From: Lachnospiraceae bacterium
GTDB taxonomy: Bacteria; Bacillota; Clostridia; Lachnospirales; Lachnospiraceae
Direction: 5' to 3'
Length of the DNA stretch: 64,000 bases
Assembly (NCBI GenBank): GCA_017542245.1
Contig: JAFXXN010000179.1
Coordinates: forward strand, 81,592 to 145,591
Below, piece after piece: positions 1-64,000 of this stretch. The stretch's first letter is position 1, and each line of letters begins with the position of its first letter. Both the position numbers and the translations under genes were made by a program. Below the pieces are notes generated by a model. The model worked only from the letters and a program-made list of their open reading frames with translations. It was not told the origin of the DNA and did not search any database.

Positions 1-246
1 AGCCTCGGTGTTTTTCCACTTCTTGTTTGAAGTCTTGGTGACTTTTCCGTACTGCATCTCAATTTTAGCAATTTTATCAGCTTCAATCGGAGAAGAAACA
101 CTTACATATACATATGTGTAGGTGGCCTGTTTTGTTGACGGAGTAAGAATAACGTTTTGGCTTGCTGCATCAGCAGGAATGCTTCCTACGAGGAAGATAC
201 CGAGCAGGAATGCAAAAAAGCCGGAAAGAATGAATTTTAGTTTCAT
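1..246 (-). CDS. Exported protein of unknown function, N-terminal part only
   Basis: Reading leftward from an ATG at 246, preceded by AGGAGG, the frame stays open for 82 codons to the window edge, so the gene is truncated by the window and not broken. The first ~27 residues form a signal peptide (MKLKF start, hydrophobic core, probable cleavage after PADAAS). The mature start is rich in Thr, Ser, Tyr and Val and suggests a beta-sheet secreted protein. I do not recognise the family. It is divergent from the PFOR gene and has its own promoter. Confidence 0.7.
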   Translation of the reverse strand, partial: MKLKFILSGFFAFLLGIFLVGSIPADAASQNVILTPSTKQATYTYVYVSVSSPIEADKIAKIEMQYGKVTKTSNKKWKNTEA

Positions 247-282
247 GATCTTTTCCTCCTGAAAAAAATTTTGATGGAATAT

Positions 283-311
283 ATTATAATATAAAATATA
301 AATAAATGCAA
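283..311 (-). promoter_or_regulatory. Promoter for the leftward exported-protein gene
   Basis: On the minus strand a TTGCAT -35 (306-311) and a perfect TATAAT -10 (283-288) are separated by 17 nt, about 40 nt before the AGGAGG/ATG at 246. Confidence 0.55.
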
Positions 312-331
312 TTTATATCAGCAAAAAAGTA

Positions 332-360
332 TTGCAATTTTTAAAAAGTAATGTTAGAAT
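332..360 (+). promoter_or_regulatory. Promoter of nifJ (PFOR)
   Basis: TTGCAA (332-337), 17-nt spacer, TAGAAT (355-360) with a TGn extended -10. The predicted start near 367 leaves a leader of about 80 nt before the PFOR start codon. Confidence 0.6.
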
Positions 361-370
361 GTTACTAATT

Positions 371-424
371 GGGCGGTCAAGGGATTATTATGCCTAAAAA
401 TATTCGGCTCCCTGATAAACGCCC
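371..424 (+). other. Base-paired 5' leader of nifJ
   Basis: GGGCG (371-375) pairs with CGCCC (420-424), and AGGGA (380-384) with TCCCT (409-413), giving an interrupted hairpin directly upstream of the GGAGG site. It may stabilise the mRNA or modulate translation. I cannot match it to a known riboswitch. Confidence 0.35.
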
Positions 425-446
425 CTAAATTCAAAGGAGGTCTCAT

Positions 447-3400
447 ATGTCCAAAAGAGCAAAATTATCTATGGACGGTAATACAGCTGCAGCTCACGTT
501 GCGTATGCGTTTACAGATGTTGCCGCTATTTACCCCATCACACCTTCCAGCCCTATGGCAGACCAGGTTGACCAGTGGTCAGCAGCAGGTCGTAAGAATG
601 TATTCGGCAACCAGGTAAAGGTTGTTGAGATGCAGTCAGAGGCAGGAGCAGCAGGTACCGTACACGGTTCACTTGCAGCAGGTGCAATCACTACTACATT
701 TACAGCATCACAGGGTCTTCTTCTTATGATCCCTAATATGTACAAGATAGCCGGAGAGCAGCTTCCCTGCGTATTCGACGTATCAGCTCGTACAGTAGCT
801 ACACAGTCACTTAACATCTTTGGTGATCACAGCGACGTTTACGCTTGCCGTCAAACAGGTTTCGCTATGCTCGCTGAGACAAATCCTCAGGAAGTTATGG
901 ATCTTTCAGCAGTAGCTCATCTTTCAGCTATTGAAGGCAAAGTTCCTTTCCTTAATTTCTTCGATGGTTTCCGTACATCACATGAAATCCAGAAGATCGA
1001 GACATGGGATTATGCAGACCTTAAGGATATGCTGAATATGGAAGCAGTAGAAGCTTTCAGAGCACATGCACTTAATCCTGAGAAGCCCGCTATGCGTGGT
1101 TCACATGAAAACGGTGACGTATTCTTCCAGCATCGTGAGGCATGTAACCCTGTATACGAGGCACTTCCCGCAGTAGTATCAAAGTACATGAAGATGGTAA
1201 ATAAGAAGCTTGGTACAAAGTATGACCTCTTCAATTACTATGGTGCTCCTGATGCAGACAGAGTAATCGTAGCTATGGGTTCTATCTGCGACGTAGCAGA
1301 AGAAGTAATCGATTACTTAACAGCAAAGAAGCAGAAAGTCGGCCTTATCAAGGTTAGACTTTACAGACCTTGGGTATCTAAGGCATTCTTAAAGGTTCTT
1401 CCTAAGACCGTTAAGAAGATCGCAGTACTTGACAGAACAAAAGAGCCCGGTTCACTCGGTGAGCCCCTTTACCTTGACGTTGCTACTACACTCCTCGAGG
1501 CTGGTCTTTCAGACATCACCCTTGCAGGCGGTCGTTACGGACTTGGTTCAAAGGATACTCCTCCTTCGTCAGTATTTGCTATTTACAAGGAGTTAAAGAA
1601 GGCAAATCCTAAGAAGAGATTCACTATCGGTATCGTAGATGACGTTACCAACCTTTCACTTCCTGAGGAGAAGCCCGCACCTATCACATCTGCTAAGGGT
1701 ACCGTTGAGTGTAAGTTCTGGGGTATCGGCGGTGACGGTACTGTTGGTGCAAACAAGGATTCGACAAAAATCATCGGTGACCATACCGATAAATATATAC
1801 AGGCATACTTCCAGTATGACTCAAAGAAGACAGGCGGTATCACAATTTCTCACTTAAGATTTGGTGACAAGCCTATCAAGAGCCCTTACTACATCAACCA
1901 GGCAGACCTTGTAGCTTGCCATAACCAGAGCTACATCGTTAAGGGTTATAAGATGGTTCAGGACGTTAAGCCCGGTGGAATCTTCCTTATTAACTGCCAG
2001 TGGGATGATAAGGAGTTAGGCGAGAAGCTTAATGCAGAAGCAAAGAAGTATATCGCTGAAAACAATATTAAGGTTTATACAGTTGACGCTGTTGATATCG
2101 CAGGCAAGATCGGTCTTGGCAAGCGTACTTCTACAGTTCTTCAGTCAGCATTCTTCACACTTGCAAACGTACTTCCTGCTGATGAAGCAATTAAGTACAT
2201 GAAGGAGAAGGTTGTTGCTAAGTTCTCTAAGAAGGGCCAGGATATCGTTGACATGAACTGCAAGGCTATCGATGCAGGTAAGGATGCCCTTCATCTTGTT
2301 AAGGTTCCTGCAGGCTGGGCTAAGCCTAAGGCAGATCCTAAGGCTAAGAAGCTTACAGGCCGTCCTGAGACTGTAGAGATGGTAGAGAAGCTCATGAATC
2401 CTATCGCTCTTATGGATGGTGATAACCTTCCTGTATCAGCATTCGCTGACAGAGCTGACGGACAGTTCGAGCTTGGTGCTGCTGCTTACGAGAAGCGAGG
2501 AACAGCAGTTATGGTTCCTGAATGGGATCCTGCTAAGTGTATCCAGTGTAACAACTGTGCATTTGTATGTTCACATGCAACCATTCGTCCTTACATGCTT
2601 GATGAGAAGGAAGTTAAGGCTGCTCCTAAGAACATTAAACTTGCTGATACAAAGCCTAAGGCAGGCAAGTATAAGTTCACTATGAGCGTATCTCCTCTTG
2701 ATTGTATGGGATGCGGTGAGTGCGTTACCGTTTGTCCTGATAAGGTTCAGGCTATTAAGATGGTTCCTCAGGAGAGCCAGCTTGATGAGCAGCCTGTATG
2801 GGATTACCTTGTAGCTAACGTAGGACGTAAGGATGAGGCTCCTGCTGAGAACACTGTTAAGGGTTCACAGTTCAATCAGCCGCTTCTTGAATTCTCAGGA
2901 TCATGCGCAGGCTGTGCTGAGACTTCATACGCTAGACTTATTACACAGCTCTTCGGTGAGCAGATGTTCATCTCGAATGCTACCGGATGTTCTTCAATCT
3001 GGGGCGGTCCTGCTGCAACATCACCTTTCACTGTAAACAAGGACAGCAAGCAAGGTCCTGCATGGGCTAACTCACTGTTCGAGGATAACGCTGAGCATGG
3101 TCTTGGTATGTACTTAGGACAGAAGGTTCTTCGTGACCAGGCTATTGCTAAGTTAAATGAACTTGCCGGCAAGGAAAAGGCTACTAAGGCTCTTAAGGAT
3201 GCTATTGCTAAGTTCTTAGAGACCAAGGACAGCACAAAGGAGAATCCTGCTGCAGCTAAGGCCCTTGTTAAAGAACTTGAAAAGGCTGAGAAGGCCGGAT
3301 GCGAACTCTCTAAGGAAATCCTTGAGAAGAAGCAGTATCTGTCAAAGAAGTCTGTATGGATCTTCGGTGGTGACGGATGGGCATATGATATCGGCTTCGG

Positions 3401-4001
3401 CGGACTTGATCATGTACTTGCATCAGGCGAGAATGTAAATGTATTCGTATTCGATACAGAAATGTATTCAAATACAGGTGGACAGGCTTCTAAGGCTTCC
3501 AACATCGGTGAGGTTTGCCAGTTCGCAGCAGCAGGTAAGGAAATCGGCAAGAAATCACTTGCTGAGATCGCTATGAGCTATGGCTATGTATATGTAGCAC
3601 AGATCGCTCTGGGCGCTAACCCTGCACAGGCTGTTAAGGTTCTTACCGAGGCTGAGGCTTACAACGGACCTTCACTTATCATTGGTTACGCACCTTGTGA
3701 GCTCCACGGAGTTAAGGGCGGCATGAACCATTGCCAGGATGAGATGAAGAAGGCTGTTGCTGCCGGCTACTGGAATCTGTTCAGCTTCAATCCTGCACTT
3801 AAGGCAGAAGGCAAGAATCCTTTCACTCTTACTTCTAAAGAGGGTGACGGAACATACCAGGGCTTCCTTAACAACGAGACCAGATATACTTCACTTAAGG
3901 TTAAGTTCCCTGAGAGAGCAGAGAAGCTCTTCGCTGAGTCTGAAGATGCAGCTAAGGCTCGTTATGAGCACCTTATGAAGCTCGTTGAACTTTATAAATA
4001 A
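447..4001 (+). CDS. nifJ: Pyruvate:ferredoxin (flavodoxin) oxidoreductase, single-chain
   Basis: Oxidative decarboxylation of pyruvate to acetyl-CoA with reduction of ferredoxin or flavodoxin; the central fermentation step, cytoplasmic. The 1184-residue length matches homodimeric PFOR. Visible in order: N-terminal TPP/pyrimidine domain (YPITPSSPMADQVD near residue 30), transketolase C-like domain, gamma domain (~415-620), two 4Fe-4S motifs CIQCNNCAFVC (698-708) and CMGCGECVTVC (753-763), the CAGC pair of the cluster near TPP (820/823), and the TPP/Mg site GGDGWAYDIG with DTEMYSNTGGQ. The start follows AAAGGAGG at 435-440. Codon use is strongly biased, as for a highly expressed gene. It is transcribed alone, with its own promoter and terminator. 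No defect seen. Confidence 0.98.
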   Translation: MSKRAKLSMDGNTAAAHVAYAFTDVAAIYPITPSSPMADQVDQWSAAGRKNVFGNQVKVVEMQSEAGAAGTVHGSLAAGAITTTFTASQGLLLMIPNMYKIAGEQLPCVFDVSARTVATQSLNIFGDHSDVYACRQTGFAMLAETNPQEVMDLSAVAHLSAIEGKVPFLNFFDGFRTSHEIQKIETWDYADLKDMLNMEAVEAFRAHALNPEKPAMRGSHENGDVFFQHREACNPVYEALPAVVSKYMKMVNKKLGTKYDLFNYYGAPDADRVIVAMGSICDVAEEVIDYLTAKKQKVGLIKVRLYRPWVSKAFLKVLPKTVKKIAVLDRTKEPGSLGEPLYLDVATTLLEAGLSDITLAGGRYGLGSKDTPPSSVFAIYKELKKANPKKRFTIGIVDDVTNLSLPEEKPAPITSAKGTVECKFWGIGGDGTVGANKDSTKIIGDHTDKYIQAYFQYDSKKTGGITISHLRFGDKPIKSPYYINQADLVACHNQSYIVKGYKMVQDVKPGGIFLINCQWDDKELGEKLNAEAKKYIAENNIKVYTVDAVDIAGKIGLGKRTSTVLQSAFFTLANVLPADEAIKYMKEKVVAKFSKKGQDIVDMNCKAIDAGKDALHLVKVPAGWAKPKADPKAKKLTGRPETVEMVEKLMNPIALMDGDNLPVSAFADRADGQFELGAAAYEKRGTAVMVPEWDPAKCIQCNNCAFVCSHATIRPYMLDEKEVKAAPKNIKLADTKPKAGKYKFTMSVSPLDCMGCGECVTVCPDKVQAIKMVPQESQLDEQPVWDYLVANVGRKDEAPAENTVKGSQFNQPLLEFSGSCAGCAETSYARLITQLFGEQMFISNATGCSSIWGGPAATSPFTVNKDSKQGPAWANSLFEDNAEHGLGMYLGQKVLRDQAIAKLNELAGKEKATKALKDAIAKFLETKDSTKENPAAAKALVKELEKAEKAGCELSKEILEKKQYLSKKSVWIFGGDGWAYDIGFGGLDHVLASGENVNVFVFDTEMYSNTGGQASKASNIGEVCQFAAAGKEIGKKSLAEIAMSYGYVYVAQIALGANPAQAVKVLTEAEAYNGPSLIIGYAPCELHGVKGGMNHCQDEMKKAVAAGYWNLFSFNPALKAEGKNPFTLTSKEGDGTYQGFLNNETRYTSLKVKFPERAEKLFAESEDAAKARYEHLMKLVELYK

Positions 4002-4056
4002 GTTCAGTAATGTGCTTTTGCATAAAATTTAAATAGTTTTATTGTATAAAACTTAC

Positions 4057-4098
4057 AAAATTTCCGTGCTATGGATAATGGCACGGAAATTTTTTTTG
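4057..4098 (+). terminator. Intrinsic terminator after nifJ
   Basis: A 12-13 bp stem (arms 4057-4069 and 4081-4093, core TTTCCGTGC/GCACGGAAA) with an 11-nt loop, running into a T-rich tract. Confidence 0.85.
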
Positions 4099-4176
4099 TA
4101 AAAAATTAACAATTTCTATTGTAATTTTTTGTGTAATTTGATATATTATAATATACTAGAAATATGGGGAAAAATT

Positions 4177-5202
4177 ATGAACGTTGAATTTGAAAAAAAG
4201 CTTACCATTCCCATGGATGTTAAGAAGATGTTTCCACTTGATGAAGCCGTAAGGATCGTTATCGAAAACAAAAGAAACCGGATAAAAGACATTATCTCGG
4301 GAAGAGATAAAAGGCTGCTGCTTATCATCGGACCGTGTTCAGCTGATAATGAAGATAGTGTGATTGATTATCTTTTGAGATTAAGGGATATACAGGAAAA
4401 GGTGGAAGAGAAGATTTTTATTGTTCCCAGGGTTTTTACAAATAAACCCAGAACTACAGGGGATGGCTATAAAGGTCTTCTGCATCAGCCGGATCCTTCG
4501 GAAAAACCCGATGTGTTTAAAGGTATCATAGCCACACGTGAAATGCATATGAAAGCTGTTAAGGAATCCGGATTTGCATGTGCCGATGAAATGCTTTATC
4601 CCGAAAATTACAGATATCTGGATGATATTTTAGGCTATACGACGATCGGGGCCAGATCGGTGGAAAATCAGCAGCACAGGCTTACTGCGAGTGGAGTTGA
4701 AGTTCCGGTAGGCATGAAAAATCCTACCAGCGGCGACCTTTCTGTTATGATGAATGCAATTAATGCCGCACAGCATAAACATTCATTTATTTACAGAGGC
4801 TGGGCGGTACATTCATATGGCAATCCGTATGCTCATGCGGTACTTCGCGGATATACTAACAGCAAGGGGAGGACAAGACCGAATTACCATTTTGAAGATA
4901 TAGAAACGGTTCTTAATCTTTACAATGAGAGCAGTCTTGAAAATCCTGCGGTTATTATTGACACAAATCATGCAAATTCCGGTAAGAATCCATTCCAGCA
5001 GCCGAGGATTATCGATGAAGTGATGAACAACCGCAAAAATAATCCTGAGATAGCTTCTCTGGTTAAAGGATTCCTTGTTGAAAGCTATATCGAAGACGGA
5101 GCTCAGAAGATCGGAGACGGCGTCTATGGCAAATCGATTACGGATGCATGTCTTGGGTGGGAGAAGACCGAGAAATTGATCCTAAATCTTGCTGAATATT
5201 GA
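4177..5202 (+). CDS. aroF: 3-deoxy-7-phosphoheptulonate (DAHP) synthase, class I
   Basis: Condenses phosphoenolpyruvate and erythrose 4-phosphate, the first shikimate-pathway step. The 341 residues contain the AroF/G/H signatures LLLIIGPCSADNEDS, NKPRTTGDGYKGL (PEP-binding Lys/Arg), TTIGARSVENQQHR and GMKNPTSGD, and the length fits E. coli-type enzymes (~350). A TTG codon at 4129 in the same frame would add 16 residues, but it has no ribosome site and lies in the promoter-like AT-rich region. The ATG at 4177 preceded by ATGGGGA is preferred. No separate regulatory domain is attached. It sits alone, so which aromatic end product controls it cannot be told from context. Confidence 0.95.
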   Translation: MNVEFEKKLTIPMDVKKMFPLDEAVRIVIENKRNRIKDIISGRDKRLLLIIGPCSADNEDSVIDYLLRLRDIQEKVEEKIFIVPRVFTNKPRTTGDGYKGLLHQPDPSEKPDVFKGIIATREMHMKAVKESGFACADEMLYPENYRYLDDILGYTTIGARSVENQQHRLTASGVEVPVGMKNPTSGDLSVMMNAINAAQHKHSFIYRGWAVHSYGNPYAHAVLRGYTNSKGRTRPNYHFEDIETVLNLYNESSLENPAVIIDTNHANSGKNPFQQPRIIDEVMNNRKNNPEIASLVKGFLVESYIEDGAQKIGDGVYGKSITDACLGWEKTEKLILNLAEY

Positions 5203-5310
5203 TTTTTTTAAAGTATAGCAATCATAGTATAAAGATAAGCAATTTTAGGCAAGAATGATAAAAAGATATTTATTATTATTAGTTTTATAGTAAAAAATAC
5301 AACAAAATTG

Positions 5311-5339
5311 TTTACAAATTGTGAAAATTGTTGTATACT
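5311..5339 (+). promoter_or_regulatory. Promoter of the glycan-uptake cluster
   Basis: TTTACA (5311-5316), 17 nt, TATACT (5334-5339), 48 nt before the first gene. Overlapping ACAA/TTGT inverted motifs (about 5299-5333) bracket and fill the spacer and look like an operator, but I cannot name the regulator. Confidence 0.6.
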
Positions 5340-5386
5340 TATGTGAAGAAATTATAAAATCATATTTCTATTTTTAAGAGGTTACT

Positions 5387-8300
5387 ATGAAAAAGAAGAA
5401 GTCGAACAACACCAGAAACAAAAAAATTATCATTGCAGTAGCCGTTATTGTAGCAATTATTGCTGTATTAGTGCTTCTGTCTTTGAGACCGGTTAAGAAT
5501 TACTCCGAAAAGTATGCCGGAGCAAATCTTGATGTTGACGTTGAAGGAATGGAGAGAAGCGGAACATACAAAGAGTATGTCATGAACCATCAGGGTGCCG
5601 CTAAGCCTTCCAAGACTGTGGATGTTAATCTTACAAATTATACTTCAGAAGGATCCGTATCAGCTTACTCGGGTGAAAAAGCTGTAGCCGGGTCTTTACT
5701 CACAGATATAAATTCTAAGGTAACATTTACGGCTAACGTTCAGGAAGCAGGCTTCTATAATATTTATATCGAGTATCTCGTACCCAAGTCTCACGGCGTA
5801 CCTGCAGAAAGATCAGTAACCATTAATAATGAAGTTCCTTTCCTTGATGCACAGAATCTTTCTTTCTCAAGAATCTGGATGGATGACGGAGAGAAGAAGA
5901 TAGATAATCAGGGCAACGAAATAAGACCCAGCCAGATAGAATATTTTGATTGGCAGAAGACATATCTTCAGGATGACAGAGGATATGAAGCAGAGCCTTA
6001 TATGTTCTATTTTAAGGCAGGAGAAAATATTATAACTTTAGGCGGCGAAAATGAACCGCTCGTTATCAGGAAGATAAGCCTTACTCCTGTACAGAATCTT
6101 CCTTCATATGATGAGTATTATGCTCAGTGTTACAACACACATAATCCTAACAGTACAACCGATACTGCAAAGAATTATGTTCAGCAGGTACAGGGAGAAG
6201 ATTCAAGTTATCGTTCAGAATCTTCACTTTATGCAAAATATGACAGATCATCACCGAGCACACAGCCCAGCAGCGTAACAAATACCGTGCTGAACTACAC
6301 CGGTGGTGAAGCCTGGAACCTTAACGGACAGTGGATAGAGTGGCCTTTCACTGTTCCGGATGATGGTTTCTATAACATAACGATTAAAGGCCGTCAGAAC
6401 TATTCCAGAGGTAACGTATCAAACCGTAAGGTTTATATTGACGGAGAAGTTCCTTTCAAAGAACTTGAACAGATTTCATTCAGCTATGATAATAACTGGG
6501 ATCTTAAGACTCTTGGCAAGGATGATGAAAATCCCTATTATTTCTGGCTTGAGGCAGGAGAGCACACTTTAAGGCTTGAAGCTACCATGGGTGACCTTGG
6601 TGAGATTCTTCAGCAGATTGAGGATTCTACATTCAGACTTAACCAGATGTACAGAAGAATCCTTGTTTACACAGGTGTAAGCCCTGACCAATATCGTGAT
6701 TATCACATTGACACCACTTATCCCGAAGTAATGGACGCTATGGAACTTGAAATGAAGCGTCTCTACAAGATCGTTGATGATTATGTAGCTTATTCGGGAC
6801 AGAAGGCAGAAAACATTGCTCCTGCACAGACCCTTGCACAGCAGCTTGAACGTTTCATTGAAAAGCCTCAGAAGATAACCACAGAGTTCACTACTTTCAA
6901 GGATAATATTACTGCATTAGGTACTTCAACACTTAACCTTACCACTACAAGACTTGATGTAGACTATGTAGTTGTAAACGGTATCAATACAGAGCCTGAC
7001 AGTGACGGAGAGAACATTTTCTCTAAGATCTGGCATGAAGTTAAATCATTCGTTGCTTCATTCTTCGTTGATTACAATTCAGTCGGCAACGTCTATGATG
7101 ACGGTGAAATTCTTAAGGTTTGGGTAACAACAGGTCGTGATCAGGGTACAATTTTAAAGACCATGATCGACGATACATTTACTCCTCAGACCAACATACC
7201 GGTTAACGTTGAAATCGTTTTGGCAGGTTCACTGCTGAACGCCGTTATGGCAAACCGTGGTCCTAACGTAGTTCTTACAGTTGGTTCCGATCAGCCTGTT
7301 AACTATGCACTCCGTGGTGCCGCAGAAGATATTACGCAGTTCCCGGATTGGCAGAAAGTACTTGATCCCGAAACATTTACAGAAAGTTCATATGAACAGT
7401 TCAAACTTGTAGATGCAGATGGACATACCGGTATTTACGGACTTCCTGAGACACAGACATTTAACGTAATGTTCTATCGTAAAGACGTTCTACAGGAACT
7501 TGGTTTCGTTGATGAGAACGGAGAGGCTAAGCCTCCTAAGACATGGAAGGAAGTTATAGAGATGCTTCCTACCATTCAGGGACACAACCTTTCAGTAGGT
7601 ATTCCTTCAGCAGCAGGTTCAAGTTCGACAGGTACTGCTTCAACAGCTATCATGTCTACATATCCTGACCTTTCACTTTACTTCACATTGCTTTATCAGC
7701 ATGGTGGTGATATGTACAATGAGGCAGGAACCAAAACTACTGTAAACGATGAAGCAGGTATGGCTGCATTTGATGAGTATGTAAGATTCTTCAATGATTA
7801 TGGTCTTCCTACCATCTATGATGCAACAACCCGTTTCCGTCAGGGCGAAATGCCTATCATTGTTTCACCTTATTCACTGTATAACACACTTATGGTTTCA
7901 GCTCCCGAAATTCGTGGACTTTGGGATTTCACCCTTGTTCCCGGAACAGAAAGAGTTGATGAAAACGGAAATACGTATATTGATTACTCGGCATTTATTG
8001 CAGGTTCAGCAACCATGATGATCTCTACAGACGACGAAAAGATCAAGGCTGATGGCTGGGAGTTCATGAAGTGGTGGATAAGCGAAGAAACCCAGACACG
8101 TTTCGGTCGTGAAATAGAGGCTCTGCTTGGTGCTTCTGCAAGATATGCAACAGCAAACAAGAAAGCATTCAAGAATCTTTCCTGGAGTGCTGAGAATATC
8201 AGAGTACTTGATGAACAGTGGTCACATACAGTCGGAATCCGTGAAGTTCCCGGTGGATATTTCACAGGACGTCATATCTCGAACGCAATCCGTAAAGTCC

Positions 8301-8410
8301 TTAATGACAGAGATGATACACGAGAGACTATTATCGACTACTCAAGACTTATTGATGACGAGATTGTTAAGAAACGAAGAGAGTTCGGTCTACCGATTGA
8401 TGATGACTGA
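5387..8410 (+). CDS. Giant membrane-anchored solute-binding protein with two carbohydrate-binding-like domains
   Basis: Likely captures oligosaccharides at the outer face of the membrane for the two permeases that follow. 1007 residues against 400-550 for a usual family 1 binding protein. A Lys-rich N-terminus and one transmembrane helix (~13-33) anchor it instead of a lipobox. Two beta-sandwich regions resembling CBM6/35 follow (~60-230 with AGFYNIYIEY and ~300-430 with DGFYNITIKG), each ending in an AGE(N/H)xxxL strand. Then a helical linker, and from ~575 a sugar-binding protein fold (GIYGLPETQTFNVMFYRKDV, WEFMKWWISEETQ). Start after AAGAGG. First gene of the cluster. The binding-domain assignment is inferred from motif style, not from alignment. 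Confidence 0.85.
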   Translation: MKKKKSNNTRNKKIIIAVAVIVAIIAVLVLLSLRPVKNYSEKYAGANLDVDVEGMERSGTYKEYVMNHQGAAKPSKTVDVNLTNYTSEGSVSAYSGEKAVAGSLLTDINSKVTFTANVQEAGFYNIYIEYLVPKSHGVPAERSVTINNEVPFLDAQNLSFSRIWMDDGEKKIDNQGNEIRPSQIEYFDWQKTYLQDDRGYEAEPYMFYFKAGENIITLGGENEPLVIRKISLTPVQNLPSYDEYYAQCYNTHNPNSTTDTAKNYVQQVQGEDSSYRSESSLYAKYDRSSPSTQPSSVTNTVLNYTGGEAWNLNGQWIEWPFTVPDDGFYNITIKGRQNYSRGNVSNRKVYIDGEVPFKELEQISFSYDNNWDLKTLGKDDENPYYFWLEAGEHTLRLEATMGDLGEILQQIEDSTFRLNQMYRRILVYTGVSPDQYRDYHIDTTYPEVMDAMELEMKRLYKIVDDYVAYSGQKAENIAPAQTLAQQLERFIEKPQKITTEFTTFKDNITALGTSTLNLTTTRLDVDYVVVNGINTEPDSDGENIFSKIWHEVKSFVASFFVDYNSVGNVYDDGEILKVWVTTGRDQGTILKTMIDDTFTPQTNIPVNVEIVLAGSLLNAVMANRGPNVVLTVGSDQPVNYALRGAAEDITQFPDWQKVLDPETFTESSYEQFKLVDADGHTGIYGLPETQTFNVMFYRKDVLQELGFVDENGEAKPPKTWKEVIEMLPTIQGHNLSVGIPSAAGSSSTGTASTAIMSTYPDLSLYFTLLYQHGGDMYNEAGTKTTVNDEAGMAAFDEYVRFFNDYGLPTIYDATTRFRQGEMPIIVSPYSLYNTLMVSAPEIRGLWDFTLVPGTERVDENGNTYIDYSAFIAGSATMMISTDDEKIKADGWEFMKWWISEETQTRFGREIEALLGASARYATANKKAFKNLSWSAENIRVLDEQWSHTVGIREVPGGYFTGRHISNAIRKVLNDRDDTRETIIDYSRLIDDEIVKKRREFGLPIDDD

Positions 8411-8459
8411 TGTTAAACCCAATAAAAAATGTAATTAAGAATATATAAGGGAGAGTTTT

Positions 8460-9398
8460 ATGGGCGAGTATCTGAAGAAGTATTTTACGTTAAGAAAACA
8501 TAACGTAAGCACAGCATGGAAAAAAGCTAAACTTTCAAAGAACTGCTATTTATTCCTGCTGCCATATGCCATTATTTTCTGTATGTTTTACGTATATCCT
8601 GTTGTAGCTTCAATCTATTACAGCTTTACGTATTACAACATTCTTGAATCACCGAGATTCTTAGGATTTGCAAATTATATCAGTCTTATTCTTGAAGACG
8701 ATATATTCCTTATCGGTTTAAAGAACACATTGGTAATTGCTATTATCACCGGTCCTCTGGGCTACCTGTTATCATTCCTTTTCGCATGGCTGATTAACGA
8801 ACTTCCCAGAGCCGTACGAAGCGTTGCGGTTATAGTATTCTATGCTCCTTCTATAGCAGGTACCTGTTATACGATTTTCTCCATCTTCTTCAGAGGAGAT
8901 GCCTACGGATACGTAAATTCAATCCTTATGGATATGGGTATTATCGATACACCTATCCTTTGGTTCATAAATCCTCAGTACATGCTTCCAATCTGTATGG
9001 GTGTTATCCTATGGATGAGTCTTGGTACCGGATTCCTTTCATTCGTTGCCGGACTTCAGGGTGTTGACAGATCACAGTTTGAAGCAGGTATGGTTGACGG
9101 TGTTAAGAACAGATGGCAGGAACTGTGGTACATAACCCTTCCGAACATGAAGCCCATGCTTATATTCGGTGCCGTTATGGCAATCACTCAGTCCTTCTCG
9201 GTACATGATGTAACTGCTGCACTTTGCGGTTTCCCGAGTACAGACTACGCAGCACATACAATCGTTTCTTGTCTGATGGACTTCGGTTTCCAGAGATTTG
9301 AAATGGGTTATGCCTGCGCAATTGCAACAGTATTATTCCTGTTAATGATCTTATGTAACAAGGCAATTCAAAGTCTATTAAGGAGAGTAGGAACCTGA
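8460..9398 (+). CDS. Sugar ABC transporter permease 1 (UgpA/MalF-type)
   Basis: Inner-membrane subunit of a carbohydrate importer (CUT1 type). 312 residues, six predicted helices after a short cytoplasmic N-terminus. The ATPase-docking EAA loop reads EAGMVDGVKNRWQELWYITL, close to the family consensus. Preceded by AAGGGAG. Follows the anchored binding protein by 49 bp and is followed after 1 bp by the partner permease, so the three form one importer. No ATP-binding subunit is encoded nearby. Confidence 0.93.
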   Translation: MGEYLKKYFTLRKHNVSTAWKKAKLSKNCYLFLLPYAIIFCMFYVYPVVASIYYSFTYYNILESPRFLGFANYISLILEDDIFLIGLKNTLVIAIITGPLGYLLSFLFAWLINELPRAVRSVAVIVFYAPSIAGTCYTIFSIFFRGDAYGYVNSILMDMGIIDTPILWFINPQYMLPICMGVILWMSLGTGFLSFVAGLQGVDRSQFEAGMVDGVKNRWQELWYITLPNMKPMLIFGAVMAITQSFSVHDVTAALCGFPSTDYAAHTIVSCLMDFGFQRFEMGYACAIATVLFLLMILCNKAIQSLLRRVGT

Positions 9399-9399
9399 T

Positions 9400-10314
9400 A
9401 TGAGTAAAAAAGCTAAAGCAAAAGCAAAAGAAGTAAATTATTACAAGCCCTATCATAAGCCCCTTATTAGAAGAAGACGTCCTAACAGATCAGTAGGCGG
9501 CGATGTAGGCTTGTACATTTTCTTAGGATTAATGGCTATCATCATGGTATTCCCGCTTGTTTATGCGGTTGCCAACGCATTAAAGCCATTGGATGAGCTG
9601 TTCAGGTTCCCTCCGAAGATTTTTGCTCAGAACCCGACGCTCGATAATTTCTCAGACCTGTTTGTAACTCTTGGTAAATCATGGGTTACATTCACCAGAT
9701 ACCTTTTCAATACTATATTCATTACTTTCGCCGGAACAGCAGGCCATCTGCTTATAGCATCCATGGGTGCATTCGTTCTTGCAAAGTATGATTTCCCTGG
9801 TGGAAAAGGATTCTTCAAAATCGTTACCGTAGCTATCATGTTCGTTCCTCAGGTTACACAGGTTCCTAACTACATCCTGCTTTCAAAACTTGGCTGGATC
9901 GATACATATTGGTCAATCATTATTCCTGCATTTGCTTCTCCTATGGGTATGTTCCTTATGAAGCAGTTCATGGAAGGTCTTCCTACTTCACTTGTTGAAG
10001 CAGCAAAGATCGACGGTGCTACGGAGTGGAAAGTATTTACAGGAATCGTTATGCCTAATGTTAAGCCTGCATGGATGACTCTTATCATCTTCCAGGTACA
10101 GGCTCTTTGGAATAACAACGGTGGTATGTATATCTTCTCAGAGCAGAAGAAGACCCTTCCTTACGCAATGGGCCAGATTCAGGGCGGTGGTATTGCAAGA
10201 ACAGGTCAGGGCGCAGCTGTTACGGTTGTTCTTATGATAGTTCCTATAGCAATATTCATTTTCTCAGAGAGCCAGATTCTTGAAACAATGGCAAGCTCAG
10301 GTATGAAGGATTGA
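9400..10314 (+). CDS. Sugar ABC transporter permease 2 (UgpE/MalG-type)
   Basis: Second membrane subunit of the first importer. 304 residues with a Lys/Arg-rich cytoplasmic start (KKAKAKAKEVNYY), six helices and the EAA loop EAAKIDGATEWKVFTGIVMP. The start codon follows the previous stop by one base, with AAGGAG inside the end of the upstream gene, so translation is coupled. The C-terminus ends in SQILETMASSGMKD, the usual MalG-family tail form. Confidence 0.93.
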   Translation: MSKKAKAKAKEVNYYKPYHKPLIRRRRPNRSVGGDVGLYIFLGLMAIIMVFPLVYAVANALKPLDELFRFPPKIFAQNPTLDNFSDLFVTLGKSWVTFTRYLFNTIFITFAGTAGHLLIASMGAFVLAKYDFPGGKGFFKIVTVAIMFVPQVTQVPNYILLSKLGWIDTYWSIIIPAFASPMGMFLMKQFMEGLPTSLVEAAKIDGATEWKVFTGIVMPNVKPAWMTLIIFQVQALWNNNGGMYIFSEQKKTLPYAMGQIQGGGIARTGQGAAVTVVLMIVPIAIFIFSESQILETMASSGMKD

Positions 10315-10330
10315 TGCAGGGAGGTATATG

Positions 10331-11833
10331 ATGAAGAAAGTTATTATAAGAATTGCTGCACTTGCAATGTGTACGATGTTTATGCTTCTTATTCCGGCTA
10401 GTGTAAGTGCACATGCAGACAGCAGTTATACGTACAATTATGATTACTGGGGTGAGTTTACTGATTCACCGGATGTTTACTCTGTATCAACTGTTATAAC
10501 ATCAAAAATGCTTGGACTTGAGCCGGAGATGAAATCTCCCCAGAGCGTTACAGTAGCAGGAAAGCTTATTTATATAACTGATACCATGAACAACAGAATC
10601 GTTGTTATTACTGAAAAGAACAAGTCGGAATTTGTTCTGGTTGAAGTTCATGACAGCTTTAACGGTGGTTCGGTAAATACATTTAATCAGCCTACAGACG
10701 TAGCTATTTCCGAGGATGGAAATATCTTCATTGCTGATAAAATGAACGAAAGAATTGTAAAGCTTGATAAAAACTGGAATTACGTTATGGAATTCAGAAT
10801 GCCTAACGATCCATCAATAGCAGACAATACTTCGTTCAATCCTTCTAAGATAGTTGTTGATACTGCAGAACGTGTTTACTGTGTAGCAGATAATATTAAC
10901 AAAGGTCTTATCAAGTATGAAGCAGACGGTACATTCTCAGGATTTATCGGAGCTACCCCTGTTACATATAATTTCTGGGATTGGTTATGGAAGCATTTCG
11001 CTTCACAGGAACAGAGAGAGAAGATGGTAAACTTTGTTCCTACTCAGTATGATAATCTTTACATGGATAAGGAAGGTTTCATTTATGTAGTAACATCTAA
11101 GCCTTCTGAAGAAGATATCAAATCCGAAGCATCTAATGTTGTAAGAAAGTTAAACCTTTTGGGAAGCGACATTCTTGTAAGAAACGGTAGTTATCCTATT
11201 TACGGTGATCTGTATATGGGATCAGGAGGAAAGAAATCAGGTCCTTCAAGATTTGCAGATATCACTACACTTGATAATGATATTTATATCTGTATGGACA
11301 GAAACCGTGGCAGACTTTTCGTATATGACGATCAGGGACATCTTGTATGTGCATTCGGCGGAACCGGTAACATGGACGGATATTTCAACTCCGCAATAAG
11401 TCTTGATCATTACGGGAAAGATCTACTGGTACTTGATGAAAGAGATGCTGCTATTACATTCTTTACAACTACAGAATACGGTGATCTGATTTATGATGCT
11501 GTTGATCAGTTTGACTTAGGAGAATACGATGCTTCCGAAGCAAGCTGGAGAAAGGTTATGGATCTTAACGGAAATTATGACCTTGCTTATATCGGTATCG
11601 GACGTTCACTCTTAAGACAGAAGAAATACAAAGAAGCAATGGATTTCTTTGAACTAAAGCATGATGCAAAGAACTATTCAAAAGCCTTCAAGCAATATCG
11701 TAAGCAGTGGGTTGAAGATCATATTGTTCTTATAGTAATTATTGTTCTTGCATTATTCCTTATCCCGTTAGGAATAGGAAAGCTGAAGAATATAAAGCAC
11801 GAGATCGATACTGCTGATATATTTCAATTATAA
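10331..11833 (+). CDS. Exported beta-propeller (NHL-like) protein with TPR and C-terminal membrane anchor
   Basis: Function unknown; the layout suggests a scaffold or sensor on the outer membrane face next to the importer. 500 residues: signal peptide (~1-30, ending SVSAHADS), a propeller built from repeated motifs such as QPTDVAISEDGNIFIAD and NERIVKLD (~45-385), a TPR-like helical stretch (~395-450, YIGIGRSLLRQKKYKEAMDF) and one transmembrane helix (~460-480) with a short cytoplasmic tail. Two adjacent ATGs (10328, 10331); GGGAGG at 10319-10324 is better spaced for 10331. Sits 16 bp behind the permease and 19 bp before the Yip1 gene, so it is part of the operon. Catalysis is not evident. 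Confidence 0.8.
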   Translation: MKKVIIRIAALAMCTMFMLLIPASVSAHADSSYTYNYDYWGEFTDSPDVYSVSTVITSKMLGLEPEMKSPQSVTVAGKLIYITDTMNNRIVVITEKNKSEFVLVEVHDSFNGGSVNTFNQPTDVAISEDGNIFIADKMNERIVKLDKNWNYVMEFRMPNDPSIADNTSFNPSKIVVDTAERVYCVADNINKGLIKYEADGTFSGFIGATPVTYNFWDWLWKHFASQEQREKMVNFVPTQYDNLYMDKEGFIYVVTSKPSEEDIKSEASNVVRKLNLLGSDILVRNGSYPIYGDLYMGSGGKKSGPSRFADITTLDNDIYICMDRNRGRLFVYDDQGHLVCAFGGTGNMDGYFNSAISLDHYGKDLLVLDERDAAITFFTTTEYGDLIYDAVDQFDLGEYDASEASWRKVMDLNGNYDLAYIGIGRSLLRQKKYKEAMDFFELKHDAKNYSKAFKQYRKQWVEDHIVLIVIIVLALFLIPLGIGKLKNIKHEIDTADIFQL

Positions 11834-11852
11834 TGGATGGAGATAGGATGAT

Positions 11853-12512
11853 ATGGCATCAAAAAGATCGCTAAGAAGAAAAAAATTTAATAAATACAAA
11901 GATTCGCTAAAATTTGCGTTCTATTGTATTACTCACCCGATTGACGGCTACTGGGATCTTACACATGAAAAGCGTGGAACTATGGCTGTAGCAAATACCA
12001 TCTTATTCGCGACTGTATTCATGCGTATATTCAGCTTGAAGTATACCAGCTTCATATTTGTAGATATAAACTGGGAAGAAACAAACATTCTGTTATACAT
12101 CGGGACCATTTTGTTCCCCCTTGCTTTGTGGGTAGTCGGAAACTGGGCACTAACAACGCTTGCAGATGGAAAAGGACGATTGGGTCAAGTCTATATGGCA
12201 ACATGTTATGCTATGCTGCCATACCCTATAGTTGAACTGTTCCTTATGATATTCAGTAATGTAGTAACTGTTGATGAAGCAGGATTCTATACAACTGTTG
12301 GAACTATAACGCTTATTTATTGCGCAATACTGATTATTGTAGCTATGGGTCAGATTCATGAATACCGTGCAGGTAAGAATTTGTTATTTACATTATTCTC
12401 ATTATTTGCTGTACTGGTTGAGATTTTCATTCTTTTATTATTCTTCAGTATGATATCGCAAGGTGTTGCTTATATCGTATCGCTGGTAAAAGAAATACTG
12501 TTCAGACTATAA
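11853..12512 (+). CDS. Yip1-family integral membrane protein
   Basis: 219 residues with an N-terminal amphipathic segment containing the motif HPIDGYWDLTHEKRGTM, typical of bacterial Yip1/DUF1282-like proteins, followed by about five hydrophobic helices. The bacterial family has no settled function; roles in membrane organisation or export have been suggested. It lies between the propeller protein and the DUF5696-like protein and is preceded by GGATGGAGATAGG. The context implies work with the transporter, which is inference. Confidence 0.8.
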   Translation: MASKRSLRRKKFNKYKDSLKFAFYCITHPIDGYWDLTHEKRGTMAVANTILFATVFMRIFSLKYTSFIFVDINWEETNILLYIGTILFPLALWVVGNWALTTLADGKGRLGQVYMATCYAMLPYPIVELFLMIFSNVVTVDEAGFYTTVGTITLIYCAILIIVAMGQIHEYRAGKNLLFTLFSLFAVLVEIFILLLFFSMISQGVAYIVSLVKEILFRL

Positions 12513-12567
12513 AGGTTTGATAGACGATTATACGATATCAAATGATTATAATATTTGAGGAGCTACG

Positions 12568-15192
12568 ATGAAGAAAAAAGTAAATCAGGAATTAAAAAAT
12601 GAAAAAAATTCAAAAATCAAGCAATTCCTGCTTGATATGATTGCACCTGTGGTATTGCTGGGTATAACTATAGCACTTTTTGTATACGGTAACAGTAAGA
12701 AACCTGTAACAAATACTATTCCTATGCCCGATATGTATTCATATGAAGGCTCAGAGGATCCTATAACTCTTGAAAGCGGAGATTATAAATTATATGTTGA
12801 TCCTTTAACAACATATATTACTGTCGAGAATAAGAAATCCGGTAAGACCTGGACATCCAATCCTGAAGAGATTCTTACAGCTGATTTAACTGATGAAATT
12901 GCAAACAAGTTGAAATCAACTTTGATCCTGGAATACTCAAACAGTGTTGGTGCAACAATCGATCCTTATTATAACTATAAGTACAGTATTGAAAAGAGCA
13001 TTTATGACATTCAGAAAAATGGGGATGTTATAACAGTAAATTATTCAATAGGTGATGTTGCTAAAACATATATCTGTCCTCCGGTCTGCTTGGCAACTGA
13101 ATTTGAAGATTATCTTAAAAAGATAGAAGCTTCTGAGTCCGGCGGAACCAAGATAATGCGTGATGTAAAAGGTAATTACAAGAAGTGGGATAAAGATAAA
13201 GTTGGTAAGTATGATGTTGACCAGTTTGAAATAATCAAAGAAAGATATCCCAAGGTACTTGAAGAGCCTATTTACGTACTTCGTGATGGACTTGGCAAGA
13301 CCACAATGGAGAAAACAGAAAGAGCTTTTGTTGGTATAGGTTATTCTGAAGAAGATTATAAGAAAGATAAAGAACTTGATAATCAGGAAGCAAGCTCCAA
13401 CAAGCCTATATTCAATGTAACAATTCAATACAAACTCGAAGGTAACAAACTTACTGTAACAGTTCCTTTTGATAAGATTGAATGCCCTGCAGATTATCCT
13501 GCTATCGGTCTTAGCATTCTTCCTTACTTTGATGCAGCCGGAAAAGATACAACAGGATTTATGGTTGTTCCGGAAGGCGGCGGTTCTGTTATCAACTTTA
13601 ACAACGGTAAGACCGCTATGGAAGCTTATGCTTCAAAGATTTACGGACGTGATCTTTGTTTGACTAAGGATTCTCTTGTACACGATCCTATATCTACATT
13701 CGGTGTTATTGGTTCATCGAGAGGGGATCATTCATATATCTGTATTCCGGATGGATGTTCATCATATGCAACAATTTATGCAGATATTTACAGACAGAAG
13801 AGTCCTTGTAACAATATATATTTAAAGTATGATCTTTTCCAGCGTGAAATGTATGATATGGGTTCGCAGGTTTCAACTGCAATCTATAAATATATAGATG
13901 AGCTTCCGCAGGATGAAAAGATTACACAGACCTATGTATTCCTTGATAAAGGAAATTACGTAGACATGGCTGAGGCATACAGAGAGCATCTGCTTAAAGA
14001 ATACGGTTCTTATATGAGCAAGAATAGCGACAGCTCTACTCCTGTAAATGTAGAAATCATTGGCGCTGCTGATAAGACCGAGCAGATACTTGGTATCCCG
14101 GTTAACAGACCTCTTGAACTTACCAATTTTGATGAGGCTTCAGAGATAGCTAATGATCTTAAAAACAGTGTAGGAATGAAAAATGTTAATCTTAAGCTCG
14201 TTGGCTGGTGTAACGGTGGTGTTAAACAAACAGTCCTTAGCAGTGCAAGTCCTGTTTCAAAGCTTGGTGGAAAGAGCGGACTTAAGTCTTTCATAGAGAC
14301 AGCAAAAGGACTTGGATATAACGTATCACTTAACGGTATTGTAATGTATGCTATAGACAGCGATCTGTTTGACGGATTCTTCTCATTTACTGATGCTGCA
14401 AAGACTATTCCTCAGGAAAGAATGGAGATATTCAAATACAGTGCTGTAACATTTGCATTAAGAGAAGGTACTGAACCTTATTATCTGTTACATACAGATC
14501 TTATATTTAAGTATGCTGACAATCTTGTTGAAACAGCAGATAATTACGGCGTTGGCGTAAGCTTTGATGATTTCGGAAAAGATCTTGCAGCCGACTATTA
14601 TGATGATAAGTTCTACTCCAGAGAAAAGGTTAAATCCTTGCAATCTGATCTGTTTAAGAAATTAAGAGACGGCGGAAAATATGTTGTAATCAATTCAGGA
14701 AATGAATATGCTATTCCTTATGTTGATATGATAACAAATATGGATCTTAAGGGAAGCGATTATTCAATCCTTGACGAAAACATTCCTTTCCTTGAGTTTG
14801 CAATTCACGGATATGTAAATTATACAGGCGAATCTCTTAATATCAGCGGAGATATGTCAGAAGAGCTTCTGTATTCAGCAGCATACGGTGCAGGATTAAG
14901 CTTTACCTACATGAAAGAGTCACCTTTTACTCTTCAGGATACACTCTATACACATTATTACGGTTGTGATTATGATGCATGGAAATCCTATATGGTTGAT
15001 ATTTACTCAAGATATGAAAAAGAACTTGGTCATATATTCAACCAGAAGATGACAAACCATGAATATATCAGCGAAGGTGTATCATGTACTACTTACGAAG
15101 ACGGTACAAAAGTATACGTTAATTTCAATTTTGTTCCTTATAATGGTGGCGGAGTAAGTATTCCTGCCAGAGATTATATAGTGAAAAGATAA
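12568..15192 (+). CDS. Membrane-anchored TIM-barrel-like protein, probably DUF5696, glycosidase-like
   Basis: 874 residues. A charged start and one transmembrane helix (~18-38) put the rest outside the cell. Residues ~55-490 look like beta-sandwich (YKLYVDPLTTYITVENKKSG), as in the N-terminal supersandwich of GH31/36/66-type glycosidases. Residues ~515-790 look like a TIM barrel: VNLKLVGWCNGG, LGYNVSLNGIVMYAIDSD, GVSFDDFGKDL (Asp 667/668) and YVVINSGNEYAIPYVD. The C-terminus carries a short beta domain. I believe this corresponds to Pfam DUF5696, which I recall next to sugar transporters, but could not check. Acidic residues on strand ends would suit hydrolysis of the transported glycan; activity is unproven. 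Start after GAGGAG; 25 bp before the next permease. Confidence 0.7.
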   Translation: MKKKVNQELKNEKNSKIKQFLLDMIAPVVLLGITIALFVYGNSKKPVTNTIPMPDMYSYEGSEDPITLESGDYKLYVDPLTTYITVENKKSGKTWTSNPEEILTADLTDEIANKLKSTLILEYSNSVGATIDPYYNYKYSIEKSIYDIQKNGDVITVNYSIGDVAKTYICPPVCLATEFEDYLKKIEASESGGTKIMRDVKGNYKKWDKDKVGKYDVDQFEIIKERYPKVLEEPIYVLRDGLGKTTMEKTERAFVGIGYSEEDYKKDKELDNQEASSNKPIFNVTIQYKLEGNKLTVTVPFDKIECPADYPAIGLSILPYFDAAGKDTTGFMVVPEGGGSVINFNNGKTAMEAYASKIYGRDLCLTKDSLVHDPISTFGVIGSSRGDHSYICIPDGCSSYATIYADIYRQKSPCNNIYLKYDLFQREMYDMGSQVSTAIYKYIDELPQDEKITQTYVFLDKGNYVDMAEAYREHLLKEYGSYMSKNSDSSTPVNVEIIGAADKTEQILGIPVNRPLELTNFDEASEIANDLKNSVGMKNVNLKLVGWCNGGVKQTVLSSASPVSKLGGKSGLKSFIETAKGLGYNVSLNGIVMYAIDSDLFDGFFSFTDAAKTIPQERMEIFKYSAVTFALREGTEPYYLLHTDLIFKYADNLVETADNYGVGVSFDDFGKDLAADYYDDKFYSREKVKSLQSDLFKKLRDGGKYVVINSGNEYAIPYVDMITNMDLKGSDYSILDENIPFLEFAIHGYVNYTGESLNISGDMSEELLYSAAYGAGLSFTYMKESPFTLQDTLYTHYYGCDYDAWKSYMVDIYSRYEKELGHIFNQKMTNHEYISEGVSCTTYEDGTKVYVNFNFVPYNGGGVSIPARDYIVKR

Positions 15193-15217
15193 TTGACAGG
15201 AAAGGGTAAGAGTAGCT

Positions 15218-16126
15218 ATGAAGAAACAAAAAAAGTTGGCAGGACTTGAAAAACGCAAGTCAATATCAGGGTATATATTTATAGCTCCGTTTATACTCGG
15301 TTTTTTACTGTTCATGTTTAAACCGTTGATCGACTCTTTGGTTATGAGTTTCCAGAACGTAGAATTAAATGGTACTATAGGTTCTACAAGAACATTTATA
15401 GGTTTTGAAAACTACAGAAACGCATTAAGAGTCGACCCGGATTTTAACAGACTTCTTACTGAGGAATTTATAAGACTTGTAGTCTACACATTAGCAATTA
15501 TAGTTTTCTCATTCTTTATATCTCTGGTACTTAACCAGAAATTTAAAGGCAGAAGCTTGGTAAGAGCAGTATTCTTCCTCCCGGTTATACTTTCTTCCGG
15601 TGTTATATTAGGACTTGAAAGTAATAACCAGTATATGGCAGCTATGAAGGATACAGTAGAAACTACTGTTTCTGGAATAAGCGTCAGTGCCGCGGTGGAA
15701 TCCATTCTGAAGACTATGGATGTCGGTGGTGCTGTATTTGATAAGGTTTTCGAAGTTATTGATAACATTTATGATGTTGCTATGGCTTCAGGTATGCAGA
15801 TCATTATCTTCCTTTCAGGTCTGCAGACTATATCATCAAGTATGTATGAAGCAGCAAGTATTGATGGATGTACAAAGTGGGAGAGCTTATGGAAGATTAC
15901 TTTCCCTATGATATCTTCTCTGTTCCTTGTAAACTGGATCTACACTATAGTAGATTTCTGTATGAGATCTGATAACCAGGTAATAGATAAGATAACTACA
16001 GTTATGACTTCTAAGTTGCAGTATGGTCCTGCATCCGCTATGTCGTGGTTGTATTTCCTCTTCATAATAGCGTTTGTCGGCATTACATCATTCTTCATAT
16101 CAAAGGTGGTTTATTACAATGACTAA
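15218..16126 (+). CDS. Sugar ABC transporter permease 3, with enlarged external loop
   Basis: Membrane subunit of a second importer (UgpA/LplB class). 302 residues. The EAA loop reads EAASIDGCTKWESLWKITFP. Between the helix ending VFFLPVILSSGVILG and the helix beginning GMQIIIFLSG there is an insertion of about 60 residues (~130-190, rich in Val, Ser, Thr, Asp) that ordinary permeases lack; it should face outward. Start after GGAAAGGG. Its stop overlaps the start of the next permease by 8 bp. Confidence 0.92.
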   Translation: MKKQKKLAGLEKRKSISGYIFIAPFILGFLLFMFKPLIDSLVMSFQNVELNGTIGSTRTFIGFENYRNALRVDPDFNRLLTEEFIRLVVYTLAIIVFSFFISLVLNQKFKGRSLVRAVFFLPVILSSGVILGLESNNQYMAAMKDTVETTVSGISVSAAVESILKTMDVGGAVFDKVFEVIDNIYDVAMASGMQIIIFLSGLQTISSSMYEAASIDGCTKWESLWKITFPMISSLFLVNWIYTIVDFCMRSDNQVIDKITTVMTSKLQYGPASAMSWLYFLFIIAFVGITSFFISKVVYYND

Positions 16127-17126
16127 AAAGAAAGCTGGATTTAATTTTTGGGAGAGAAACAGATTATCAAACGGATATCTGTTGAGAAAGAAAGCAACAA
16201 AAGTTAGTGTAAGTATATTACGAGCTATACTTCTGTTCGGATTATGTTTCCTTATCTTACAGCCTGTTCTTAACAAGATTTCTGTTAGTTTCATGGATGA
16301 GAAGGATCTGTATAATCCTATAGTAGTATCGATACCACAGAATTTTACCACAGCTAACTATAGACTTGCTGCAGATGCTGAAATCATGGATTACAGCAAC
16401 AGTTTAAGGAATTCTATAATTATAGCAACTACAATTGCACTCCTTCAGATTGCAATGTGTACTCTTGTTGGATATGGTTTTGCAAGATTTAAGTTCCCGT
16501 TTAAAAAGTTCTGGTTCGCTATGGTAATTCTGGTAATTATCATACCTCCGCAGACAATATCAAGTTCTTTGTATCTGCATTTCCAGTTCTTTGATATATT
16601 TGGAATTATTGAGGGAATAAGCGGAGAACCATTGAACTTAAGAGGTTCGTTTGTCCCGTATTACTTGATAAGTGCAGGATGTATGGGACTAAAGAACGGA
16701 CTGTATATTTACATGGTTCGTCAGTATTTCAGAAATATTCCTATAGACTTGGAAGAAGCTGCTTATATAGATGGATGCGGAACATTAAAGACATTCGTAA
16801 GGATTATGCTTCCTCAGGCAAAGCCCATCATCACTTCTTGTTTCCTTTTCGCATTTGTATGGCAGTGGACTGACGGCTTCTATGCTAAGCTGTTCTTCCA
16901 GGGCGTAAAGCTTGTCAGCAGACAGCTTGCTAACATTGTTGCGAGTCTGGGTGTATTTATCGGCCGTGTACAGGGTAGTGACGGACCGGCAACTATTACT
17001 ACAGCAAGATCAAACCAAATACTTTCTACAGGTACTCTGATGATCGTATTCCCGGTTATCTTCTTATATCTGTTTGCACAGCGTCAGTTCGTTGAAAGCT
17101 TATCAAGCACAGGTATTAAAATGTAA
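16119..17126 (+). CDS. Sugar ABC transporter permease 4
   Basis: Partner permease of the second importer (LplC/YtcP class), 335 residues. The ATG at 16119 has AAAGGTGG at the right distance and overlaps the previous gene by 8 bp; the same frame is open to 16074 but without a ribosome site. EAA loop: EAAYIDGCGTLKTFVRIMLP. An extra ~25-residue segment (FGIIEGISGEPLNLRGSF) lies in an outside loop, matching the enlarged loop of its partner. A promoter for the second binding protein follows. Confidence 0.92.
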   Translation: MTKKKAGFNFWERNRLSNGYLLRKKATKVSVSILRAILLFGLCFLILQPVLNKISVSFMDEKDLYNPIVVSIPQNFTTANYRLAADAEIMDYSNSLRNSIIIATTIALLQIAMCTLVGYGFARFKFPFKKFWFAMVILVIIIPPQTISSSLYLHFQFFDIFGIIEGISGEPLNLRGSFVPYYLISAGCMGLKNGLYIYMVRQYFRNIPIDLEEAAYIDGCGTLKTFVRIMLPQAKPIITSCFLFAFVWQWTDGFYAKLFFQGVKLVSRQLANIVASLGVFIGRVQGSDGPATITTARSNQILSTGTLMIVFPVIFLYLFAQRQFVESLSSTGIKM

Positions 17127-17156
17127 TAAAAAAATTATAATAAAATCAAGAAATTG

Positions 17157-17185
17157 TTGCATAATTTTTAAGTATGTGTTATAAT
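17157..17185 (+). promoter_or_regulatory. Internal promoter before the second binding protein
   Basis: TATAAT (17180-17185) with a TGn extended -10 and a weak TTGCAT -35 17 nt upstream. It would give the binding protein its own transcript with a ~125-nt leader, consistent with binding proteins being needed in excess over permeases. Confidence 0.5.
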
Positions 17186-17211
17186 ATCTTCATTGTATGT
17201 AAACTGCATAG

Positions 17212-17315
17212 ATTGAGGGATACCCGGAAGACTAATAATATCTCTCATTTGAGCAGTTTAGATAATAAATTAGCTGTAATAATATTACGCTAGTTCCTAT
17301 GAGAAGGAGGAAAAA
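17212..17315 (+). other. Structured leader of the second binding-protein gene
   Basis: Contains GAGGGATA pairing with TATCTCTC (17216-17249) and the 13-nt palindrome GTAATAATATTAC (17276-17288), then GAAGGAGG. It may be mRNA-stabilising or an operator. No known riboswitch recognised. Confidence 0.25.
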
Positions 17316-18836
17316 ATGAAAAAAAGAAATTTGCAGAGAATTTTTGCAGCATTCATGGCAACAGCTATGGTTGTAGGTGGAACAGCTTGTTCAAAGGAAG
17401 AGAAGAAGCCTGATACTACTCCTACTCCTACCCAGGACGCTGGTACTACAACTACTACACCTGAGCCTACAAAGGATGAAGGCGGAAGCGGCTCAACAGA
17501 AACCACTCCCGAGCCTACTCAGGAAGTAACCACTCCCGAGCCTACTCAGGTTGTAGAGGATGATAAGTGGGCAGACGTTGACCTCGGCGGAATGGAAATT
17601 ATCGTTCGTGACTGGTGGTCACCTGAAGATCCCGGTGAGCCTAAGAATGACTACGAAGAAGCTCAGCGTAATTATCAGCAGGAAATGATGGAGAAATACC
17701 ACTTCAAGATCAGATCATTAGCTATTTCTGATTGGGGTTCGGCTCCTCAGGATTTCGTTGACTATGTAACAAACAAGGGCGACGAGAACAACTATGTATT
17801 CGTTCTTCGTAACGATCCTGCTATCGTTAGTGCTATGGCTAACGGCCTTATGTATGACCTTTCTACTCTTGACTGTCTTGATTTCACAGAAGAGAAGTTC
17901 GCAGCTAACCGTACACATGAGATGTACTCATACGGTAGCAGCATCTACTGCTGCTTTGCTGGCCCTTCAGAGCCTCGTGATGGTCTGTTCTTCAATCCTG
18001 ACTTACTTAAAGCTGCAGGTATCGAGCCTAACAGCATTTATGATATGCAGGCAAACGGAACATGGACTTGGGAAGCATTTGAGGATATGTTAAGCAAAGT
18101 TCAGAGAGATACTGACGGTGATGGCGTTGATGATGTATTCGGTCTTTGCTGTAACAATGGTGTTTGTGTTACTACAGCTGTTATCTCTAACGGCGGTGAG
18201 TATGTTGGTAAGAAGGATGGCAAGTTCACTTACAGACTTGAAGATCCTGAGACAACAGAAGCTCTTCAGTGGATCACTGACATCTTCACAAAGTATAATA
18301 ACCATGATCCCGAGGGTGCTGAGTGGAACTACTACATGTCTGACTTCAGAGATGGACATACAGCATTCATGATGGATCAGGAATATCAGGTTGGCGCTAA
18401 CGGCGTATTCTGGGGTGACAATGCTCCTAACTTCACACCTGGTTTCGTAATGTTCCCTAAGGGACCCAAGGCTTCTACATACATTAACCTTTGGGATAAC
18501 AACCCTCATGCAATTCCTGCTTGCTACGATGCAGACAGAGCTTGGAAGATTGCATTTGCTTGGAACCTTTACACAAATCCTGTTCCCGATTATGAGGACT
18601 ACAACGGATATGTTGTAACAGCACAGAACTCTATCGTTGATGAAAGAGCACAGGACGAGACAATTCCTATGATGTCAGAGCCTGAGCATGGTACAGTTAC
18701 ATATCATGCAATCATTCCTGATATGCAGGCTGGTCCTGAGTTTATCTGGTCTATTGGACCTAACGCTGACGTTGCAGCTGCTCAGGAAGCAATCAGAGAT
18801 ACTTGGAAAGCATATATTGACGCTGCTAACAAGTAA
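17316..18836 (+). CDS. Lipoprotein solute-binding protein of the second importer
   Basis: 506 residues. Lipoprotein signal with lipobox VGGTAC, Cys25 as the lipid-bearing residue. A long Thr/Pro/Glu linker (~30-85, repeats of TTPEPTQ) lifts the domain from the membrane. The rest is a family 1 sugar-binding fold: MEIIVRDWWSPEDPGEP, RDGLFFNPDLLKAAGIEP, WTWEAFEDMLSKVQRDTDGDGVDD (Asp-rich, possible Ca site), DHTAFMMD-like segment, FVMFPKGPKAS. Strong ribosome site GAAGGAGG. High-expression codon use. Pairs with the two preceding permeases; ligand unknown, but the GH43 gene directly downstream suggests xylo- or arabino-oligosaccharides. Confidence 0.93.
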   Translation: MKKRNLQRIFAAFMATAMVVGGTACSKEEKKPDTTPTPTQDAGTTTTTPEPTKDEGGSGSTETTPEPTQEVTTPEPTQVVEDDKWADVDLGGMEIIVRDWWSPEDPGEPKNDYEEAQRNYQQEMMEKYHFKIRSLAISDWGSAPQDFVDYVTNKGDENNYVFVLRNDPAIVSAMANGLMYDLSTLDCLDFTEEKFAANRTHEMYSYGSSIYCCFAGPSEPRDGLFFNPDLLKAAGIEPNSIYDMQANGTWTWEAFEDMLSKVQRDTDGDGVDDVFGLCCNNGVCVTTAVISNGGEYVGKKDGKFTYRLEDPETTEALQWITDIFTKYNNHDPEGAEWNYYMSDFRDGHTAFMMDQEYQVGANGVFWGDNAPNFTPGFVMFPKGPKASTYINLWDNNPHAIPACYDADRAWKIAFAWNLYTNPVPDYEDYNGYVVTAQNSIVDERAQDETIPMMSEPEHGTVTYHAIIPDMQAGPEFIWSIGPNADVAAAQEAIRDTWKAYIDAANK

Positions 18837-18875
18837 TTAATTTCATTGACATTCAGTTACAATATTTAATTAATT

Positions 18876-18912
18876 AGGGACGGTGTTTTCCGGGCACTGT
18901 CCCTTATTTTAT
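18876..18912 (+). terminator. Terminator after the second binding-protein gene
   Basis: 10-bp stem AGGGACGGTG (18876-18885) with CACTGTCCCT (18895-18904), then TATTTTAT. The AGGGACGG arm resembles a recurring palindromic repeat in this window. Confidence 0.75.
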
Positions 18913-18919
18913 GATATTT

Positions 18920-18973
18920 GCTTAATAAGATAGAAAAGAAAGTTAGTTATTTATCTTTTATATCTTATTAAGC
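18920..18973. repeat. Long AT-rich inverted repeat between transporter and GH43 genes
   Basis: Arms 18920-18939 and 18954-18973 are complementary at 19 of 20 positions with a 14-nt loop; each arm ends in GCTTAATAAG. It lacks a T-run, so it is a poor terminator. It could be an operator, an mRNA stability hairpin at the processed 3' end of the binding-protein transcript, or a small mobile remnant. Confidence 0.7.
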
Positions 18974-19034
18974 TTTAGTATCATTTTATATAATTAAAAA
19001 TCGTTACTAAAAAATATATTAAAAGGAGTTCAAA

Positions 19035-20633
19035 ATGCCAGTTTTAGCCCATAATCCTATCTTACCCGGATTTTATCCTGATCCTTCGGCGTGCGCGATA
19101 GGTGATGATTTTTATATAGTAAATTCCAGTTTTGCATATTTCCCCGGTTTACCTATAATGCACAGTAATGATCTTGCACACTGGGATCAGATAGGCAATG
19201 TTCTTACATCCGAGACGCAGTTACCACTTAAAAATGCTGAAGTTTCCAGAGGGCTTTTCGCTCCAACAATAAGATATAACAAAGGAACTTTTTATGTTAT
19301 CTGTACAAATGTTTCATTTGGCGGAAACTTTATCGTAACATCAAATAAAGCGGAAGGTCCCTATTCAGAGCCACATTATCTTGAAGGAGCCGATGGTATA
19401 GACCCCAGCCTTTTCTTTGATGATGACGGCAAATGTTATTATATTGGTACGCATCCAAACCCTGAGGGCTGTAAATATGATGGAGACTGGTATATCTATA
19501 TTCAAGAGATAGATATAAAGAATTTTAAGCTTGTCGGCGAGAAACATAACGTATGGAACGGTGCCATGCGCGGTGTACACTGGCCTGAAGGTCCTCATCT
19601 TTATAAAAAGGACGGATTTTATTATCTGCTTCATGCTGAAGGAGGTACTGGCCCGGAGCATGCGGTATCAGTTGCAAGAAGTAAAGAAGTGTTTGGTCCT
19701 TACGAAGGCAACTTTAAAAATCCTATAATTACACATCGTCATTTAGGAAAGAATTTCCCTATACAATATGTTGGTCATGCTGACATGTTTGAAACTTCAA
19801 AAGGTGACTGGTATATGGTCATGCTTGCGGTAAGACCGTTAAAAGGCTATACCACTATGGGACGTGAAACATTTATGGCAAGAGTAATCTGGGAAGATGG
19901 ATGGCCCGTAGTAAATCCTAATGTCGGAATGCTCACTATGTCATTAAAAATCGATCTTGACCCGATAGAGAATGAACTTATATCAAATACAGAGCCCGGT
20001 GGAGATAAAACATATGATTTTAGGACTATAAAAGAATTTGGTCCTGAAATACTGTTTTTAAGGAATCCTGAAAAGGATATGTATGAGATTGTTGAAAAAC
20101 GTGGCTTAAAGCTTAAATGTTCAAAGTCACTTATAACAAGCCTTGGAGATGTTTCTTTTATTGGTTTACGTCAGGATTGTCACGCATTTGAGATAGGCTG
20201 TGTAATTAATACCGAAAATCTCTGCAGAGGTGCATCTGCCGGACTGATCATATATCAGAACAATAAATACAATGTCCGTTTTGAAATTTCAAACTGGATA
20301 GGATACGTAATTGTTACTAAAGACGGAGTTGAAGAAAAAATAGAAACATGTCCTTTAGGAAACATTGCCACAACTATCATGATCCGTGTCCTTGGACTAA
20401 AAGCATTTTTCTTCATTATGACTGAAAAAGGTCCTTTGCCTATTGCCGGTAACCTTGATATTTCTTCACTTTCTACCGAAGTGGCCGGTGGCTTTGTAGG
20501 ATGTACATGCGGCTTATATGCACACGATTATGATGAAAAACGTGAGGATGACATATATGCCGGCTTCCAAAAGCTGTATTATAAGAGGTTTAGAACTCAG
20601 ATGGAAAAAGATCAGCAGGAAGAGGAAGTCTGA
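19035..20633 (+). CDS. GH43-family beta-xylosidase / arabinofuranosidase
   Basis: 532 residues, no signal peptide, hence cytoplasmic: expected to remove xylose (or arabinose) from imported short oligosaccharides. The five-bladed propeller catalytic residues are visible: general base Asp16 (GFYPDPS), modulating Asp123 (ADGIDPSLFF) and general acid Glu185 (HWPEGPHLY). The opening HNPILPGFYPDPS followed by SSFAYFPGLPIMHSNDL is typical of the XynB-like subfamilies. The C-terminal ~200 residues form the usual beta-sandwich that closes the active site. Start after AAAAGGAG. Downstream of the second importer and upstream of the paired unknown genes. Confidence 0.92.
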   Translation: MPVLAHNPILPGFYPDPSACAIGDDFYIVNSSFAYFPGLPIMHSNDLAHWDQIGNVLTSETQLPLKNAEVSRGLFAPTIRYNKGTFYVICTNVSFGGNFIVTSNKAEGPYSEPHYLEGADGIDPSLFFDDDGKCYYIGTHPNPEGCKYDGDWYIYIQEIDIKNFKLVGEKHNVWNGAMRGVHWPEGPHLYKKDGFYYLLHAEGGTGPEHAVSVARSKEVFGPYEGNFKNPIITHRHLGKNFPIQYVGHADMFETSKGDWYMVMLAVRPLKGYTTMGRETFMARVIWEDGWPVVNPNVGMLTMSLKIDLDPIENELISNTEPGGDKTYDFRTIKEFGPEILFLRNPEKDMYEIVEKRGLKLKCSKSLITSLGDVSFIGLRQDCHAFEIGCVINTENLCRGASAGLIIYQNNKYNVRFEISNWIGYVIVTKDGVEEKIETCPLGNIATTIMIRVLGLKAFFFIMTEKGPLPIAGNLDISSLSTEVAGGFVGCTCGLYAHDYDEKREDDIYAGFQKLYYKRFRTQMEKDQQEEEV

Positions 20634-20670
20634 TCATCTTTAATATCAAAAAATAAGAGGATTTAAAGAA

Positions 20671-21657
20671 ATGAGAAAAAGTACAAAAAGTAAAAAAATT
20701 ACTCTGCCGGCAAGATTTCATCTTCCGGGATTAAGATTTAATTATCCGCTGAATATGTACTGGGTAAGCTTATTAAAGACTCATCCCGAGCTTTTCAGGG
20801 AAGGGGTTGAAATAGGTTCTTTCTTTGGATGTTTCCCTGTTGCACTTTGGAACGGCGGAAGGCTTATAGCGCATGATCAGTGTGATTCCACATTTATAAA
20901 GAATGTAATAAAAAGTATAAACAATGAAGGAATTCCCGTAAGATATACATTTACAAATCCGTTGCTGACAGAAGAAGATCTTGACGATCCGTATTGCAAT
21001 TTCTGTATGCAGGCCGCAGATAACGGCATGAACGAAGTAATGGTATTTTCACCCATACTTGAAAAATATATCAGGGAAAAGTATCCTTCATTCTCGGTAA
21101 ACAGTTCAACATGCAAAGAAATCAAAGATATAGACGAACTGAATGCAGAGCTTGAAAAAGACTATAAATATGTCGTTCTCGATTACAATCTTAACAATCA
21201 GTGGGAACTTGTTGAAGGCCTTAGCAAACCCGAAAAACTTGAAGTTCTGATAAATACTTTATGTACTCCCGCATGTCCGAGACGTGGTGAACACTACCGG
21301 TATATCGCACAAAAACAGAGAGCCATTTTAGAAAACAGAAAGCTTCCTCCGGAAGAAAGAAAAGAAATAGTTGATGATTGGAAATGCGAATACGGAGAGT
21401 ACAATTATCTTTATAAGATAATGGATTATCCCACATTTATCAGTAACGATATGATCTGGAACGATTATATTCCGAGAGGCATAAACAACTTTAAGATTGA
21501 AGGACGTACTGCAAATCTTTTTTCACTTATCGAAACATACTGCTATTACATGATTAAACCTGAATGTGTAGGTGAAGCAAGAATGCTCATGATCTCGAAT
21601 CTTATGGATTCACGTATTATAACCGTTAATAAACCCAGACCTTCCCATTGGCCGTAA
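20671..21657 (+). CDS. Conserved-Cys protein A of unknown function (possibly U32-like)
   Basis: 328 residues, cytoplasmic, paralogous to the next gene. Shared blocks: FGCFPVALWNGGR, IPVRYTFTNPLL, DxYCN, DNGMNEV, EKYIREKYP, YVVLDYNLN, TLCTPACPRRGEHY and YIPRGINNFKIEGR. Alternating strand/helix pattern and the sequential NSSTCKEI, DYNLN and EVLINTLC segments suggest a TIM-barrel. Cys in YCN and the CxxxCP motif are kept in both copies and could bind a metal or Fe-S cluster, as in peptidase U32-type proteins (UbiU/UbiV, TrhP); this family link is only an inference. AAGAGG lies 10 nt before the ATG. Follows GH43 by 37 bp. Confidence 0.75.
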   Translation: MRKSTKSKKITLPARFHLPGLRFNYPLNMYWVSLLKTHPELFREGVEIGSFFGCFPVALWNGGRLIAHDQCDSTFIKNVIKSINNEGIPVRYTFTNPLLTEEDLDDPYCNFCMQAADNGMNEVMVFSPILEKYIREKYPSFSVNSSTCKEIKDIDELNAELEKDYKYVVLDYNLNNQWELVEGLSKPEKLEVLINTLCTPACPRRGEHYRYIAQKQRAILENRKLPPEERKEIVDDWKCEYGEYNYLYKIMDYPTFISNDMIWNDYIPRGINNFKIEGRTANLFSLIETYCYYMIKPECVGEARMLMISNLMDSRIITVNKPRPSHWP

Positions 21658-21698
21658 AACATTTGGGTAAAAAACAAATTTTATCGAGAGGTATTTCC

Positions 21699-22610
21699 AT
21701 GGCAAACGAAACAATATACTGGCATATACCCGGTATCTGCTACTTTGGTATGATTAATCATGTACTGCTTGATACAATGAAGAAATTCCCCAGCAGGTTC
21801 TATGAAAACTATAAAATTGCATCCTGTTACGGAACCATTCCCGGAGCAATTTGGAACGGTGGAAGAAATATTATCAAAGGATTCACATATAAGGACGAAG
21901 TAGAGCAGGTAATCAGTTCATATAATCAGAGAAAGATACCTGTAAGATTTACATGGACCAACGTTCTGCTTGAAGAAAAGCATATATATGATACTTATTG
22001 CAATATGATCATGAAAGTCGGCGATAACGGCATGAATCAGGTACTCGCAAATCGTCCAGTGCTTGAAGAATATATAAGAAAAGAGTATCCCAGATATAAG
22101 ATAATTTCTTCAACTACCAAAAGAATACTTAATCTTGATGAATTATTAAAAGAATTTGAAAAGGACTATTTCCTTGTCGTTCTCGACTATGATCTAAATC
22201 ATAATCAAAAAGTTATAGAAAGGCTGATTCCGGTTGCAAATAAGGTTGAAATCCTTGTAAACGAAACCTGCATTCCCGGATGCCCTAAGAGAGTTGAGCA
22301 TTATCGCGAAATCTCAAAATATCAGCTTGAATATGATACAAGAATTAAATTCCCTTGCTGTAATCCGGATCCGGATAAAAATACCTTCGCTGCAATGCAG
22401 AGAAGACCACAGTTCATGTCGCATGAAGACATTGAACGCTATGCAGAAATGGGATATAGGAACTTTAAAATCGTTGGCCGTGGCGGTCCAAAGATGATGC
22501 TCATAGATTCTTATGTTTACTATTTTGTAAAAGAAGACAGCCGTGATTTTATCAAAAACTATATAGTAAGTACTGTAATGAAAATGACAGGCGGACAGCC
22601 TATAAGATAA
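21699..22610 (+). CDS. Conserved-Cys protein B, tandem paralogue
   Basis: 303 residues counted from the ATG at 21699, which has GAGAGG 7 nt upstream; the longer frame from 21648 overlaps the upstream stop and has no ribosome site. Blocks match protein A: YGTIPGAIWNGGR, IPVRFTWTNVLLEE, DTYCN, DNGMNQV, EEYIRKEYP, FLVVLDYDLN, NETCIPGCPKRVEHY and YRNFKIVGRGG. An extra Cys pair (FPCCNPDPD) is specific to this copy. Lies 9 bp before pepF, so GH43, A, B and pepF are probably co-transcribed. The two may form a heterodimer, as UbiU/UbiV do, which is speculation. Confidence 0.75.
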   Translation: MANETIYWHIPGICYFGMINHVLLDTMKKFPSRFYENYKIASCYGTIPGAIWNGGRNIIKGFTYKDEVEQVISSYNQRKIPVRFTWTNVLLEEKHIYDTYCNMIMKVGDNGMNQVLANRPVLEEYIRKEYPRYKIISSTTKRILNLDELLKEFEKDYFLVVLDYDLNHNQKVIERLIPVANKVEILVNETCIPGCPKRVEHYREISKYQLEYDTRIKFPCCNPDPDKNTFAAMQRRPQFMSHEDIERYAEMGYRNFKIVGRGGPKMMLIDSYVYYFVKEDSRDFIKNYIVSTVMKMTGGQPIR

Positions 22611-22619
22611 GGAGAAAAA

Positions 22620-24419
22620 ATGGCTAAGGAATTACCGGAAAGAAGTGCAGTAAAAGTTGAAGATACATGGGATTTATCCTGCATGTATGAAAATAAAGAA
22701 GCATGGGAAAAAGATATTGATAAAATCTTTCAACTGGTAGATGAATTAAAAAAATATGAGGGGATTGTTTGTGAAAATGCAAAGAATCTTCTTGTATGTG
22801 GAAAACTGAATGATGAAATAGATATGCATATTCAAAGAGCATATAACTATGCTGCACAGCTTTACGACCAGGATACTGCAGATTCGGAACATCTCGCCAT
22901 GGTATCAAAGATTAAGACAAAATATAATGAAGTTATGTCAAAGATATCCTTCCTGGCATCAGAGATATCAGAAGGTGACGAAGAAGAAATTTATTCATGG
23001 ATGGATTCAGATTCGGAACTCAATCTGTACAGAAGGGATATCAGCCTTTTATTCAGAGATAAGCCCCATAGACTGTCAAAAGAAATAGAGGAAATACTTG
23101 CCACATCGTACGACTGTACAGATGTTGCCGATGAAGTATACTCCGTACTTGATAATGCCGATATGGAATTCGGCGAGATCAAAGATCAGGACGGCGAACT
23201 GGTAAGAATAACACAGGGACGTTATATTTCACTTGTAAGTTCTTCTGACAGAAGAGTCAGGGAAGATGCATATAAAAGTTATTATGCATCATATCAAAAA
23301 TATAAGAATACATATGCAGGACTCTACTACGGACATCTTAAGAGCTTGAAATTTTATGCCAATACAAGAAAATACGACTCAACCCTGCATGCTGCGCTGT
23401 TTGGAAATGAGATTCCGGTAAGCGTATATGAAAACCTCATATCAGCTGTAAACAACAATCTGGACAAGCTTCACAGATATGTTGACCTGAGAAAGAAATG
23501 TCTTGGAGTTGACACCTTTAAGATGTATGATATATATCCTCCTATGGTAAAGGATGTAAAGGTTCAGTACTCATATGAAGAAGCAAAAGCTTTAGCACTT
23601 GAAGCACTTAAACCCTTAGGAGAAGACTATATCAGTCACGTAAAAGAAGCTTTTGAAAATCGCTGGTTTGACGTTTACGAAAACAAAAATAAGCGCAGCG
23701 GAGCATATTCCTCTACGACTTACGGCGTTCATCCATATATGCTTCTTAATTACAGCGGAAAGCTTGATGATGTGTTTACCCTCGTCCATGAAATGGGACA
23801 TTCTATGCATTCATATTATTCAAATGCAAAGCAGCCATATGTATATTCATCATACAAAATCTTTGTTGCAGAAGTAGCTTCAACATGTAATGAAATTCTG
23901 CTTCTTAAATACATGCTGACTCACAAAGAGGATATAAATGAACGCGCGTATCTGCTCAACCATTATATGGACATGTTTAAAGGTACCTTGTTCCGTCAGA
24001 CACAGTTCGCTGAATTTGAACTTGAGACAAACCGCTTAGTAGAAAATGGAGAAGCTCTGACAGCCGATGTCCTTTGTAAGATGTACTTTGATATAAATAA
24101 AAAGTACTATGGAGAAAACGTTGAATATGATGATTCTATCTCATACGAGTGGGAAAGAATACCTCATTTCTACTATAATTACTATGTTTATCAGTATTCA
24201 ACAAGCTTCTGCGCATCAGTATCTATAGCAGAAAAGCTGCTTAATGATCCCGCTTATGTAGGAAAGTACATAGATTTCCTTTCAAGCGGCTGCAGCGATA
24301 CAGCCATAAATCTGTTAAAGAAAGTTGATATTGATATGGAATCATCCGAGCCCATCAATACAGCATTAAACGTAATGAACAGCGTAATGGATGAATTTGA
24401 GAAATTGAGAGGCTTTTGA
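22620..24419 (+). CDS. pepF: Oligoendopeptidase F (M3 family)
   Basis: Zinc metallopeptidase cutting short peptides in the cytoplasm. 599 residues, the family length. Zinc motif HEMGH at 390-394 (LVHEMGHSMHSYYS), with the third ligand region VAEVASTCNEILLL about 25 residues later, and the C-terminal WERIPHFYYNYYVYQYSTSF substrate loop that is typical of PepF. The ribosome site AAGGAGAA lies at the end of the preceding gene. Ends directly before a copy of the interspersed repeat. Confidence 0.96.
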   Translation: MAKELPERSAVKVEDTWDLSCMYENKEAWEKDIDKIFQLVDELKKYEGIVCENAKNLLVCGKLNDEIDMHIQRAYNYAAQLYDQDTADSEHLAMVSKIKTKYNEVMSKISFLASEISEGDEEEIYSWMDSDSELNLYRRDISLLFRDKPHRLSKEIEEILATSYDCTDVADEVYSVLDNADMEFGEIKDQDGELVRITQGRYISLVSSSDRRVREDAYKSYYASYQKYKNTYAGLYYGHLKSLKFYANTRKYDSTLHAALFGNEIPVSVYENLISAVNNNLDKLHRYVDLRKKCLGVDTFKMYDIYPPMVKDVKVQYSYEEAKALALEALKPLGEDYISHVKEAFENRWFDVYENKNKRSGAYSSTTYGVHPYMLLNYSGKLDDVFTLVHEMGHSMHSYYSNAKQPYVYSSYKIFVAEVASTCNEILLLKYMLTHKEDINERAYLLNHYMDMFKGTLFRQTQFAEFELETNRLVENGEALTADVLCKMYFDINKKYYGENVEYDDSISYEWERIPHFYYNYYVYQYSTSFCASVSIAEKLLNDPAYVGKYIDFLSSGCSDTAINLLKKVDIDMESSEPINTALNVMNSVMDEFEKLRGF

Positions 24420-24420
24420 T

Positions 24421-24515
24421 TTAAGCCTTCCCCTTAAGGGGATTATCTCTACCACGAAGTGGTTGAGATGCCTCACTGGTGAAGTGAAGGCTTAAGAAGT
24501 AGCCGGATGAGGTGT
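24421..24515. repeat. Interspersed palindromic repeat, family A, complete copy 1
   Basis: Begins 1-2 nt after the pepF stop. Outer arms TTAAGCCTTC (24421-24430) and GAAGGCTTAA (24485-24494); inner hairpin ATCTCTACCAC / GTGGTTGAGAT (24444-24468); tail AGTAGCCGGATGAGGTG. A near-identical element lies at 41586-41682 and partial copies occur at 32534, 47974, 52046, 54483 and 63821. No coding potential. It can fold when transcribed and may act as a terminator for pepF. Confidence 0.85.
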
Positions 24516-24598
24516 AATCCATTTCATTGTAGATAGCCACATTTATAGATAATAAGCACAGAAAGATAAAAAAGTAGAAAATAAGGAGTTGATAAAAT

Positions 24599-25519
24599 AT
24601 GCCTATAAAGGTACAGAATGATTTACCTGCAAAGAAAATAATGGAAGAGGAAAACATATTTATGATGGACGAAAACAGAGCCATATCACAGGATATCAGA
24701 CCTCTTGAAATAGGTATATTAAATCTCATGCCACTGAAAGAGGCAACTGAGGTTCAGCTGCTCAGATCTCTTTCAAACACACCCTTACAGGTTAATATTA
24801 CATTCCTTACCACATCTACATATGTTGGAAAAAACACTGCCAAGAGCCATCTTGATCAGTTCTATCTTACATTTGAAGATGTAAAAAACAAAAAACTTGA
24901 CGGACTTATAATCACCGGTGCACCTGTTGAAATGATGGAATTTGAAGAGGTAGCATATTGGGATGAACTCTGCAGTATAATGGAATGGTCAAAGACCCAT
25001 GTCACTTCGACACTTCATATTTGTTGGGGAGCACAGGCAGGGCTTTACTATCATTATGGTGTAAAAAAGATCCTACTTCCTCAGAAAATGTTCGGAGTAT
25101 TTAAACATAATGTACATCATCGGAAAGAACCGTTTGTAAGAGGATTTGATGATATATTCTATATTCCTCACAGCCGTCATACAACGATAGATCCGGAAGA
25201 AGTAAAAGCAAATCCTAACCTGACCGTACTTGCGGATTCTCCTGAAGCCGGAATATGTATGGTACTTGCTAAAGAAGGAAGACAGGTTTTCGTATTCGGA
25301 CATCCCGAATATGACAGAATGACACTTGATCAGGAATATAAACGAGACCTTGAAAAAGGACTTGATATACAAATCCCGCAGAATTATTATCTTAATGACG
25401 ATCCAAACGAAAAACCGCTTCTTACCTGGAGAGCCCACGCAAATACCATGTACACTAACTGGTTAAATTATTATGTATACCAGGCAACTCCGTACGATGT
25501 AGAATCCATTGGTTTGTAA
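24599..25519 (+). CDS. metA: Homoserine O-acyltransferase (MetA-type, probably acetyl-CoA-using)
   Basis: Activates homoserine for methionine synthesis. 306 residues; nucleophile Cys142 in HICWGAQAGLYYHYGV, the catalytic His in GHPEYDR and the conserved opening MPIKVQNDLPAKKI. Residue 111 is Glu (ITGAPVEMMEFEEV). In published work on this family Glu111 goes with acetyl-CoA and Gly111 with succinyl-CoA, so homoserine O-acetyltransferase is more likely despite the usual succinyltransferase label. Start after AAGGAG. No SAM riboswitch or T-box is visible in the ~85 nt upstream of it. A terminator follows. Confidence 0.95.
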   Translation: MPIKVQNDLPAKKIMEEENIFMMDENRAISQDIRPLEIGILNLMPLKEATEVQLLRSLSNTPLQVNITFLTTSTYVGKNTAKSHLDQFYLTFEDVKNKKLDGLIITGAPVEMMEFEEVAYWDELCSIMEWSKTHVTSTLHICWGAQAGLYYHYGVKKILLPQKMFGVFKHNVHHRKEPFVRGFDDIFYIPHSRHTTIDPEEVKANPNLTVLADSPEAGICMVLAKEGRQVFVFGHPEYDRMTLDQEYKRDLEKGLDIQIPQNYYLNDDPNEKPLLTWRAHANTMYTNWLNYYVYQATPYDVESIGL

Positions 25520-25601
25520 ATTCAATATGATGTGAAATTTATTTCTTTAGTAAATTTCATATGAATTGGAATAAAATTTTTTGCAAAAGATATAGAAATG
25601 A

Positions 25602-25638
25602 AAAATGACAAAGGATATAAAGCTTTTGTCATTTTTTT
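25602..25638 (+). terminator. Terminator after metA
   Basis: AAAATGACAAA (25602-25612) pairs with TTTTGTCATTTT (25624-25635), followed by more T residues. Confidence 0.75.
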
Positions 25639-25657
25639 ACAAAAAAGATGAAAAACA

Positions 25658-25687
25658 GGGGTCAGACTCCCAGCGGGGTCTGACCCC
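25658..25687. repeat. GGGGTCAGAC palindrome (repeat family B)
   Basis: Arms GGGGTCAGAC (25658-25667) and GTCTGACCCC (25678-25687) are perfectly complementary with a 10-nt loop. The same core recurs at 49076-49091. Such GGGGTCTGACCCC palindromes are known from REP-like elements of many bacteria. Confidence 0.75.
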
Positions 25688-25710
25688 GAGGCAAAAAGAA
25701 AGCGAAGAAT

Positions 25711-26484
25711 ATGAAAACGAAAAAAGAAATGTTTGATAACAGAACACCGGAGAAAATTAGCTCCGGTATAAGAGTAAACAAATATCTTGCAGATGCCGGT
25801 GTATGTTCAAGACGTGAAGCAGATAGAGCCGTAGCTGAAGGAAAAGTACAGATAGATGGGGAATTAGCCGTTATGGGAAGCAAGGTACTCCCTGGACAAA
25901 AAGTAACTTTTAACGGCAAGTTAGTAACTAAAAAAGAAGATCTGGTACTTATAGCGCTAAATAAACCAAAGGGAATCATTAGTACAACCGACAGAAGAGA
26001 AAAGGATAACATAATCGACTTCTTAAATTTCCCTGAGAGAATATTCCCGATAGGCAGGCTCGATAAGGACTCGGAAGGCCTAATATTACTGACTAATGAC
26101 GGAGATATAGTAAATAAGATTTTAAGGGCCGGAAACTATCATGAAAAGGAATATATCGTAACAGTAAACAAGGATATTACTGAAGAATTCTTAAAAGCCA
26201 TGGCAGGCGGTGTTCCGATACTTGACACTGTTACAAGACCCTGCAAAATAGAAAGAATCGAAAGAAATGTATTCAGAATTATATTAACTCAAGGACTTAA
26301 CCGCCAGATCCGAAGAATGTGTGAAGCCTTGGGATACAGGGTAAGATCACTTACAAGAGTCAGGATAATGAATATAAAACTTGGAAGATTATTGAGTGGA
26401 ACATACAGAAATCTTACGCCCAAGGAACTTGAAGAATTAAAAGAAATGATAGCAGACTCAAGCAGCGAACCAATAAAATATTAA
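25711..26484 (+). CDS. rluF: Pseudouridine synthase, RluF/RsuA family
   Basis: Isomerises a uridine in ribosomal RNA. 257 residues: S4 RNA-binding domain (VNKYLADAGVCSRREADRAV, ~22-85), then the catalytic domain with the Asp motif FPIGRLDKDSEGLILLTND and the C-terminal LTQGLNRQIRRMCEALGY. This last block favours RluF (23S rRNA, U2604 in E. coli) over RsuA or RluB, though site specificity cannot be proven. The start is uncertain: ATG at 25711 has only a weak AAGAA site. It lies directly after a REP-like palindrome, so it may be transcribed by read-through or from an unseen promoter. Confidence 0.9.
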   Translation: MKTKKEMFDNRTPEKISSGIRVNKYLADAGVCSRREADRAVAEGKVQIDGELAVMGSKVLPGQKVTFNGKLVTKKEDLVLIALNKPKGIISTTDRREKDNIIDFLNFPERIFPIGRLDKDSEGLILLTNDGDIVNKILRAGNYHEKEYIVTVNKDITEEFLKAMAGGVPILDTVTRPCKIERIERNVFRIILTQGLNRQIRRMCEALGYRVRSLTRVRIMNIKLGRLLSGTYRNLTPKELEELKEMIADSSSEPIKY

Positions 26485-26561
26485 AACTATTATTTTGTAA
26501 CTTAGAAAACGCAGAAAGTGTTATTGAGAAGACATTTACTTAATAAATGTGGGGAAGGAAT

Positions 26562-28634
26562 ATGGACAGTAATATAGATAGCAATATTGATAATAATAAT
26601 GAAAATAATATATTTATTAACGATAAAAACAAAAGCATACAAGATTCAGTAAACAATGTCAAATTTGATAGAATAAAAGAACTTGTACAGGTTTTAAATG
26701 AAGCTTCCGATGCATATTATAATGACCGTGATGAAATAATGAGCAACTTTGAGTGGGACAAACTCTTTGATGAGCTGGTTGCACTTGAAGCAGAAACAGG
26801 ATTTGTTCTTCCGGACAGTCCTACTGTAAAAACCGGTGCAGAAGAGAACATATCCTCAGGCAACCGCGAAGTTCATGAATTTCCTGCACTGTCACTTGCC
26901 AAATCAAAAGATCCTGAAGTGATAAAAAAATGGGCAGGAGAAAGGCCTATCTGGCTCTCATGGAAATTGGACGGACTTACGCTTATACTTACATATGATG
27001 AAGGCAACCTTACAAAGATAATGACTCGTGGCAACGGAACGACCGGAACTAACATAACATATTTGAAGGAATATATCAAAGGCTATCCCTTAAAAATTTC
27101 ATATAAGGGACACATGGTTGTCCGCGGCGAAGCTGTTATATCTTACTATGATTTTAATACGATAAACAGCATGATAGAAAATCCGGATGAACAATATGCA
27201 AATCCCCGGAACCTTGTTTCGGGAACCTTGGGACTTGATATCAGCCGGGCAAATGAAGTAAAAGAAAGATGCGTTTCATTTAATGCCTTTACTCTGGTAC
27301 ATATAGATGAAGAAATAAAATCCTGGGGAGACAGGATGAACTATCTGAATGAACTGGGATTTACAGTTGTGGATAGGGAACTTACAAGTGCCGAAAAGCT
27401 TGTGGAAACAATAGAAAAATGGACAGAAATCGTAAGAAACGGGAAAATGGATTTCCCTGTGGACGGTTTGGTAGTTACATTCGACGACACCGATTATGCA
27501 GCGACCGGTTCTGTTACCGGACATCATGCCACAAATGCCGGAATGGCATTTAAATGGCAGGATACCGAAGCTGAAACAACACTCGATCATATTGAATGGA
27601 GCTGCGCGGCCTTTGCAATTTCTCCCGTAGCAGTTTTTGATCCCGTGTCTTTGGAAGGAACCACAGTATCGCGTGCGAGCCTTTGTAACATCAGCGAAAT
27701 GAAGAGGCTCGGTATTGGAGAGAATAGGAAAACATCACTTACAGTAATAAAAAGTAACATGATCATACCCAAATGTATAAAAGCCGACAGTCACGGAACA
27801 AACTTCATAATACCTGACAAATGTCCGGTATGTAATGCTCCGACAGAGATTGTTATAAGCGAAAAAACGGGTACCGAAACTCTTCATTGTACCAATCCTG
27901 ACTGCAATGCGAAGCATATTCAGAAGTATACCCGTTTTGTAAGCAAGTCAGGTATGGATATCGACGGACTTTCAATAAAAACCCTTATGAGATTCATAAA
28001 TGAAGGCTATATTAGTGATTTCGCAGACATTTATAATATCACTTCATTTAAAGACAGAATAATAGAACTTGACGGTTTCGGAGAAAAGTCATACGGGAAT
28101 CTAATTTCATCAATTGAGAAGAGCAGAAAAAGACATCCGGTAAATTTCATTTATGCACTCTGTATCCCGATGATCGGACTTGACGCTGCAAAAAGACTTA
28201 TATCATTTTATGGAACAAAAGGATTTTTTGACAGACTGAATAACAAAGAAAGTTTTGAAGAAGTTGACGGTATCGGAATAGAAAGATCAAATGCCATATT
28301 GAAATGGATTGAAAATGAGAAAAATTCCGCACTTCTCAGTAAACTTATGAAGACCGTTATACTTGATGATATAGAACCCGCAGGAGAAAAAACCGGAAGT
28401 TGCAAAGGACTGACATTTGTTATCACCGGCGACGTTCATATCTTTAAAAACAGAGATGAATTTAAAGCATATGTTGAAGCCGCGGGCGGTCATGTAGCCG
28501 GTTCCGTTTCAGGAAAGACATCATTTCTTGTAAATAATGATATAGAATCAACCAGCTCTAAAAATACCAAAGCCAAAAGCCTTGGCATAGAAATTATCAC
28601 AGAAGATACCTTTGTGGAGAGATTCGGAAAATAA
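26562..28634 (+). CDS. ligA: NAD-dependent DNA ligase, divergent
   Basis: Seals nicks using NAD. 690 residues from the ATG at 26562 (GGGGAAGG just upstream; an in-frame ATG at 26547 has no site). An Asn/Asp-rich N-terminal tail of ~25 residues precedes the core. Adenylation motif KLDG with Lys135 (LSWKLDGLTLILTY), motif MTRGNGTTGTNIT, OB domain, four-Cys zinc finger (CPVC ... CTNPDC, ~415-445), helix-hairpin-helix region (ELDGFGEKSYGNLISSIEKS) and BRCT (~600-690, GLTFVITGDVHIFKNRDEF). Several core motifs depart from the housekeeping consensus: FEWDKLFDELVALE for YDxLxxEL, and HEFPALSLAKS for the usual HxxPMLSL. It may be a second, specialised LigA. Confidence 0.9.
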   Translation: MDSNIDSNIDNNNENNIFINDKNKSIQDSVNNVKFDRIKELVQVLNEASDAYYNDRDEIMSNFEWDKLFDELVALEAETGFVLPDSPTVKTGAEENISSGNREVHEFPALSLAKSKDPEVIKKWAGERPIWLSWKLDGLTLILTYDEGNLTKIMTRGNGTTGTNITYLKEYIKGYPLKISYKGHMVVRGEAVISYYDFNTINSMIENPDEQYANPRNLVSGTLGLDISRANEVKERCVSFNAFTLVHIDEEIKSWGDRMNYLNELGFTVVDRELTSAEKLVETIEKWTEIVRNGKMDFPVDGLVVTFDDTDYAATGSVTGHHATNAGMAFKWQDTEAETTLDHIEWSCAAFAISPVAVFDPVSLEGTTVSRASLCNISEMKRLGIGENRKTSLTVIKSNMIIPKCIKADSHGTNFIIPDKCPVCNAPTEIVISEKTGTETLHCTNPDCNAKHIQKYTRFVSKSGMDIDGLSIKTLMRFINEGYISDFADIYNITSFKDRIIELDGFGEKSYGNLISSIEKSRKRHPVNFIYALCIPMIGLDAAKRLISFYGTKGFFDRLNNKESFEEVDGIGIERSNAILKWIENEKNSALLSKLMKTVILDDIEPAGEKTGSCKGLTFVITGDVHIFKNRDEFKAYVEAAGGHVAGSVSGKTSFLVNNDIESTSSKNTKAKSLGIEIITEDTFVERFGK

Positions 28635-28711
28635 GATATAATAAAATGAAAATATTTGATAAATGATCTTAGAAAAAGAATTAAGTGACTTTAATTTGAT
28701 TTTATTTCGGA

Positions 28712-28740
28712 TTGACACTTATAAATAAATACGATAAAAT
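28712..28740 (+). promoter_or_regulatory. Promoter of tldD-tldE
   Basis: Consensus TTGACA (28712-28717), 17 nt, TAAAAT (28735-28740), leaving a ~90-nt leader before tldD. Confidence 0.7.
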
Positions 28741-28836
28741 GTATATAGTTGCTTACATCGAAGCAATCCGTATCATAAGTTGGAGGTAAAACTAGGTTTT
28801 AATTCCAACATCATAACAAAAATATGGAGGTTATAT

Positions 28837-30222
28837 ATGCTTAAAGACATTTTAAGTTCTAAAACGGGATTATTTGCTGACGGTGTTCAGACGATTCTTC
28901 GCGGACACGAAAACAGAAACCGTCGTGTAGTAATCCTGAAAGGAAACATGGTACAGAATTCACGCAGTGCTTCGAACGGAATCAGTGCTAGAGTTAACAA
29001 AAACGGAACATATGGATTCGCATCAACTGCAGACTATACTGCGGAAGGTGCCGAAAGAGTATTGAAAGCAGCAACAGAGAATGCTCTTTTCTTATCAAAA
29101 CATTCAAGCAGAAACATCGAACTTCCCGCATCCTTTGGCAAAGGCTCGGTTCCGCTTAATGCCGAAATAGTTGATACCGAGCAGAAAGTGATCATTGAGG
29201 CATGCCAGACAATTGATGCATACATTCAGAAGAAATATCCCGATCTTTTAAGCCGTACTGTTGTATATACTGAAGATTCACAGGACAGAATCGTATATAC
29301 ATCAGACGCATTTAACGGCCATCTGGTAACTCCCAGAAGCTATATCTACGTTATGATGAGTACTGAATCAAAGGACGGAACTCCTGTTGAACTGTTTAAA
29401 GCCTTTGGCGGCTTCGGAAGTTTTTATGACAATTTCAGTAAGTTAGACGAGATTTATGAAGGAATTGACCTTCTTTATAAGAGAATAATGGATAAAAAAG
29501 AAGGTGTATATGCTGAAGCAGGATACAAGACAGTTGTCCTTTCAGGTTTTATGGGCGGTATGCTTGCTCATGAGGCAGTAGGTCATACTGTAGAAGCAGA
29601 TCTTGTATTAGGCGGAAGCGTAGCAGGTCCTTCACTCAATAAACGCGTTGCTTCCGATCTGGTAAACCTTGTAGATTTTGCCAATACCTATAACGGAAAA
29701 ATGGCTCCTCTTCCTGTTTACCTTGACGATGAAGGTATTGTTGCAAGCGATGCTGAACTTATCAAAGACGGTATACTTGTCGGATACATGAACGACAGAG
29801 AAACCGCTAAACATTTTGGCATGGATCCTAAAGGAAATGCAAGAGGGTGGGGATTCGCAGATGAACCTATTATCCGTATGAGAAATACATGTATCCTTCC
29901 CGGAAAGAATACTGTAGAAGAGCTTATTGAATCGGTAGAGGACGGATATTATCTTATAGATTCCGGAAACGGCCAGGCCGATCTTACCGGTGAATTTATG
30001 TTCGGCGTAACCTGCGGTTATGAAATAAAGAACGGAAAGATCGGAAAAGCACTTCTTGATACGACAGTTTCAGGTGTGGCATTTGAAATGCTTAAGACAG
30101 TTGATATGGTATCAAATGAAGTAGAATGGACCTCAAGCGGTTTTTGTGGCAAGAAACAGCCCATGGCAGTAGGAATGGGTGGACCTCATATGCGTTGTAA
30201 GATAATGATAGGTGGACGTTAA
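28837..30222 (+). CDS. tldD: TldD metalloprotease subunit
   Basis: With TldE forms a cytoplasmic zinc protease that degrades or matures unfolded or modified peptides. 461 residues from the ATG at 28837, six bases after GGAGG; the longer frame from 28780 lacks a site. Zinc motif HEAVGH at 245-250 (GMLAHEAVGHTVEAD), followed by the TldD-type glycine-rich C-terminus (NGQADLTGEFMFGVTCGYEI, GFCGKKQPMAVGMGGPHMR). First gene of a two-gene unit with tldE. No RiPP precursor was found close by, so a housekeeping role is more likely than bacteriocin maturation. Confidence 0.95.
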   Translation: MLKDILSSKTGLFADGVQTILRGHENRNRRVVILKGNMVQNSRSASNGISARVNKNGTYGFASTADYTAEGAERVLKAATENALFLSKHSSRNIELPASFGKGSVPLNAEIVDTEQKVIIEACQTIDAYIQKKYPDLLSRTVVYTEDSQDRIVYTSDAFNGHLVTPRSYIYVMMSTESKDGTPVELFKAFGGFGSFYDNFSKLDEIYEGIDLLYKRIMDKKEGVYAEAGYKTVVLSGFMGGMLAHEAVGHTVEADLVLGGSVAGPSLNKRVASDLVNLVDFANTYNGKMAPLPVYLDDEGIVASDAELIKDGILVGYMNDRETAKHFGMDPKGNARGWGFADEPIIRMRNTCILPGKNTVEELIESVEDGYYLIDSGNGQADLTGEFMFGVTCGYEIKNGKIGKALLDTTVSGVAFEMLKTVDMVSNEVEWTSSGFCGKKQPMAVGMGGPHMRCKIMIGGR

Positions 30223-30254
30223 ACAATTATTGAATAAAAGATAGGAGTTTACAT

Positions 30255-31553
30255 ATGTCAAAAATAAGAGAAACAGCCGATACTTTTGATAAAATAATCA
30301 AAGACAAAGGCATAGAAAAATATAAATATACATTAACAGAGTCTGAGAAACGCGAGCTCAATCTCGAAAACGGAGATTTCAAGCTTTTCCGTACCGTATT
30401 TTCAAATTCGGGTTCTATAAAAGTATTTAAAGATAACAAAATCGGTTCAGCAAGCGGAAACGATCTTTTGGAAGAAGCACTTGAAGGCTTCGCTGCAGAT
30501 GCTTTAACTGCTGCTGAGTCATCACCTGAAGATCCGGCACATGATATCGGACCCAAGGTTGATCCTCATGTATTTAAACAGGGTGTATTAGAGCCTGATA
30601 TTGACAAATTCCTTGACAGGATAAAAGAGTTCCTTGCTACAGTTGAAAAGGAATATCCTTTAGTTAAGATCATCCAGTCTACAGGTTCATATGACAGATG
30701 GAACTGGCTCTCCAGAAATTCCAACGGAACCGAATTTGAAGGCTTCGGAGGACAATATGGATTCTCAATCGAAATCTGTGCAAGTGATGGAACAAATACC
30801 ACAGGTTTTGACTATACGGGCATCGGAGTAAGTGATCTTGATACACCTTTTATAGAATTAGGAACCGTCCGCAGACATATAGTTGACATTCAGAACAGTC
30901 TTAAACCTCAGACTGTTGATGGCAAGTTTGAAGGAACAGTTATCTTAACACCCGAAATCGCAGCTGAATTTATCGGTATGGTACTTGGTAATTACTGCGG
31001 TGAAGGCGTAGTTATCGAAGGAACTGCTCAGTGGCTTGATAAAGTCGGTGAGAAAGTAGCAGACGAGAAGCTTACCGTAAGATTCGATCCTTATGATGAA
31101 AGAATCAGTATGGGTGAGCGTGCTACAGCAAACGGATTCTTATCGGAGCCTTACACCGTAATTGAGAAAGGTGTATTAAAGACATTACAGTTAAGCCTTT
31201 ACGGAGCAAATAAGACCGGACGTCCGTTAGTTAAGAATACCGGTTGGGATCTTATCATCGAACCCGGTGATACAAGTTATGATGACATGCTTAAATCCGT
31301 TAAGAAGGGTATTATCCTTGGCAGATTCTCAGGCGGATCACCCGGAGCAAACGGAGAATTCTCAGGAGTTGCAAAGAACAGCTTCTTAGTAGAAGACGGC
31401 CAGGTTAAATGTGCTCTTTCTGAAGCAATGATAAGCGGTAATTTGGGAGAAGTAGTTAAAAACATACGTTCAATCTCAAAAGAACTTATCTGCGACGGCG
31501 GCAGTGTAGTACCTTACATAGCTGTAGACGGAATCACAATTTCCGGAAAATAA
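30255..31553 (+). CDS. tldE: TldE/PmbA-family protease partner
   Basis: 432 residues, lacks the HExxxH motif as TldE proteins do; it narrows the access path in the TldD/E heterodimer. Recognisable by GTVILTPEIAAEFIGMVLGNY, GFLSEPYTVIEKGVLKTLQLSLYGANKTGRP, the IEPGDTSYDDM segment and the Gly-rich LGRFSGGSPGANGEFSGVAK. Start after ATAGGAG, 32 bp after tldD. A strong terminator follows. Confidence 0.93.
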   Translation: MSKIRETADTFDKIIKDKGIEKYKYTLTESEKRELNLENGDFKLFRTVFSNSGSIKVFKDNKIGSASGNDLLEEALEGFAADALTAAESSPEDPAHDIGPKVDPHVFKQGVLEPDIDKFLDRIKEFLATVEKEYPLVKIIQSTGSYDRWNWLSRNSNGTEFEGFGGQYGFSIEICASDGTNTTGFDYTGIGVSDLDTPFIELGTVRRHIVDIQNSLKPQTVDGKFEGTVILTPEIAAEFIGMVLGNYCGEGVVIEGTAQWLDKVGEKVADEKLTVRFDPYDERISMGERATANGFLSEPYTVIEKGVLKTLQLSLYGANKTGRPLVKNTGWDLIIEPGDTSYDDMLKSVKKGIILGRFSGGSPGANGEFSGVAKNSFLVEDGQVKCALSEAMISGNLGEVVKNIRSISKELICDGGSVVPYIAVDGITISGK

Positions 31554-31598
31554 TGGAGATAGGGGACGTATTGTGTCGCTAAATTCCAAAGGAGATTT

Positions 31599-31638
31599 GG
31601 GACGGTTCTGTGATTATTACAGAACTGTCCTCTTTTTG
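31599..31638 (+). terminator. Terminator after tldE, built from the GGGACGGTTC repeat
   Basis: GGACGGTTCTGT (31600-31611) pairs with ACAGAACTGTCC (31619-31630; one G-T pair), then TCTTTTT. A related fragment AGGGGACGT lies just upstream (31561). Confidence 0.8.
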
Positions 31639-31730
31639 TGCGATAAACGAATGCCCTCAGTGCAAACTCGCATGCAAACTGAGAGCTGAGTGAAATCAAT
31701 AAACTAATAAAACTGGGGGTGACTAAGAGA

Positions 31731-32195
31731 ATGACAGATTATGATCTATTATCACGGCAGGCAGAAGAGTTTGCCAATGGATGCAATTGGGATATTACGC
31801 TTTATGCAAATATTTCAGCTCTTTTATATGGAACACTTGAAAATATAAATTGGGCCGGATTTTATCTTATGCGAGACGGAGAGCTGGTTTTAGGACCGTT
31901 CCAGGGGAAGACAGCGTGTATGCGTATCCCGGTTGGGAAAGGCGTTTGCGGAACGGCAGTACAGGAATCAAGAGTTATCCGCGTAGAAGATGTGCATTTG
32001 TTTAAAGGACATATCGCATGTGATGATGCTTCGGAATCGGAGATAGTTATTCCCATCTGTTGCAGAGATGAAATAATCGGAGTACTTGATATAGACAGTC
32101 CTATAAAAAATCGTTTTTCAAAAGAAGACGAAGGAGGACTGCTAAAGATTAAGAAAGTTATAGAAGACTTTAAAACAAACTTGAAAAATCAATAA
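31731..32195 (+). CDS. msrC: Free methionine-(R)-sulfoxide reductase (GAF domain, MsrC-type)
   Basis: Reduces free Met-R-sulfoxide; cytoplasmic. 154 residues making one GAF domain: NWAGFYLM, LGPFQGKTACMRIPVGKGVCG, HIACDDASESEIVIPI and GVLDIDSP. The three Cys positions used by fRMsr (in TACMRI, GVCGTA and HIACDD) are all present. GGGGGTGA at 31715-31722 sets the ATG at 31731; a GTG at 31719 overlaps that site and is less likely. The 3' end overlaps the convergent azlD gene by 26 bp. Confidence 0.9.
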   Translation: MTDYDLLSRQAEEFANGCNWDITLYANISALLYGTLENINWAGFYLMRDGELVLGPFQGKTACMRIPVGKGVCGTAVQESRVIRVEDVHLFKGHIACDDASESEIVIPICCRDEIIGVLDIDSPIKNRFSKEDEGGLLKIKKVIEDFKTNLKNQ

Positions 32196-32484
32196 ATGAG
32201 AAAATAAAAACAGTTAAGCTTGCTGCAAGGGCAACCGTAACGAGTCCCCGACCTTTTAAGGCAAGAAGAATAGCTATAAGAACTCCTGCAATCAGACCGA
32301 CAACATTATCCGAACTGTAAAAAACTGCGGGAATAGTCATAGCTGTTAAGCAGGCATAGGGAACATAGTACAGAAAAGATTTGATATATCTGTTTTTTAT
32401 TTTTCCTCTGATAAGGGTAAGGGGTAACATTCTTATAAGATATGTTACGACAGCCATTACAAGAATATAAATATATACATTCAT
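32170..32484 (-). CDS. azlD: AzlD-family branched-chain amino acid exporter subunit
   Basis: 104 residues, about three to four hydrophobic helices with the family opening IYILVMAVVTYLIRMLPL and the ALKGRGLVTVALAA end. Acts with AzlC to export branched-chain amino acids or analogues. Downstream of azlC on the same strand with a 103-bp gap that contains a truncated interspersed repeat. The end overlaps msrC convergently. Confidence 0.88.
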   Translation of the reverse strand: MNVYIYILVMAVVTYLIRMLPLTLIRGKIKNRYIKSFLYYVPYACLTAMTIPAVFYSSDNVVGLIAGVLIAILLALKGRGLVTVALAASLTVFIFSFIDFSSLF

Positions 32485-32533
32485 TTTTACGGATCCTCAA
32501 AAATTGATTTTATTAAATTATCATCTTTTTCTC

Positions 32534-32590
32534 TTAAGCCTTCAGCTTGAAGTGATTATCTTTGACACGAAATGGTTGAGATGTCTCTTA
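32534..32590. repeat. Interspersed repeat family A, truncated copy 2
   Basis: Matches the first ~57 nt of the full element with several changes (TTAAGCCTTC, then CACGAAATGGTTGAGATG) and runs into the azlC stop codon. It separates azlC from azlD. Confidence 0.7.
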
Positions 32591-33331
32591 AGTTTTCTTT
32601 AACGCATTATCAGTTGAATTTTCTTTGGCATTTGTAACCGGTTCTTTCTGTGGGAAGAATATTGCACCAAGACCTGCTGCAAGAACAGTGCAGATACTTA
32701 TCGCAATTCCTTCTGAAACTTCATTAAGAAAAGGAACATATCTAAAAAGACAGCTGAATGCTATAGCCATACAGACTACTAAAAGTATGGGTCTGGATTT
32801 TTTTGTGGCAGGGACGACTATGGCTATGAACATACCGTATAGCATTACATTCATAGCGATACTGACGCGTTCAGGCATCAGATTACCTGCAACGGCTCCG
32901 AGTAAGGTTCCGAGAGTCCAGCCGAATATAGGTAAGAGCTGAAGACCGGCCATGAAAGAGAAAGTAAGACTTTTCTGATGGCTCATGGCAACTGCAAATA
33001 TCTCATCGGTATTTCCGAAAGCAATGATCAGTTTTTTCCAAAAGCTCATATTTTCTTCAAGCTTTTGTGACAGACTAAGGCTCATGAGCGAATATCTTAA
33101 ATTTATGATAATCTGTGTTAAAACCATTTCAGCAAGTGTACCGCCGACAGCAATAACTCTTATACCGGCAAATTCACCTGCACTGGTGAGATTGGAAAGA
33201 CTCATGACAGTCCCCTCTACAGCACTTATGCCGGATGAAATCATGGTTATTCCAAGACTGAAGCTGACGGCAAAATACCCGAGGGCAATAGGCAGACCGC
33301 TTTTTATTCCAAGTTTGAAATCTTTATTCAA
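32588..33331 (-). CDS. azlC: AzlC-family branched-chain amino acid permease
   Basis: Large subunit of the AzlCD exporter; about 248 residues and five to seven helices. Family blocks: SGLPIALGYFAVSFSLGI, IRVIAVGGTLAEMVLTQ, NLRYSLMSLSLSQKL, GNTDEIFAVAMSH and LFGAVAGNL-like segment. No ATG is available: the TTG at 33331 is preferred because AGAAGG stands 8 nt upstream; a TTG at 33352 would add seven residues. A non-ATG start suggests low expression. Confidence 0.9.
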   Translation of the reverse strand: MNKDFKLGIKSGLPIALGYFAVSFSLGITMISSGISAVEGTVMSLSNLTSAGEFAGIRVIAVGGTLAEMVLTQIIINLRYSLMSLSLSQKLEENMSFWKKLIIAFGNTDEIFAVAMSHQKSLTFSFMAGLQLLPIFGWTLGTLLGAVAGNLMPERVSIAMNVMLYGMFIAIVVPATKKSRPILLVVCMAIAFSCLFRYVPFLNEVSEGIAISICTVLAAGLGAIFFPQKEPVTNAKENSTDNALKKT

Positions 33332-33537
33332 TGTTAAAACCTTCTTTATCAAGATATGTGAATCAAAAGAAAATGTATATTTATAATTTGATTCACCTTG
33401 CTACTTTAGCATATTTATTGGGATTTTGCAATTAGATTTATTGACCTATAAAACATAATTTGTTCTAATCAAGTTTATATACATAACAATTTTTTCTACC
33501 ATGTGGGGGAAGATCAAGAAGAAGTGAAAAATAATAC

Positions 33538-33566
33538 TTGAATCTTTTATGCAATTGTGGTATAAA
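33538..33566 (+). promoter_or_regulatory. Promoter of ilvE
   Basis: TTGAAT (33538-33543), 17 nt, TATAAA (33561-33566); the ~25-nt leader is too short for a T-box. Confidence 0.6.
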
Positions 33567-33598
33567 TAAAGTTAATTTTATTAGATGGAGGCGATATT

Positions 33599-34624
33599 AT
33601 GGCAAAGAAAGATATTGACTGGGGCAGTCTGGGATTCGGATATATCAAGACCGATTACAGATATGTTTCAAATTATAAGGACGGAGCATGGGATAACGGA
33701 ACCATGTCTACAGACGGAGATGTAGTACTTAGCGAGTGTGCAGGTGTTATCCAGTACGCTCAGACAGTTTTTGAGGGCTTAAAGGCATATGAGACAGAAG
33801 ATGGCCGTATAGTTACATTCCGTCCCGACTTAAACGCAGAAAGAATCGAGCAGTCAGCTAAACGTCTTGAAATTCCTGTTTTCCCTAAAGACAGATTTAT
33901 TGACGCTGTTAAGCAGGTTGTTAAAATGAATGCAGATTATGTTCCTCCTTACGGATCGGGAGCAACATTCTATCTTCGTCCCGTACTTTTCGGAACCAAC
34001 CCTGTTATCGGTGTTAAGCCCGCTAACGAGTATCAGTTCAGAATATTCGGAACACCCGTTGGACCTTACTTCAAAGGCGGCGTAAAGCCTCTTACAATAA
34101 AGGTAAGTGATTTTGACCGTGCAGCACCTAACGGAACAGGAAACATCAAGGCAGGTCTTAACTACGCTATGTCATTACATGCAATCGTTACCGCTCATGC
34201 TGAAGGATTTGATGAGAACATGTATCTTGATCCAAAGACCAGAACAAATGTTGAAGAGACCGGTGGAGCAAACTTCTTGTTCGTTACAAAGGACGGCAAG
34301 GTTGTAACACCTAAGTCAGACAGTATCCTTCCTTCAATCACCAGACGTTCACTCGTTTACGTAGCTCAGCACTACTTAGGACTTGAAGCAGAAGAAAGAG
34401 TTATTCCTTTCGAAGAAGTAAAGGATATGGCAGAATGCGGACTTTGCGGAACTGCAGCAGTAATCTCACCTGTAGGAAAAATCGTTGATCACGGCAAGGA
34501 AATCTGCTTACCCAGCGGCATGACCGAAATGGGACCTATTACTAAGAAACTTTACGATACATTAACCGGTATCCAGATGGGCCGCATCGAAGCACCCGAA
34601 GGATGGATTTACGAAATCAAATAA
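33599..34624 (+). CDS. ilvE: Branched-chain amino acid aminotransferase
   Basis: PLP class IV enzyme interconverting Leu/Ile/Val and their 2-oxo acids. 341 residues, the size of the eukaryote-like BCAT branch. PLP Lys184 in GTGNIKAGLNYA, substrate/PLP residues in TNVEETGGANFLFV and SITRRSLVYVA, and the C-terminal CGLCGTAAVISPVGKI. Start after GGAGGCG. Its products are substrates of the Vor enzyme at 51.8-54.5 kb. Confidence 0.96.
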   Translation: MAKKDIDWGSLGFGYIKTDYRYVSNYKDGAWDNGTMSTDGDVVLSECAGVIQYAQTVFEGLKAYETEDGRIVTFRPDLNAERIEQSAKRLEIPVFPKDRFIDAVKQVVKMNADYVPPYGSGATFYLRPVLFGTNPVIGVKPANEYQFRIFGTPVGPYFKGGVKPLTIKVSDFDRAAPNGTGNIKAGLNYAMSLHAIVTAHAEGFDENMYLDPKTRTNVEETGGANFLFVTKDGKVVTPKSDSILPSITRRSLVYVAQHYLGLEAEERVIPFEEVKDMAECGLCGTAAVISPVGKIVDHGKEICLPSGMTEMGPITKKLYDTLTGIQMGRIEAPEGWIYEIK

Positions 34625-34631
34625 AAAAAAT

Positions 34632-34662
34632 ATTGGCCTGCCGTTTTGGCAGGCTTTTTTTA
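34632..34662 (+). terminator. Terminator after ilvE
   Basis: GCCTGCC (34636-34642) / GGCAGGC (34648-34654) with a 5-nt loop and a run of seven T. Confidence 0.9.
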
Positions 34663-34801
34663 TTAAAAACATAGCAATAATTGAATATAAAATAAATATA
34701 ATTCAATTGAAAAAAATACAGGGATATAGTACACTTATCATGTATTAGACTATATTGAGAGCCTGATGTTTGAAAGAAAAAATTTCAAAGGGGGATATGG
34801 A

Positions 34802-36676
34802 ATGAAAGGACCAGTTGCACCGAAAGATCCGGTTAAGAAGAGACCGGCGATATATCTTATGTATGACAAGCAGATTTTTGCAAATCCGTTTAAGGACGGA
34901 ACCGGAGTCTGCTTCCTTTATATGGATGACGGCAGAATGCCTGCTTTGGCAAAAATGGTAGGTGGAGTTGAAGATGAAGATATTCTGAAAATGCTTGCAA
35001 AGACTGAGGAATTCAGGAAGCTTGTATACGGAATCGGTGTTTCAATGATAAATGAAAAAGGAGTAGAAGGTGAATTTGTACTCCAGATGTATGGAAAAAC
35101 CGATCTGTATAACAGCGGAACAACCTTGAAAATCGGGCTTACCCCTGACGGAACCGAATATCTCATCCCTCTGAATGAAGTAGAATGGGGAAATGATGAT
35201 GACCGTATCGGCCAGATCCGTTTCCATTTTGATAAGCCTGAGTTCCCGGCAACTGTTATGGTAAAATTATATCTGAATGACGGATATACGGTACCTGATT
35301 TTGTTCCCTCAGATCCGGTAGATGTAAATTCTGACAGATATAAGGAACTTATCGCCCAGTCACTTGTTTCAATGGGAAATTTTGAAAGATTAAAGAAAGC
35401 AATAGATAAGGCAAAGTCCGGGGAGTCAGTTAAGATGGCATTTATCGGCGGCTCTATCACACAGGGCGCCGGCGCAACGCCTATAAATGCAGAGTGCTAT
35501 GCATTTAAGACCTATAAGGCATTCGACGAGCTTTTTGCCAAGAACCATAATACCGAATATGTAAAAGCGGGCGTTGGCGGAACGCCTTCAGAGTTCGGTA
35601 TAGTAAGATTCGACAGGGATATTTTAAGGGAAGGATATTTCTTAAATGGTGAAAAGTCCTCTGATCCCAGCAGAAATCCTGATATAGCAGTAGTAGAATT
35701 TGCCGTAAACGATGAAGGCGATGAAACTAAGGGCAAATGCTTTGAAGGTTTGATCAGACGTTTCTTGGAAATGAAGAATATGCCTGCAGTAGTTGTAATA
35801 TTTAGCGTATTCATTGATGATTACAATCTTCAGGAAAGACTGTCACCCATCGGATTCCACTATGAAATCCCCATGGTCAGTGCAAAGAATGCCGTTACCG
35901 ATCAGTTCTATATGTCAAAGGAACAGGGCAGGATAATCACCAAAGACCAGTATTTCTATGACAGATATCATCCGACCAATCTCGGACATACTATAATGTC
36001 AGACTGCATCATTAACCTTTTCAAGAAAGTTGCTGATTCGGATGATTTAGATAAGATAGTTAATGATGATACAGCCGATGCAGGAAAGGACAAGAACCTT
36101 TTTGGAAAGATTTCCAAAGAAGTGGTTCTGAACGGAAAAAAGGAATATAAATTGCCTGAAAGTCCTAAGATGTCAGATGCCTTTGAGTATATAAGCCTTG
36201 TAACCATAGGCGAAAATTCAAAAGAGCTTGCAGGCGGCAAATATGTAGGGAATGAAGCTAACGGTGAAGATGGTTTAGGGAATACCTGGTCCATAAGTAA
36301 TTTCGACCTTGGTGACTTTACCGATAAAGATGATGCATCCCAATATGCAGAACGCGACTTTGACCTTTTCGGAACAATGCAGTTCCCCGATAACAGAAGA
36401 CATGTATCCGGTACAAAGCCATTAAGTTTTGACACTGAGTGCAAACTGCTAATGGTAGTTACCAAAGACACCGCCGCACCAGATGAAGGAAATGCAGATA
36501 TTTTCGTTGACGGAGAGCTTGTAAAGACTGTAGATCCCAGAGAAATCGGTTGGACACACTGTAATGCCATGATCATATTTAATAATGAGACTAAAAATAA
36601 GCATAATGTGAAGATATCCATGCATCCCGGGGATGAGGACAAGAAATTTACAATTCTTTGTTTTGGTATTAGATAA
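34802..36676 (+). CDS. Three-domain SGNH/GDSL carbohydrate esterase-like protein
   Basis: Probably deacetylates oligosaccharides in the cytoplasm, as there is no signal peptide. 624 residues from the ATG at 34802 (AAAGGGGG seven bases upstream). An N-terminal beta domain (~1-190) precedes the SGNH core (~195-420): block I FIGGSITQGAGA with Ser218, block III VEFAVNDEGD, block V DRYHPTNLGH carrying the catalytic Asp/His. A C-terminal beta-sandwich (~450-624) resembles a sugar-binding module. I cannot assign a CE family. First gene of a tight set ending in GH3 and the reverse transcriptase; overlaps the next start by one base (TAATG). Confidence 0.85.
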   Translation: MKGPVAPKDPVKKRPAIYLMYDKQIFANPFKDGTGVCFLYMDDGRMPALAKMVGGVEDEDILKMLAKTEEFRKLVYGIGVSMINEKGVEGEFVLQMYGKTDLYNSGTTLKIGLTPDGTEYLIPLNEVEWGNDDDRIGQIRFHFDKPEFPATVMVKLYLNDGYTVPDFVPSDPVDVNSDRYKELIAQSLVSMGNFERLKKAIDKAKSGESVKMAFIGGSITQGAGATPINAECYAFKTYKAFDELFAKNHNTEYVKAGVGGTPSEFGIVRFDRDILREGYFLNGEKSSDPSRNPDIAVVEFAVNDEGDETKGKCFEGLIRRFLEMKNMPAVVVIFSVFIDDYNLQERLSPIGFHYEIPMVSAKNAVTDQFYMSKEQGRIITKDQYFYDRYHPTNLGHTIMSDCIINLFKKVADSDDLDKIVNDDTADAGKDKNLFGKISKEVVLNGKKEYKLPESPKMSDAFEYISLVTIGENSKELAGGKYVGNEANGEDGLGNTWSISNFDLGDFTDKDDASQYAERDFDLFGTMQFPDNRRHVSGTKPLSFDTECKLLMVVTKDTAAPDEGNADIFVDGELVKTVDPREIGWTHCNAMIIFNNETKNKHNVKISMHPGDEDKKFTILCFGIR

Positions 36677-36960
36677 TGAACACACACGATGATTGGTCCA
36701 GGACAAAAAACGAACTCGTAACATCAATATATTCTCTTGGGTTTCCAAAAGAACTCGGAGAGGCTGTGGCAAGACAGCTTGGCGGAATCAAGGCTATGGA
36801 GCGTATGATAGCATATTTAAGATATGTTAAACCTAAGAGCGCCGAACTGATTGTTGACGAGATGCTTGCCATCAACAGTGATATAGATGTCTGGCGGAAA
36901 AAGAAAGAGTCCGAAGAAGCTAATATGGCATACAACGAGATGCTTGATGAAGGATTATAA
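36676..36960 (+). CDS. Small helical protein, unknown
   Basis: 94 residues, charged and predicted mostly helical (LGFPKELGEAVARQLGGIKAMERMIAYLRYVKP), no Cys, no membrane segment. Start overlaps the esterase stop (TAATG) and the stop is 2 bp before the DUF523 start, so it is certainly translated in an operon context. I do not recognise the family. Confidence 0.75.
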   Translation: MNTHDDWSRTKNELVTSIYSLGFPKELGEAVARQLGGIKAMERMIAYLRYVKPKSAELIVDEMLAINSDIDVWRKKKESEEANMAYNEMLDEGL

Positions 36961-36962
36961 AC

Positions 36963-37379
36963 ATGATTATAGCTGTAAGCGCATGCCTGCTCGGGGAAAA
37001 CTGCAAGTATAACGGTAAAAACAATAAAAGCGAAAAAGTTCTTAAGTTTATCGAAGGACATGAAGTTATACCGGTCTGCCCGGAAGTTTTGGGAGGATTA
37101 CCCATTCCTCGCGAACCGGCAGAAATTGTAAACGGTGTTGTTTGTCACAAAGACGGAAGCAGTGTTGATAAAGAATTTAGAGACGGAGCAAGTATTGCTT
37201 ACGAAATAATTGTTAAAAAGAACGTAGAATGTGTTATTTTACAGTCTAGGAGCCCTTCCTGCGGAGTAAATCAGATATATGACGGCACATTCTCAGGAAA
37301 ACTTATATCCGGAGAAGGCTTATTTGCCAAAATGCTGAAAGACAATGGGATTAAAGTTGTTGACTTAGAAGATTTGTGA
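36963..37379 (+). CDS. DUF523 family protein
   Basis: 138 residues with the DUF523 (YbbK-like) features: SACLLGENCKYNG at the start, VIPVCPEVLGGLPIPREPAEI in the middle and ILQSRSPSCGVNQIYDGTFSGKLISGEGL near the end. Conserved Cys residues hint at metal or thiol chemistry, but the function is not established. Its last ~55 nt are duplicated just downstream. Confidence 0.9.
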   Translation: MIIAVSACLLGENCKYNGKNNKSEKVLKFIEGHEVIPVCPEVLGGLPIPREPAEIVNGVVCHKDGSSVDKEFRDGASIAYEIIVKKNVECVILQSRSPSCGVNQIYDGTFSGKLISGEGLFAKMLKDNGIKVVDLEDL

Positions 37380-37453
37380 TTATATTTATTCTCAAAAATG
37401 ATGAAAGACAACTTAATTAAAGTTCTTAATAAAGAGGATTTATGATTATATTA
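37329..37453 (+). repeat. Imperfect tandem duplication of the DUF523 gene end
   Basis: 37329-37387 and 37395-37453 align over about 59 nt with a 66-nt offset and roughly 80% identity. Both read in the same frame: KMLKDNGIKVVDLEDL and KMMKDNLIKVLNKEDL, each followed by a TTTRTGATTATA sequence. In copy one this is the stop (TTGTGA); in copy two it became the ATG start of the next gene. Confidence 0.8.
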
Positions 37454-37975
37454 ATAGGTGGAAGTTCTCATGTAGGCAAGACATTACTTGCTCAGAAGCT
37501 GCTTGAAAAACTAAAAATGCCGTATCTGTCTCTTGATCATCTGAAAATGATGTTCATCCGAGGCCATCTTACAGACCTGACAGTTGAGGATGATTATGAG
37601 ATGCGGTACTATCTGTGGCCTTATGCTGCTGAACTAATTAAAACAGCCATTGAAAACAACCAGAATATGATTGTCGAAGGCTGCTATATACCCTCTGAAT
37701 GGGGAGAACAGTTTGATGACACATATTTAAAAGACATCAAATGCTTCTTTATAACTATGTCCGAAGAATACTTAAGAAAAAATTCTGATAGTGTTCTGAA
37801 GTACGGTAATGTTATCGAAAGAAGACTCGAGGATGAGATAGACCTGGACCGTCTGATAAACTGCAGTAAGGAATTTAAAGAAGAGGCTGAGAAATTCAAT
37901 ATCCCTGTTATCGAAATAACGGACAGATATGATATTGAGGAAATAGTTGATAAAGCACTGGAAATAATAAAATAA
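37442..37975 (+). CDS. P-loop kinase-like protein
   Basis: 177 residues. Walker A GGSSHVGKT (6-14) at the very N-terminus, a nucleoside/adenylate kinase-like SLDHLKMMF segment, and a lid-type stretch rich in Arg/Asp (NVIERRLEDEIDLDRLI). It resembles small cytoplasmic kinases of the AAA_33/zeta-toxin-like superfamily. Substrate unknown. The ATG lies at the end of the duplicated DUF523 tail and is preceded by AAGAGGA. Confidence 0.8.
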   Translation: MIILIGGSSHVGKTLLAQKLLEKLKMPYLSLDHLKMMFIRGHLTDLTVEDDYEMRYYLWPYAAELIKTAIENNQNMIVEGCYIPSEWGEQFDDTYLKDIKCFFITMSEEYLRKNSDSVLKYGNVIERRLEDEIDLDRLINCSKEFKEEAEKFNIPVIEITDRYDIEEIVDKALEIIK

Positions 37976-38009
37976 AAAAAGAATTAATAGGAAGAAGAAA
38001 GAGGTTAAA

Positions 38010-40247
38010 ATGAATAAAACCAGAGAGGCAGAATGCCGCAAAAAAGCAAAAGACCTTGTATCAAAGATGACACTGACGGAGAAGGTGTACCAGCTTCGTC
38101 ATACTGCACCCGCAATACCCAGATTAGGGCTTGGAGCATATAATTATTGGAACGAAGCACTTCACGGAGTAGCACGTGCCGGAGAAGCTACAGTATTTCC
38201 GCAGGCAATCGGTATGGCAGCTGCATTTGACGAAGAACTGATAGGACTTGTTGCCGATGTAATATCCACAGAAGGCAGGGCAAAGTTTAATGTTCAGAAC
38301 AAATATGGAGATAACGGAATTTATAAAGGACTCACATTCTGGGCTCCCAATATCAATATTTTCAGGGATCCCCGCTGGGGCAGAGGACATGAGACATACG
38401 GCGAAGACCCGTATCTTACCTCACGTCTTGGAGTAAGCTTTGTTAACGGTATCCAGGGGAACGATGAAAATTACATGAAGGCTGCAGCCTGCGCAAAGCA
38501 TTTCGCAGTTCATTCAGGACCCGAAAGTATCCGTCACAGTTTTAATGCAGAGTGTTCAAAACAGGATCTTCGTGAGACATATCTGCCCGCATTTAAGGCT
38601 CTCGTTACAGAGGCAAAAGTTGAAGCTGTCATGGGCGCATACAACAGGACAAACGGTGAAGCATGCTGTGCATCAAAGACCTTGCTTAAAGATATTTTAA
38701 GAGATGAATGGGGATTTGAAGGTCATGTAACTTCTGACTGCTGGGCAATACGTGATATTAACGAAGGACACGGGATTACATCTTCACCCTCAGAATCTGT
38801 AGGTCTCGCTATGACCAACGGATGTGATATCAACTGCGGTAATCTCTACGAATACCTTCTTCAGGCAGTAGGAATGGGATATACCACCGAGGAAAGAATA
38901 GATGAGGCTCTGACAAATGTCCTTACTACCAGATTCAAGCTCGGTATACTTGATACAGATGATAACGGAAACATCATCCCTTACAGCATGGAAAACAGTG
39001 ATGATCCTTATGCATCTATCGATTACAGCCATGTTGATTCATTTACTTCCAAAGAAATAAACTTGAAAATAGCAGAAGAAAGCATAGTTCTTCTTAAAAA
39101 TGAAGGAAATCTTCTTCCTATAGACAAAAACGAAATTACAAAGATAGGCGTTATAGGTCCCAATGCAGACAGCCGTAAGGCTCTTGTCGGAAACTATGAA
39201 GGAACATCTTCGGAATATGTTACAGTACTCGAAGGAATACGCAGGGAAGTTGAAAACAGCGGCACCAGAGTATTTGCATCAGTAGGCTGTGATCTTTATA
39301 GACCTAAGGTTGAACCTTTAGGAGAGCAGTCTGACAGACTTGCGGAAGTTAAGGCAGTATGTGATGTTTCCGATGTGATAATTGCCGTAATGGGACTTGA
39401 TGCATCATTAGAAGGCGAAGAAGGAGATACCGGAAACGCATACGGAAGCGGTGATAAGCCTAACCTGCTTCTTCCCGGACTTCAGCAGGAAGTATTGGAC
39501 ACAATAGCAGCATCAGGCAAGCCTGCAGTTCTCGTAGTTCTTTCGGGAAGTGCACTTGCACTTGACAAAGCTTCTTCAGAATTTAAAGCAGTCATTCAGG
39601 GATGGTATCCAGGTGCTCAGGGCGGAAATGCCATTGCACATGTATTATTTGGAAGAAAGAATCCTGAAGGACATTTACCTGTAACCTTCTACAGTGAGAA
39701 GAATACTCTTCCTGAATTCACGGATTATGCCATGAAGGGCAGAACCTACAGATACATGACAGAAGAGCCTCTGTATCCGTTCGGTTTCGGCTTAAGCTAC
39801 ACTGATTTTGATGAGAAGATATCAGATGTTTCGGTTAACGGCAGCGCAGTTCACTTTAAAGCAGAAGAAGGAATCTCAGACGGAAAAGTTACCGAATGTA
39901 GTGATGCAGTTGCATTTAAACAGGGCTATAAGCTGGATATTACCGTAAAGGTAAGTAATAAAGGCAATAAAGCTGGTACCGCTACTGTACAGGCTTATGT
40001 TGAATCAGGTATTTCAGGAGCTCCCTTAAGACAGCTTAAAGGACTGAAGAAAGTAAGCCTTGAAGCAGGTGAAGAAAAGGATGTCATTATTTCTCTTGAC
40101 GAAAACGCTTTTGGACTTTTTGATGAGAATGGTGAATGGAAGCTCAATTCAGGCAACTATAATGTCTTCATTGGAAATGCACAGCCTGATAAAAGAAGTG
40201 CCGAACTGACAGGAAAGAAATGTGAGAAGATTTCTGTAAAAATATGA
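38010..40247 (+). CDS. GH3-family glycosidase (beta-xylosidase/beta-glucosidase)
   Basis: Cytoplasmic exo-glycosidase releasing monosaccharides from the non-reducing end. 745 residues: TIM barrel with YNYWNEALHGVARAG and ATVFPQAIGMAAAFD, nucleophile Asp243 in HVTSDCWAI, alpha/beta sandwich (~350-560, with KPAVLVVLSGSAL) and the C-terminal fibronectin-like domain (~640-735). The ALHGVAR...VFPQAIGMAA pattern is commonest in GH3 beta-xylosidases and related broad enzymes. Start after AGAGG. Its stop overlaps the start of the reverse transcriptase (ATGA). Confidence 0.94.
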   Translation: MNKTREAECRKKAKDLVSKMTLTEKVYQLRHTAPAIPRLGLGAYNYWNEALHGVARAGEATVFPQAIGMAAAFDEELIGLVADVISTEGRAKFNVQNKYGDNGIYKGLTFWAPNINIFRDPRWGRGHETYGEDPYLTSRLGVSFVNGIQGNDENYMKAAACAKHFAVHSGPESIRHSFNAECSKQDLRETYLPAFKALVTEAKVEAVMGAYNRTNGEACCASKTLLKDILRDEWGFEGHVTSDCWAIRDINEGHGITSSPSESVGLAMTNGCDINCGNLYEYLLQAVGMGYTTEERIDEALTNVLTTRFKLGILDTDDNGNIIPYSMENSDDPYASIDYSHVDSFTSKEINLKIAEESIVLLKNEGNLLPIDKNEITKIGVIGPNADSRKALVGNYEGTSSEYVTVLEGIRREVENSGTRVFASVGCDLYRPKVEPLGEQSDRLAEVKAVCDVSDVIIAVMGLDASLEGEEGDTGNAYGSGDKPNLLLPGLQQEVLDTIAASGKPAVLVVLSGSALALDKASSEFKAVIQGWYPGAQGGNAIAHVLFGRKNPEGHLPVTFYSEKNTLPEFTDYAMKGRTYRYMTEEPLYPFGFGLSYTDFDEKISDVSVNGSAVHFKAEEGISDGKVTECSDAVAFKQGYKLDITVKVSNKGNKAGTATVQAYVESGISGAPLRQLKGLKKVSLEAGEEKDVIISLDENAFGLFDENGEWKLNSGNYNVFIGNAQPDKRSAELTGKKCEKISVKI

Positions 40248-41533
40248 TATGTTTATATGAATATGCATTTGAACCCGAAAAATGGCAAGCATTTTATGAG
40301 GACTACGCCTCGAATGAACATGCTTATAAAGCAGATATAAACAGCTTAAAGCTCTATATAGAAAATGAAAAATATCTCGAAGTATTAAAAAACTACGAGG
40401 ATTCAGGGCAGTTTCCGATACCAAGACTGATCATGCTTAACAAAAAGGGAACAGGAAAGAAAAGAGCTGTATTCTCATTTGAAGAAAATGCTTCATGGCT
40501 TTTAAAATTTTTCGGGTATTATCTGCATATATATGATAATATTTTCAGTGACAATCTGTATTCTTTCAGAAAAGAAAGAAGCGCAAAAAACGCAGTAACA
40601 AAGCTTCTTAAGCAAAAAAATCTCACTGCCATGTACGGAGTGAAACTGGATATTCATGACTATTTTAATTCCGCAGATACTGACATTATATTGGAGAAAC
40701 TAAAGGATACTCTTGATAAAAACGACAGACTGTATGATCTGTTTGAGAATATCCTGAAAAATCCATATGTTTATTATGAATTAGGGAAAACGGATAAGGA
40801 AGATTTGGAACTGGAAGAAATCTATGAGGTAGATCATGGCAAGATAGATTCAGATGAGGTAGATTCTGAGAAATTAATCTCATCCGTTCATAAAGGTATG
40901 ATGGCCGGTAGTCCGCTGTCACCGTTTCTTGCAAATCTGTATCTGAACGATTTGGATGAACATTTAGGCACCACATTAGTTTTTTATGCCAGATACTCCG
41001 ACGATATGATACTGTTCTCAGAAAATGCAGAAACCATAAAAAGAGAGACGGAATATATTGTCAGATATTTAAAAGAAAACGGTCTTGAATTAAACCCCGA
41101 TAAGATTATGTTTATTAATCCGGGAGATACTTTTGAATTCTTAGGATTCTCTTTTGAGCAGGGGAATGTCGATGTAGCGGAAGCTTCTTATGAAAAAATC
41201 AAAAAGAAGCTTCGTAGGAAATCAAGGGCAATACTCAGATGGCGTCTGAAAAAGAATATAGATGCCGAAAAAGCAGCAAGGGTTTACATAAGATACTTTA
41301 ACCGTAAGTTTTTCGAAAATCCGATAAAATCAGAGTTAACTTGGTGCAGATGGTACTTTCCGATAATCACTACTGATGAAAAACTAAAAGAAATAGATCA
41401 TTACATGCAGGAATGTATCCGCTTCATTTTTACCGGAAAACATACGAAACGAAATTACAATATCCGCTATGAACAGATAAAAGAACTCGGATATAGGTCT
41501 TTGGTAAACGAATTCCATAAATTTGCGAACTGA
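40244..41533 (+). CDS. Free-standing reverse transcriptase, translationally coupled to GH3
   Basis: 429 residues forming fingers, palm and a thumb-like C-terminus. Motifs in order: RT1-2 IPRLIMLNKKGTGKKRAVF and NLYSFRKERSAKNAVTKL, RT3 YGVKLDIHDYFNSAD (Asp136), RT4 KGMMAGSPLSPFLANLYLND, RT5 FYARYSDDMILF (Asp253/254, YSDD in place of YADD), RT6-7 LELNPDKIMFINPGDTFEFLGFSF. All three catalytic Asp are present. No endonuclease domain, no retron-type VTG, and SPLSP instead of the DGR-type SQ, so it is closest to group II intron-like or unknown-group RTs. Start ATG overlaps the GH3 stop by 4 bp. No intron RNA, template/variable repeats or msr/msd seen next to it. Role unknown; genome defence or repair are the known roles of such lone RTs. 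Confidence 0.9.
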   Translation: MICLYEYAFEPEKWQAFYEDYASNEHAYKADINSLKLYIENEKYLEVLKNYEDSGQFPIPRLIMLNKKGTGKKRAVFSFEENASWLLKFFGYYLHIYDNIFSDNLYSFRKERSAKNAVTKLLKQKNLTAMYGVKLDIHDYFNSADTDIILEKLKDTLDKNDRLYDLFENILKNPYVYYELGKTDKEDLELEEIYEVDHGKIDSDEVDSEKLISSVHKGMMAGSPLSPFLANLYLNDLDEHLGTTLVFYARYSDDMILFSENAETIKRETEYIVRYLKENGLELNPDKIMFINPGDTFEFLGFSFEQGNVDVAEASYEKIKKKLRRKSRAILRWRLKKNIDAEKAARVYIRYFNRKFFENPIKSELTWCRWYFPIITTDEKLKEIDHYMQECIRFIFTGKHTKRNYNIRYEQIKELGYRSLVNEFHKFAN

Positions 41534-41585
41534 AACATATTATGAACTTTAAAAATTTTTATATCATTAACGTAGATTTTTCTTT

Positions 41586-41682
41586 TTAAGCCTTCCCTTT
41601 CAGGGGATTATCTCTACCACGAAGTGGTTGAGATGCCTCATTGGCGAAGTGAAAGTGGCTGCAAAGTAGCCGGATGAGGTGG
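41586..41682. repeat. Interspersed repeat family A, complete copy 3
   Basis: TTAAGCCTTCCC start, hairpin ATCTCTACCAC/GTGGTTGAGAT and AGTAGCCGGATGAGGTG tail, as in copy 1, with differences mainly in the segment after GCGAAGTGAAAG, where the outer arm is degraded. About 50 nt after the reverse transcriptase stop. With the promoter below, it accounts for most of the 315-bp gap 41534-41848. Confidence 0.85.
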
Positions 41683-41714
41683 ATTAAATCGAACGTCTTA
41701 TCTTGAAATATTTC

Positions 41715-41743
41715 TTGACGAAAATTCGGTATTGAAATATAAT
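41715..41743 (+). promoter_or_regulatory. Promoter of the 41849 gene
   Basis: TTGACG (41715-41720), 17 nt, TATAAT (41738-41743); leader about 100 nt. Confidence 0.65.
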
Positions 41744-41848
41744 CATATAAGATGCAACGAAGCAATACATGGCATCAATTTGGGGCAAAGCAGAGATTTG
41801 ACCAACATAAAATATTTTGGGGACAAAACAGGTTAGAGGAGGTATAAT

Positions 41849-42454
41849 ATGGGGTTATTTGATTCGTTCTTAAAACAGGTTAAAAGAGAAGTAGAACGTG
41901 ATGTTACAAGAAATGCTGCAGATGCAGTAGCTTCTTCAATTTCAAATGCTTTTAACCAGAAAGTAAATGATGCTGTCAGCCAGCAGAACACACACGTTAA
42001 CGGTGTTCAGGCACCTTCAAATGACAGGTACCAGGGATTTGTTGTACCGAATAATACACAAAACGGAGGATATACTCCTACAGAACCGGTATATGAAGAA
42101 GATGGTCCCGTTATAATTGACGGCATAGACTACGCTCAGATATATAACTGCGATCTTAATCATTTCAGAACTATACTTAAGGAAAGCTTCCCGGAGATGA
42201 CCCTTCGCGAAGATGTACCGCTTAGAGATATTATTCCCGGAATCAGTGGTGCATACATGTCTGTATCCTTCCTGCTTTGTGACGGAAATACTCCTAAAGT
42301 TGCTATCCAGATCAGGTATCGTGGACAGGCAACACGCCAAGGTTCAAGACGTCAGTGCCTGCAGCATGGTATAGGATATATAAGCCTTTGGACAAATTAT
42401 AAGAACCAGAAGGAATATATTGAAAAACGTGTTAAGGAAGCATTGTGGAATTAA
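41849..42454 (+). CDS. Unrecognised 201-residue protein
   Basis: Amphipathic N-terminal helix (FLKQVKREVERDVTRNAADAVAS), a Gln/Asn-rich flexible stretch (~40-85), then a compact alpha/beta domain (~90-201: LNHFRTILKESFPEMTLRED, GAYMSVSFLLCDGNTPKVAIQIRYRGQ, RRQCLQHGIGYISLW, EYIEKRVKEAL). No signal or membrane segment. The C-terminal pattern of strands with a conserved-looking hydrophobic/charged alternation could be nuclease-like (PD-(D/E)XK) but I see no clear catalytic set. Strong start: AGAGGAGG. Confidence 0.75.
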   Translation: MGLFDSFLKQVKREVERDVTRNAADAVASSISNAFNQKVNDAVSQQNTHVNGVQAPSNDRYQGFVVPNNTQNGGYTPTEPVYEEDGPVIIDGIDYAQIYNCDLNHFRTILKESFPEMTLREDVPLRDIIPGISGAYMSVSFLLCDGNTPKVAIQIRYRGQATRQGSRRQCLQHGIGYISLWTNYKNQKEYIEKRVKEALWN

Positions 42455-42516
42455 TGTAATAAATGGCTAAAATCAGATATTTATAAAGACACCCTTGCAT
42501 AAGGGAATAAAACAAT

Positions 42517-42663
42517 AAAAAAAGAAGAACGCGTATCTTACGCACCTGTATAGGGTGCAGCATGCTCCAACATTCCTTATAGGGGTTGTGCAGGTAGCCG
42601 GAGCATGTATCACCCGGTAATCAGAGCATTTGCTCTGATTTTAAGTATTTCTTCTTTTTATAT
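42517..42663 (+). ncRNA. Probable structured non-coding RNA, class unknown
   Basis: About 145 nt that fold on themselves. Outer A-rich/T-rich arms close the structure (AAAAAGAAGAA near 42519-42529 with TTCTTCTTTTT 42649-42659). Inside are GCACC/GGTGC (42542-42558), the 8-bp CATGCTCC/GGAGCATG stem (42561-42568 with 42600-42607) and AATCAGAGCA/TGCTCTGATT (42619-42640). A separate terminator follows. No open frame. It does not carry the signatures of tmRNA, RNase P, SRP or 6S RNA that I know. It may be a leader-less 3' UTR product of the 41849 gene or an independent RNA. Confidence 0.5.
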
Positions 42664-42664
42664 G

Positions 42665-42695
42665 GGCTTCAGTTTTCTGAAGCCTAATTTTTTTT
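42665..42695 (+). terminator. Terminator after the structured RNA
   Basis: GGCTTCAG (42665-42672) / CTGAAGCC (42677-42684) with a TTTT loop, then TAA and a run of T. Confidence 0.9.
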
Positions 42696-42846
42696 AAAAG
42701 TAACTTTTGGTGAGTTGCTTTTTTTTATAAAATCTGTTATCCTATCTCATTGTTACAGGAATTGAGCGGTTTGAAGCAGAAAAAATCACCTTTGAACCCT
42801 TGAAAATCCTAAGAAAGAAACATGAAAAAAAGTGAGGTAGAAAAAA

Positions 42847-44022
42847 GTGAAAAAGTTATTTGCATGTATTTTGGTTATCGCAATGATTGCGTCTCTTGCA
42901 GCCTGCGGTAAAAAAGAAGACACCCCTTCGGGTGGAAGCACTGAGCCGACCAAAGCGGCAGAGGCTACAAAGCCTGCTGAAACAACGCCGGAACCCACAG
43001 CAACACCCGAACCTACGGCTACACCTGAGCCTACAGCTACACCGACACCTACTCCCGAGCCTGAAATTGATACAAGCCTTGGAGAACTTGTTGGTACATG
43101 GAGCGAGATTAACAATCTGTTCTCAAGAACACTTATCGTAAATGAAGACGGTTCTATGGAGATCAGATTCCAGGGTGGCGGTGCAGTATATGGATCAGTT
43201 TCCGTTCAGGCAAAGGACGGCAGTGCATATTATGTATTCTCAGATCCGGAAGGAAATCCTATAGCAGAATTCCCCAAGAATATTTCTGGCGATACATTTG
43301 TTCTTAAGACTGCCGAGGATGGAGACATTACTTTCCAGCGTAATGATAATGCAGTCCTTACAGTAGACCTTGAAGCAATAAAAGGTGTGTGGGTTGAAGA
43401 AGAATATGAGACAGGTTGGGATTTTGAAATCCACAGCGACGGTTCATGGGTATCATACAGGAGCGAAGAGGAATGCTCAGGAGATATAGTTATCAAACCT
43501 TACGGAATGGCAGGCATACCTTATGTTATAGAACTTCGTGAATTTACAGGTGATGTTTGGACAACTATCAGCTGGGATTGGAGCACCGGCACAGTAGAGC
43601 GTCTGAATGCAATGGACCTTGGAGATAACGGAAAATGGTACGTTCGCTACGGCGGTTTTGAAGGATTCTCTGAGGGTACTTTCGGAGATGAATACTGCGG
43701 AACTTACCAGGCCGAAAGAGCTGTTATGCAAGTAGACCTTGAAGGAGATAACGCATTTATCTTTACAATCAAATGGGCACAAAATGATACGGAGTGGACT
43801 GAATGGCAATACTGGACAAACTATGATGTAAACAGTAATTCATTCCATTCAAATGGCGGAAACATGAAGTGGTTATGCACATATGATTCATCGGGCGAAG
43901 AACAAAGAGAAGTAATCTCAACTAATGAAGAAGCTGATTTCTCACCTAGCGGAAACCTTATGTTCTGGATCGACCAGACAGGAGATATCGAAGGCGAGAT
44001 GCAGTTCGAAAGAGTTCCGTAA
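42847..44022 (+). CDS. Lipoprotein of unknown function
   Basis: 391 residues starting at GTG (GTGAGGTAG upstream; no nearby ATG). Lipobox SLAAC with Cys20, then a Pro/Thr/Glu linker (~30-75, repeats of TATPEP) and two similar beta-rich halves: LVGTWSEINNLFSRTLIVNEDGSMEI and IKGVWVEEEYETGWDFEIHSDGSWVS, both of the GTW/GVW ... xDGS form seen in lipocalin-like or META-type domains. Surface-exposed. No enzyme motif. Sits alone, between two terminators. Confidence 0.85.
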   Translation: MKKLFACILVIAMIASLAACGKKEDTPSGGSTEPTKAAEATKPAETTPEPTATPEPTATPEPTATPTPTPEPEIDTSLGELVGTWSEINNLFSRTLIVNEDGSMEIRFQGGGAVYGSVSVQAKDGSAYYVFSDPEGNPIAEFPKNISGDTFVLKTAEDGDITFQRNDNAVLTVDLEAIKGVWVEEEYETGWDFEIHSDGSWVSYRSEEECSGDIVIKPYGMAGIPYVIELREFTGDVWTTISWDWSTGTVERLNAMDLGDNGKWYVRYGGFEGFSEGTFGDEYCGTYQAERAVMQVDLEGDNAFIFTIKWAQNDTEWTEWQYWTNYDVNSNSFHSNGGNMKWLCTYDSSGEEQREVISTNEEADFSPSGNLMFWIDQTGDIEGEMQFERVP

Positions 44023-44043
44023 AGAATATTTTTACATATGCAC

Positions 44044-44087
44044 CCCGGTTAAGTTATAATAACTTGACCGGGACCTTTTTTATTTTT
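44044..44087 (+). terminator. Terminator after the lipoprotein gene
   Basis: CCCGGTTAAGTTAT (44044-44057) pairs with ATAACTTGACCGGG (44059-44072), allowing one mismatch, then ACC and a T tract. Confidence 0.85.
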
Positions 44088-44093
44088 TCCTTC

Positions 44094-44122
44094 TTGCCTA
44101 AAGTGAAAAAAATTGATATAAT
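44094..44122 (+). promoter_or_regulatory. Promoter of the hybrid kinase gene
   Basis: TTGCCT (44094-44099), 17 nt, TATAAT (44117-44122) with TGA extended -10. Confidence 0.65.
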
Positions 44123-44170
44123 GATAAGATGCAGTATTATTGTATTGATTTTTGAAATGAGGAATCTTTA

Positions 44171-46954
44171 ATGGATAAAAATGTAAAAAAAGGTTTTTCC
44201 GAAATTATAGCAACATCTGTCAAGGTGCTTATGGGAGTTTTACTTACCTTTAACATCTTTGTTCTTATATATTTCGGAATAATAGACAGAGCGGACGTTT
44301 GGGAAAACGAACCCATAAGCTTTATTGAAAACTGGATCGTTACAGACAGCAAGGGAAATCAATTTACCACAGGCCGAAATTTCGTATCAGATGAAGAAAT
44401 TCATGAAGAGTTTACCATAGTTTCGACTCTTGCACAGGATATAGCTGATAATGAATATCTTTTCTTCCTTACACGTACCGATATAGCAGTATATATCAAC
44501 GGCGAGTTAAGAAAAGATTTTATAGAGGACAGAGATGTAAACATTCCCGGCGGCCTTGTAACAAAGTTTTATATGACCGTGCCTTTAAAAGAATCAGATG
44601 CCGGAGCCGAGGTAAAAATGGTAAGACCCCTGGCCTTAAAAGACGAGGAGCTTGTTCCTGAAACATTTATCGGTACACGTTCCGCAGCGTTCAGTTACAT
44701 GTTACATAACGGAGGCCTCTCATTCTTCCTTGCAGCTATTGTACTTATCTTTTCCATAGTTGTTATTATCGTGAGCGTAGTGCTGAAATTATGGTATAAA
44801 ATAAAGATAAATATGTTGTACGGCGCACTCGGTATACTCATTACAGCGTCATGGCTGATAACTGATTCATTTGTATGCCCGTTTGTTTTCAGAGTATATT
44901 ATGTTCATGGTCTGCTGAATTATATGTTCGGACTCATGATCCCATTTGCACTTGCACTTTATCTGAATGCTATACAAGGCGAAAGATATAAAAAGAGTGT
45001 ATCTGCGCTGCTTATTTTAGCAAGCTTTAACGCTGTTGTATGGCCGTTCCTTCATTTCACAGGTATTGTTCCTTTTTATAATATCCGTTCATTTGCAAAT
45101 GGTATCCTTGCCATTATTACCGTGCTTGCATTATATGTTGTTATCAAGGATGCAATTAAAGGGAATGTCAGTGAATATCGCTATACATTCTTGGGATTTC
45201 TCGGATTTTTAATATGTTGTACCATCGAGCTGGTCATAGTTCTTACGATAAAGACAACCAATGCAACCCTGCCTATGGTAATAGGACTTGGAGTGCTTCT
45301 GACATTTATCGTTATGCAGCAGGTAAAAGACCTAAGAAAGATCAATCAAGAAAAACAGCATGCTATTGATATTTCCGAGGCAAAGACGAGATTCCTTGCA
45401 AGCATGTCTCATGAGATAAGAACTCCTATCAACGCAATTCTCGGTATGAATGAAATGATATTAAGAGAAAACAAAGATAAGGTTATAGGAGAATATTCAA
45501 GAAGCATCAAGACATCCGGAAAAATGCTTCTTATGCTGGTAAACGATGTACTTGATTTTTCAAAGATTGAAGCCGGAAAACTCGAGATAAACGAGAACCG
45601 TTTCCGCATGTCGGATATGCTGCATGACGTAATTTCGCTCGTTAAGGAAAGAGCCGATGAAAAGTCTCTCGAAATTAAGACCGAGATCAACGGAGAAATC
45701 CCTAACGAATTGATTAGTGATGAGTTCAGAATCAGGCAGATACTTGTAAATCTGATAAATAATGCAGTAAAGTACACCGAGAAAGGTACTGTTACACTTA
45801 AACTCGGAGGCTCGTATACCGATGACGGATATGAACTTGGAATATATGTTAAAGATACAGGAAAAGGAATCCGTAAGGAAGATCAGAAAAATCTGTTTGA
45901 CGCATTTTCAAGAGCCGATGCTAAAGCCAATGTGAATATAGAAGGAACAGGATTGGGACTTGCTATAGTAAAGAGCATTGTCGATTCCATGAACGGAACA
46001 CTCGGTTTAGAAAGTGAATACGGATCAGGCTCTGAATTTTGGGTTAAGATTCCGGTTAAATATCTGGGTAAAGCTCTGCTTAAAAAAGATTTCATGGAGG
46101 AAAGCTCTCATTATGAAGCTACTATCGAAAACTGCAGTTTCACGGCACCTGCTGCGAAAATACTTGCAGTTGACGATAACCAGTCAAATCTTACTATCGT
46201 AAAACTCTTTCTTAAGAGAACAGGGATCAAGCCCGATCTTTGCAGTAACGGTAAGCGTGCTATAGAACTCTGCAGGGAGAAAAAATACGATATCATTTTC
46301 CTTGATCATATGATGCCCCAGCCTGACGGTATAGAGACATTTCATATAATTAGGAGTGACGAGAAATCTCTTAATAAAGATACAAAAACAGTTATTCTTA
46401 CTGCAAATGCATTGGCCGGAAGCCGCCAGATGTATATAAATGAGGGATTTGACGATTATCTTACCAAACCTTTGGATTCGGCTATGCTGGAACAGACGGT
46501 TTTAAACATGCTTCCAAAAGAAAAGGTGGAATTGCTTTCACCTTTGGCTGACAGGAGATCAGAAGAAAAAGATGAGGTAATTGAATTCAATCCGGGCGAA
46601 ATGCCTTCTGTAAAGGAAAGACTTACAGCAATAAAGGGGCTTGATTATGAGACAGCTTTGGGATATTGCGGCGGTGACGAAGAAATGCTTGAGGAAATAA
46701 TTACCGATGTTGCTGCTGACGGTCCTAAACGTGTAGCCAGAATGAAGAAAAATCTTGAGGAAAAAGATATAAAAGCTTACAGGATAGAAGCTCACACTGT
46801 AAAAAGCACTGTGGCTACCATAGGCATGAAAGAATTAAGTGAGAGAGCAAAGAAACATGAATATGCTGCAAGAGACAATGATCTGGATTTTATATACAGT
46901 GATTCGGAGGACTTTATAAAAGAATATTTAGAGGTGTGTAAGAAACTGATATGA
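44171..46954 (+). CDS. Hybrid sensor histidine kinase with multi-helix membrane sensor
   Basis: 927 residues. TM1 (~13-33), an extracellular beta domain (~45-170), then about seven helices (~175-370), a layout like 7TMR-DISM sensors. Cytoplasmic part: HisKA with His414 (FLASMSHEIRTPINAILGM), HATPase (NLINNAVKYTEKG, GTGLGLAIVKSIV), receiver with Asp712 (DIIFLDHMMPQPDG) and Hpt with His875 (EAHTVKSTVATIGM). A complete His-Asp-His relay in one chain, but no output regulator next to it. Start after GAGGAA. Overlaps the downstream gene by 4 bp. Confidence 0.94.
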   Translation: MDKNVKKGFSEIIATSVKVLMGVLLTFNIFVLIYFGIIDRADVWENEPISFIENWIVTDSKGNQFTTGRNFVSDEEIHEEFTIVSTLAQDIADNEYLFFLTRTDIAVYINGELRKDFIEDRDVNIPGGLVTKFYMTVPLKESDAGAEVKMVRPLALKDEELVPETFIGTRSAAFSYMLHNGGLSFFLAAIVLIFSIVVIIVSVVLKLWYKIKINMLYGALGILITASWLITDSFVCPFVFRVYYVHGLLNYMFGLMIPFALALYLNAIQGERYKKSVSALLILASFNAVVWPFLHFTGIVPFYNIRSFANGILAIITVLALYVVIKDAIKGNVSEYRYTFLGFLGFLICCTIELVIVLTIKTTNATLPMVIGLGVLLTFIVMQQVKDLRKINQEKQHAIDISEAKTRFLASMSHEIRTPINAILGMNEMILRENKDKVIGEYSRSIKTSGKMLLMLVNDVLDFSKIEAGKLEINENRFRMSDMLHDVISLVKERADEKSLEIKTEINGEIPNELISDEFRIRQILVNLINNAVKYTEKGTVTLKLGGSYTDDGYELGIYVKDTGKGIRKEDQKNLFDAFSRADAKANVNIEGTGLGLAIVKSIVDSMNGTLGLESEYGSGSEFWVKIPVKYLGKALLKKDFMEESSHYEATIENCSFTAPAAKILAVDDNQSNLTIVKLFLKRTGIKPDLCSNGKRAIELCREKKYDIIFLDHMMPQPDGIETFHIIRSDEKSLNKDTKTVILTANALAGSRQMYINEGFDDYLTKPLDSAMLEQTVLNMLPKEKVELLSPLADRRSEEKDEVIEFNPGEMPSVKERLTAIKGLDYETALGYCGGDEEMLEEIITDVAADGPKRVARMKKNLEEKDIKAYRIEAHTVKSTVATIGMKELSERAKKHEYAARDNDLDFIYSDSEDFIKEYLEVCKKLI

Positions 46955-47958
46955 AGAACAAAGTACTAAGAAAAGTTCTGAAAATTGCCATAATTGTTTT
47001 TATCATAATTGATATTATACTTATCGGAGCAAGATTATATTTCAGACTACCGGTAAAAGAATATTACGATCATTCAGAAGAAGGCTTTGTTATACCAGAT
47101 ATAGGCGCCGGCTTTGTGGCACAGGGACTTGCATATGATGAAAGATCAAAATGTTTCTTTGTGACCGGATACATGAATGACAAATCAGCCTCGCCTATAT
47201 ATATCGTTGAAAAAGAGAGCGGGCTGTGTGTTAAAACACTTAAGATGCAGAATCCTGACGGGTCTGAATTTCATGGCCATGCAGGCGGTATGACTGTACA
47301 TGGGGATTATCTGTATGTCGCAGGAAGCAGCGACAATTGTCTTTATATATTTAATTATGCTGAAGCAATGGAAAAGGAAAATGAAGCTAGTATAAAATCC
47401 ATAGGAACATTTCCCATGCCGGATGATTTAAGCGTTGCTTATGTTGCATCGGACAGTTCCTGCCTCTACTCCGGAGAATTCTACAGAGCAGATAATTATG
47501 AAACGGATAAGACACATAAGATGACGACAGAAGCCGGAGATTATAACCAGGCTATTATATATGCATACAGGTTTTCAGACGGAGAAAACTCATCATTTGG
47601 GCTTGAAACTGAGCCTTTTGAAGCATATTCCGTTACGGACCTTGTTCAGGGAATGGAACTGAAAAACGGGAAAATATATCTTTCAACATCATACGGTGTG
47701 GCATTTTCTCATATATATGTATATGAGAAGCCGGTAAGTAAGAAGTCATTTTCGGTTTCGGGAATGACCATGCCACTATATGAACTTGATTCGGCATCAC
47801 TCATCAAAGACTATAAGTTTGCACCTATGTCTGAAGAAATCGTATTTGTTGGTGACAAGCTGTATACCATGTGTGAATCGGCGTCGGACAAATACATATT
47901 CGGAAAGCTAACTTCAGCAAAATGGTGCTATTATACCGATATGGATTGGGATGACTGA
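46951..47958 (+). CDS. Membrane-anchored propeller-like exported protein
   Basis: 335 residues. One N-terminal helix (~10-30) anchors an outside domain whose repeated strands (FVAQGLAYDERSKCFFVTGYM, HAGGMTVHGDYLYVAGSSDNCLYIF, LVQGMELKNGKIYLSTSYG) suggest a six- or seven-bladed beta-propeller. The last blade keeps a Cys (LYTMCESASDKYIFGKL). Start overlaps the kinase stop (ATGA), implying the two act together, perhaps as ligand-binding partner and sensor; that is inference. Confidence 0.8.
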   Translation: MKNKVLRKVLKIAIIVFIIIDIILIGARLYFRLPVKEYYDHSEEGFVIPDIGAGFVAQGLAYDERSKCFFVTGYMNDKSASPIYIVEKESGLCVKTLKMQNPDGSEFHGHAGGMTVHGDYLYVAGSSDNCLYIFNYAEAMEKENEASIKSIGTFPMPDDLSVAYVASDSSCLYSGEFYRADNYETDKTHKMTTEAGDYNQAIIYAYRFSDGENSSFGLETEPFEAYSVTDLVQGMELKNGKIYLSTSYGVAFSHIYVYEKPVSKKSFSVSGMTMPLYELDSASLIKDYKFAPMSEEIVFVGDKLYTMCESASDKYIFGKLTSAKWCYYTDMDWDD

Positions 47959-47973
47959 AAAGCTGGCCTCAGA

Positions 47974-47995
47974 GCAGCCATATGAGGTGTAATTA
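47974..47995. repeat. Possible remnant of repeat family A
   Basis: AGCAGCCATATGAGGTGTAAT resembles the AGTAGCCGGATGAGGTGTAAT tail of copy 1 with three differences; lies shortly after a stop codon like the other copies. Confidence 0.4.
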
Positions 47996-48061
47996 AAAAT
48001 AATTTATCTAGCAAAAAATATTCCTGCATAACAACAAAGTACATTATAAGGTCAAGTTACT

Positions 48062-48193
48062 TCATTGATTATTATCCGGCAGGATAGTAAAATGAGTTCC
48101 ACAAACATAAACATTTGCACCTGAATCCACTATTCCCGGAATAGTTGTAGGAGCTTTTGTTTGAAAGTCCTTATTAAATTGCTCTTTCTCATA
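48062..48193 (-). pseudogene. Short degenerate coding remnant
   Basis: On the minus strand 43 codons read as plausible protein (KAPTTIPGIVDSGANVYVCG, then THFTILPDNNQ) and end at a stop at 48062, but the frame is cut upstream by a stop and has no start. The VDSGANVYV part recalls an Asp-protease-type DSGA motif, too short to trust. Together with the terminator and promoter below, this is what the 434-bp gap 47959-48392 holds. Confidence 0.3.
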
Positions 48194-48236
48194 TTAAACC
48201 TATATATTGTCTCTGGAATCAACGTTCCAAGACATT

Positions 48237-48268
48237 AAAAGTGCCCCGAAAGTGGGGCACTTTTTAAT
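48237..48268 (+). terminator. Terminator in the 48.2 kb gap
   Basis: AAAAGTGCCCC (48237-48247) / GGGGCACTTTT (48254-48264) flanked by A and T runs; nearly symmetric, so it could serve both strands. It would end the kinase operon. Confidence 0.85.
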
Positions 48269-48299
48269 CTCTTTATTAAATTCGATACTAAAATATATC

Positions 48300-48328
48300 T
48301 TGTAATATATGCCTTGTGATGATATACT
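48300..48328 (+). promoter_or_regulatory. Promoter of the ParA-like gene
   Basis: TTGTAA (48300-48305), 17 nt, TATACT (48323-48328). Confidence 0.55.
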
Positions 48329-48392
48329 CAATAATATATAGGATGAGGTGAAATTTGAAAAATATATAAGAAAGTAAAAGAAAGGTATTAAG

Positions 48393-49091
48393 ATGTCAGA
48401 TTTGTTAAACGGATTAAAAAATTTCATAGTTGTTACCGGGCATTATGGCTGCGGGAAAACAAACTTCGCTATTAATCTTGCATTTGATTTTATAAAAGCC
48501 GGAAAAAAAGTCACTGTTGTAGATATGGATCTGATAAATCCGTACTTCAGGACATCTGATTATAAAGGCATATTGGAGGAAAAAGGAATAGAAGTCATAA
48601 CTCCTGTATTCGGTGCCACAAACCTTGACATTCCTTCCCTTCCTGCAAGTATGTACGGTGTATTTGAAAAGAAAGACATAGTCATCGTAGATGTCGGAGG
48701 AGATGATGCCGGAGCTACGGTTCTTGGACGATTCAGGCCCCAGTTTGAAAATGTTGACTATGATATGCTTTATGTAATAAACCGCTTTCGCTCCATGAGC
48801 ACGGATCTGGATGAAGCTGTCGAAGTATTGGAGGAAATAAAAGCCGTTTCGGGACTTAAACCTACAAAGCTTATAAATAATTCTCATCTTATGTTTGAAA
48901 CAACCCAGACAGTGTTTGAGGAAGGCTTAAAATTTGCAAAAGAAACCGCTTCAAAAACAGAACTTCCTGTTTTTTGTTCAACCATACGTCGCGATCTTAT
49001 TGAAAATGGAATCGTAAAACCGATGGATGATGTTGGTCAGATATACCCTGTTGATATCTATGTAAAGACTGTATGGGGTCAGACCCCATGA
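48393..49091 (+). CDS. ParA/MinD-like P-loop ATPase
   Basis: 232 residues. Deviant Walker A GHYGCGKTNFA (16-26) and the switch-type VVDMDLINPYFR and VIVDVGGDDAGATVLGRF (Walker B-like). Such CobQ/CobB-MinD-type ATPases occur near 2-oxoacid:ferredoxin oxidoreductase genes in clostridia, and a Vor operon lies 2.7 kb downstream; a role in Fe-S or cofactor handling is a guess. The final codons and the stop lie within a GGGGTCAGACCCC palindrome, so the last residues (VWGQTP) are repeat-derived. Confidence 0.85.
   Translation: MSDLLNGLKNFIVVTGHYGCGKTNFAINLAFDFIKAGKKVTVVDMDLINPYFRTSDYKGILEEKGIEVITPVFGATNLDIPSLPASMYGVFEKKDIVIVDVGGDDAGATVLGRFRPQFENVDYDMLYVINRFRSMSTDLDEAVEVLEEIKAVSGLKPTKLINNSHLMFETTQTVFEEGLKFAKETASKTELPVFCSTIRRDLIENGIVKPMDDVGQIYPVDIYVKTVWGQTP
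49076..49091. repeat. GGGGTCAGACCCC palindrome covering a stop codon
   Basis: ATGGGGTC and GACCCCAT are perfect inverted arms; same core as the element at 25658-25687. The downstream ATGA gives the stop codon of the ParA-like gene. Confidence 0.7.
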
Positions 49092-49117
49092 ACAAAATAT
49101 GAACATGTAAATTCATA

Positions 49118-49147
49118 TTGCAAAATTATATCAATTTGTGATATGAT
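49118..49147 (+). promoter_or_regulatory. Promoter of the C11 protease gene
   Basis: TTGCAA (49118-49123), 18 nt, TATGAT (49142-49147). Confidence 0.45.
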
Positions 49148-49213
49148 AAATATCTGTGTGTACATTAAACATTTTTGTACATACAGATTATTTTTTTGAA
49201 AGAGGAGAAAGAG

Positions 49214-51493
49214 ATGAAGAAAAATCTTAAGAAGATCATTGCAATGATTACTGTCAGTGTAATGATTCTCAGCCTTGCTGCGTGCAGTAAGAGCGAAGGT
49301 AACGAGTCGACAACTCCGGCGGCAACTACACCGACTGAGGAAGTAAAGCAGGGCACAAAGCCTGATGAAACCGAGAAGGTTACCGATGCTCCTAAGGAGG
49401 ATGAACCGGAAGAAGATGAAAATTTAGATGATGACGTATCGGAAGAAAACGGTGAAGAAACCGGAGAAGATGAAGAAAGCCAGAAGGCTGTTTCCGGATT
49501 CAAAATGTCAGTAAACAACTCTGACGGAAAGATGAACATTACCCGTTTAAGGAAAAACGAATCCATGGGAGAAGAAGATACATGGACAATATTTGTTTAT
49601 CTTTGCGGAACGGATCTTGAGAGCGGTGACGCAAGCGGAGCTGCTTCAAGCGATGTTGAACAGATGCGTAATGCCACAGGCAGCGATAATGTAAAATTTG
49701 TATTCCAGACAGGCGGAACAAGTGAGTGGGTAAATGAAAACTTTAGCAGTGAAGAAGCTCAGCGTTTCGTTGTACAGAATAATGAATTGACCCTGGTTGA
49801 TTCACTTGAACTTGGCAATATGGGAGATCCTAATACACTTTCAGATTTCCTTACATGGGGTATTGAAAACTATCCTGCTGAAAAGATGGGACTTGTATTT
49901 TGGAACCATGGCGGCGGATCTATAACCGGTGCATGCTTCGATGAACTTAATGAAAGTGATTCACTTTCATTACAGGAAATAAACACAGCACTTGCAAAAG
50001 TATATGAGAACATGACAGACCAGTTTGAATTCATCGGATTTGACTGCTGCCTTATGGGAACAGCTGAAACAGCAAATATCATGGCTTCCTATGCAAGATA
50101 TTTTTACGGATCACAGGAATGCGAGCCCGGTTCAGGCTGGGATTATGAAACATACGGATCTTTCATTGCAGAAAATCCTTCAGCTTCCGGAGCAGAGCTC
50201 GGCAAGGTTATAACAGACAGCTTCTATGAAGAGTGTGCTAAGGCCGATCAGGAGCAGTGCTCAACACTTACAGTTATCGATCTTGTTAAATTTGATGATT
50301 TCGTTGTTGAGTTCAATAACTACGCAAAGAGCCTTTTTGAAGCAGCTGACAAAAACCTTCCCGGAATCGTAAGAGGTATCACAAACGCTGAAAACTTCGG
50401 TGGAAATAACAAGGCTGAAGGTTATACCAACATGGTAGACATAGGTTCTATCATTTCAAATTGCAGCAGTTATGCTGACGGATCGGATGCCCTTACCGCA
50501 ATGAACAATTGTATCGTATACAATAAAAACGGTTCAGACCATTCAGGCGCAAGCGGACTTTCAATCTATTATCCTCTGCAGGTCGGTGGTTCTAACGAGC
50601 TTAAGATCTTTTCAGGAATATGTATAAGCCCTTACTATCTTTCACTTGCAGACAGAGTCGCAAAGGGATACACAGAAGGCGGATATACAAACGCTATCTT
50701 CTTTACTGAAGAAGGAAACTGGGAGAATAACGGCTGTGAACTCGAAAACATCGAAGAAAACTATTTCGAAGGTGAAGAAGGCGAAGAGTCCGGAAATAAT
50801 GAGAGTACTTTAATAACATTTGAGTCAGAACCCGCTTTTGATCCTGAGAACGGTTTCGGATTTACACTTGATGAAAACGGATATGAATACACCGCTAATG
50901 TTTCAGCTACGATTTATCTCACCGCAGAAGAGGACAGCCATATAGCTATCGGAGAGACAGCTGAAATAAACGCTGACTGGGAGACAGGTTCATTCTATGA
51001 TTCCTTTGATGGATACTGGCTTGCACTTCCCGACGGACAGATTCTTTCCACGTACATAGTTGGTGTTGACGAAGACAGTGTCGTATATACCTCACCCGCA
51101 CTTGTTAACGGAAACAGAACCAATATCCGTATAAGAAGAGATGAAAACGGCTTCAGCATTGAAGGCGTATGGGACGGTATCGGCGAAAACGGAATTGCAT
51201 CACGTGATATGCATGACATTAACCATGGTGATGTGATAATTCCTCTCTATTATTTTGCTGAAAACGAAGAAATAATGAACGGATCGGAATATACATACAG
51301 TGAAGGCGATGAACTGTCATATTCATCTCTTCCTGCCGGAGAATATTTCTACTGCTTCGATATAACAGACGTATACGGAGATATACTTTCTACCGACTTT
51401 GCTATGTTCACTGTTGATGAAGAAGGAAATATACTGTTCGGAGACGGATCTGAAGGTGAAGAAGAATCTGAAGAAGAGTACGAAGAAGAATAA
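49214..51493 (+). CDS. Clostripain-family (C11) cysteine protease, lipoprotein
   Basis: Surface protease, likely specific for Arg or Lys. 759 residues from the ATG at 49214 (GAGGAG upstream; the frame extends to 49175 without a site). Lipobox SLAAC with Cys24 and an acidic Glu/Asp linker (~45-90). Catalytic domain ~115-520: His232 in FWNHGGG and Cys279 in FDCCLMGTAE, the C11 dyad. C-terminal beta-rich region (~540-740) of unknown role, ending in a Glu-rich tail. The strongly acidic linker and tail could bind Ca, on which clostripains depend. Confidence 0.92.
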   Translation: MKKNLKKIIAMITVSVMILSLAACSKSEGNESTTPAATTPTEEVKQGTKPDETEKVTDAPKEDEPEEDENLDDDVSEENGEETGEDEESQKAVSGFKMSVNNSDGKMNITRLRKNESMGEEDTWTIFVYLCGTDLESGDASGAASSDVEQMRNATGSDNVKFVFQTGGTSEWVNENFSSEEAQRFVVQNNELTLVDSLELGNMGDPNTLSDFLTWGIENYPAEKMGLVFWNHGGGSITGACFDELNESDSLSLQEINTALAKVYENMTDQFEFIGFDCCLMGTAETANIMASYARYFYGSQECEPGSGWDYETYGSFIAENPSASGAELGKVITDSFYEECAKADQEQCSTLTVIDLVKFDDFVVEFNNYAKSLFEAADKNLPGIVRGITNAENFGGNNKAEGYTNMVDIGSIISNCSSYADGSDALTAMNNCIVYNKNGSDHSGASGLSIYYPLQVGGSNELKIFSGICISPYYLSLADRVAKGYTEGGYTNAIFFTEEGNWENNGCELENIEENYFEGEEGEESGNNESTLITFESEPAFDPENGFGFTLDENGYEYTANVSATIYLTAEEDSHIAIGETAEINADWETGSFYDSFDGYWLALPDGQILSTYIVGVDEDSVVYTSPALVNGNRTNIRIRRDENGFSIEGVWDGIGENGIASRDMHDINHGDVIIPLYYFAENEEIMNGSEYTYSEGDELSYSSLPAGEYFYCFDITDVYGDILSTDFAMFTVDEEGNILFGDGSEGEEESEEEYEEE

Positions 51494-51530
51494 TTATACA
51501 AATAATATATGTTAATAAGTATAACAAAAT

Positions 51531-51585
51531 AGAAGATATCTCCCAACTCTAAACATAGAGAAGATGGGGGATATCTTCCTTTTAT
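51531..51585 (+). terminator. Terminator after the C11 protease gene
   Basis: AAGATATCTCCCA (51533-51545) pairs with TGGGGGATATCTT (51565-51577), with G-T pairing, then CCTTTTAT. Confidence 0.8.
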
Positions 51586-51662
51586 AAACAAAGAAATACT
51601 GAAGACTTTTTTAGGTTACATATGTAGAGAATAGAATTATACAGATTCATTTAAAAAAGTTC

Positions 51663-51691
51663 TTGTATTTTTATAAAAGAAATGTTATAGT
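51663..51691 (+). promoter_or_regulatory. Promoter of the vor operon
   Basis: TTGTAT (51663-51668), 17 nt, TATAGT (51686-51691) with TGt extended -10. Confidence 0.6.
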
Positions 51692-51779
51692 ACTAATTTA
51701 GTATTAGAATTTACAGATGGGTTTATAGTCTGATAATAATTTTGTATATTAAAAGGTTCATAGATAAGGAGGTTTGAAG

Positions 51780-51989
51780 ATGGGAAAAATCACTATTAAC
51801 GAGTCGCTTTGTAAAGGCTGCGAGATGTGTGTTAATGCATGTCCCCTGCATCTTTTAGAGCTTGACAAATCCAGACTCAATGTAAAGGGATATCATCCTG
51901 CACATATGACAGATATGAGCAAGTGCTCAGGATGTAAATCATGTGCGACCATGTGTCCGGATGTATGTATCACCGTAGAGCGTGACTAA
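51780..51989 (+). CDS. vorD: 2-oxoacid:ferredoxin oxidoreductase, ferredoxin-like delta subunit
   Basis: 69 residues with two 4Fe-4S motifs, CKGCEMCVNAC (Cys 11, 14, 17, 21) and CSGCKSCATMC. Passes electrons from the TPP subunit to ferredoxin. AAGGAGG seven bases upstream sets the ATG at 51780; a TTG at 51774 is in frame. The 125-bp gap to vorB contains palindromic repeat fragments. Confidence 0.93.
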   Translation: MGKITINESLCKGCEMCVNACPLHLLELDKSRLNVKGYHPAHMTDMSKCSGCKSCATMCPDVCITVERD

Positions 51990-52007
51990 AAGTATTCACG
52001 ATAAAAA

Positions 52008-52074
52008 TGTGACAAAAAGAACCGTCCCCATTGTCATAAGAAATAAAGCCTTCCCCTTGAGGGGAAGCCTTAGA
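52008..52074. repeat. Fragments of repeat families B and A between vorD and vorB
   Basis: GAACCGTCCCC (52020-52030, inside TGACA/TGTCA arms) belongs to the GGGACGGTTC family; CTTCCCCTTGAGGGGAAG (52050-52067) is a perfect hairpin matching the start of family A. Confidence 0.65.
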
Positions 52075-52114
52075 TTACATTATTTATGAATAAAATAATC
52101 ATAGGAGAAAAAAC

Positions 52115-53170
52115 ATGTCAGAGAAAGTATTAATGAAGGGAAATGAGGCCCTTGGCGAGGCTGCTATCCAGGCAGGCTGCCGTCATTTCTTCGGATATCC
52201 GATCACACCTCAGACAGAGCTTTCCGCATACCTGTCAAAGAAGATGCCCAAAGTCGGCGGAACCTTCTTACAGGCTGAGTCGGAAATAGCAGCTATTAAC
52301 ATGGTACTTGGTGCAGCCGGATCAGGCGTTCGTGCCATGACCTCTTCAAGTTCACCCGGAATAAGCCTTAAGTCAGAAGGCGTAAGCTATATTGCAGGAT
52401 CAGACGTACCTGCAGTTATCATAAACGTACAGCGTGGCGGCCCCGGACTTGGAAGCATTCAGCCTTCACAGGCAGATTACTGGCAGGCAACCAAGGCTTT
52501 AGGACACGGTGATTTCCAGCTTTTCGTTCTTGCACCTTCAACAGTACAGGAAATGGCTGATTTTGTTGCGCTCGCTTTTGAGACAGCAGAAAAATACAGA
52601 ATGCCCGCTATGATCCTTTCTGACGGTATGTTGGGCCAGATGATGGAGCCCGTTGTATTCCCTGATTCTACAGAGATACATGAAGGCGACAAGTCATGGG
52701 CTGCTTCAGGACACAAAAATCAGAGAAAACACAATGTTGTTAACTCTCTCTATATAGAAGCTAAAGACTTAGAGCAGAAGGTAGTTGAGCGCTATAAGCG
52801 TTATGAGCTTGTAAAAGCTAATGAACAGCGTTCAGAGAGCTACCTTACCGAAGATGCAGATATCGTTGTTGTAGCATTTGGCGCTTCTTCACGTGTATCA
52901 AGATCTGCAGTAAATGCTGCAAGAGCTAAAGGAATTAAGGCAGGTCTCTTCAGACCTATTACCCTTTGGCCTTACCCTGTAGATGCATTAGAGAAGACAA
53001 TCGGTACAGCTAAGAAGTATCTTGTTGTTGAGATGAACATGGGTCAGATGATCGAAGATGTTAAGCTTGCCGTTAATGGCAGAAAGCCTGTTGAATTCTT
53101 CGGACGTACAGGCGGAATCATCCCCACACCTCAGGAAGTTCTTGCTCAGATTGAAGCTTTGGCAAAATAA
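52115..53170 (+). CDS. vorB: 2-oxoacid (2-oxoisovalerate-type):ferredoxin oxidoreductase, alpha subunit
   Basis: 351 residues. Pyrimidine-binding domain with GYPITPQTELSAYLSKKMP, ESEIAAINMVLGAAGSGVRAMTSSSSPG and NVQRGGPGLGSIQPSQAD, then the C-terminal transketolase-like domain (IVVVAFGASSRVSRSAV, GLFRPITLWPYP). The subunit set (separate alpha, beta, gamma, delta) fits VorABCD or KorABCD; the sequence style matches what is usually labelled VorB. Substrate specificity is not provable here. Start after ATAGGAG. Confidence 0.92.
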   Translation: MSEKVLMKGNEALGEAAIQAGCRHFFGYPITPQTELSAYLSKKMPKVGGTFLQAESEIAAINMVLGAAGSGVRAMTSSSSPGISLKSEGVSYIAGSDVPAVIINVQRGGPGLGSIQPSQADYWQATKALGHGDFQLFVLAPSTVQEMADFVALAFETAEKYRMPAMILSDGMLGQMMEPVVFPDSTEIHEGDKSWAASGHKNQRKHNVVNSLYIEAKDLEQKVVERYKRYELVKANEQRSESYLTEDADIVVVAFGASSRVSRSAVNAARAKGIKAGLFRPITLWPYPVDALEKTIGTAKKYLVVEMNMGQMIEDVKLAVNGRKPVEFFGRTGGIIPTPQEVLAQIEALAK

Positions 53171-53188
53171 GGAAAGGAGAGTATAAAA

Positions 53189-53944
53189 ATGGCAGTAGTA
53201 TTTGAAAAACCCCATGCATTGGCAGACATCCCCTTTCATTATTGTCCCGGATGTACGCATGGTATCGTACATAGACTTGTTGCAGAAGCAATCGATGAAT
53301 TAGGCGTTGAAGGAAATGCCGTAGGTATCGCTTCTGTTGGTTGTTCAGTATTCAGTTATAATTATTTTAACTGTGATATGATCCAGGCTCCTCATGGACG
53401 TGCACAGGCAGTTGCTACAGGTGTTAAGCGTGCTCATCCCGAAAATGTAGTATTTACATATCAGGGCGACGGTGACTTAGCAGCTATCGGTACCTGTGAG
53501 ACCGTACATGCAGCTACCCGTGGTGAGAATATCACCGTTATCTTCATCAATAATGCAATTTACGGTATGACCGGCGGACAGATGGCTCCTACATCACTTC
53601 CCGGACAGATTACACAGACAACACCTTACGGACGTGACGTAAAGACCGCTGGTTACCCCATAAGAATGTGCGAGATGCTCTCCACATTGGACGGCGTTGC
53701 TCTTGCTCAGCGTGTTACCGTAGATAACGTTAAGCATGTAAACGAAGCAAAGAAAGCTATTAAGAAAGCATTCCAGAACCAGATAGACGGTCTTGGATAT
53801 TCCATAATCGAAGTTGTTTCAACATGTCCTACTAACTGGGGACTTTCTCCTAAGGCAGCTGTTGAATGGCTTCAGAACAATATGCTTCCTTACTATCCTT
53901 TAGGTGTATACAAGGATAAAACAGCTGAGGGAGGTGACAAATAA
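53189..53944 (+). CDS. vorA: 2-oxoacid:ferredoxin oxidoreductase, TPP-binding beta subunit
   Basis: 251 residues. TPP/Mg motif [20 protein letters not shown] ... [13 protein letters not shown], and Cys residues in YCPGCTHG near the N-terminus and [12 protein letters not shown] for the proximal cluster. Forms the catalytic site with vorB. Start after GGAAAGGAG; stop overlaps the vorC start by one base. Confidence 0.94.
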
Positions 53945-54480
53945 TGGCTAATACTATGAATGTCCTTCTTGCAGGATTCGGTGGACAGGGTATTCTTTTC
54001 ACCGGTAAGGTTATGGTATACGGAGCACTTACAGAGGGCAAGGAGCTCAGCTGGCTTCCTTCATACGGCCCCGAGATGCGTGGTGGTACATGTAACTGTT
54101 CAGTAGTAATAAGTGATGAAGCAATAGGTTCCCCCCTTGTTACAAACCCTGATGTACTTATCGCTATGAACCGTCCTTCACTCGAGAAGTTCGTAAACAG
54201 CGTAGTACCCGGCGGCACAATCCTTGTTGACAGCTCAACAGTTGACATCAAGGTTGAAAGAACCGACGTTGCCGTTTATTATGTACCTGCTACCACTTTA
54301 GCCGATAAAAACGGCCTTAAGGGTCTTGCTAACATGATCCTTCTCGGAAAGCTCTATAAGGAAATGAAGTTCATCTCTAAAGAGTCACTTGAAAAGGGAC
54401 TTTCAAAGTGCATCCCTCCTAAGAAGGCAGATATGCTCGGACTTAACCAGAAGGCTCTAGAAATCGGTATGGAACAATAA
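53944..54480 (+). CDS. vorC: 2-oxoacid:ferredoxin oxidoreductase, gamma subunit
   Basis: 178 residues with the CoA-handling gamma fold: [43 protein letters not shown] and [22 protein letters not shown]. Translationally coupled to vorA (TAATG). Completes the operon vorD-B-A-C; a repeat fragment starts 2 nt after its stop. Confidence 0.94.
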
Positions 54481-54482
54481 AT

Positions 54483-54504
54483 GGGATTATCTCTACCACG
54501 AAGT
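54483..54504. repeat. Repeat family A, internal fragment
   Basis: 22 nt identical to the centre of copies 1 and 3 (contains CTCTACCACGAAGT), beginning 2 nt after the vorC stop. Confidence 0.75.
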
Positions 54505-54510
54505 AAATAG

Positions 54511-54542
54511 GCTGCACCGGAAAACGGTGCAGCTTTTATATT
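54511..54542 (+). terminator. Terminator of the vor operon
   Basis: GCTGCACCG (54511-54519) / CGGTGCAGC (54525-54533), then TTTTATATTTTT. Confidence 0.88.
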
Positions 54543-54596
54543 TTTGATAAGCAAAAAACACTTGAATAAAGCTTGTTTAGATATTAAAAGTCATAC

Positions 54597-54625
54597 TTGA
54601 ACTAAATACTATATTATGATATAAT
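54597..54625 (+). promoter_or_regulatory. Promoter of the chemoreceptor gene
   Basis: TTGAAC (54597-54602), 17 nt, TATAAT (54620-54625) with TGA extended -10. Confidence 0.65.
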
Positions 54626-54675
54626 ATCTATGTATGTTAATGATATAATTACTACTATTTCGGAGAGGTATGATT

Positions 54676-56094
54676 ATGTTATTTGGGAAAAAAGCAAATG
54701 AAAATGAACAGGCACTGCAATCTCAGATAGACGAGCTTAAAGCTCAGCTTTCAAAGGAACGCAGTGAGAAAGAGTTAAAAGCCAGGATGTTAGAATCTGT
54801 TAATAACTCTACTCACCTTGCTATCTGGGATGTTTTCTTTGACAGGGACGGGAACCAGACAGAAGTTCATTTCACGGACGAAATGCGAAGAGTACTCGGT
54901 TATAACTTAAATGAACTTCCAAATTCTGCAGAATCCCTAGCCGCCATTATTCATCCCGAGGATGTTGAAAAAGCATTCGCCATGTTTGCAGAGGCAACTA
55001 AAGACCGTAATACAAAATTCGATATAAATTACCGTCTTAAGAGCAAAAACGGCACATTCCGTATGTATCATGCAGCCGGGGACTGCATAAGACGTGCGGA
55101 CGGATCTCCCGAAGTATTTGTCGGGACATTCCAGGATATAGACGAACAGATAAAAACGGCTCAAAAGCTTGAACACGATCAGAGAAGACAGGGAGCTGTT
55201 GACCTGATGATGCTGGAAGGTTCATGGAGTATGGATTTAACCAAAAGTGACATTAACGATCCAAATGCTCCCATGATATTCTCAGATCAGTTTAAGAAAA
55301 TACTTGGACATGACAATCCTGCTGAGTTCCCTGATTATTCAAGCTCATGGATGCCCAGAATACATCCGGACGATGTACCTATAGCATCAAAACAGATAGG
55401 AGATGCTCTGTCAAATCCTGCAAGGGATTATGTATGTGATGCCGAATATAGGATGAAGCATAAAAACGGAGAATATATATGGGTTCGTACCTCATGCTCC
55501 GTTGTCTGGTCAAAAGACTTAAAAACTCCTTTGATGGCAGCCGGAACAATACTTGATATAACTGAGGAAAAAGTAAACAAAGAGCGTTTCCAGACACAGA
55601 TGGCTCCGAACATCGAGTCTCTAAGAAACGGTATCACCGAAATTGCAAAATCCGTACGTTCTGCGGCAACCCAGATGAAGGACGTAGCCGACAGGCAGGA
55701 TGATATAGTAGAATCTGCAAAGACCATCGGTACAAGTGTTGATGCATCCATGAATATCATCAACAGTATCCAGAGCATAGCCAACCAGACCAACCTCTTA
55801 TCACTTAACGCAAGTATAGAGGCTGCCCGTGCAGGGGATGCCGGACGCGGCTTTGCGGTTGTAGCACACGAAGTACAGAACCTTTCAAATTCTACCAAGA
55901 ACACCACAAATGATATCGCAAGCATCCTTGGCGAGATGAATGCTTCCGTAAAGGATATGTTAGGCAAAATCTCCATGATCAGTGAAAATGTCAGCCAGGA
56001 GAATCGTGAAATCGAGGAAATCGACAGAACCGTTCAGAACCTCCATGACTTCGCCGAAGAAATTGCACAGATGATGTCAACACTATATAAATAA
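54676..56094 (+). CDS. Soluble PAS-PAS methyl-accepting chemotaxis-type protein
   Basis: 472 residues from the ATG at 54676 (GGAGAGG seven bases upstream). Short coiled coil (~8-40), PAS 1 (~45-160) and PAS 2 (~175-295), each ending in a PAC motif ([24 protein letters not shown]), then a short receptor signalling domain with the hairpin tip [35 protein letters not shown]. No membrane helix, so it senses something in the cytoplasm (redox, flavin or small ligand). The signalling bundle is short, and no che genes are nearby. It is followed by a perfect palindrome. Confidence 0.92.
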
Positions 56095-56101
56095 TCGATC
56101 A

Positions 56102-56157
56102 GAGGGACGGTTCCTATGCTATAACAGCTTAACTTAATAGCATAGGAACCGTCCCTC
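56102..56157. repeat. Perfect 21-bp inverted repeat with GAGGGACGGTTC ends
   Basis: Arms 56102-56122 and 56137-56157 are fully complementary (ends GAGGGACGGTTCC and GGAACCGTCCCTC, inner halves TATGCTAT/ATAGCATA) around a 14-nt loop, 8 nt after the chemoreceptor stop. Family B. No T-run, so a weak terminator at best. Confidence 0.85.
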
Positions 56158-56175
56158 GATTTGATTAAAATATTA

Positions 56176-56204
56176 TTGAAACGATGGATGTTACGTGTTA
56201 TAAT
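56176..56204 (+). promoter_or_regulatory. Promoter of the giant surface protein gene
   Basis: TTGAAA (56176-56181), 17 nt, TATAAT (56199-56204) with TGt extended -10; the leader is ~155 nt. Confidence 0.65.
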
Positions 56205-56237
56205 TATGAAAAAGTAAAAATACAGGAGCGTATGGTC

Positions 56238-56306
56238 ATGAGTGATGTATTGAGAAAGGCTTGTTGGCTGGAAGGTGGCAGAATGATTTTTGACCTTTTT
56301 ACTTGA
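56238..56306 (+). CDS. Possible 22-residue leader peptide
   Basis: ATG at 56238, preceded by AGGAG (10 nt), encodes MSDVLRKACWLEGGRMIF and four more residues. It lies in the leader of the giant gene, between its promoter and start codon. No attenuator hairpins are evident, so this may be chance. Confidence 0.25.
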   Translation: MSDVLRKACWLEGGRMIFDLFT

Positions 56307-56368
56307 ATGGGACATTTTTGCCCCAAATGGCATAAAAAGATAAGATACATTGGAAGGAGAAACAAAAG

Positions 56369-59300
56369 ATGAGAACTAAGAAGCACCTGGTAAAGAACAT
56401 CGTGACATTTGTTATGGCGATAGCTCTTGTTATCGGCATGATACCCGTGATGCCGGGAAGTATAAAGGCTCAGGCATATTCGGAGAGCGGTTTTTTATGG
56501 AATGGAGTTGATGGATCCGCCTTTGTAAATACGGATCTCGATGATGATTCAATTGGAAGCTGCTGGTATGTTATCACTGATAATGAAGATGGCGGAAAAT
56601 CGAAGGTAGTTTTTAATCAGGCCGATCCTTATGGTGATGGTTCTACCATTAATGATGAAGATATCTACAAGTACTCTGGAATCAGTGGTACGGCTATATT
56701 GGACAAAGGTACGTTGGGTATTAATCCTTTTGTATATATCTGTTTCGACATTTATGGGAAAGATGAAAAAGGTCGTCCAATACCTGCCCCTGTCGATATC
56801 CCCAATTACTGGGCTGGCCTGTCCATTTCATATATGTGCGATTGTGATGCAACTCTTGAACTTGGCTTGGGAGATGCTAAGGATGCTCAAATTGGATATG
56901 CAAATCCGTATGTTAATTTAAAAGCAAATGCTAATGGGTTAGTTGAAGATTTTGAATGGAAAAAATTTGGACAACCGGGTTGGGCCGGGGCGAATCAAAT
57001 AATATCTAGTGAAGAAGCTGTCGAATCATTAGCGACCGTTAAGATTAAGATACAAGCCCCCACTAGCAACGGTGGTACTTTTCATTTCATGATTGACAGA
57101 ATCGGTACCTTAGGTTCTGTAAAATATACAGCTGTGCTTGAAGATCAGGGATACATCATCACTTACGAAGGTGTGGATGGTGCATCATTCGAAAACTCCA
57201 ATCCGGACAGGTACACTATAAAGGATTCTATCACGCTGAACAATCCCAGCAAGGAGGGCTATGAGTTCGCAGGTTGGACAGGAACAGGGCTGGATGCAGC
57301 AACCACTAGTGTAACCATTCCAGAGAAAAGTACGGGGAATAGGGTGTATACTGCAAACTGGACACCGATTGATTATGATATCACCAAATCAGCAGAGCAC
57401 GGAACATTTACCGTTAAGAAAGGTGATACAGAGGTAACAAAAGCAAATTATAATGATATCTTGACATTAACAGCAACACCCGATACCGGTTATAAGTTCG
57501 TATCTTGGAATGTTAAGGACAAAGATAATAATGATATCACTGTAACGGACAATACTTTTACTATGCCTGCAGGTGATGTAAATATCACTGCAGAGTTCGG
57601 ACATAACTACTCTCTTTCAGATCTAGATTATGGTATAGAACTGGAAGTAGGGGATACTATACAAAATGATGAGGCTTTCGCGTTTTATTATGATAAAGAT
57701 GATGGGGATCACAAAGGGTATTGTAAAAGTTTTACCATAACTGATTATGGACTTGATTTTATTGACCTAAACGGTGAACGGAACCAGTATCCGTTTCCGG
57801 AAGGCTCTAAATGGTTCTGTTTTAAACATCCTTATGAAACTTTGAACGGTAATCCTATTTTACGTGTATGGCAAGAGGATACCAGTATTATTTTAAGGGA
57901 ATTAGATCCTGATCAATTATCAAATGATGGCGAATGGCTTAGATTAGATGATGTGCCTTTTATTGATAATATAGGATTTGAGCAAGGTGTAATCCAGGCA
58001 ATAAGTAATAGAAAAGAAAATGAACAAATAAAATTTCTTCATAGTTATGAGTATAATTCGGAAAACGACAGATATCTCTTTGATATAATATCGTTTAAGG
58101 ATTCTGGAATCGATTTAGATATTATTGATATTTTTGTTTCTGAAATAAAAGAAGATTATGAGAATGGGATAAAATATTTATACCCGGTTAGGAAAACTTA
58201 CAAAATAAGTAAAAATACTCCTGATAACGGTTCTTTTGATGTTTTGTTTGAGGGCAGAGAATCTTCGGAAGCATGTCCCGGTGATATAGTTACTATAAAC
58301 ATCGAACCTAATTATGGGTATGAACTTGATTCAATAAGTGTTAAATGTGGGTCTGAAAATGTCGATTTATCAGAGACAGATACAGGCTATACTTTTACTA
58401 TGCCTGAAGGTGATGTTAACATTAGTGCTGAATTTAAAGCTAAGGGTTATATAGTAACATTTAAGGTAGAGGATGGATCCTGGGAAGACGGGAGTGCTGA
58501 TGATATAGTTATATTATTAGATTTAGATAAGCATTATCTAACTGCAGATCAGATACCGTCTGTAGGTGAAAATCCTCGATATCATTATAAAGAAGGGGCT
58601 TGGGATACTGAGCCGACTACAGGTGTATATATAGATGAGAACAGGATATTTACCTATACATATAAATATAAAGAAGAGTATGAGATTGTTTCAGATACGA
58701 TATCGGAACTTCCGGACGCACAAAATGTATCATTCTCAGATAAAAAAGCTATAGAAAATGCTGGAAAGGCTTATAACGCACTCAGTGAAGAGGAAAAAGG
58801 CCAGATATCAGAGGATTTACGTAATAAATTAGCTGATGTGGAAGCTGCATTTTTAGCTTTAGTTGAAGCTTCAAAAGCAAACCCTGAGATCGTAAATACT
58901 TGGGCTGAGCTTAAGACAGCTATGGCAAACGGCGGAGCTATAAAGCTTGGTGCGGATATAACTGACACTAATAGCGCAGATGGATCCCATCTTGTTGTTG
59001 AATCAGGGAATTATGTAATTCTTGATCTTAACGGTCACACTATTGACAGAGCGCTTACTGCTGATAATAACCTTATGAAAGGTTATGTTATATATATATC
59101 AAATAATTCTACTTTGGATATATATGACACCCAAACCGAAGGAAAAATTACCGGAGGATACTCAAATGGTGAAAAGGGTGGGGGTATCTATAGTAAAGGT
59201 ACTCTTAATATGTACGGAGGTACGATCACAGGTAATACATCAGTAGTAAATTATAGCTACTGTGGTGGTGGCATATATAATAATGGTACTTTCAATATGT

Positions 59301-62300
59301 TTGATGGTACTATAACCGGTAATAATGCCAGTGGTGAAGGAAATGGAGGTGGCATATATAATGATGGTACTTTCAATATGTATGGGGGTATCATCTCGGA
59401 TAATCATGCTGTTAGGCAAGGAAATGATTTATATACCTGGAACAATAGATTTGTAATGACCGGTGGTACTATAGGAGATGTAGATAATTCTGAGTATTAT
59501 TTTCGCTTTGTTCTATCTTTTGATAAAAATGGTGGTACCGGTTCCATGACTGAGCAGTATATTATGCAGAGTAATACTTTTGCCCCGTTTACTTGGTTAA
59601 AGGAATGCAAGTTTGAAGCTCCTGCAGGAAAGAAATTCATAGGCTGGAGTTTCACTGAAAATGGTGCGGTTGTATTTTCAGAGAAAGAAAGGGTTAAGAT
59701 TGATTATGATGATGTAGAAAGTCAATATGTTATAGTCAAAGTCACTGAAGATGGAACTGCGGTAGGTGAAGGGATAGGAATAGAAAAACAGTCTACTACT
59801 ACACTTTATGCCATCTACGCTGATAAGAAAACGCTTGAACCTGCTATTGTTATTTCCGATTGGATTTATGGTGATGCTCCTGTAGCTCCCAGTGTTAAAG
59901 ATAATCTGGGCAATGGTGCTGTGACATATACATATTCTTCAGATGGCGTAAACTTTAGTGAAGAAGTACCTTTCAATGCAGGTAACTACACAGTTAAAGC
60001 TACCATCGCAGAAACTGAAAACTATAAGAGTGCGGAAGTAACTAAAGAGTTTTCTATTAAGCAGAGACCTATTACAATTACCGCAGGCAGTGCTGAAAAG
60101 GTATATGATGGAAGTGCTCTTACCTATAGTGAGTATACGGCATCGGAAAATGGTCTGGCAGATGGCGAAATGATTACCAGTCTCACTGTCAACGGAAGCA
60201 GGACTGATGTCGGAAGCGAAGAGAATGTTCCAAGCGCCGCTGTCATCAAGAATAGTAGTAATAAAGATGTAACGTCGAATTATGATATAACATATGCAAA
60301 AGGAACTTTAACAGTTACGAAGAACACTGTAAACAACGTGACAGTTGCTATTCAAAACTGGACCTACGGAGAGACTGCAAAGGCGCCTACATCAACTGCA
60401 GATTTTGGTACTGCAACATATTCCTATAAGTTAAAGAGTGCTGAGGATACTGCATTTACATCTGACGTACCGACTTTGGCAGGAGAATATACTGTAAGAG
60501 CATATGTAGCCGGAACTGCGAATTATGCAGCAGGCGAGGCAAGGGCTGACTTTAAGATCCTTCAGAGTTCTGCAGTACCCGGAAAGCCTCAGGACGTACC
60601 TACTTCAGAAATGAGTGTCGGATATTCGGTAAAGAAGGTCAGTGATATTTCACTTTCCGGTAACTGGGTATGGGATGACAATGATAAGAATACCGCTCTT
60701 GTTGTCGGAACTATAGTAAGTGCTAAGGCAGTTTATGTTGGAAGTGATGCCGAAAATTACACTGAAGCAAGTAAAACGGTAACTGTTTCAATTACAAGGC
60801 TCGCATGTACACATGAAGGCTGCGAGACCGAGATAAAGGATGCTAAAGCGGCAACCTGTACCGAGGCAGGTTATACAGGAGATACATATTGTAAGACTTG
60901 CGGCTCAAAGATTTTATCAGGAACAGTTATTAATCCTCTTGGACATACATACGGAACAGCTACATATGAGTGGAGTGCAGATAATAAGACCTGTACGGCT
61001 ACTAAGGTATGTACACGCGAAGGATGTACGGATAGTACTACAGGTCATAAAGTAACTGAGACAGTAAATACTACAAGCTCAGTAACAACACAGCCTACCT
61101 GTGAAGAAAAAGGTGTAAGAACTTATACTGCAACCTTTACAAAGGCTGGATTTACAACTCAGACTAAGACTGAGGATATAGATCCTACCGGACATGAATA
61201 CGGAACAGCTACATATACTTGGAGTGCAGACAATAAGACATGTACAGCTACGAAGGTATGTACACATACAGGCTGCTCAGATAGTCTGGCTGGACATAAG
61301 GTAACTGAGACTGTAAATACAACAAGTACTGTAACCACACAGCCTACCTGCGAAGAAAAGGGTGTAAGGACTTATACCGCTGAATTCACTACGGAAGGTT
61401 TTGCTAAACAGACTAAGACTGTAGATATAGATCCTACCGGACATGCTTATGGTACTGCTACATATACTTGGAGTGCAGACAATAAGACATGTACAGCTAC
61501 GAAGGTATGTACACATACAGGCTGCTCAGACAGTCTGGCTGGACATAAGATTACAGAGACAGTAAATACCACAAGCTCAATAACAACACAACCTACTTGT
61601 GAAGAAAAGGGTGTAAGGACTTATACCGCTGAATTCACTACGAAAGGTTTTGCAACTCAGACTAAAACTGAGGATATTGATCCTACCGGACATTCTTATG
61701 GTGCTGCTACATATACTTGGGGTGCAGATAATAAGACCTGTACAGCTACAAAGGTATGTACGCATACAGGCTGCTCAGAAAGTTTGGCAGGACATAAAGT
61801 AACGGAGACTGTAAATACTACAAGCGCAGTTACCACAGCTCCTACCTGTGAAGGTAAGGGTGTAAGAACATATACCGCAACCTTTACTAAGGAAGGTTTT
61901 GCAACTCAGACTAAGACTGAAGATATAGATCCTACAGGACACAGATGGAATGATGGCGAGATAACCAAGCCCGCGACACCGGCTGAAGATGGAATCAAGA
62001 CATATACCTGTCTCGTATGCCATGCTACTAAGACCGAAACTATCCCGGCTACAGGAGTAGAAATAACAGGACAGCCTGCAGATGCAACGGTTGATGAAGG
62101 CAGTACTGTTAAGTTTAGCGTAACAGCAGTGGGTGCTGGTCTGAAATATCAGTGGCAGACAAGTAAGGACGGAGGAAACACTTGGACTAATTCCGGAATG
62201 TCAGGTTATAATACAGCAACACTTACCGTAAATGCTATTATTGACAGAAACGGATATAAGTTTAGATGTATAGTAACAGATAAATTTAATAAGACCGCAA

Positions 62301-63808
62301 CATCAAATGCAGCAACACTTACAGTAAAGAAAGTAGAAATACCTACCGGACCTTCAATCTCAGGTCAGCCTGCTGATGTAACAGCTGAAGAAGGAAGCAA
62401 TGTTAAATTCACTGTAACTGCAAGCGGTGAAGGCCTTAAGTACCAGTGGCAGACAAGTAAGGACGGAGGAAAATCTTGGGTTAACTCTGGAATGACCGGA
62501 TATAGTACATCAACACTTACTGTAAATGCTATACTTGACAGAAATGGTTATAAGTTTAGATGTATAGTAACGGATAAAAACAATAAGACCGCAACATCAA
62601 ATGTAGCAACACTTACAGTTAAGAAACCAGCAACACCTACCGGACCTTCTATTTCAGGCCAGCCTGCAGATGTAACAGCTGAAGAAGGCAGTACTGTTAA
62701 ATTCACTGTAACAGCAAGTGGCGAAGGTCTTAAGTACCAATGGCAAACCAGTAAAGACAGCGGAAAGACCTGGGTTAATTCCGGAATGACCGGATACAGC
62801 ACATCAACTCTTACCGTAAATGCTATAATTGACAGAAATGGCTATAAGTTTAGATGTGTAGTAACAGATAAAAACAATAAGACAGTAACATCAAATGCAG
62901 CAACACTTACAGTAAAGAAAGCAGAAACACCTACCGGTCCTTCAATTTCAGGACAACCTGCAGACGTAACAACTGAAGAAAACGCAACAGTTAAATTCAG
63001 TGTAACAGCTTCAGGTGAAGGCCTTAAATACCAGTGGCAGACTAGTAAAGACAGCGGAAAGACCTGGGTTAATTCCGGAATGACCGGAAACAAGACAAAT
63101 ACACTTACAGTAAATGCGATTATTGATCGTAACGGTTATAAGTTCAGATGTGTAGTAACAGATAAAAACAATAAGACCGCAACATCAAATGCAGCAACCC
63201 TTACTGTTAAGAAAGCAGAAACACCTACCGGTCCTTCGATTTCAGACCAGCCTGCAGACGTAACAGCTGAAGAAGGCAGTTCTGTTAAATTCACGGTAAC
63301 AGCAAGCGGTGAAGGGCTTAAGTACCAGTGGCAGACCAGTAAGGACGGTGGAAAGACTTATGTAAACTCCAGTATGACAGGCTACAAAACAAATACACTT
63401 ACAGTAAATGCGATTATAGATCGTAACGGCTATAAGTTTAGATGTGTAGTAACCGATAAGTCAGGAAAGAGCATAACATCAAATGCAGCAACACTTACTG
63501 TTAAGAAAATAATAATACCTACAGAGGGATTAACTATAACAAGTCATCCTTCAAACGTATCAACCGTATCCGGCAAAACAGTATCATTCAGCATCCAGGC
63601 AACCGGAAATGGACTTACCTACCAGTGGCAGACCAGTAAGGACGGTGGAAAGACATGGGTAAATTCAGGATTAAGCGGAAATAAATCTCAGTACCTCTTT
63701 GTATATGCTACAATAGAGCGTGCCGGCTATAAATTCAGATGCGTAGTCTTCGACAAAGACGGAAACACATTAACATCCAACTACGCAACCCTGATAGTAG
63801 TGGAGTAA
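56369..63808 (+). CDS. Giant modular secreted protein (InlB-type, beta-helix, MBG and Ig-like repeats)
   Basis: 2479 residues, exported (signal peptide ~1-35). Order: unknown beta domain (~45-255); InlB-type repeat (~258-330, GYEFAGWTGTG); divergent InlB B repeat (~333-410, GYKFVSWNVKD); unknown region (~415-610) and a second divergent InlB repeat (~611-690); helical linker (~790-830); beta-helix-like Gly-rich segment (~850-1030, GGGIYNNGTFNM); MBG-type domains (~1155-1400); four 83-residue Cys-containing repeats (60941-61936); six Ig-like repeats of ~98 residues (62069-63808; YQWQTSKDGGKTW). No LPXTG, SLH or choline-binding motif at the C-terminus (ends TSNYATLIVVE). Probable adhesin or matrix protein. 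Start after GGAAGGAG. Confidence 0.9.
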   Translation: MRTKKHLVKNIVTFVMAIALVIGMIPVMPGSIKAQAYSESGFLWNGVDGSAFVNTDLDDDSIGSCWYVITDNEDGGKSKVVFNQADPYGDGSTINDEDIYKYSGISGTAILDKGTLGINPFVYICFDIYGKDEKGRPIPAPVDIPNYWAGLSISYMCDCDATLELGLGDAKDAQIGYANPYVNLKANANGLVEDFEWKKFGQPGWAGANQIISSEEAVESLATVKIKIQAPTSNGGTFHFMIDRIGTLGSVKYTAVLEDQGYIITYEGVDGASFENSNPDRYTIKDSITLNNPSKEGYEFAGWTGTGLDAATTSVTIPEKSTGNRVYTANWTPIDYDITKSAEHGTFTVKKGDTEVTKANYNDILTLTATPDTGYKFVSWNVKDKDNNDITVTDNTFTMPAGDVNITAEFGHNYSLSDLDYGIELEVGDTIQNDEAFAFYYDKDDGDHKGYCKSFTITDYGLDFIDLNGERNQYPFPEGSKWFCFKHPYETLNGNPILRVWQEDTSIILRELDPDQLSNDGEWLRLDDVPFIDNIGFEQGVIQAISNRKENEQIKFLHSYEYNSENDRYLFDIISFKDSGIDLDIIDIFVSEIKEDYENGIKYLYPVRKTYKISKNTPDNGSFDVLFEGRESSEACPGDIVTINIEPNYGYELDSISVKCGSENVDLSETDTGYTFTMPEGDVNISAEFKAKGYIVTFKVEDGSWEDGSADDIVILLDLDKHYLTADQIPSVGENPRYHYKEGAWDTEPTTGVYIDENRIFTYTYKYKEEYEIVSDTISELPDAQNVSFSDKKAIENAGKAYNALSEEEKGQISEDLRNKLADVEAAFLALVEASKANPEIVNTWAELKTAMANGGAIKLGADITDTNSADGSHLVVESGNYVILDLNGHTIDRALTADNNLMKGYVIYISNNSTLDIYDTQTEGKITGGYSNGEKGGGIYSKGTLNMYGGTITGNTSVVNYSYCGGGIYNNGTFNMFDGTITGNNASGEGNGGGIYNDGTFNMYGGIISDNHAVRQGNDLYTWNNRFVMTGGTIGDVDNSEYYFRFVLSFDKNGGTGSMTEQYIMQSNTFAPFTWLKECKFEAPAGKKFIGWSFTENGAVVFSEKERVKIDYDDVESQYVIVKVTEDGTAVGEGIGIEKQSTTTLYAIYADKKTLEPAIVISDWIYGDAPVAPSVKDNLGNGAVTYTYSSDGVNFSEEVPFNAGNYTVKATIAETENYKSAEVTKEFSIKQRPITITAGSAEKVYDGSALTYSEYTASENGLADGEMITSLTVNGSRTDVGSEENVPSAAVIKNSSNKDVTSNYDITYAKGTLTVTKNTVNNVTVAIQNWTYGETAKAPTSTADFGTATYSYKLKSAEDTAFTSDVPTLAGEYTVRAYVAGTANYAAGEARADFKILQSSAVPGKPQDVPTSEMSVGYSVKKVSDISLSGNWVWDDNDKNTALVVGTIVSAKAVYVGSDAENYTEASKTVTVSITRLACTHEGCETEIKDAKAATCTEAGYTGDTYCKTCGSKILSGTVINPLGHTYGTATYEWSADNKTCTATKVCTREGCTDSTTGHKVTETVNTTSSVTTQPTCEEKGVRTYTATFTKAGFTTQTKTEDIDPTGHEYGTATYTWSADNKTCTATKVCTHTGCSDSLAGHKVTETVNTTSTVTTQPTCEEKGVRTYTAEFTTEGFAKQTKTVDIDPTGHAYGTATYTWSADNKTCTATKVCTHTGCSDSLAGHKITETVNTTSSITTQPTCEEKGVRTYTAEFTTKGFATQTKTEDIDPTGHSYGAATYTWGADNKTCTATKVCTHTGCSESLAGHKVTETVNTTSAVTTAPTCEGKGVRTYTATFTKEGFATQTKTEDIDPTGHRWNDGEITKPATPAEDGIKTYTCLVCHATKTETIPATGVEITGQPADATVDEGSTVKFSVTAVGAGLKYQWQTSKDGGNTWTNSGMSGYNTATLTVNAIIDRNGYKFRCIVTDKFNKTATSNAATLTVKKVEIPTGPSISGQPADVTAEEGSNVKFTVTASGEGLKYQWQTSKDGGKSWVNSGMTGYSTSTLTVNAILDRNGYKFRCIVTDKNNKTATSNVATLTVKKPATPTGPSISGQPADVTAEEGSTVKFTVTASGEGLKYQWQTSKDSGKTWVNSGMTGYSTSTLTVNAIIDRNGYKFRCVVTDKNNKTVTSNAATLTVKKAETPTGPSISGQPADVTTEENATVKFSVTASGEGLKYQWQTSKDSGKTWVNSGMTGNKTNTLTVNAIIDRNGYKFRCVVTDKNNKTATSNAATLTVKKAETPTGPSISDQPADVTAEEGSSVKFTVTASGEGLKYQWQTSKDGGKTYVNSSMTGYKTNTLTVNAIIDRNGYKFRCVVTDKSGKSITSNAATLTVKKIIIPTEGLTITSHPSNVSTVSGKTVSFSIQATGNGLTYQWQTSKDGGKTWVNSGLSGNKSQYLFVYATIERAGYKFRCVVFDKDGNTLTSNYATLIVVE
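60941..61936 (+). repeat. Four tandem 249-bp coding repeats
   Basis: Units begin at 60941, 61190, 61439 and 61688, spaced by exactly 249 bp (83 codons). Each carries SADNKTCTATKVC, HKVTETVNTTS and TCEEKGVRTYTA or close variants, with four Cys per unit. Units 2 and 3 are the most alike, suggesting recent unit duplication. Confidence 0.9.
62069..63808 (+). repeat. Six tandem ~294-bp Ig-like coding repeats
   Basis: Conserved QPAD (SHPSN in the last) points lie at 62069, 62363, 62657, 62951, 63245 and about 63542: four steps of exactly 294 bp and a last of 297. Each unit has LKYQWQTSKDGGKTW and NGYKFRC. The final unit is the most divergent. Confidence 0.9.
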
Positions 63809-63820
63809 AACTCTGAAAAA

Positions 63821-63860
63821 AGGCTTCCCCTTGAGGGGATTAGGAGACAGGGGACGGTTC
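63821..63860. repeat. Fragments of repeat families A and B after the giant gene
   Basis: GGCTTCCCCTTGAGGGGATTA (63822-63842; family A start) runs into AGGGGACGGTTCGAGACC (63849-63866; family B core), 13 nt after the stop of the giant gene. Confidence 0.65.
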
Positions 63861-63885
63861 GAGACCACTGAAAAAGTAGGGGTTT

Positions 63886-64000
63886 TTATGCTGCTTTTTC
63901 CTGGTCTGTGGTCATCCCTCTGTCTGAAGTAATCTTATATAAATATTTCGTGTTTATAAACTGTTTTTTCGACGTGTTTTTACTATCTGAAGAGGATACC
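63886..64000 (-). CDS. C-terminal end of a leftward gene, probably in a mobile element
   Basis: The minus strand is open from the window edge to a TAA at 63886: 37 codons, ending KITSDRGMTTDQEKAA. The gene starts outside the window. The adjacent GGGGACGGTTC sequence and the position at a repeat boundary suggest the end of an insertion element, but I see no transposase motif in this short stretch. Confidence 0.4.
   Translation of the reverse strand, partial: VSSSDSKNTSKKQFINTKYLYKITSDRGMTTDQEKAA

Follow-up and report, generated by a model that had tools for sequence, protein, structure and literature searches.

What does a reverse transcriptase (RT) do as the gene directly behind a glycosidase? 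In the window analyzed here, a stretch of 64,000 nucleotides of DNA, the start codon of an RT gene lies within the end of a GH3 glycoside hydrolase gene, and the initial annotation proposed that the two genes are coupled and that the RT might represent a new class.

38010–40247, forward strand: GH3 glycoside hydrolase gene, a neighbor that we did not judge to be a module member; overlapped by the RT start for 4 bp.
40244–41533, forward strand: reverse transcriptase of 429 residues, assigned to UG26 by its match to PADLOC RT_UG26 (E 3.4e-147).

The 4-bp overlap is real (shared bases ATGA); the GH3 frame encodes 745 residues with GH3 N, GH3 C, and Fn3-like domains, and the RT frame matches RVT_1 (E 3.7e-24). 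Coupling of the genes was not kept among relatives. Judged by eye from sequence, a non-GH3 reading frame stands directly 5′ of the RT in all five relatives with a readable upstream stretch (L002, L003, L004, L005, and L007), and GH3 lies farther upstream in L003, L004, and L007; L006 and L008, whose sequences start too near the RT, were not counted. Because another gene precedes the RT in five of five relatives, we consider the GH3 link incidental and dropped the idea of a meaningful coupling.

By profile matching, the window RT is clearly assignable to the UG26 members of the UG/Abi (DRT) enzymes. It scored 488 bits with the PADLOC RT_UG26 model and 124 bits with the second-best model, and the idea of a new class was dropped. 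The initial suggestion of a domesticated-looking RT of the UG/Abi kind did hold; scores fell under the cut-offs of both the NCBIfam group II maturase model (119 bits; cut-off 300) and the St85-family retron RT model (59 bits; cut-off 235). The palm motifs were also as first described, with YSDD at residues 251–254 and SPLSP at 223–227. YSDD is normal in this group: Ser252 occurs in 34 of 35 aligned RTs, and the active-site residues Asp136, Tyr251, Asp253, and Asp254 are intact and invariant in all 35. Tyr409, in the C-terminal part, is present in 35/35 as well and is a candidate priming residue. The alignment comprised 35 of 40 RT rows, leaving out L008, L078, L090, L091, and L100; L078 is a fragment, L008 is stopped by the contig end, and L091 is in two pieces. 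A retron or a group II intron protein was dropped on the basis of these model scores and the lack of an intron RNA match. A diversity-generating retroelement was dropped after a repeat search limited to positions 40000–44200, in which the longest direct repeat was 32 nt at 72 percent.

The earlier statement that no RNA lies beside the RT proved half right. Group II intron RNA was absent at the gathering score throughout the window and up to E 1 between 40200 and 43500, but 1 kb past the RT, beyond a gene for a 201-residue protein, there is a structured RNA. When the window was scanned with Rfam at gathering scores, the sole match was not a group II intron but RT-5 (RF03026), with 77.5 bits (gathering score 45.7) over all 104 model positions. 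The name RT-5 suggests that this RNA was first noticed near RT genes.

41849–42454, forward strand: partner protein of 201 residues; the N-terminal part is a long helix plus disorder, followed by a putative C-terminal restriction-endonuclease-like domain.
42519–42529, forward strand: 5′ arm of closing stem H1, outside the Rfam-matched stretch; pairs with 42649–42659.
42531–42543, forward strand: hairpin Ha (GCGUA-UCU-UACGC), absent from the Rfam consensus structure.
42540–42651, forward strand: Rfam RT-5 RNA, covariance-model match.
42544–42549, forward strand: pseudoknot strand 1 (ACCUGU); pairs with 42590–42595.
42590–42595, forward strand: pseudoknot strand 2 (GCAGGU), in the H2 loop; pairs with 42544–42549.
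42619–42640, forward strand: hairpin H3 (AAUCAGAGC-AUUU-GCUCUGAUU), directly 5′ of the candidate template.
42641–42648, forward strand: single-stranded loop UUAAGUAU from H3 to H1, candidate cDNA template.
42649–42659, forward strand: 3′ arm of H1; pairs with 42519–42529.
42663–42686, forward strand: intrinsic-terminator-like hairpin and U run, 3′ of the RNA.

The RT-5 stretch, extended by 28 bases 5′ and 17 bases 3′, folded 5.7 SD below dinucleotide shuffles (0/200 as good), and the complete RNA probably runs from about 42519 to 42659. The Rfam consensus structure has two stem regions; H1, Ha, and the pseudoknot are additions of the present analysis. Covariation was evident in an alignment of 33 of the 37 RNAs (L002, L082, L083, and L091, which have long insertions, were left out), with double-sided changes in 16 of 19 RNAalifold pairs. 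H1 arms formed 9.61 of 10 pairs with their own partners and 8.05 when swapped (0/5000 permutations as good), and all six pseudoknot pairs were present in 33/33 sequences (0/5000 as good); these permutation tests, like those of RT-RNA distances and template repeats below, leave shared ancestry in. Another structure, just 3′ of the RT, folded 1.64 SD below shuffles (18/200 as good) and was rejected as a candidate RNA, as it is a dispersed repeat. A query with 41534–41848 gave 31 matches of unequal length in its own genome, the query included, the longest spanning approximately the following stretch.

41587–41681, no strand assigned: ~95-nt dispersed repeat that separates the RT gene from the partner gene, outside the module.

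Several results tie RT-5 to the UG26 RT. First, co-occurrence in the family of the window was near-perfect. RT-5 was found at E ≤0.001 in 29 of 250 genomes (28 of these over the cut-off) and UG26 RTs scoring 266 bits or more were found in 30 of 250, with the next RT at 140; all 29 RT-5 genomes carry a UG26 RT, and 29 of the 30 UG26 genomes carry RT-5, the remaining one (G193) having a UG26-like RT without the RNA. Second, an RT was present at 37/37 RNA loci, 30 of which were fetched via the RNA and seven (the window and six others) via the RT. Third, RT distances correlated with RNA distances (r 0.67; 0/5000 permutations as good). This genome-level tracking bears on a different reading, in which the RT is a domesticated group II intron-encoded enzyme without its own RNA partner and RT-5 is a mere neighbor. 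Folds lend that reading something: group II intron RTs and G2L4 topped the RT fold search, led by 6ar3 (E 1e-13) and ahead of DRT9 and DRT2, which were also among the best matches, and the group II maturase model does give 119 bits. That score is nevertheless far under the model cut-off, the window has no intron RNA over the gathering score, and RT-5 follows UG26 from genome to genome, so that we consider a stand-alone intron-derived RT very unlikely.

The protein encoded between the RT and the RNA was found in 31 of 37 loci, 28 of these being the search's own seeds; it was not found in the other six, one of which (L099) starts at a contig start. In the structural model, its C-terminal domain seems to have a restriction-endonuclease fold, although one whose catalytic residues are not conserved. 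The single Foldseek match below E 0.001 was BstEII (1.9e-4; TM-score 0.29 by query length), with other restriction-endonuclease-like folds at E 0.05–0.27 only, amid unrelated folds. Inspection by eye of 28 aligned members for the catalytic acidic residues and lysine of PD-(D/E)XK enzymes revealed no invariant acidic residue. Pfam gave no match for this protein, and PADLOC gave a weak match to RTasCOG2852.

The cassette recurs in the usual order partner protein, RNA, RT. Of the 31 loci where the RNA precedes the RT, 29 have 19–235 nt between the RNA end and the RT start, with RT starts set by a rule of thumb. Such spacing would suit an RNA that acts in cis as a leader of the RT gene and is neither template nor scaffold. 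In the window clade, however, the RT lies upstream instead and the RNA follows 0.7 to ~11 kb downstream of it, and in L095 the partner gene separates RNA and RT. Moreover, the RNA has a closed pseudoknotted fold and, in some loci, a promoter of its own, as suits a discrete RNA; a leader role appears highly improbable. The promoter evidence comes from eight of 37 loci, picked for the best site near the RNA or for having no partner upstream; in L084, L090, L092, L094, and L095, a promoter with 10–12 of 12 consensus matches lies 3–10 nt before the H1 arm. In the window, the site below precedes the partner gene.

41715–41743, forward strand: promoter-like site TTGACG-17-TATAAT, 11/12, ahead of the partner gene.

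Promoter-like sites (10–11/12) were found 53–106 nt before the partner start in all six clade loci tried (the window, L002, L003, L004, L006, and L008), a count made without a shuffle control; in the overall region scan, such sites occurred no more often than in shuffles (10 vs 13.4). The window partner protein and RNA seem to have their own promoter. By eye, some loci of this clade share GH3 and a zeta-like kinase gene as neighbors.

We think it likely that the RT, RT-5, and the partner protein form a three-part UG26 module in which the RT copies a loop of the RNA, for anti-phage defense. The RT would bind the compact RNA, closed by H1 and pinned by the pseudoknot, and would copy the U-rich loop directly 3′ of H3, probably repeatedly. 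Priming would probably use a hydroxyl in the enzyme's own C-terminal part, for which Tyr409 is a candidate, and the partner protein would sense or handle the nucleic acid product or act as the effector. In the window, the RT stands apart from the protein-RNA pair, as the gene after GH3. Counting against this reading are the six loci in which no partner protein was found, the RT copies that look damaged or cut (L078, L008, and L091), the UG26-like RT of G193 without RT-5, the ranking of group II intron RTs above DRT9 and DRT2 in the fold search, and the neighbor scan and A-B-A′ results given below. RT-5 is probably copied into DNA, to judge from related systems: ncRNAs serve class 2 UG RTs as templates (PMC12632851; PMC13174585), and by analogy with DRT10 and DRT9 we infer that the U-rich loop is copied into repetitive cDNA. 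A telomerase-like elaboration, in which the RT re-copies the short U/A-rich H3–H1 loop into protein-linked tandem-repeat DNA (e.g., TACTTAAA in the window) and a protein with a nuclease fold but no nuclease site recognizes that DNA as its signal, strikes us as rather unlikely. An A-B-A′ repeat is visible by eye in the template loop of some RNAs, and the match between own A and A′ exceeded that with letter-shuffled A′ (6/3000 as good). Own pairs were no better matched than swapped ones (3.30 vs 3.19; 1974/10000 as good, and 2588/10000 after dereplication), and a telomerase-like A-B-A′ template is thus not established.

The outcome of the three-part module is probably anti-phage defense, as for DRT2, DRT3, DRT9, and DRT10. 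Alternatively, RT, RNA, and partner might be a housekeeping or regulatory device that makes a physiological DNA signal. Among 88 hand-picked neighbor ORFs of 162, the 25 Pfam families listed were of metabolic and transport kinds, and no recurring defense partner emerged among the matches listed: 66 PADLOC models matched at E ≤1e-10, and none of the best 25 of these matched more than three of the 88, a scan run without a control set. These neighborhoods, and genes such as GH3 and the zeta-like kinase shared within the window clade, would fit a physiological role. The distribution points the other way, being patchy (29 of 250 family genomes) and lacking the module in G134, a genome of the same genus, in both the RT-5 and UG26 scans; two genomes have two RTs and two RNAs each, and the RT of one Bacteroidales genome nests among the family RTs. 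Studied class 2 relatives are also defense systems (PMC12632851; PMC13174585), and we consider a housekeeping device unlikely. Searches of mobile elements gave distant relatives. With tblastn, the RT matched 833 plasmid records and 21 phage records, all below 60 percent identity (~23–24 percent for the 10 plasmid records listed and 23–29 percent for the 15 phage records listed), and a scan of viral contigs confirmed at least two distant RTs (27 and 34 percent). UG26 is named among the RTs of cold-seep viruses in one study (PMC10504277).

The module that we favor joins two orphans, an RT group and an Rfam RNA, with a third protein into one testable unit. The analysis defines boundaries and a pseudoknot for the RNA and nominates a template loop and a residue for priming. 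The RT may prove to be a further bacterial enzyme that writes repetitive DNA.

Among known systems, the window RT shares its profile with the UG26 group (PADLOC RT_UG26, DRT; 488 bits), whose link to the RT-5 RNA and the partner protein was found in the present analysis. In DRT9 and DRT2, too, a structured ncRNA accompanies the RT. The DRT2 RNA is termed pseudoknotted (PMC12039810), as is RT-5 here, and DRT9 is described as using a poly-U template with priming by C-terminal tyrosines (PMC12483538). Both belong to other RT groups, however, with the window RT scoring 93 and 69 bits on the DRT9 and DRT2 models, respectively, and both are described as comprising only RT and ncRNA. DRT10 (UG17) differs in having a SLATT partner, whereas the window partner looks restriction-endonuclease-like and has no Pfam match, and in its A-B-A′ template, which is not established for RT-5; the UG17 model gives the window RT 90 bits. 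DRT10 is nonetheless tripartite (PMC12632851) like the proposed window module, with RT, SLATT protein, and ncRNA, the latter resembling RT-5 in its large central stem and smaller stem-loops, and its template is a loop directly 3′ of a stable stem-loop, as is the candidate loop after H3.

The reverse transcriptase (RT) of the window is best matched by the RT_UG26 model of PADLOC (488 bits versus 124 for the runner-up model); after UG26, its best UG/Drt groups were UG4, UG27, Drt9, and UG17 (97-90 bits). In the literature that we searched for the two terms together, one study, on cold-seep viruses (PMC10504277), uses UG26 as the name of an RT group. Six NCBIfam models (group II maturase, retron, Drt) also matched, each under its own cut-off.

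38010-40247, GH3 ORF
40244-41533, RT ORF of 429 aa, whose start falls inside the end of the GH3 ORF (overlap ATGA)
42540-42651, + strand, RT-5 RNA (RF03026)

The 4-bp overlap and the YSDD and SPLSP motifs are present as the initial annotation described them. YSDD is normal for this RT group, because Y251, D253, and D254 (like D136 and Y409) are invariant among 35 aligned RTs and S252 is found in 34 of them. Fold matches of an AlphaFold2 model (eight sequences, mean pLDDT 75.5) were, in order, group II intron RTs, then G2L4, DRT9, and DRT2.

The initial annotation saw no RNA beside the RT, but RT-5 RNA, the sole window match over the gathering score (Infernal, Rfam; 77.5 bits, E 1.7e-13), lies 1 kb downstream, 85 nt past the stop of a 201-aa ORF encoding what we call the partner. 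The RT, the RT-5 RNA, and the partner probably make up a three-part module. RT and RT-5 RNA also occur together across genomes. First, a contig scan found eight relatives (seven Lachnospiraceae, one Bacteroidales), with RT-5 RNA at six of these loci; at L005 the same contig carries the RNA 11 kb further downstream, after a partner gene as well, and at L007, where the contig stops 281 bases past the RT, the genome yielded no RNA. Second, scanning 250 genomes of the window's family with stricter filters that miss weak matches gave 31 copies of RT-5 in 29 genomes at E up to 0.001, with 28 of these genomes exceeding the cut-off, and UG26 matches of at least 266 bits occurred in 30, those 29 plus genome G193, with the line drawn by us in the gap between 266 and 140 bits (the next RT). 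Two genomes each carry two RTs and two RNAs. Third, an RT is present at 37/37 RNA loci (30 located via the RNA, seven via the RT), counting a fragment at a contig end (L078), a truncated copy (L008), and one in two pieces (L091). RT and RNA distances correlate (r 0.67, 30 rows; r 0.64, 26 rows with the window clade removed; 0/5000 in each case), as would also be expected from shared descent alone. RT-5 looks rare outside the family: it was found in 2/299 genomes of the window's phylum, both belonging to the family, and in 1/296 of the phylum of L009, the genome of that locus itself. In G193, RT-5 RNA was looked for and not found; its UG26-like RT makes up the C-terminal portion of an open frame of 1281 aa (L100:3626-7468, + strand), the N-terminal portion of which resembles, by eye, a radical-SAM protein. 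Our literature search met no mention of RT-5 RNA, the RT-5 motif, RF03026, or RTasCOG2852, and never COG2852 alongside reverse transcriptase; parts of the UG26/RT-5 association may already be in print in the source papers of the UG groups and RT-5.

The Rfam consensus of RT-5 has two stem regions. When 33 of the 37 RNAs were aligned with their flanks, the closing stem H1 formed 9.61 of 10 pairs with its own arms versus 8.05 with swapped arms, the small hairpin Ha formed 3.67 of 5 versus 2.78 (alignment gaps lower this score), and a pseudoknot kept all six pairs in 33/33 sequences with both sides changing; 0/5000 permutations were as good in each case, in tests that ignore shared ancestry. RNAalifold predicted 19 pairs in Ha and stem-loop H2 from the 33-RNA alignment, 16 with double-sided changes, and did not predict H1 and stem-loop H3, whose arms are out of register there. 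When the window RNA was folded alone, H1, Ha, H2, and H3 formed, and the fold lay 5.7 standard deviations below those of shuffled sequences. Across the 33 sequences, H3 counts from 3 to 12 unbroken pairs, with a median of 8. The RNA probably starts near the H1 5' arm in L084, L090, L092, L094, and L095, because a promoter-like site (10-12/12) ends 3-10 nt before the 10-nt arm; the remaining three of the eight loci printed (L074, L077, L099) have weaker sites (7-9/12). RT-5 RNA at L002:8023-8217 (+ strand) has a long insertion of hairpin-like sequence in the H2 loop, and inserts also occur in L082, L083, and L091.

The usual order, on one strand, is partner, RNA, RT, with 19-235 nt from RNA end to RT start at 29 of the 31 loci where the RNA comes first; the exceptions are L095 (605 nt) and L090 (overlap, given the start chosen). 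The RT-first arrangement of the window is derived: the seven RT-first rows form one clade (100/100) in the tree. In this window clade the RT precedes the partner-RNA pair, its distance to the partner gene ranging from ~0.1 kb (L002) to ~10 kb (L005), and a promoter-like site (10-11/12, raw count) stands ahead of that gene in 6/6 loci tried. The GH3-RT link, which the initial annotation proposed to follow in relatives, is not kept; by eye, other ORFs precede the RT in L002, L003, L004, L005, and L007, and the sequence of L006 and L008 is insufficient to tell. A ~95-nt sequence at 41587-41681 recurs through the genome, where a 315-base intergenic query gave 31 matches of varied length, itself included. 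Directly before GH3 stands a zeta-toxin-like or AAA-like ORF (37442-37975, + strand; weak Pfam matches), and L004 has an ORF resembling it near GH3 (by eye).

A custom profile found the partner at 31/37 RNA loci; since 28 of these supplied the sequences for the profile itself, only three are independent finds. The L095 copy follows the RNA. It was not found by profile in L077, L081, L084, L092, L094, and L099, the last beginning at the contig start. Six of seven partner members weakly match RTasCOG2852 (PADLOC; best E 3.9e-6), and the window protein has no Pfam match. In its structure model, built from seven sequences (mean pLDDT 58; under 50 at residues 1-99), the C-terminal domain is alpha-beta. 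BstEII was the model's single fold match below E 0.001 (1.9e-4; TM-score 0.29 by query length); weaker matches (E 0.05-0.17) to I-Bth0305I, NGO0050, and another restriction-endonuclease-like protein were interspersed with hits to unrelated folds, small GTPases for example. Nuclease activity seems doubtful, because no invariant acidic residue was seen by eye in the 28-member alignment. In L088 and L093 the partner domain ends longer, differently built proteins (371 and 223 aa) upstream of the RNA.

A role in phage defence would fit the studied kin, which are defence systems. The module is patchily distributed (29 of 250 family genomes), with none in the same-genus genome G134, and in the tree the RT from the Bacteroidales genome falls within those of the family. 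These observations and the kin count for defence. The neighbours covered were 88 proteins out of 162 ORFs. Among the matches listed, no PADLOC model hit more than three of the 88 (raw counts; 25 of 66 listed), and the Pfam families (25 of 109 listed) had roles in metabolism and transport.

In three studies (PMC12632851, PMC12483538, PMC13174585), an ncRNA serves class 2 UG RTs as template, priming is by a C-terminal Ser or Tyr, and the DRT10 template is an A-B-A' loop directly 3' of a stable hairpin. By analogy, the U-rich segment between H3 and H1, UUAAGUAU in the window, may be the template of RT-5. This role is an inference, because A-B-A' coevolution was not shown: own pairings scored 3.30 versus 3.19 for swapped ones (1974/10000 as good; 2588/10000 with 30 different rows). 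Shuffling letters within A' reached the observed value in 6/3000, indicating no more than an ordered U-rich run, and the putative A' would overlap H1 by 2-3 pairs. In anatomy, judged by eye, RT-5 resembles the DRT10 RNA, being closed by H1 with the U-rich segment lying between H3 and that stem.
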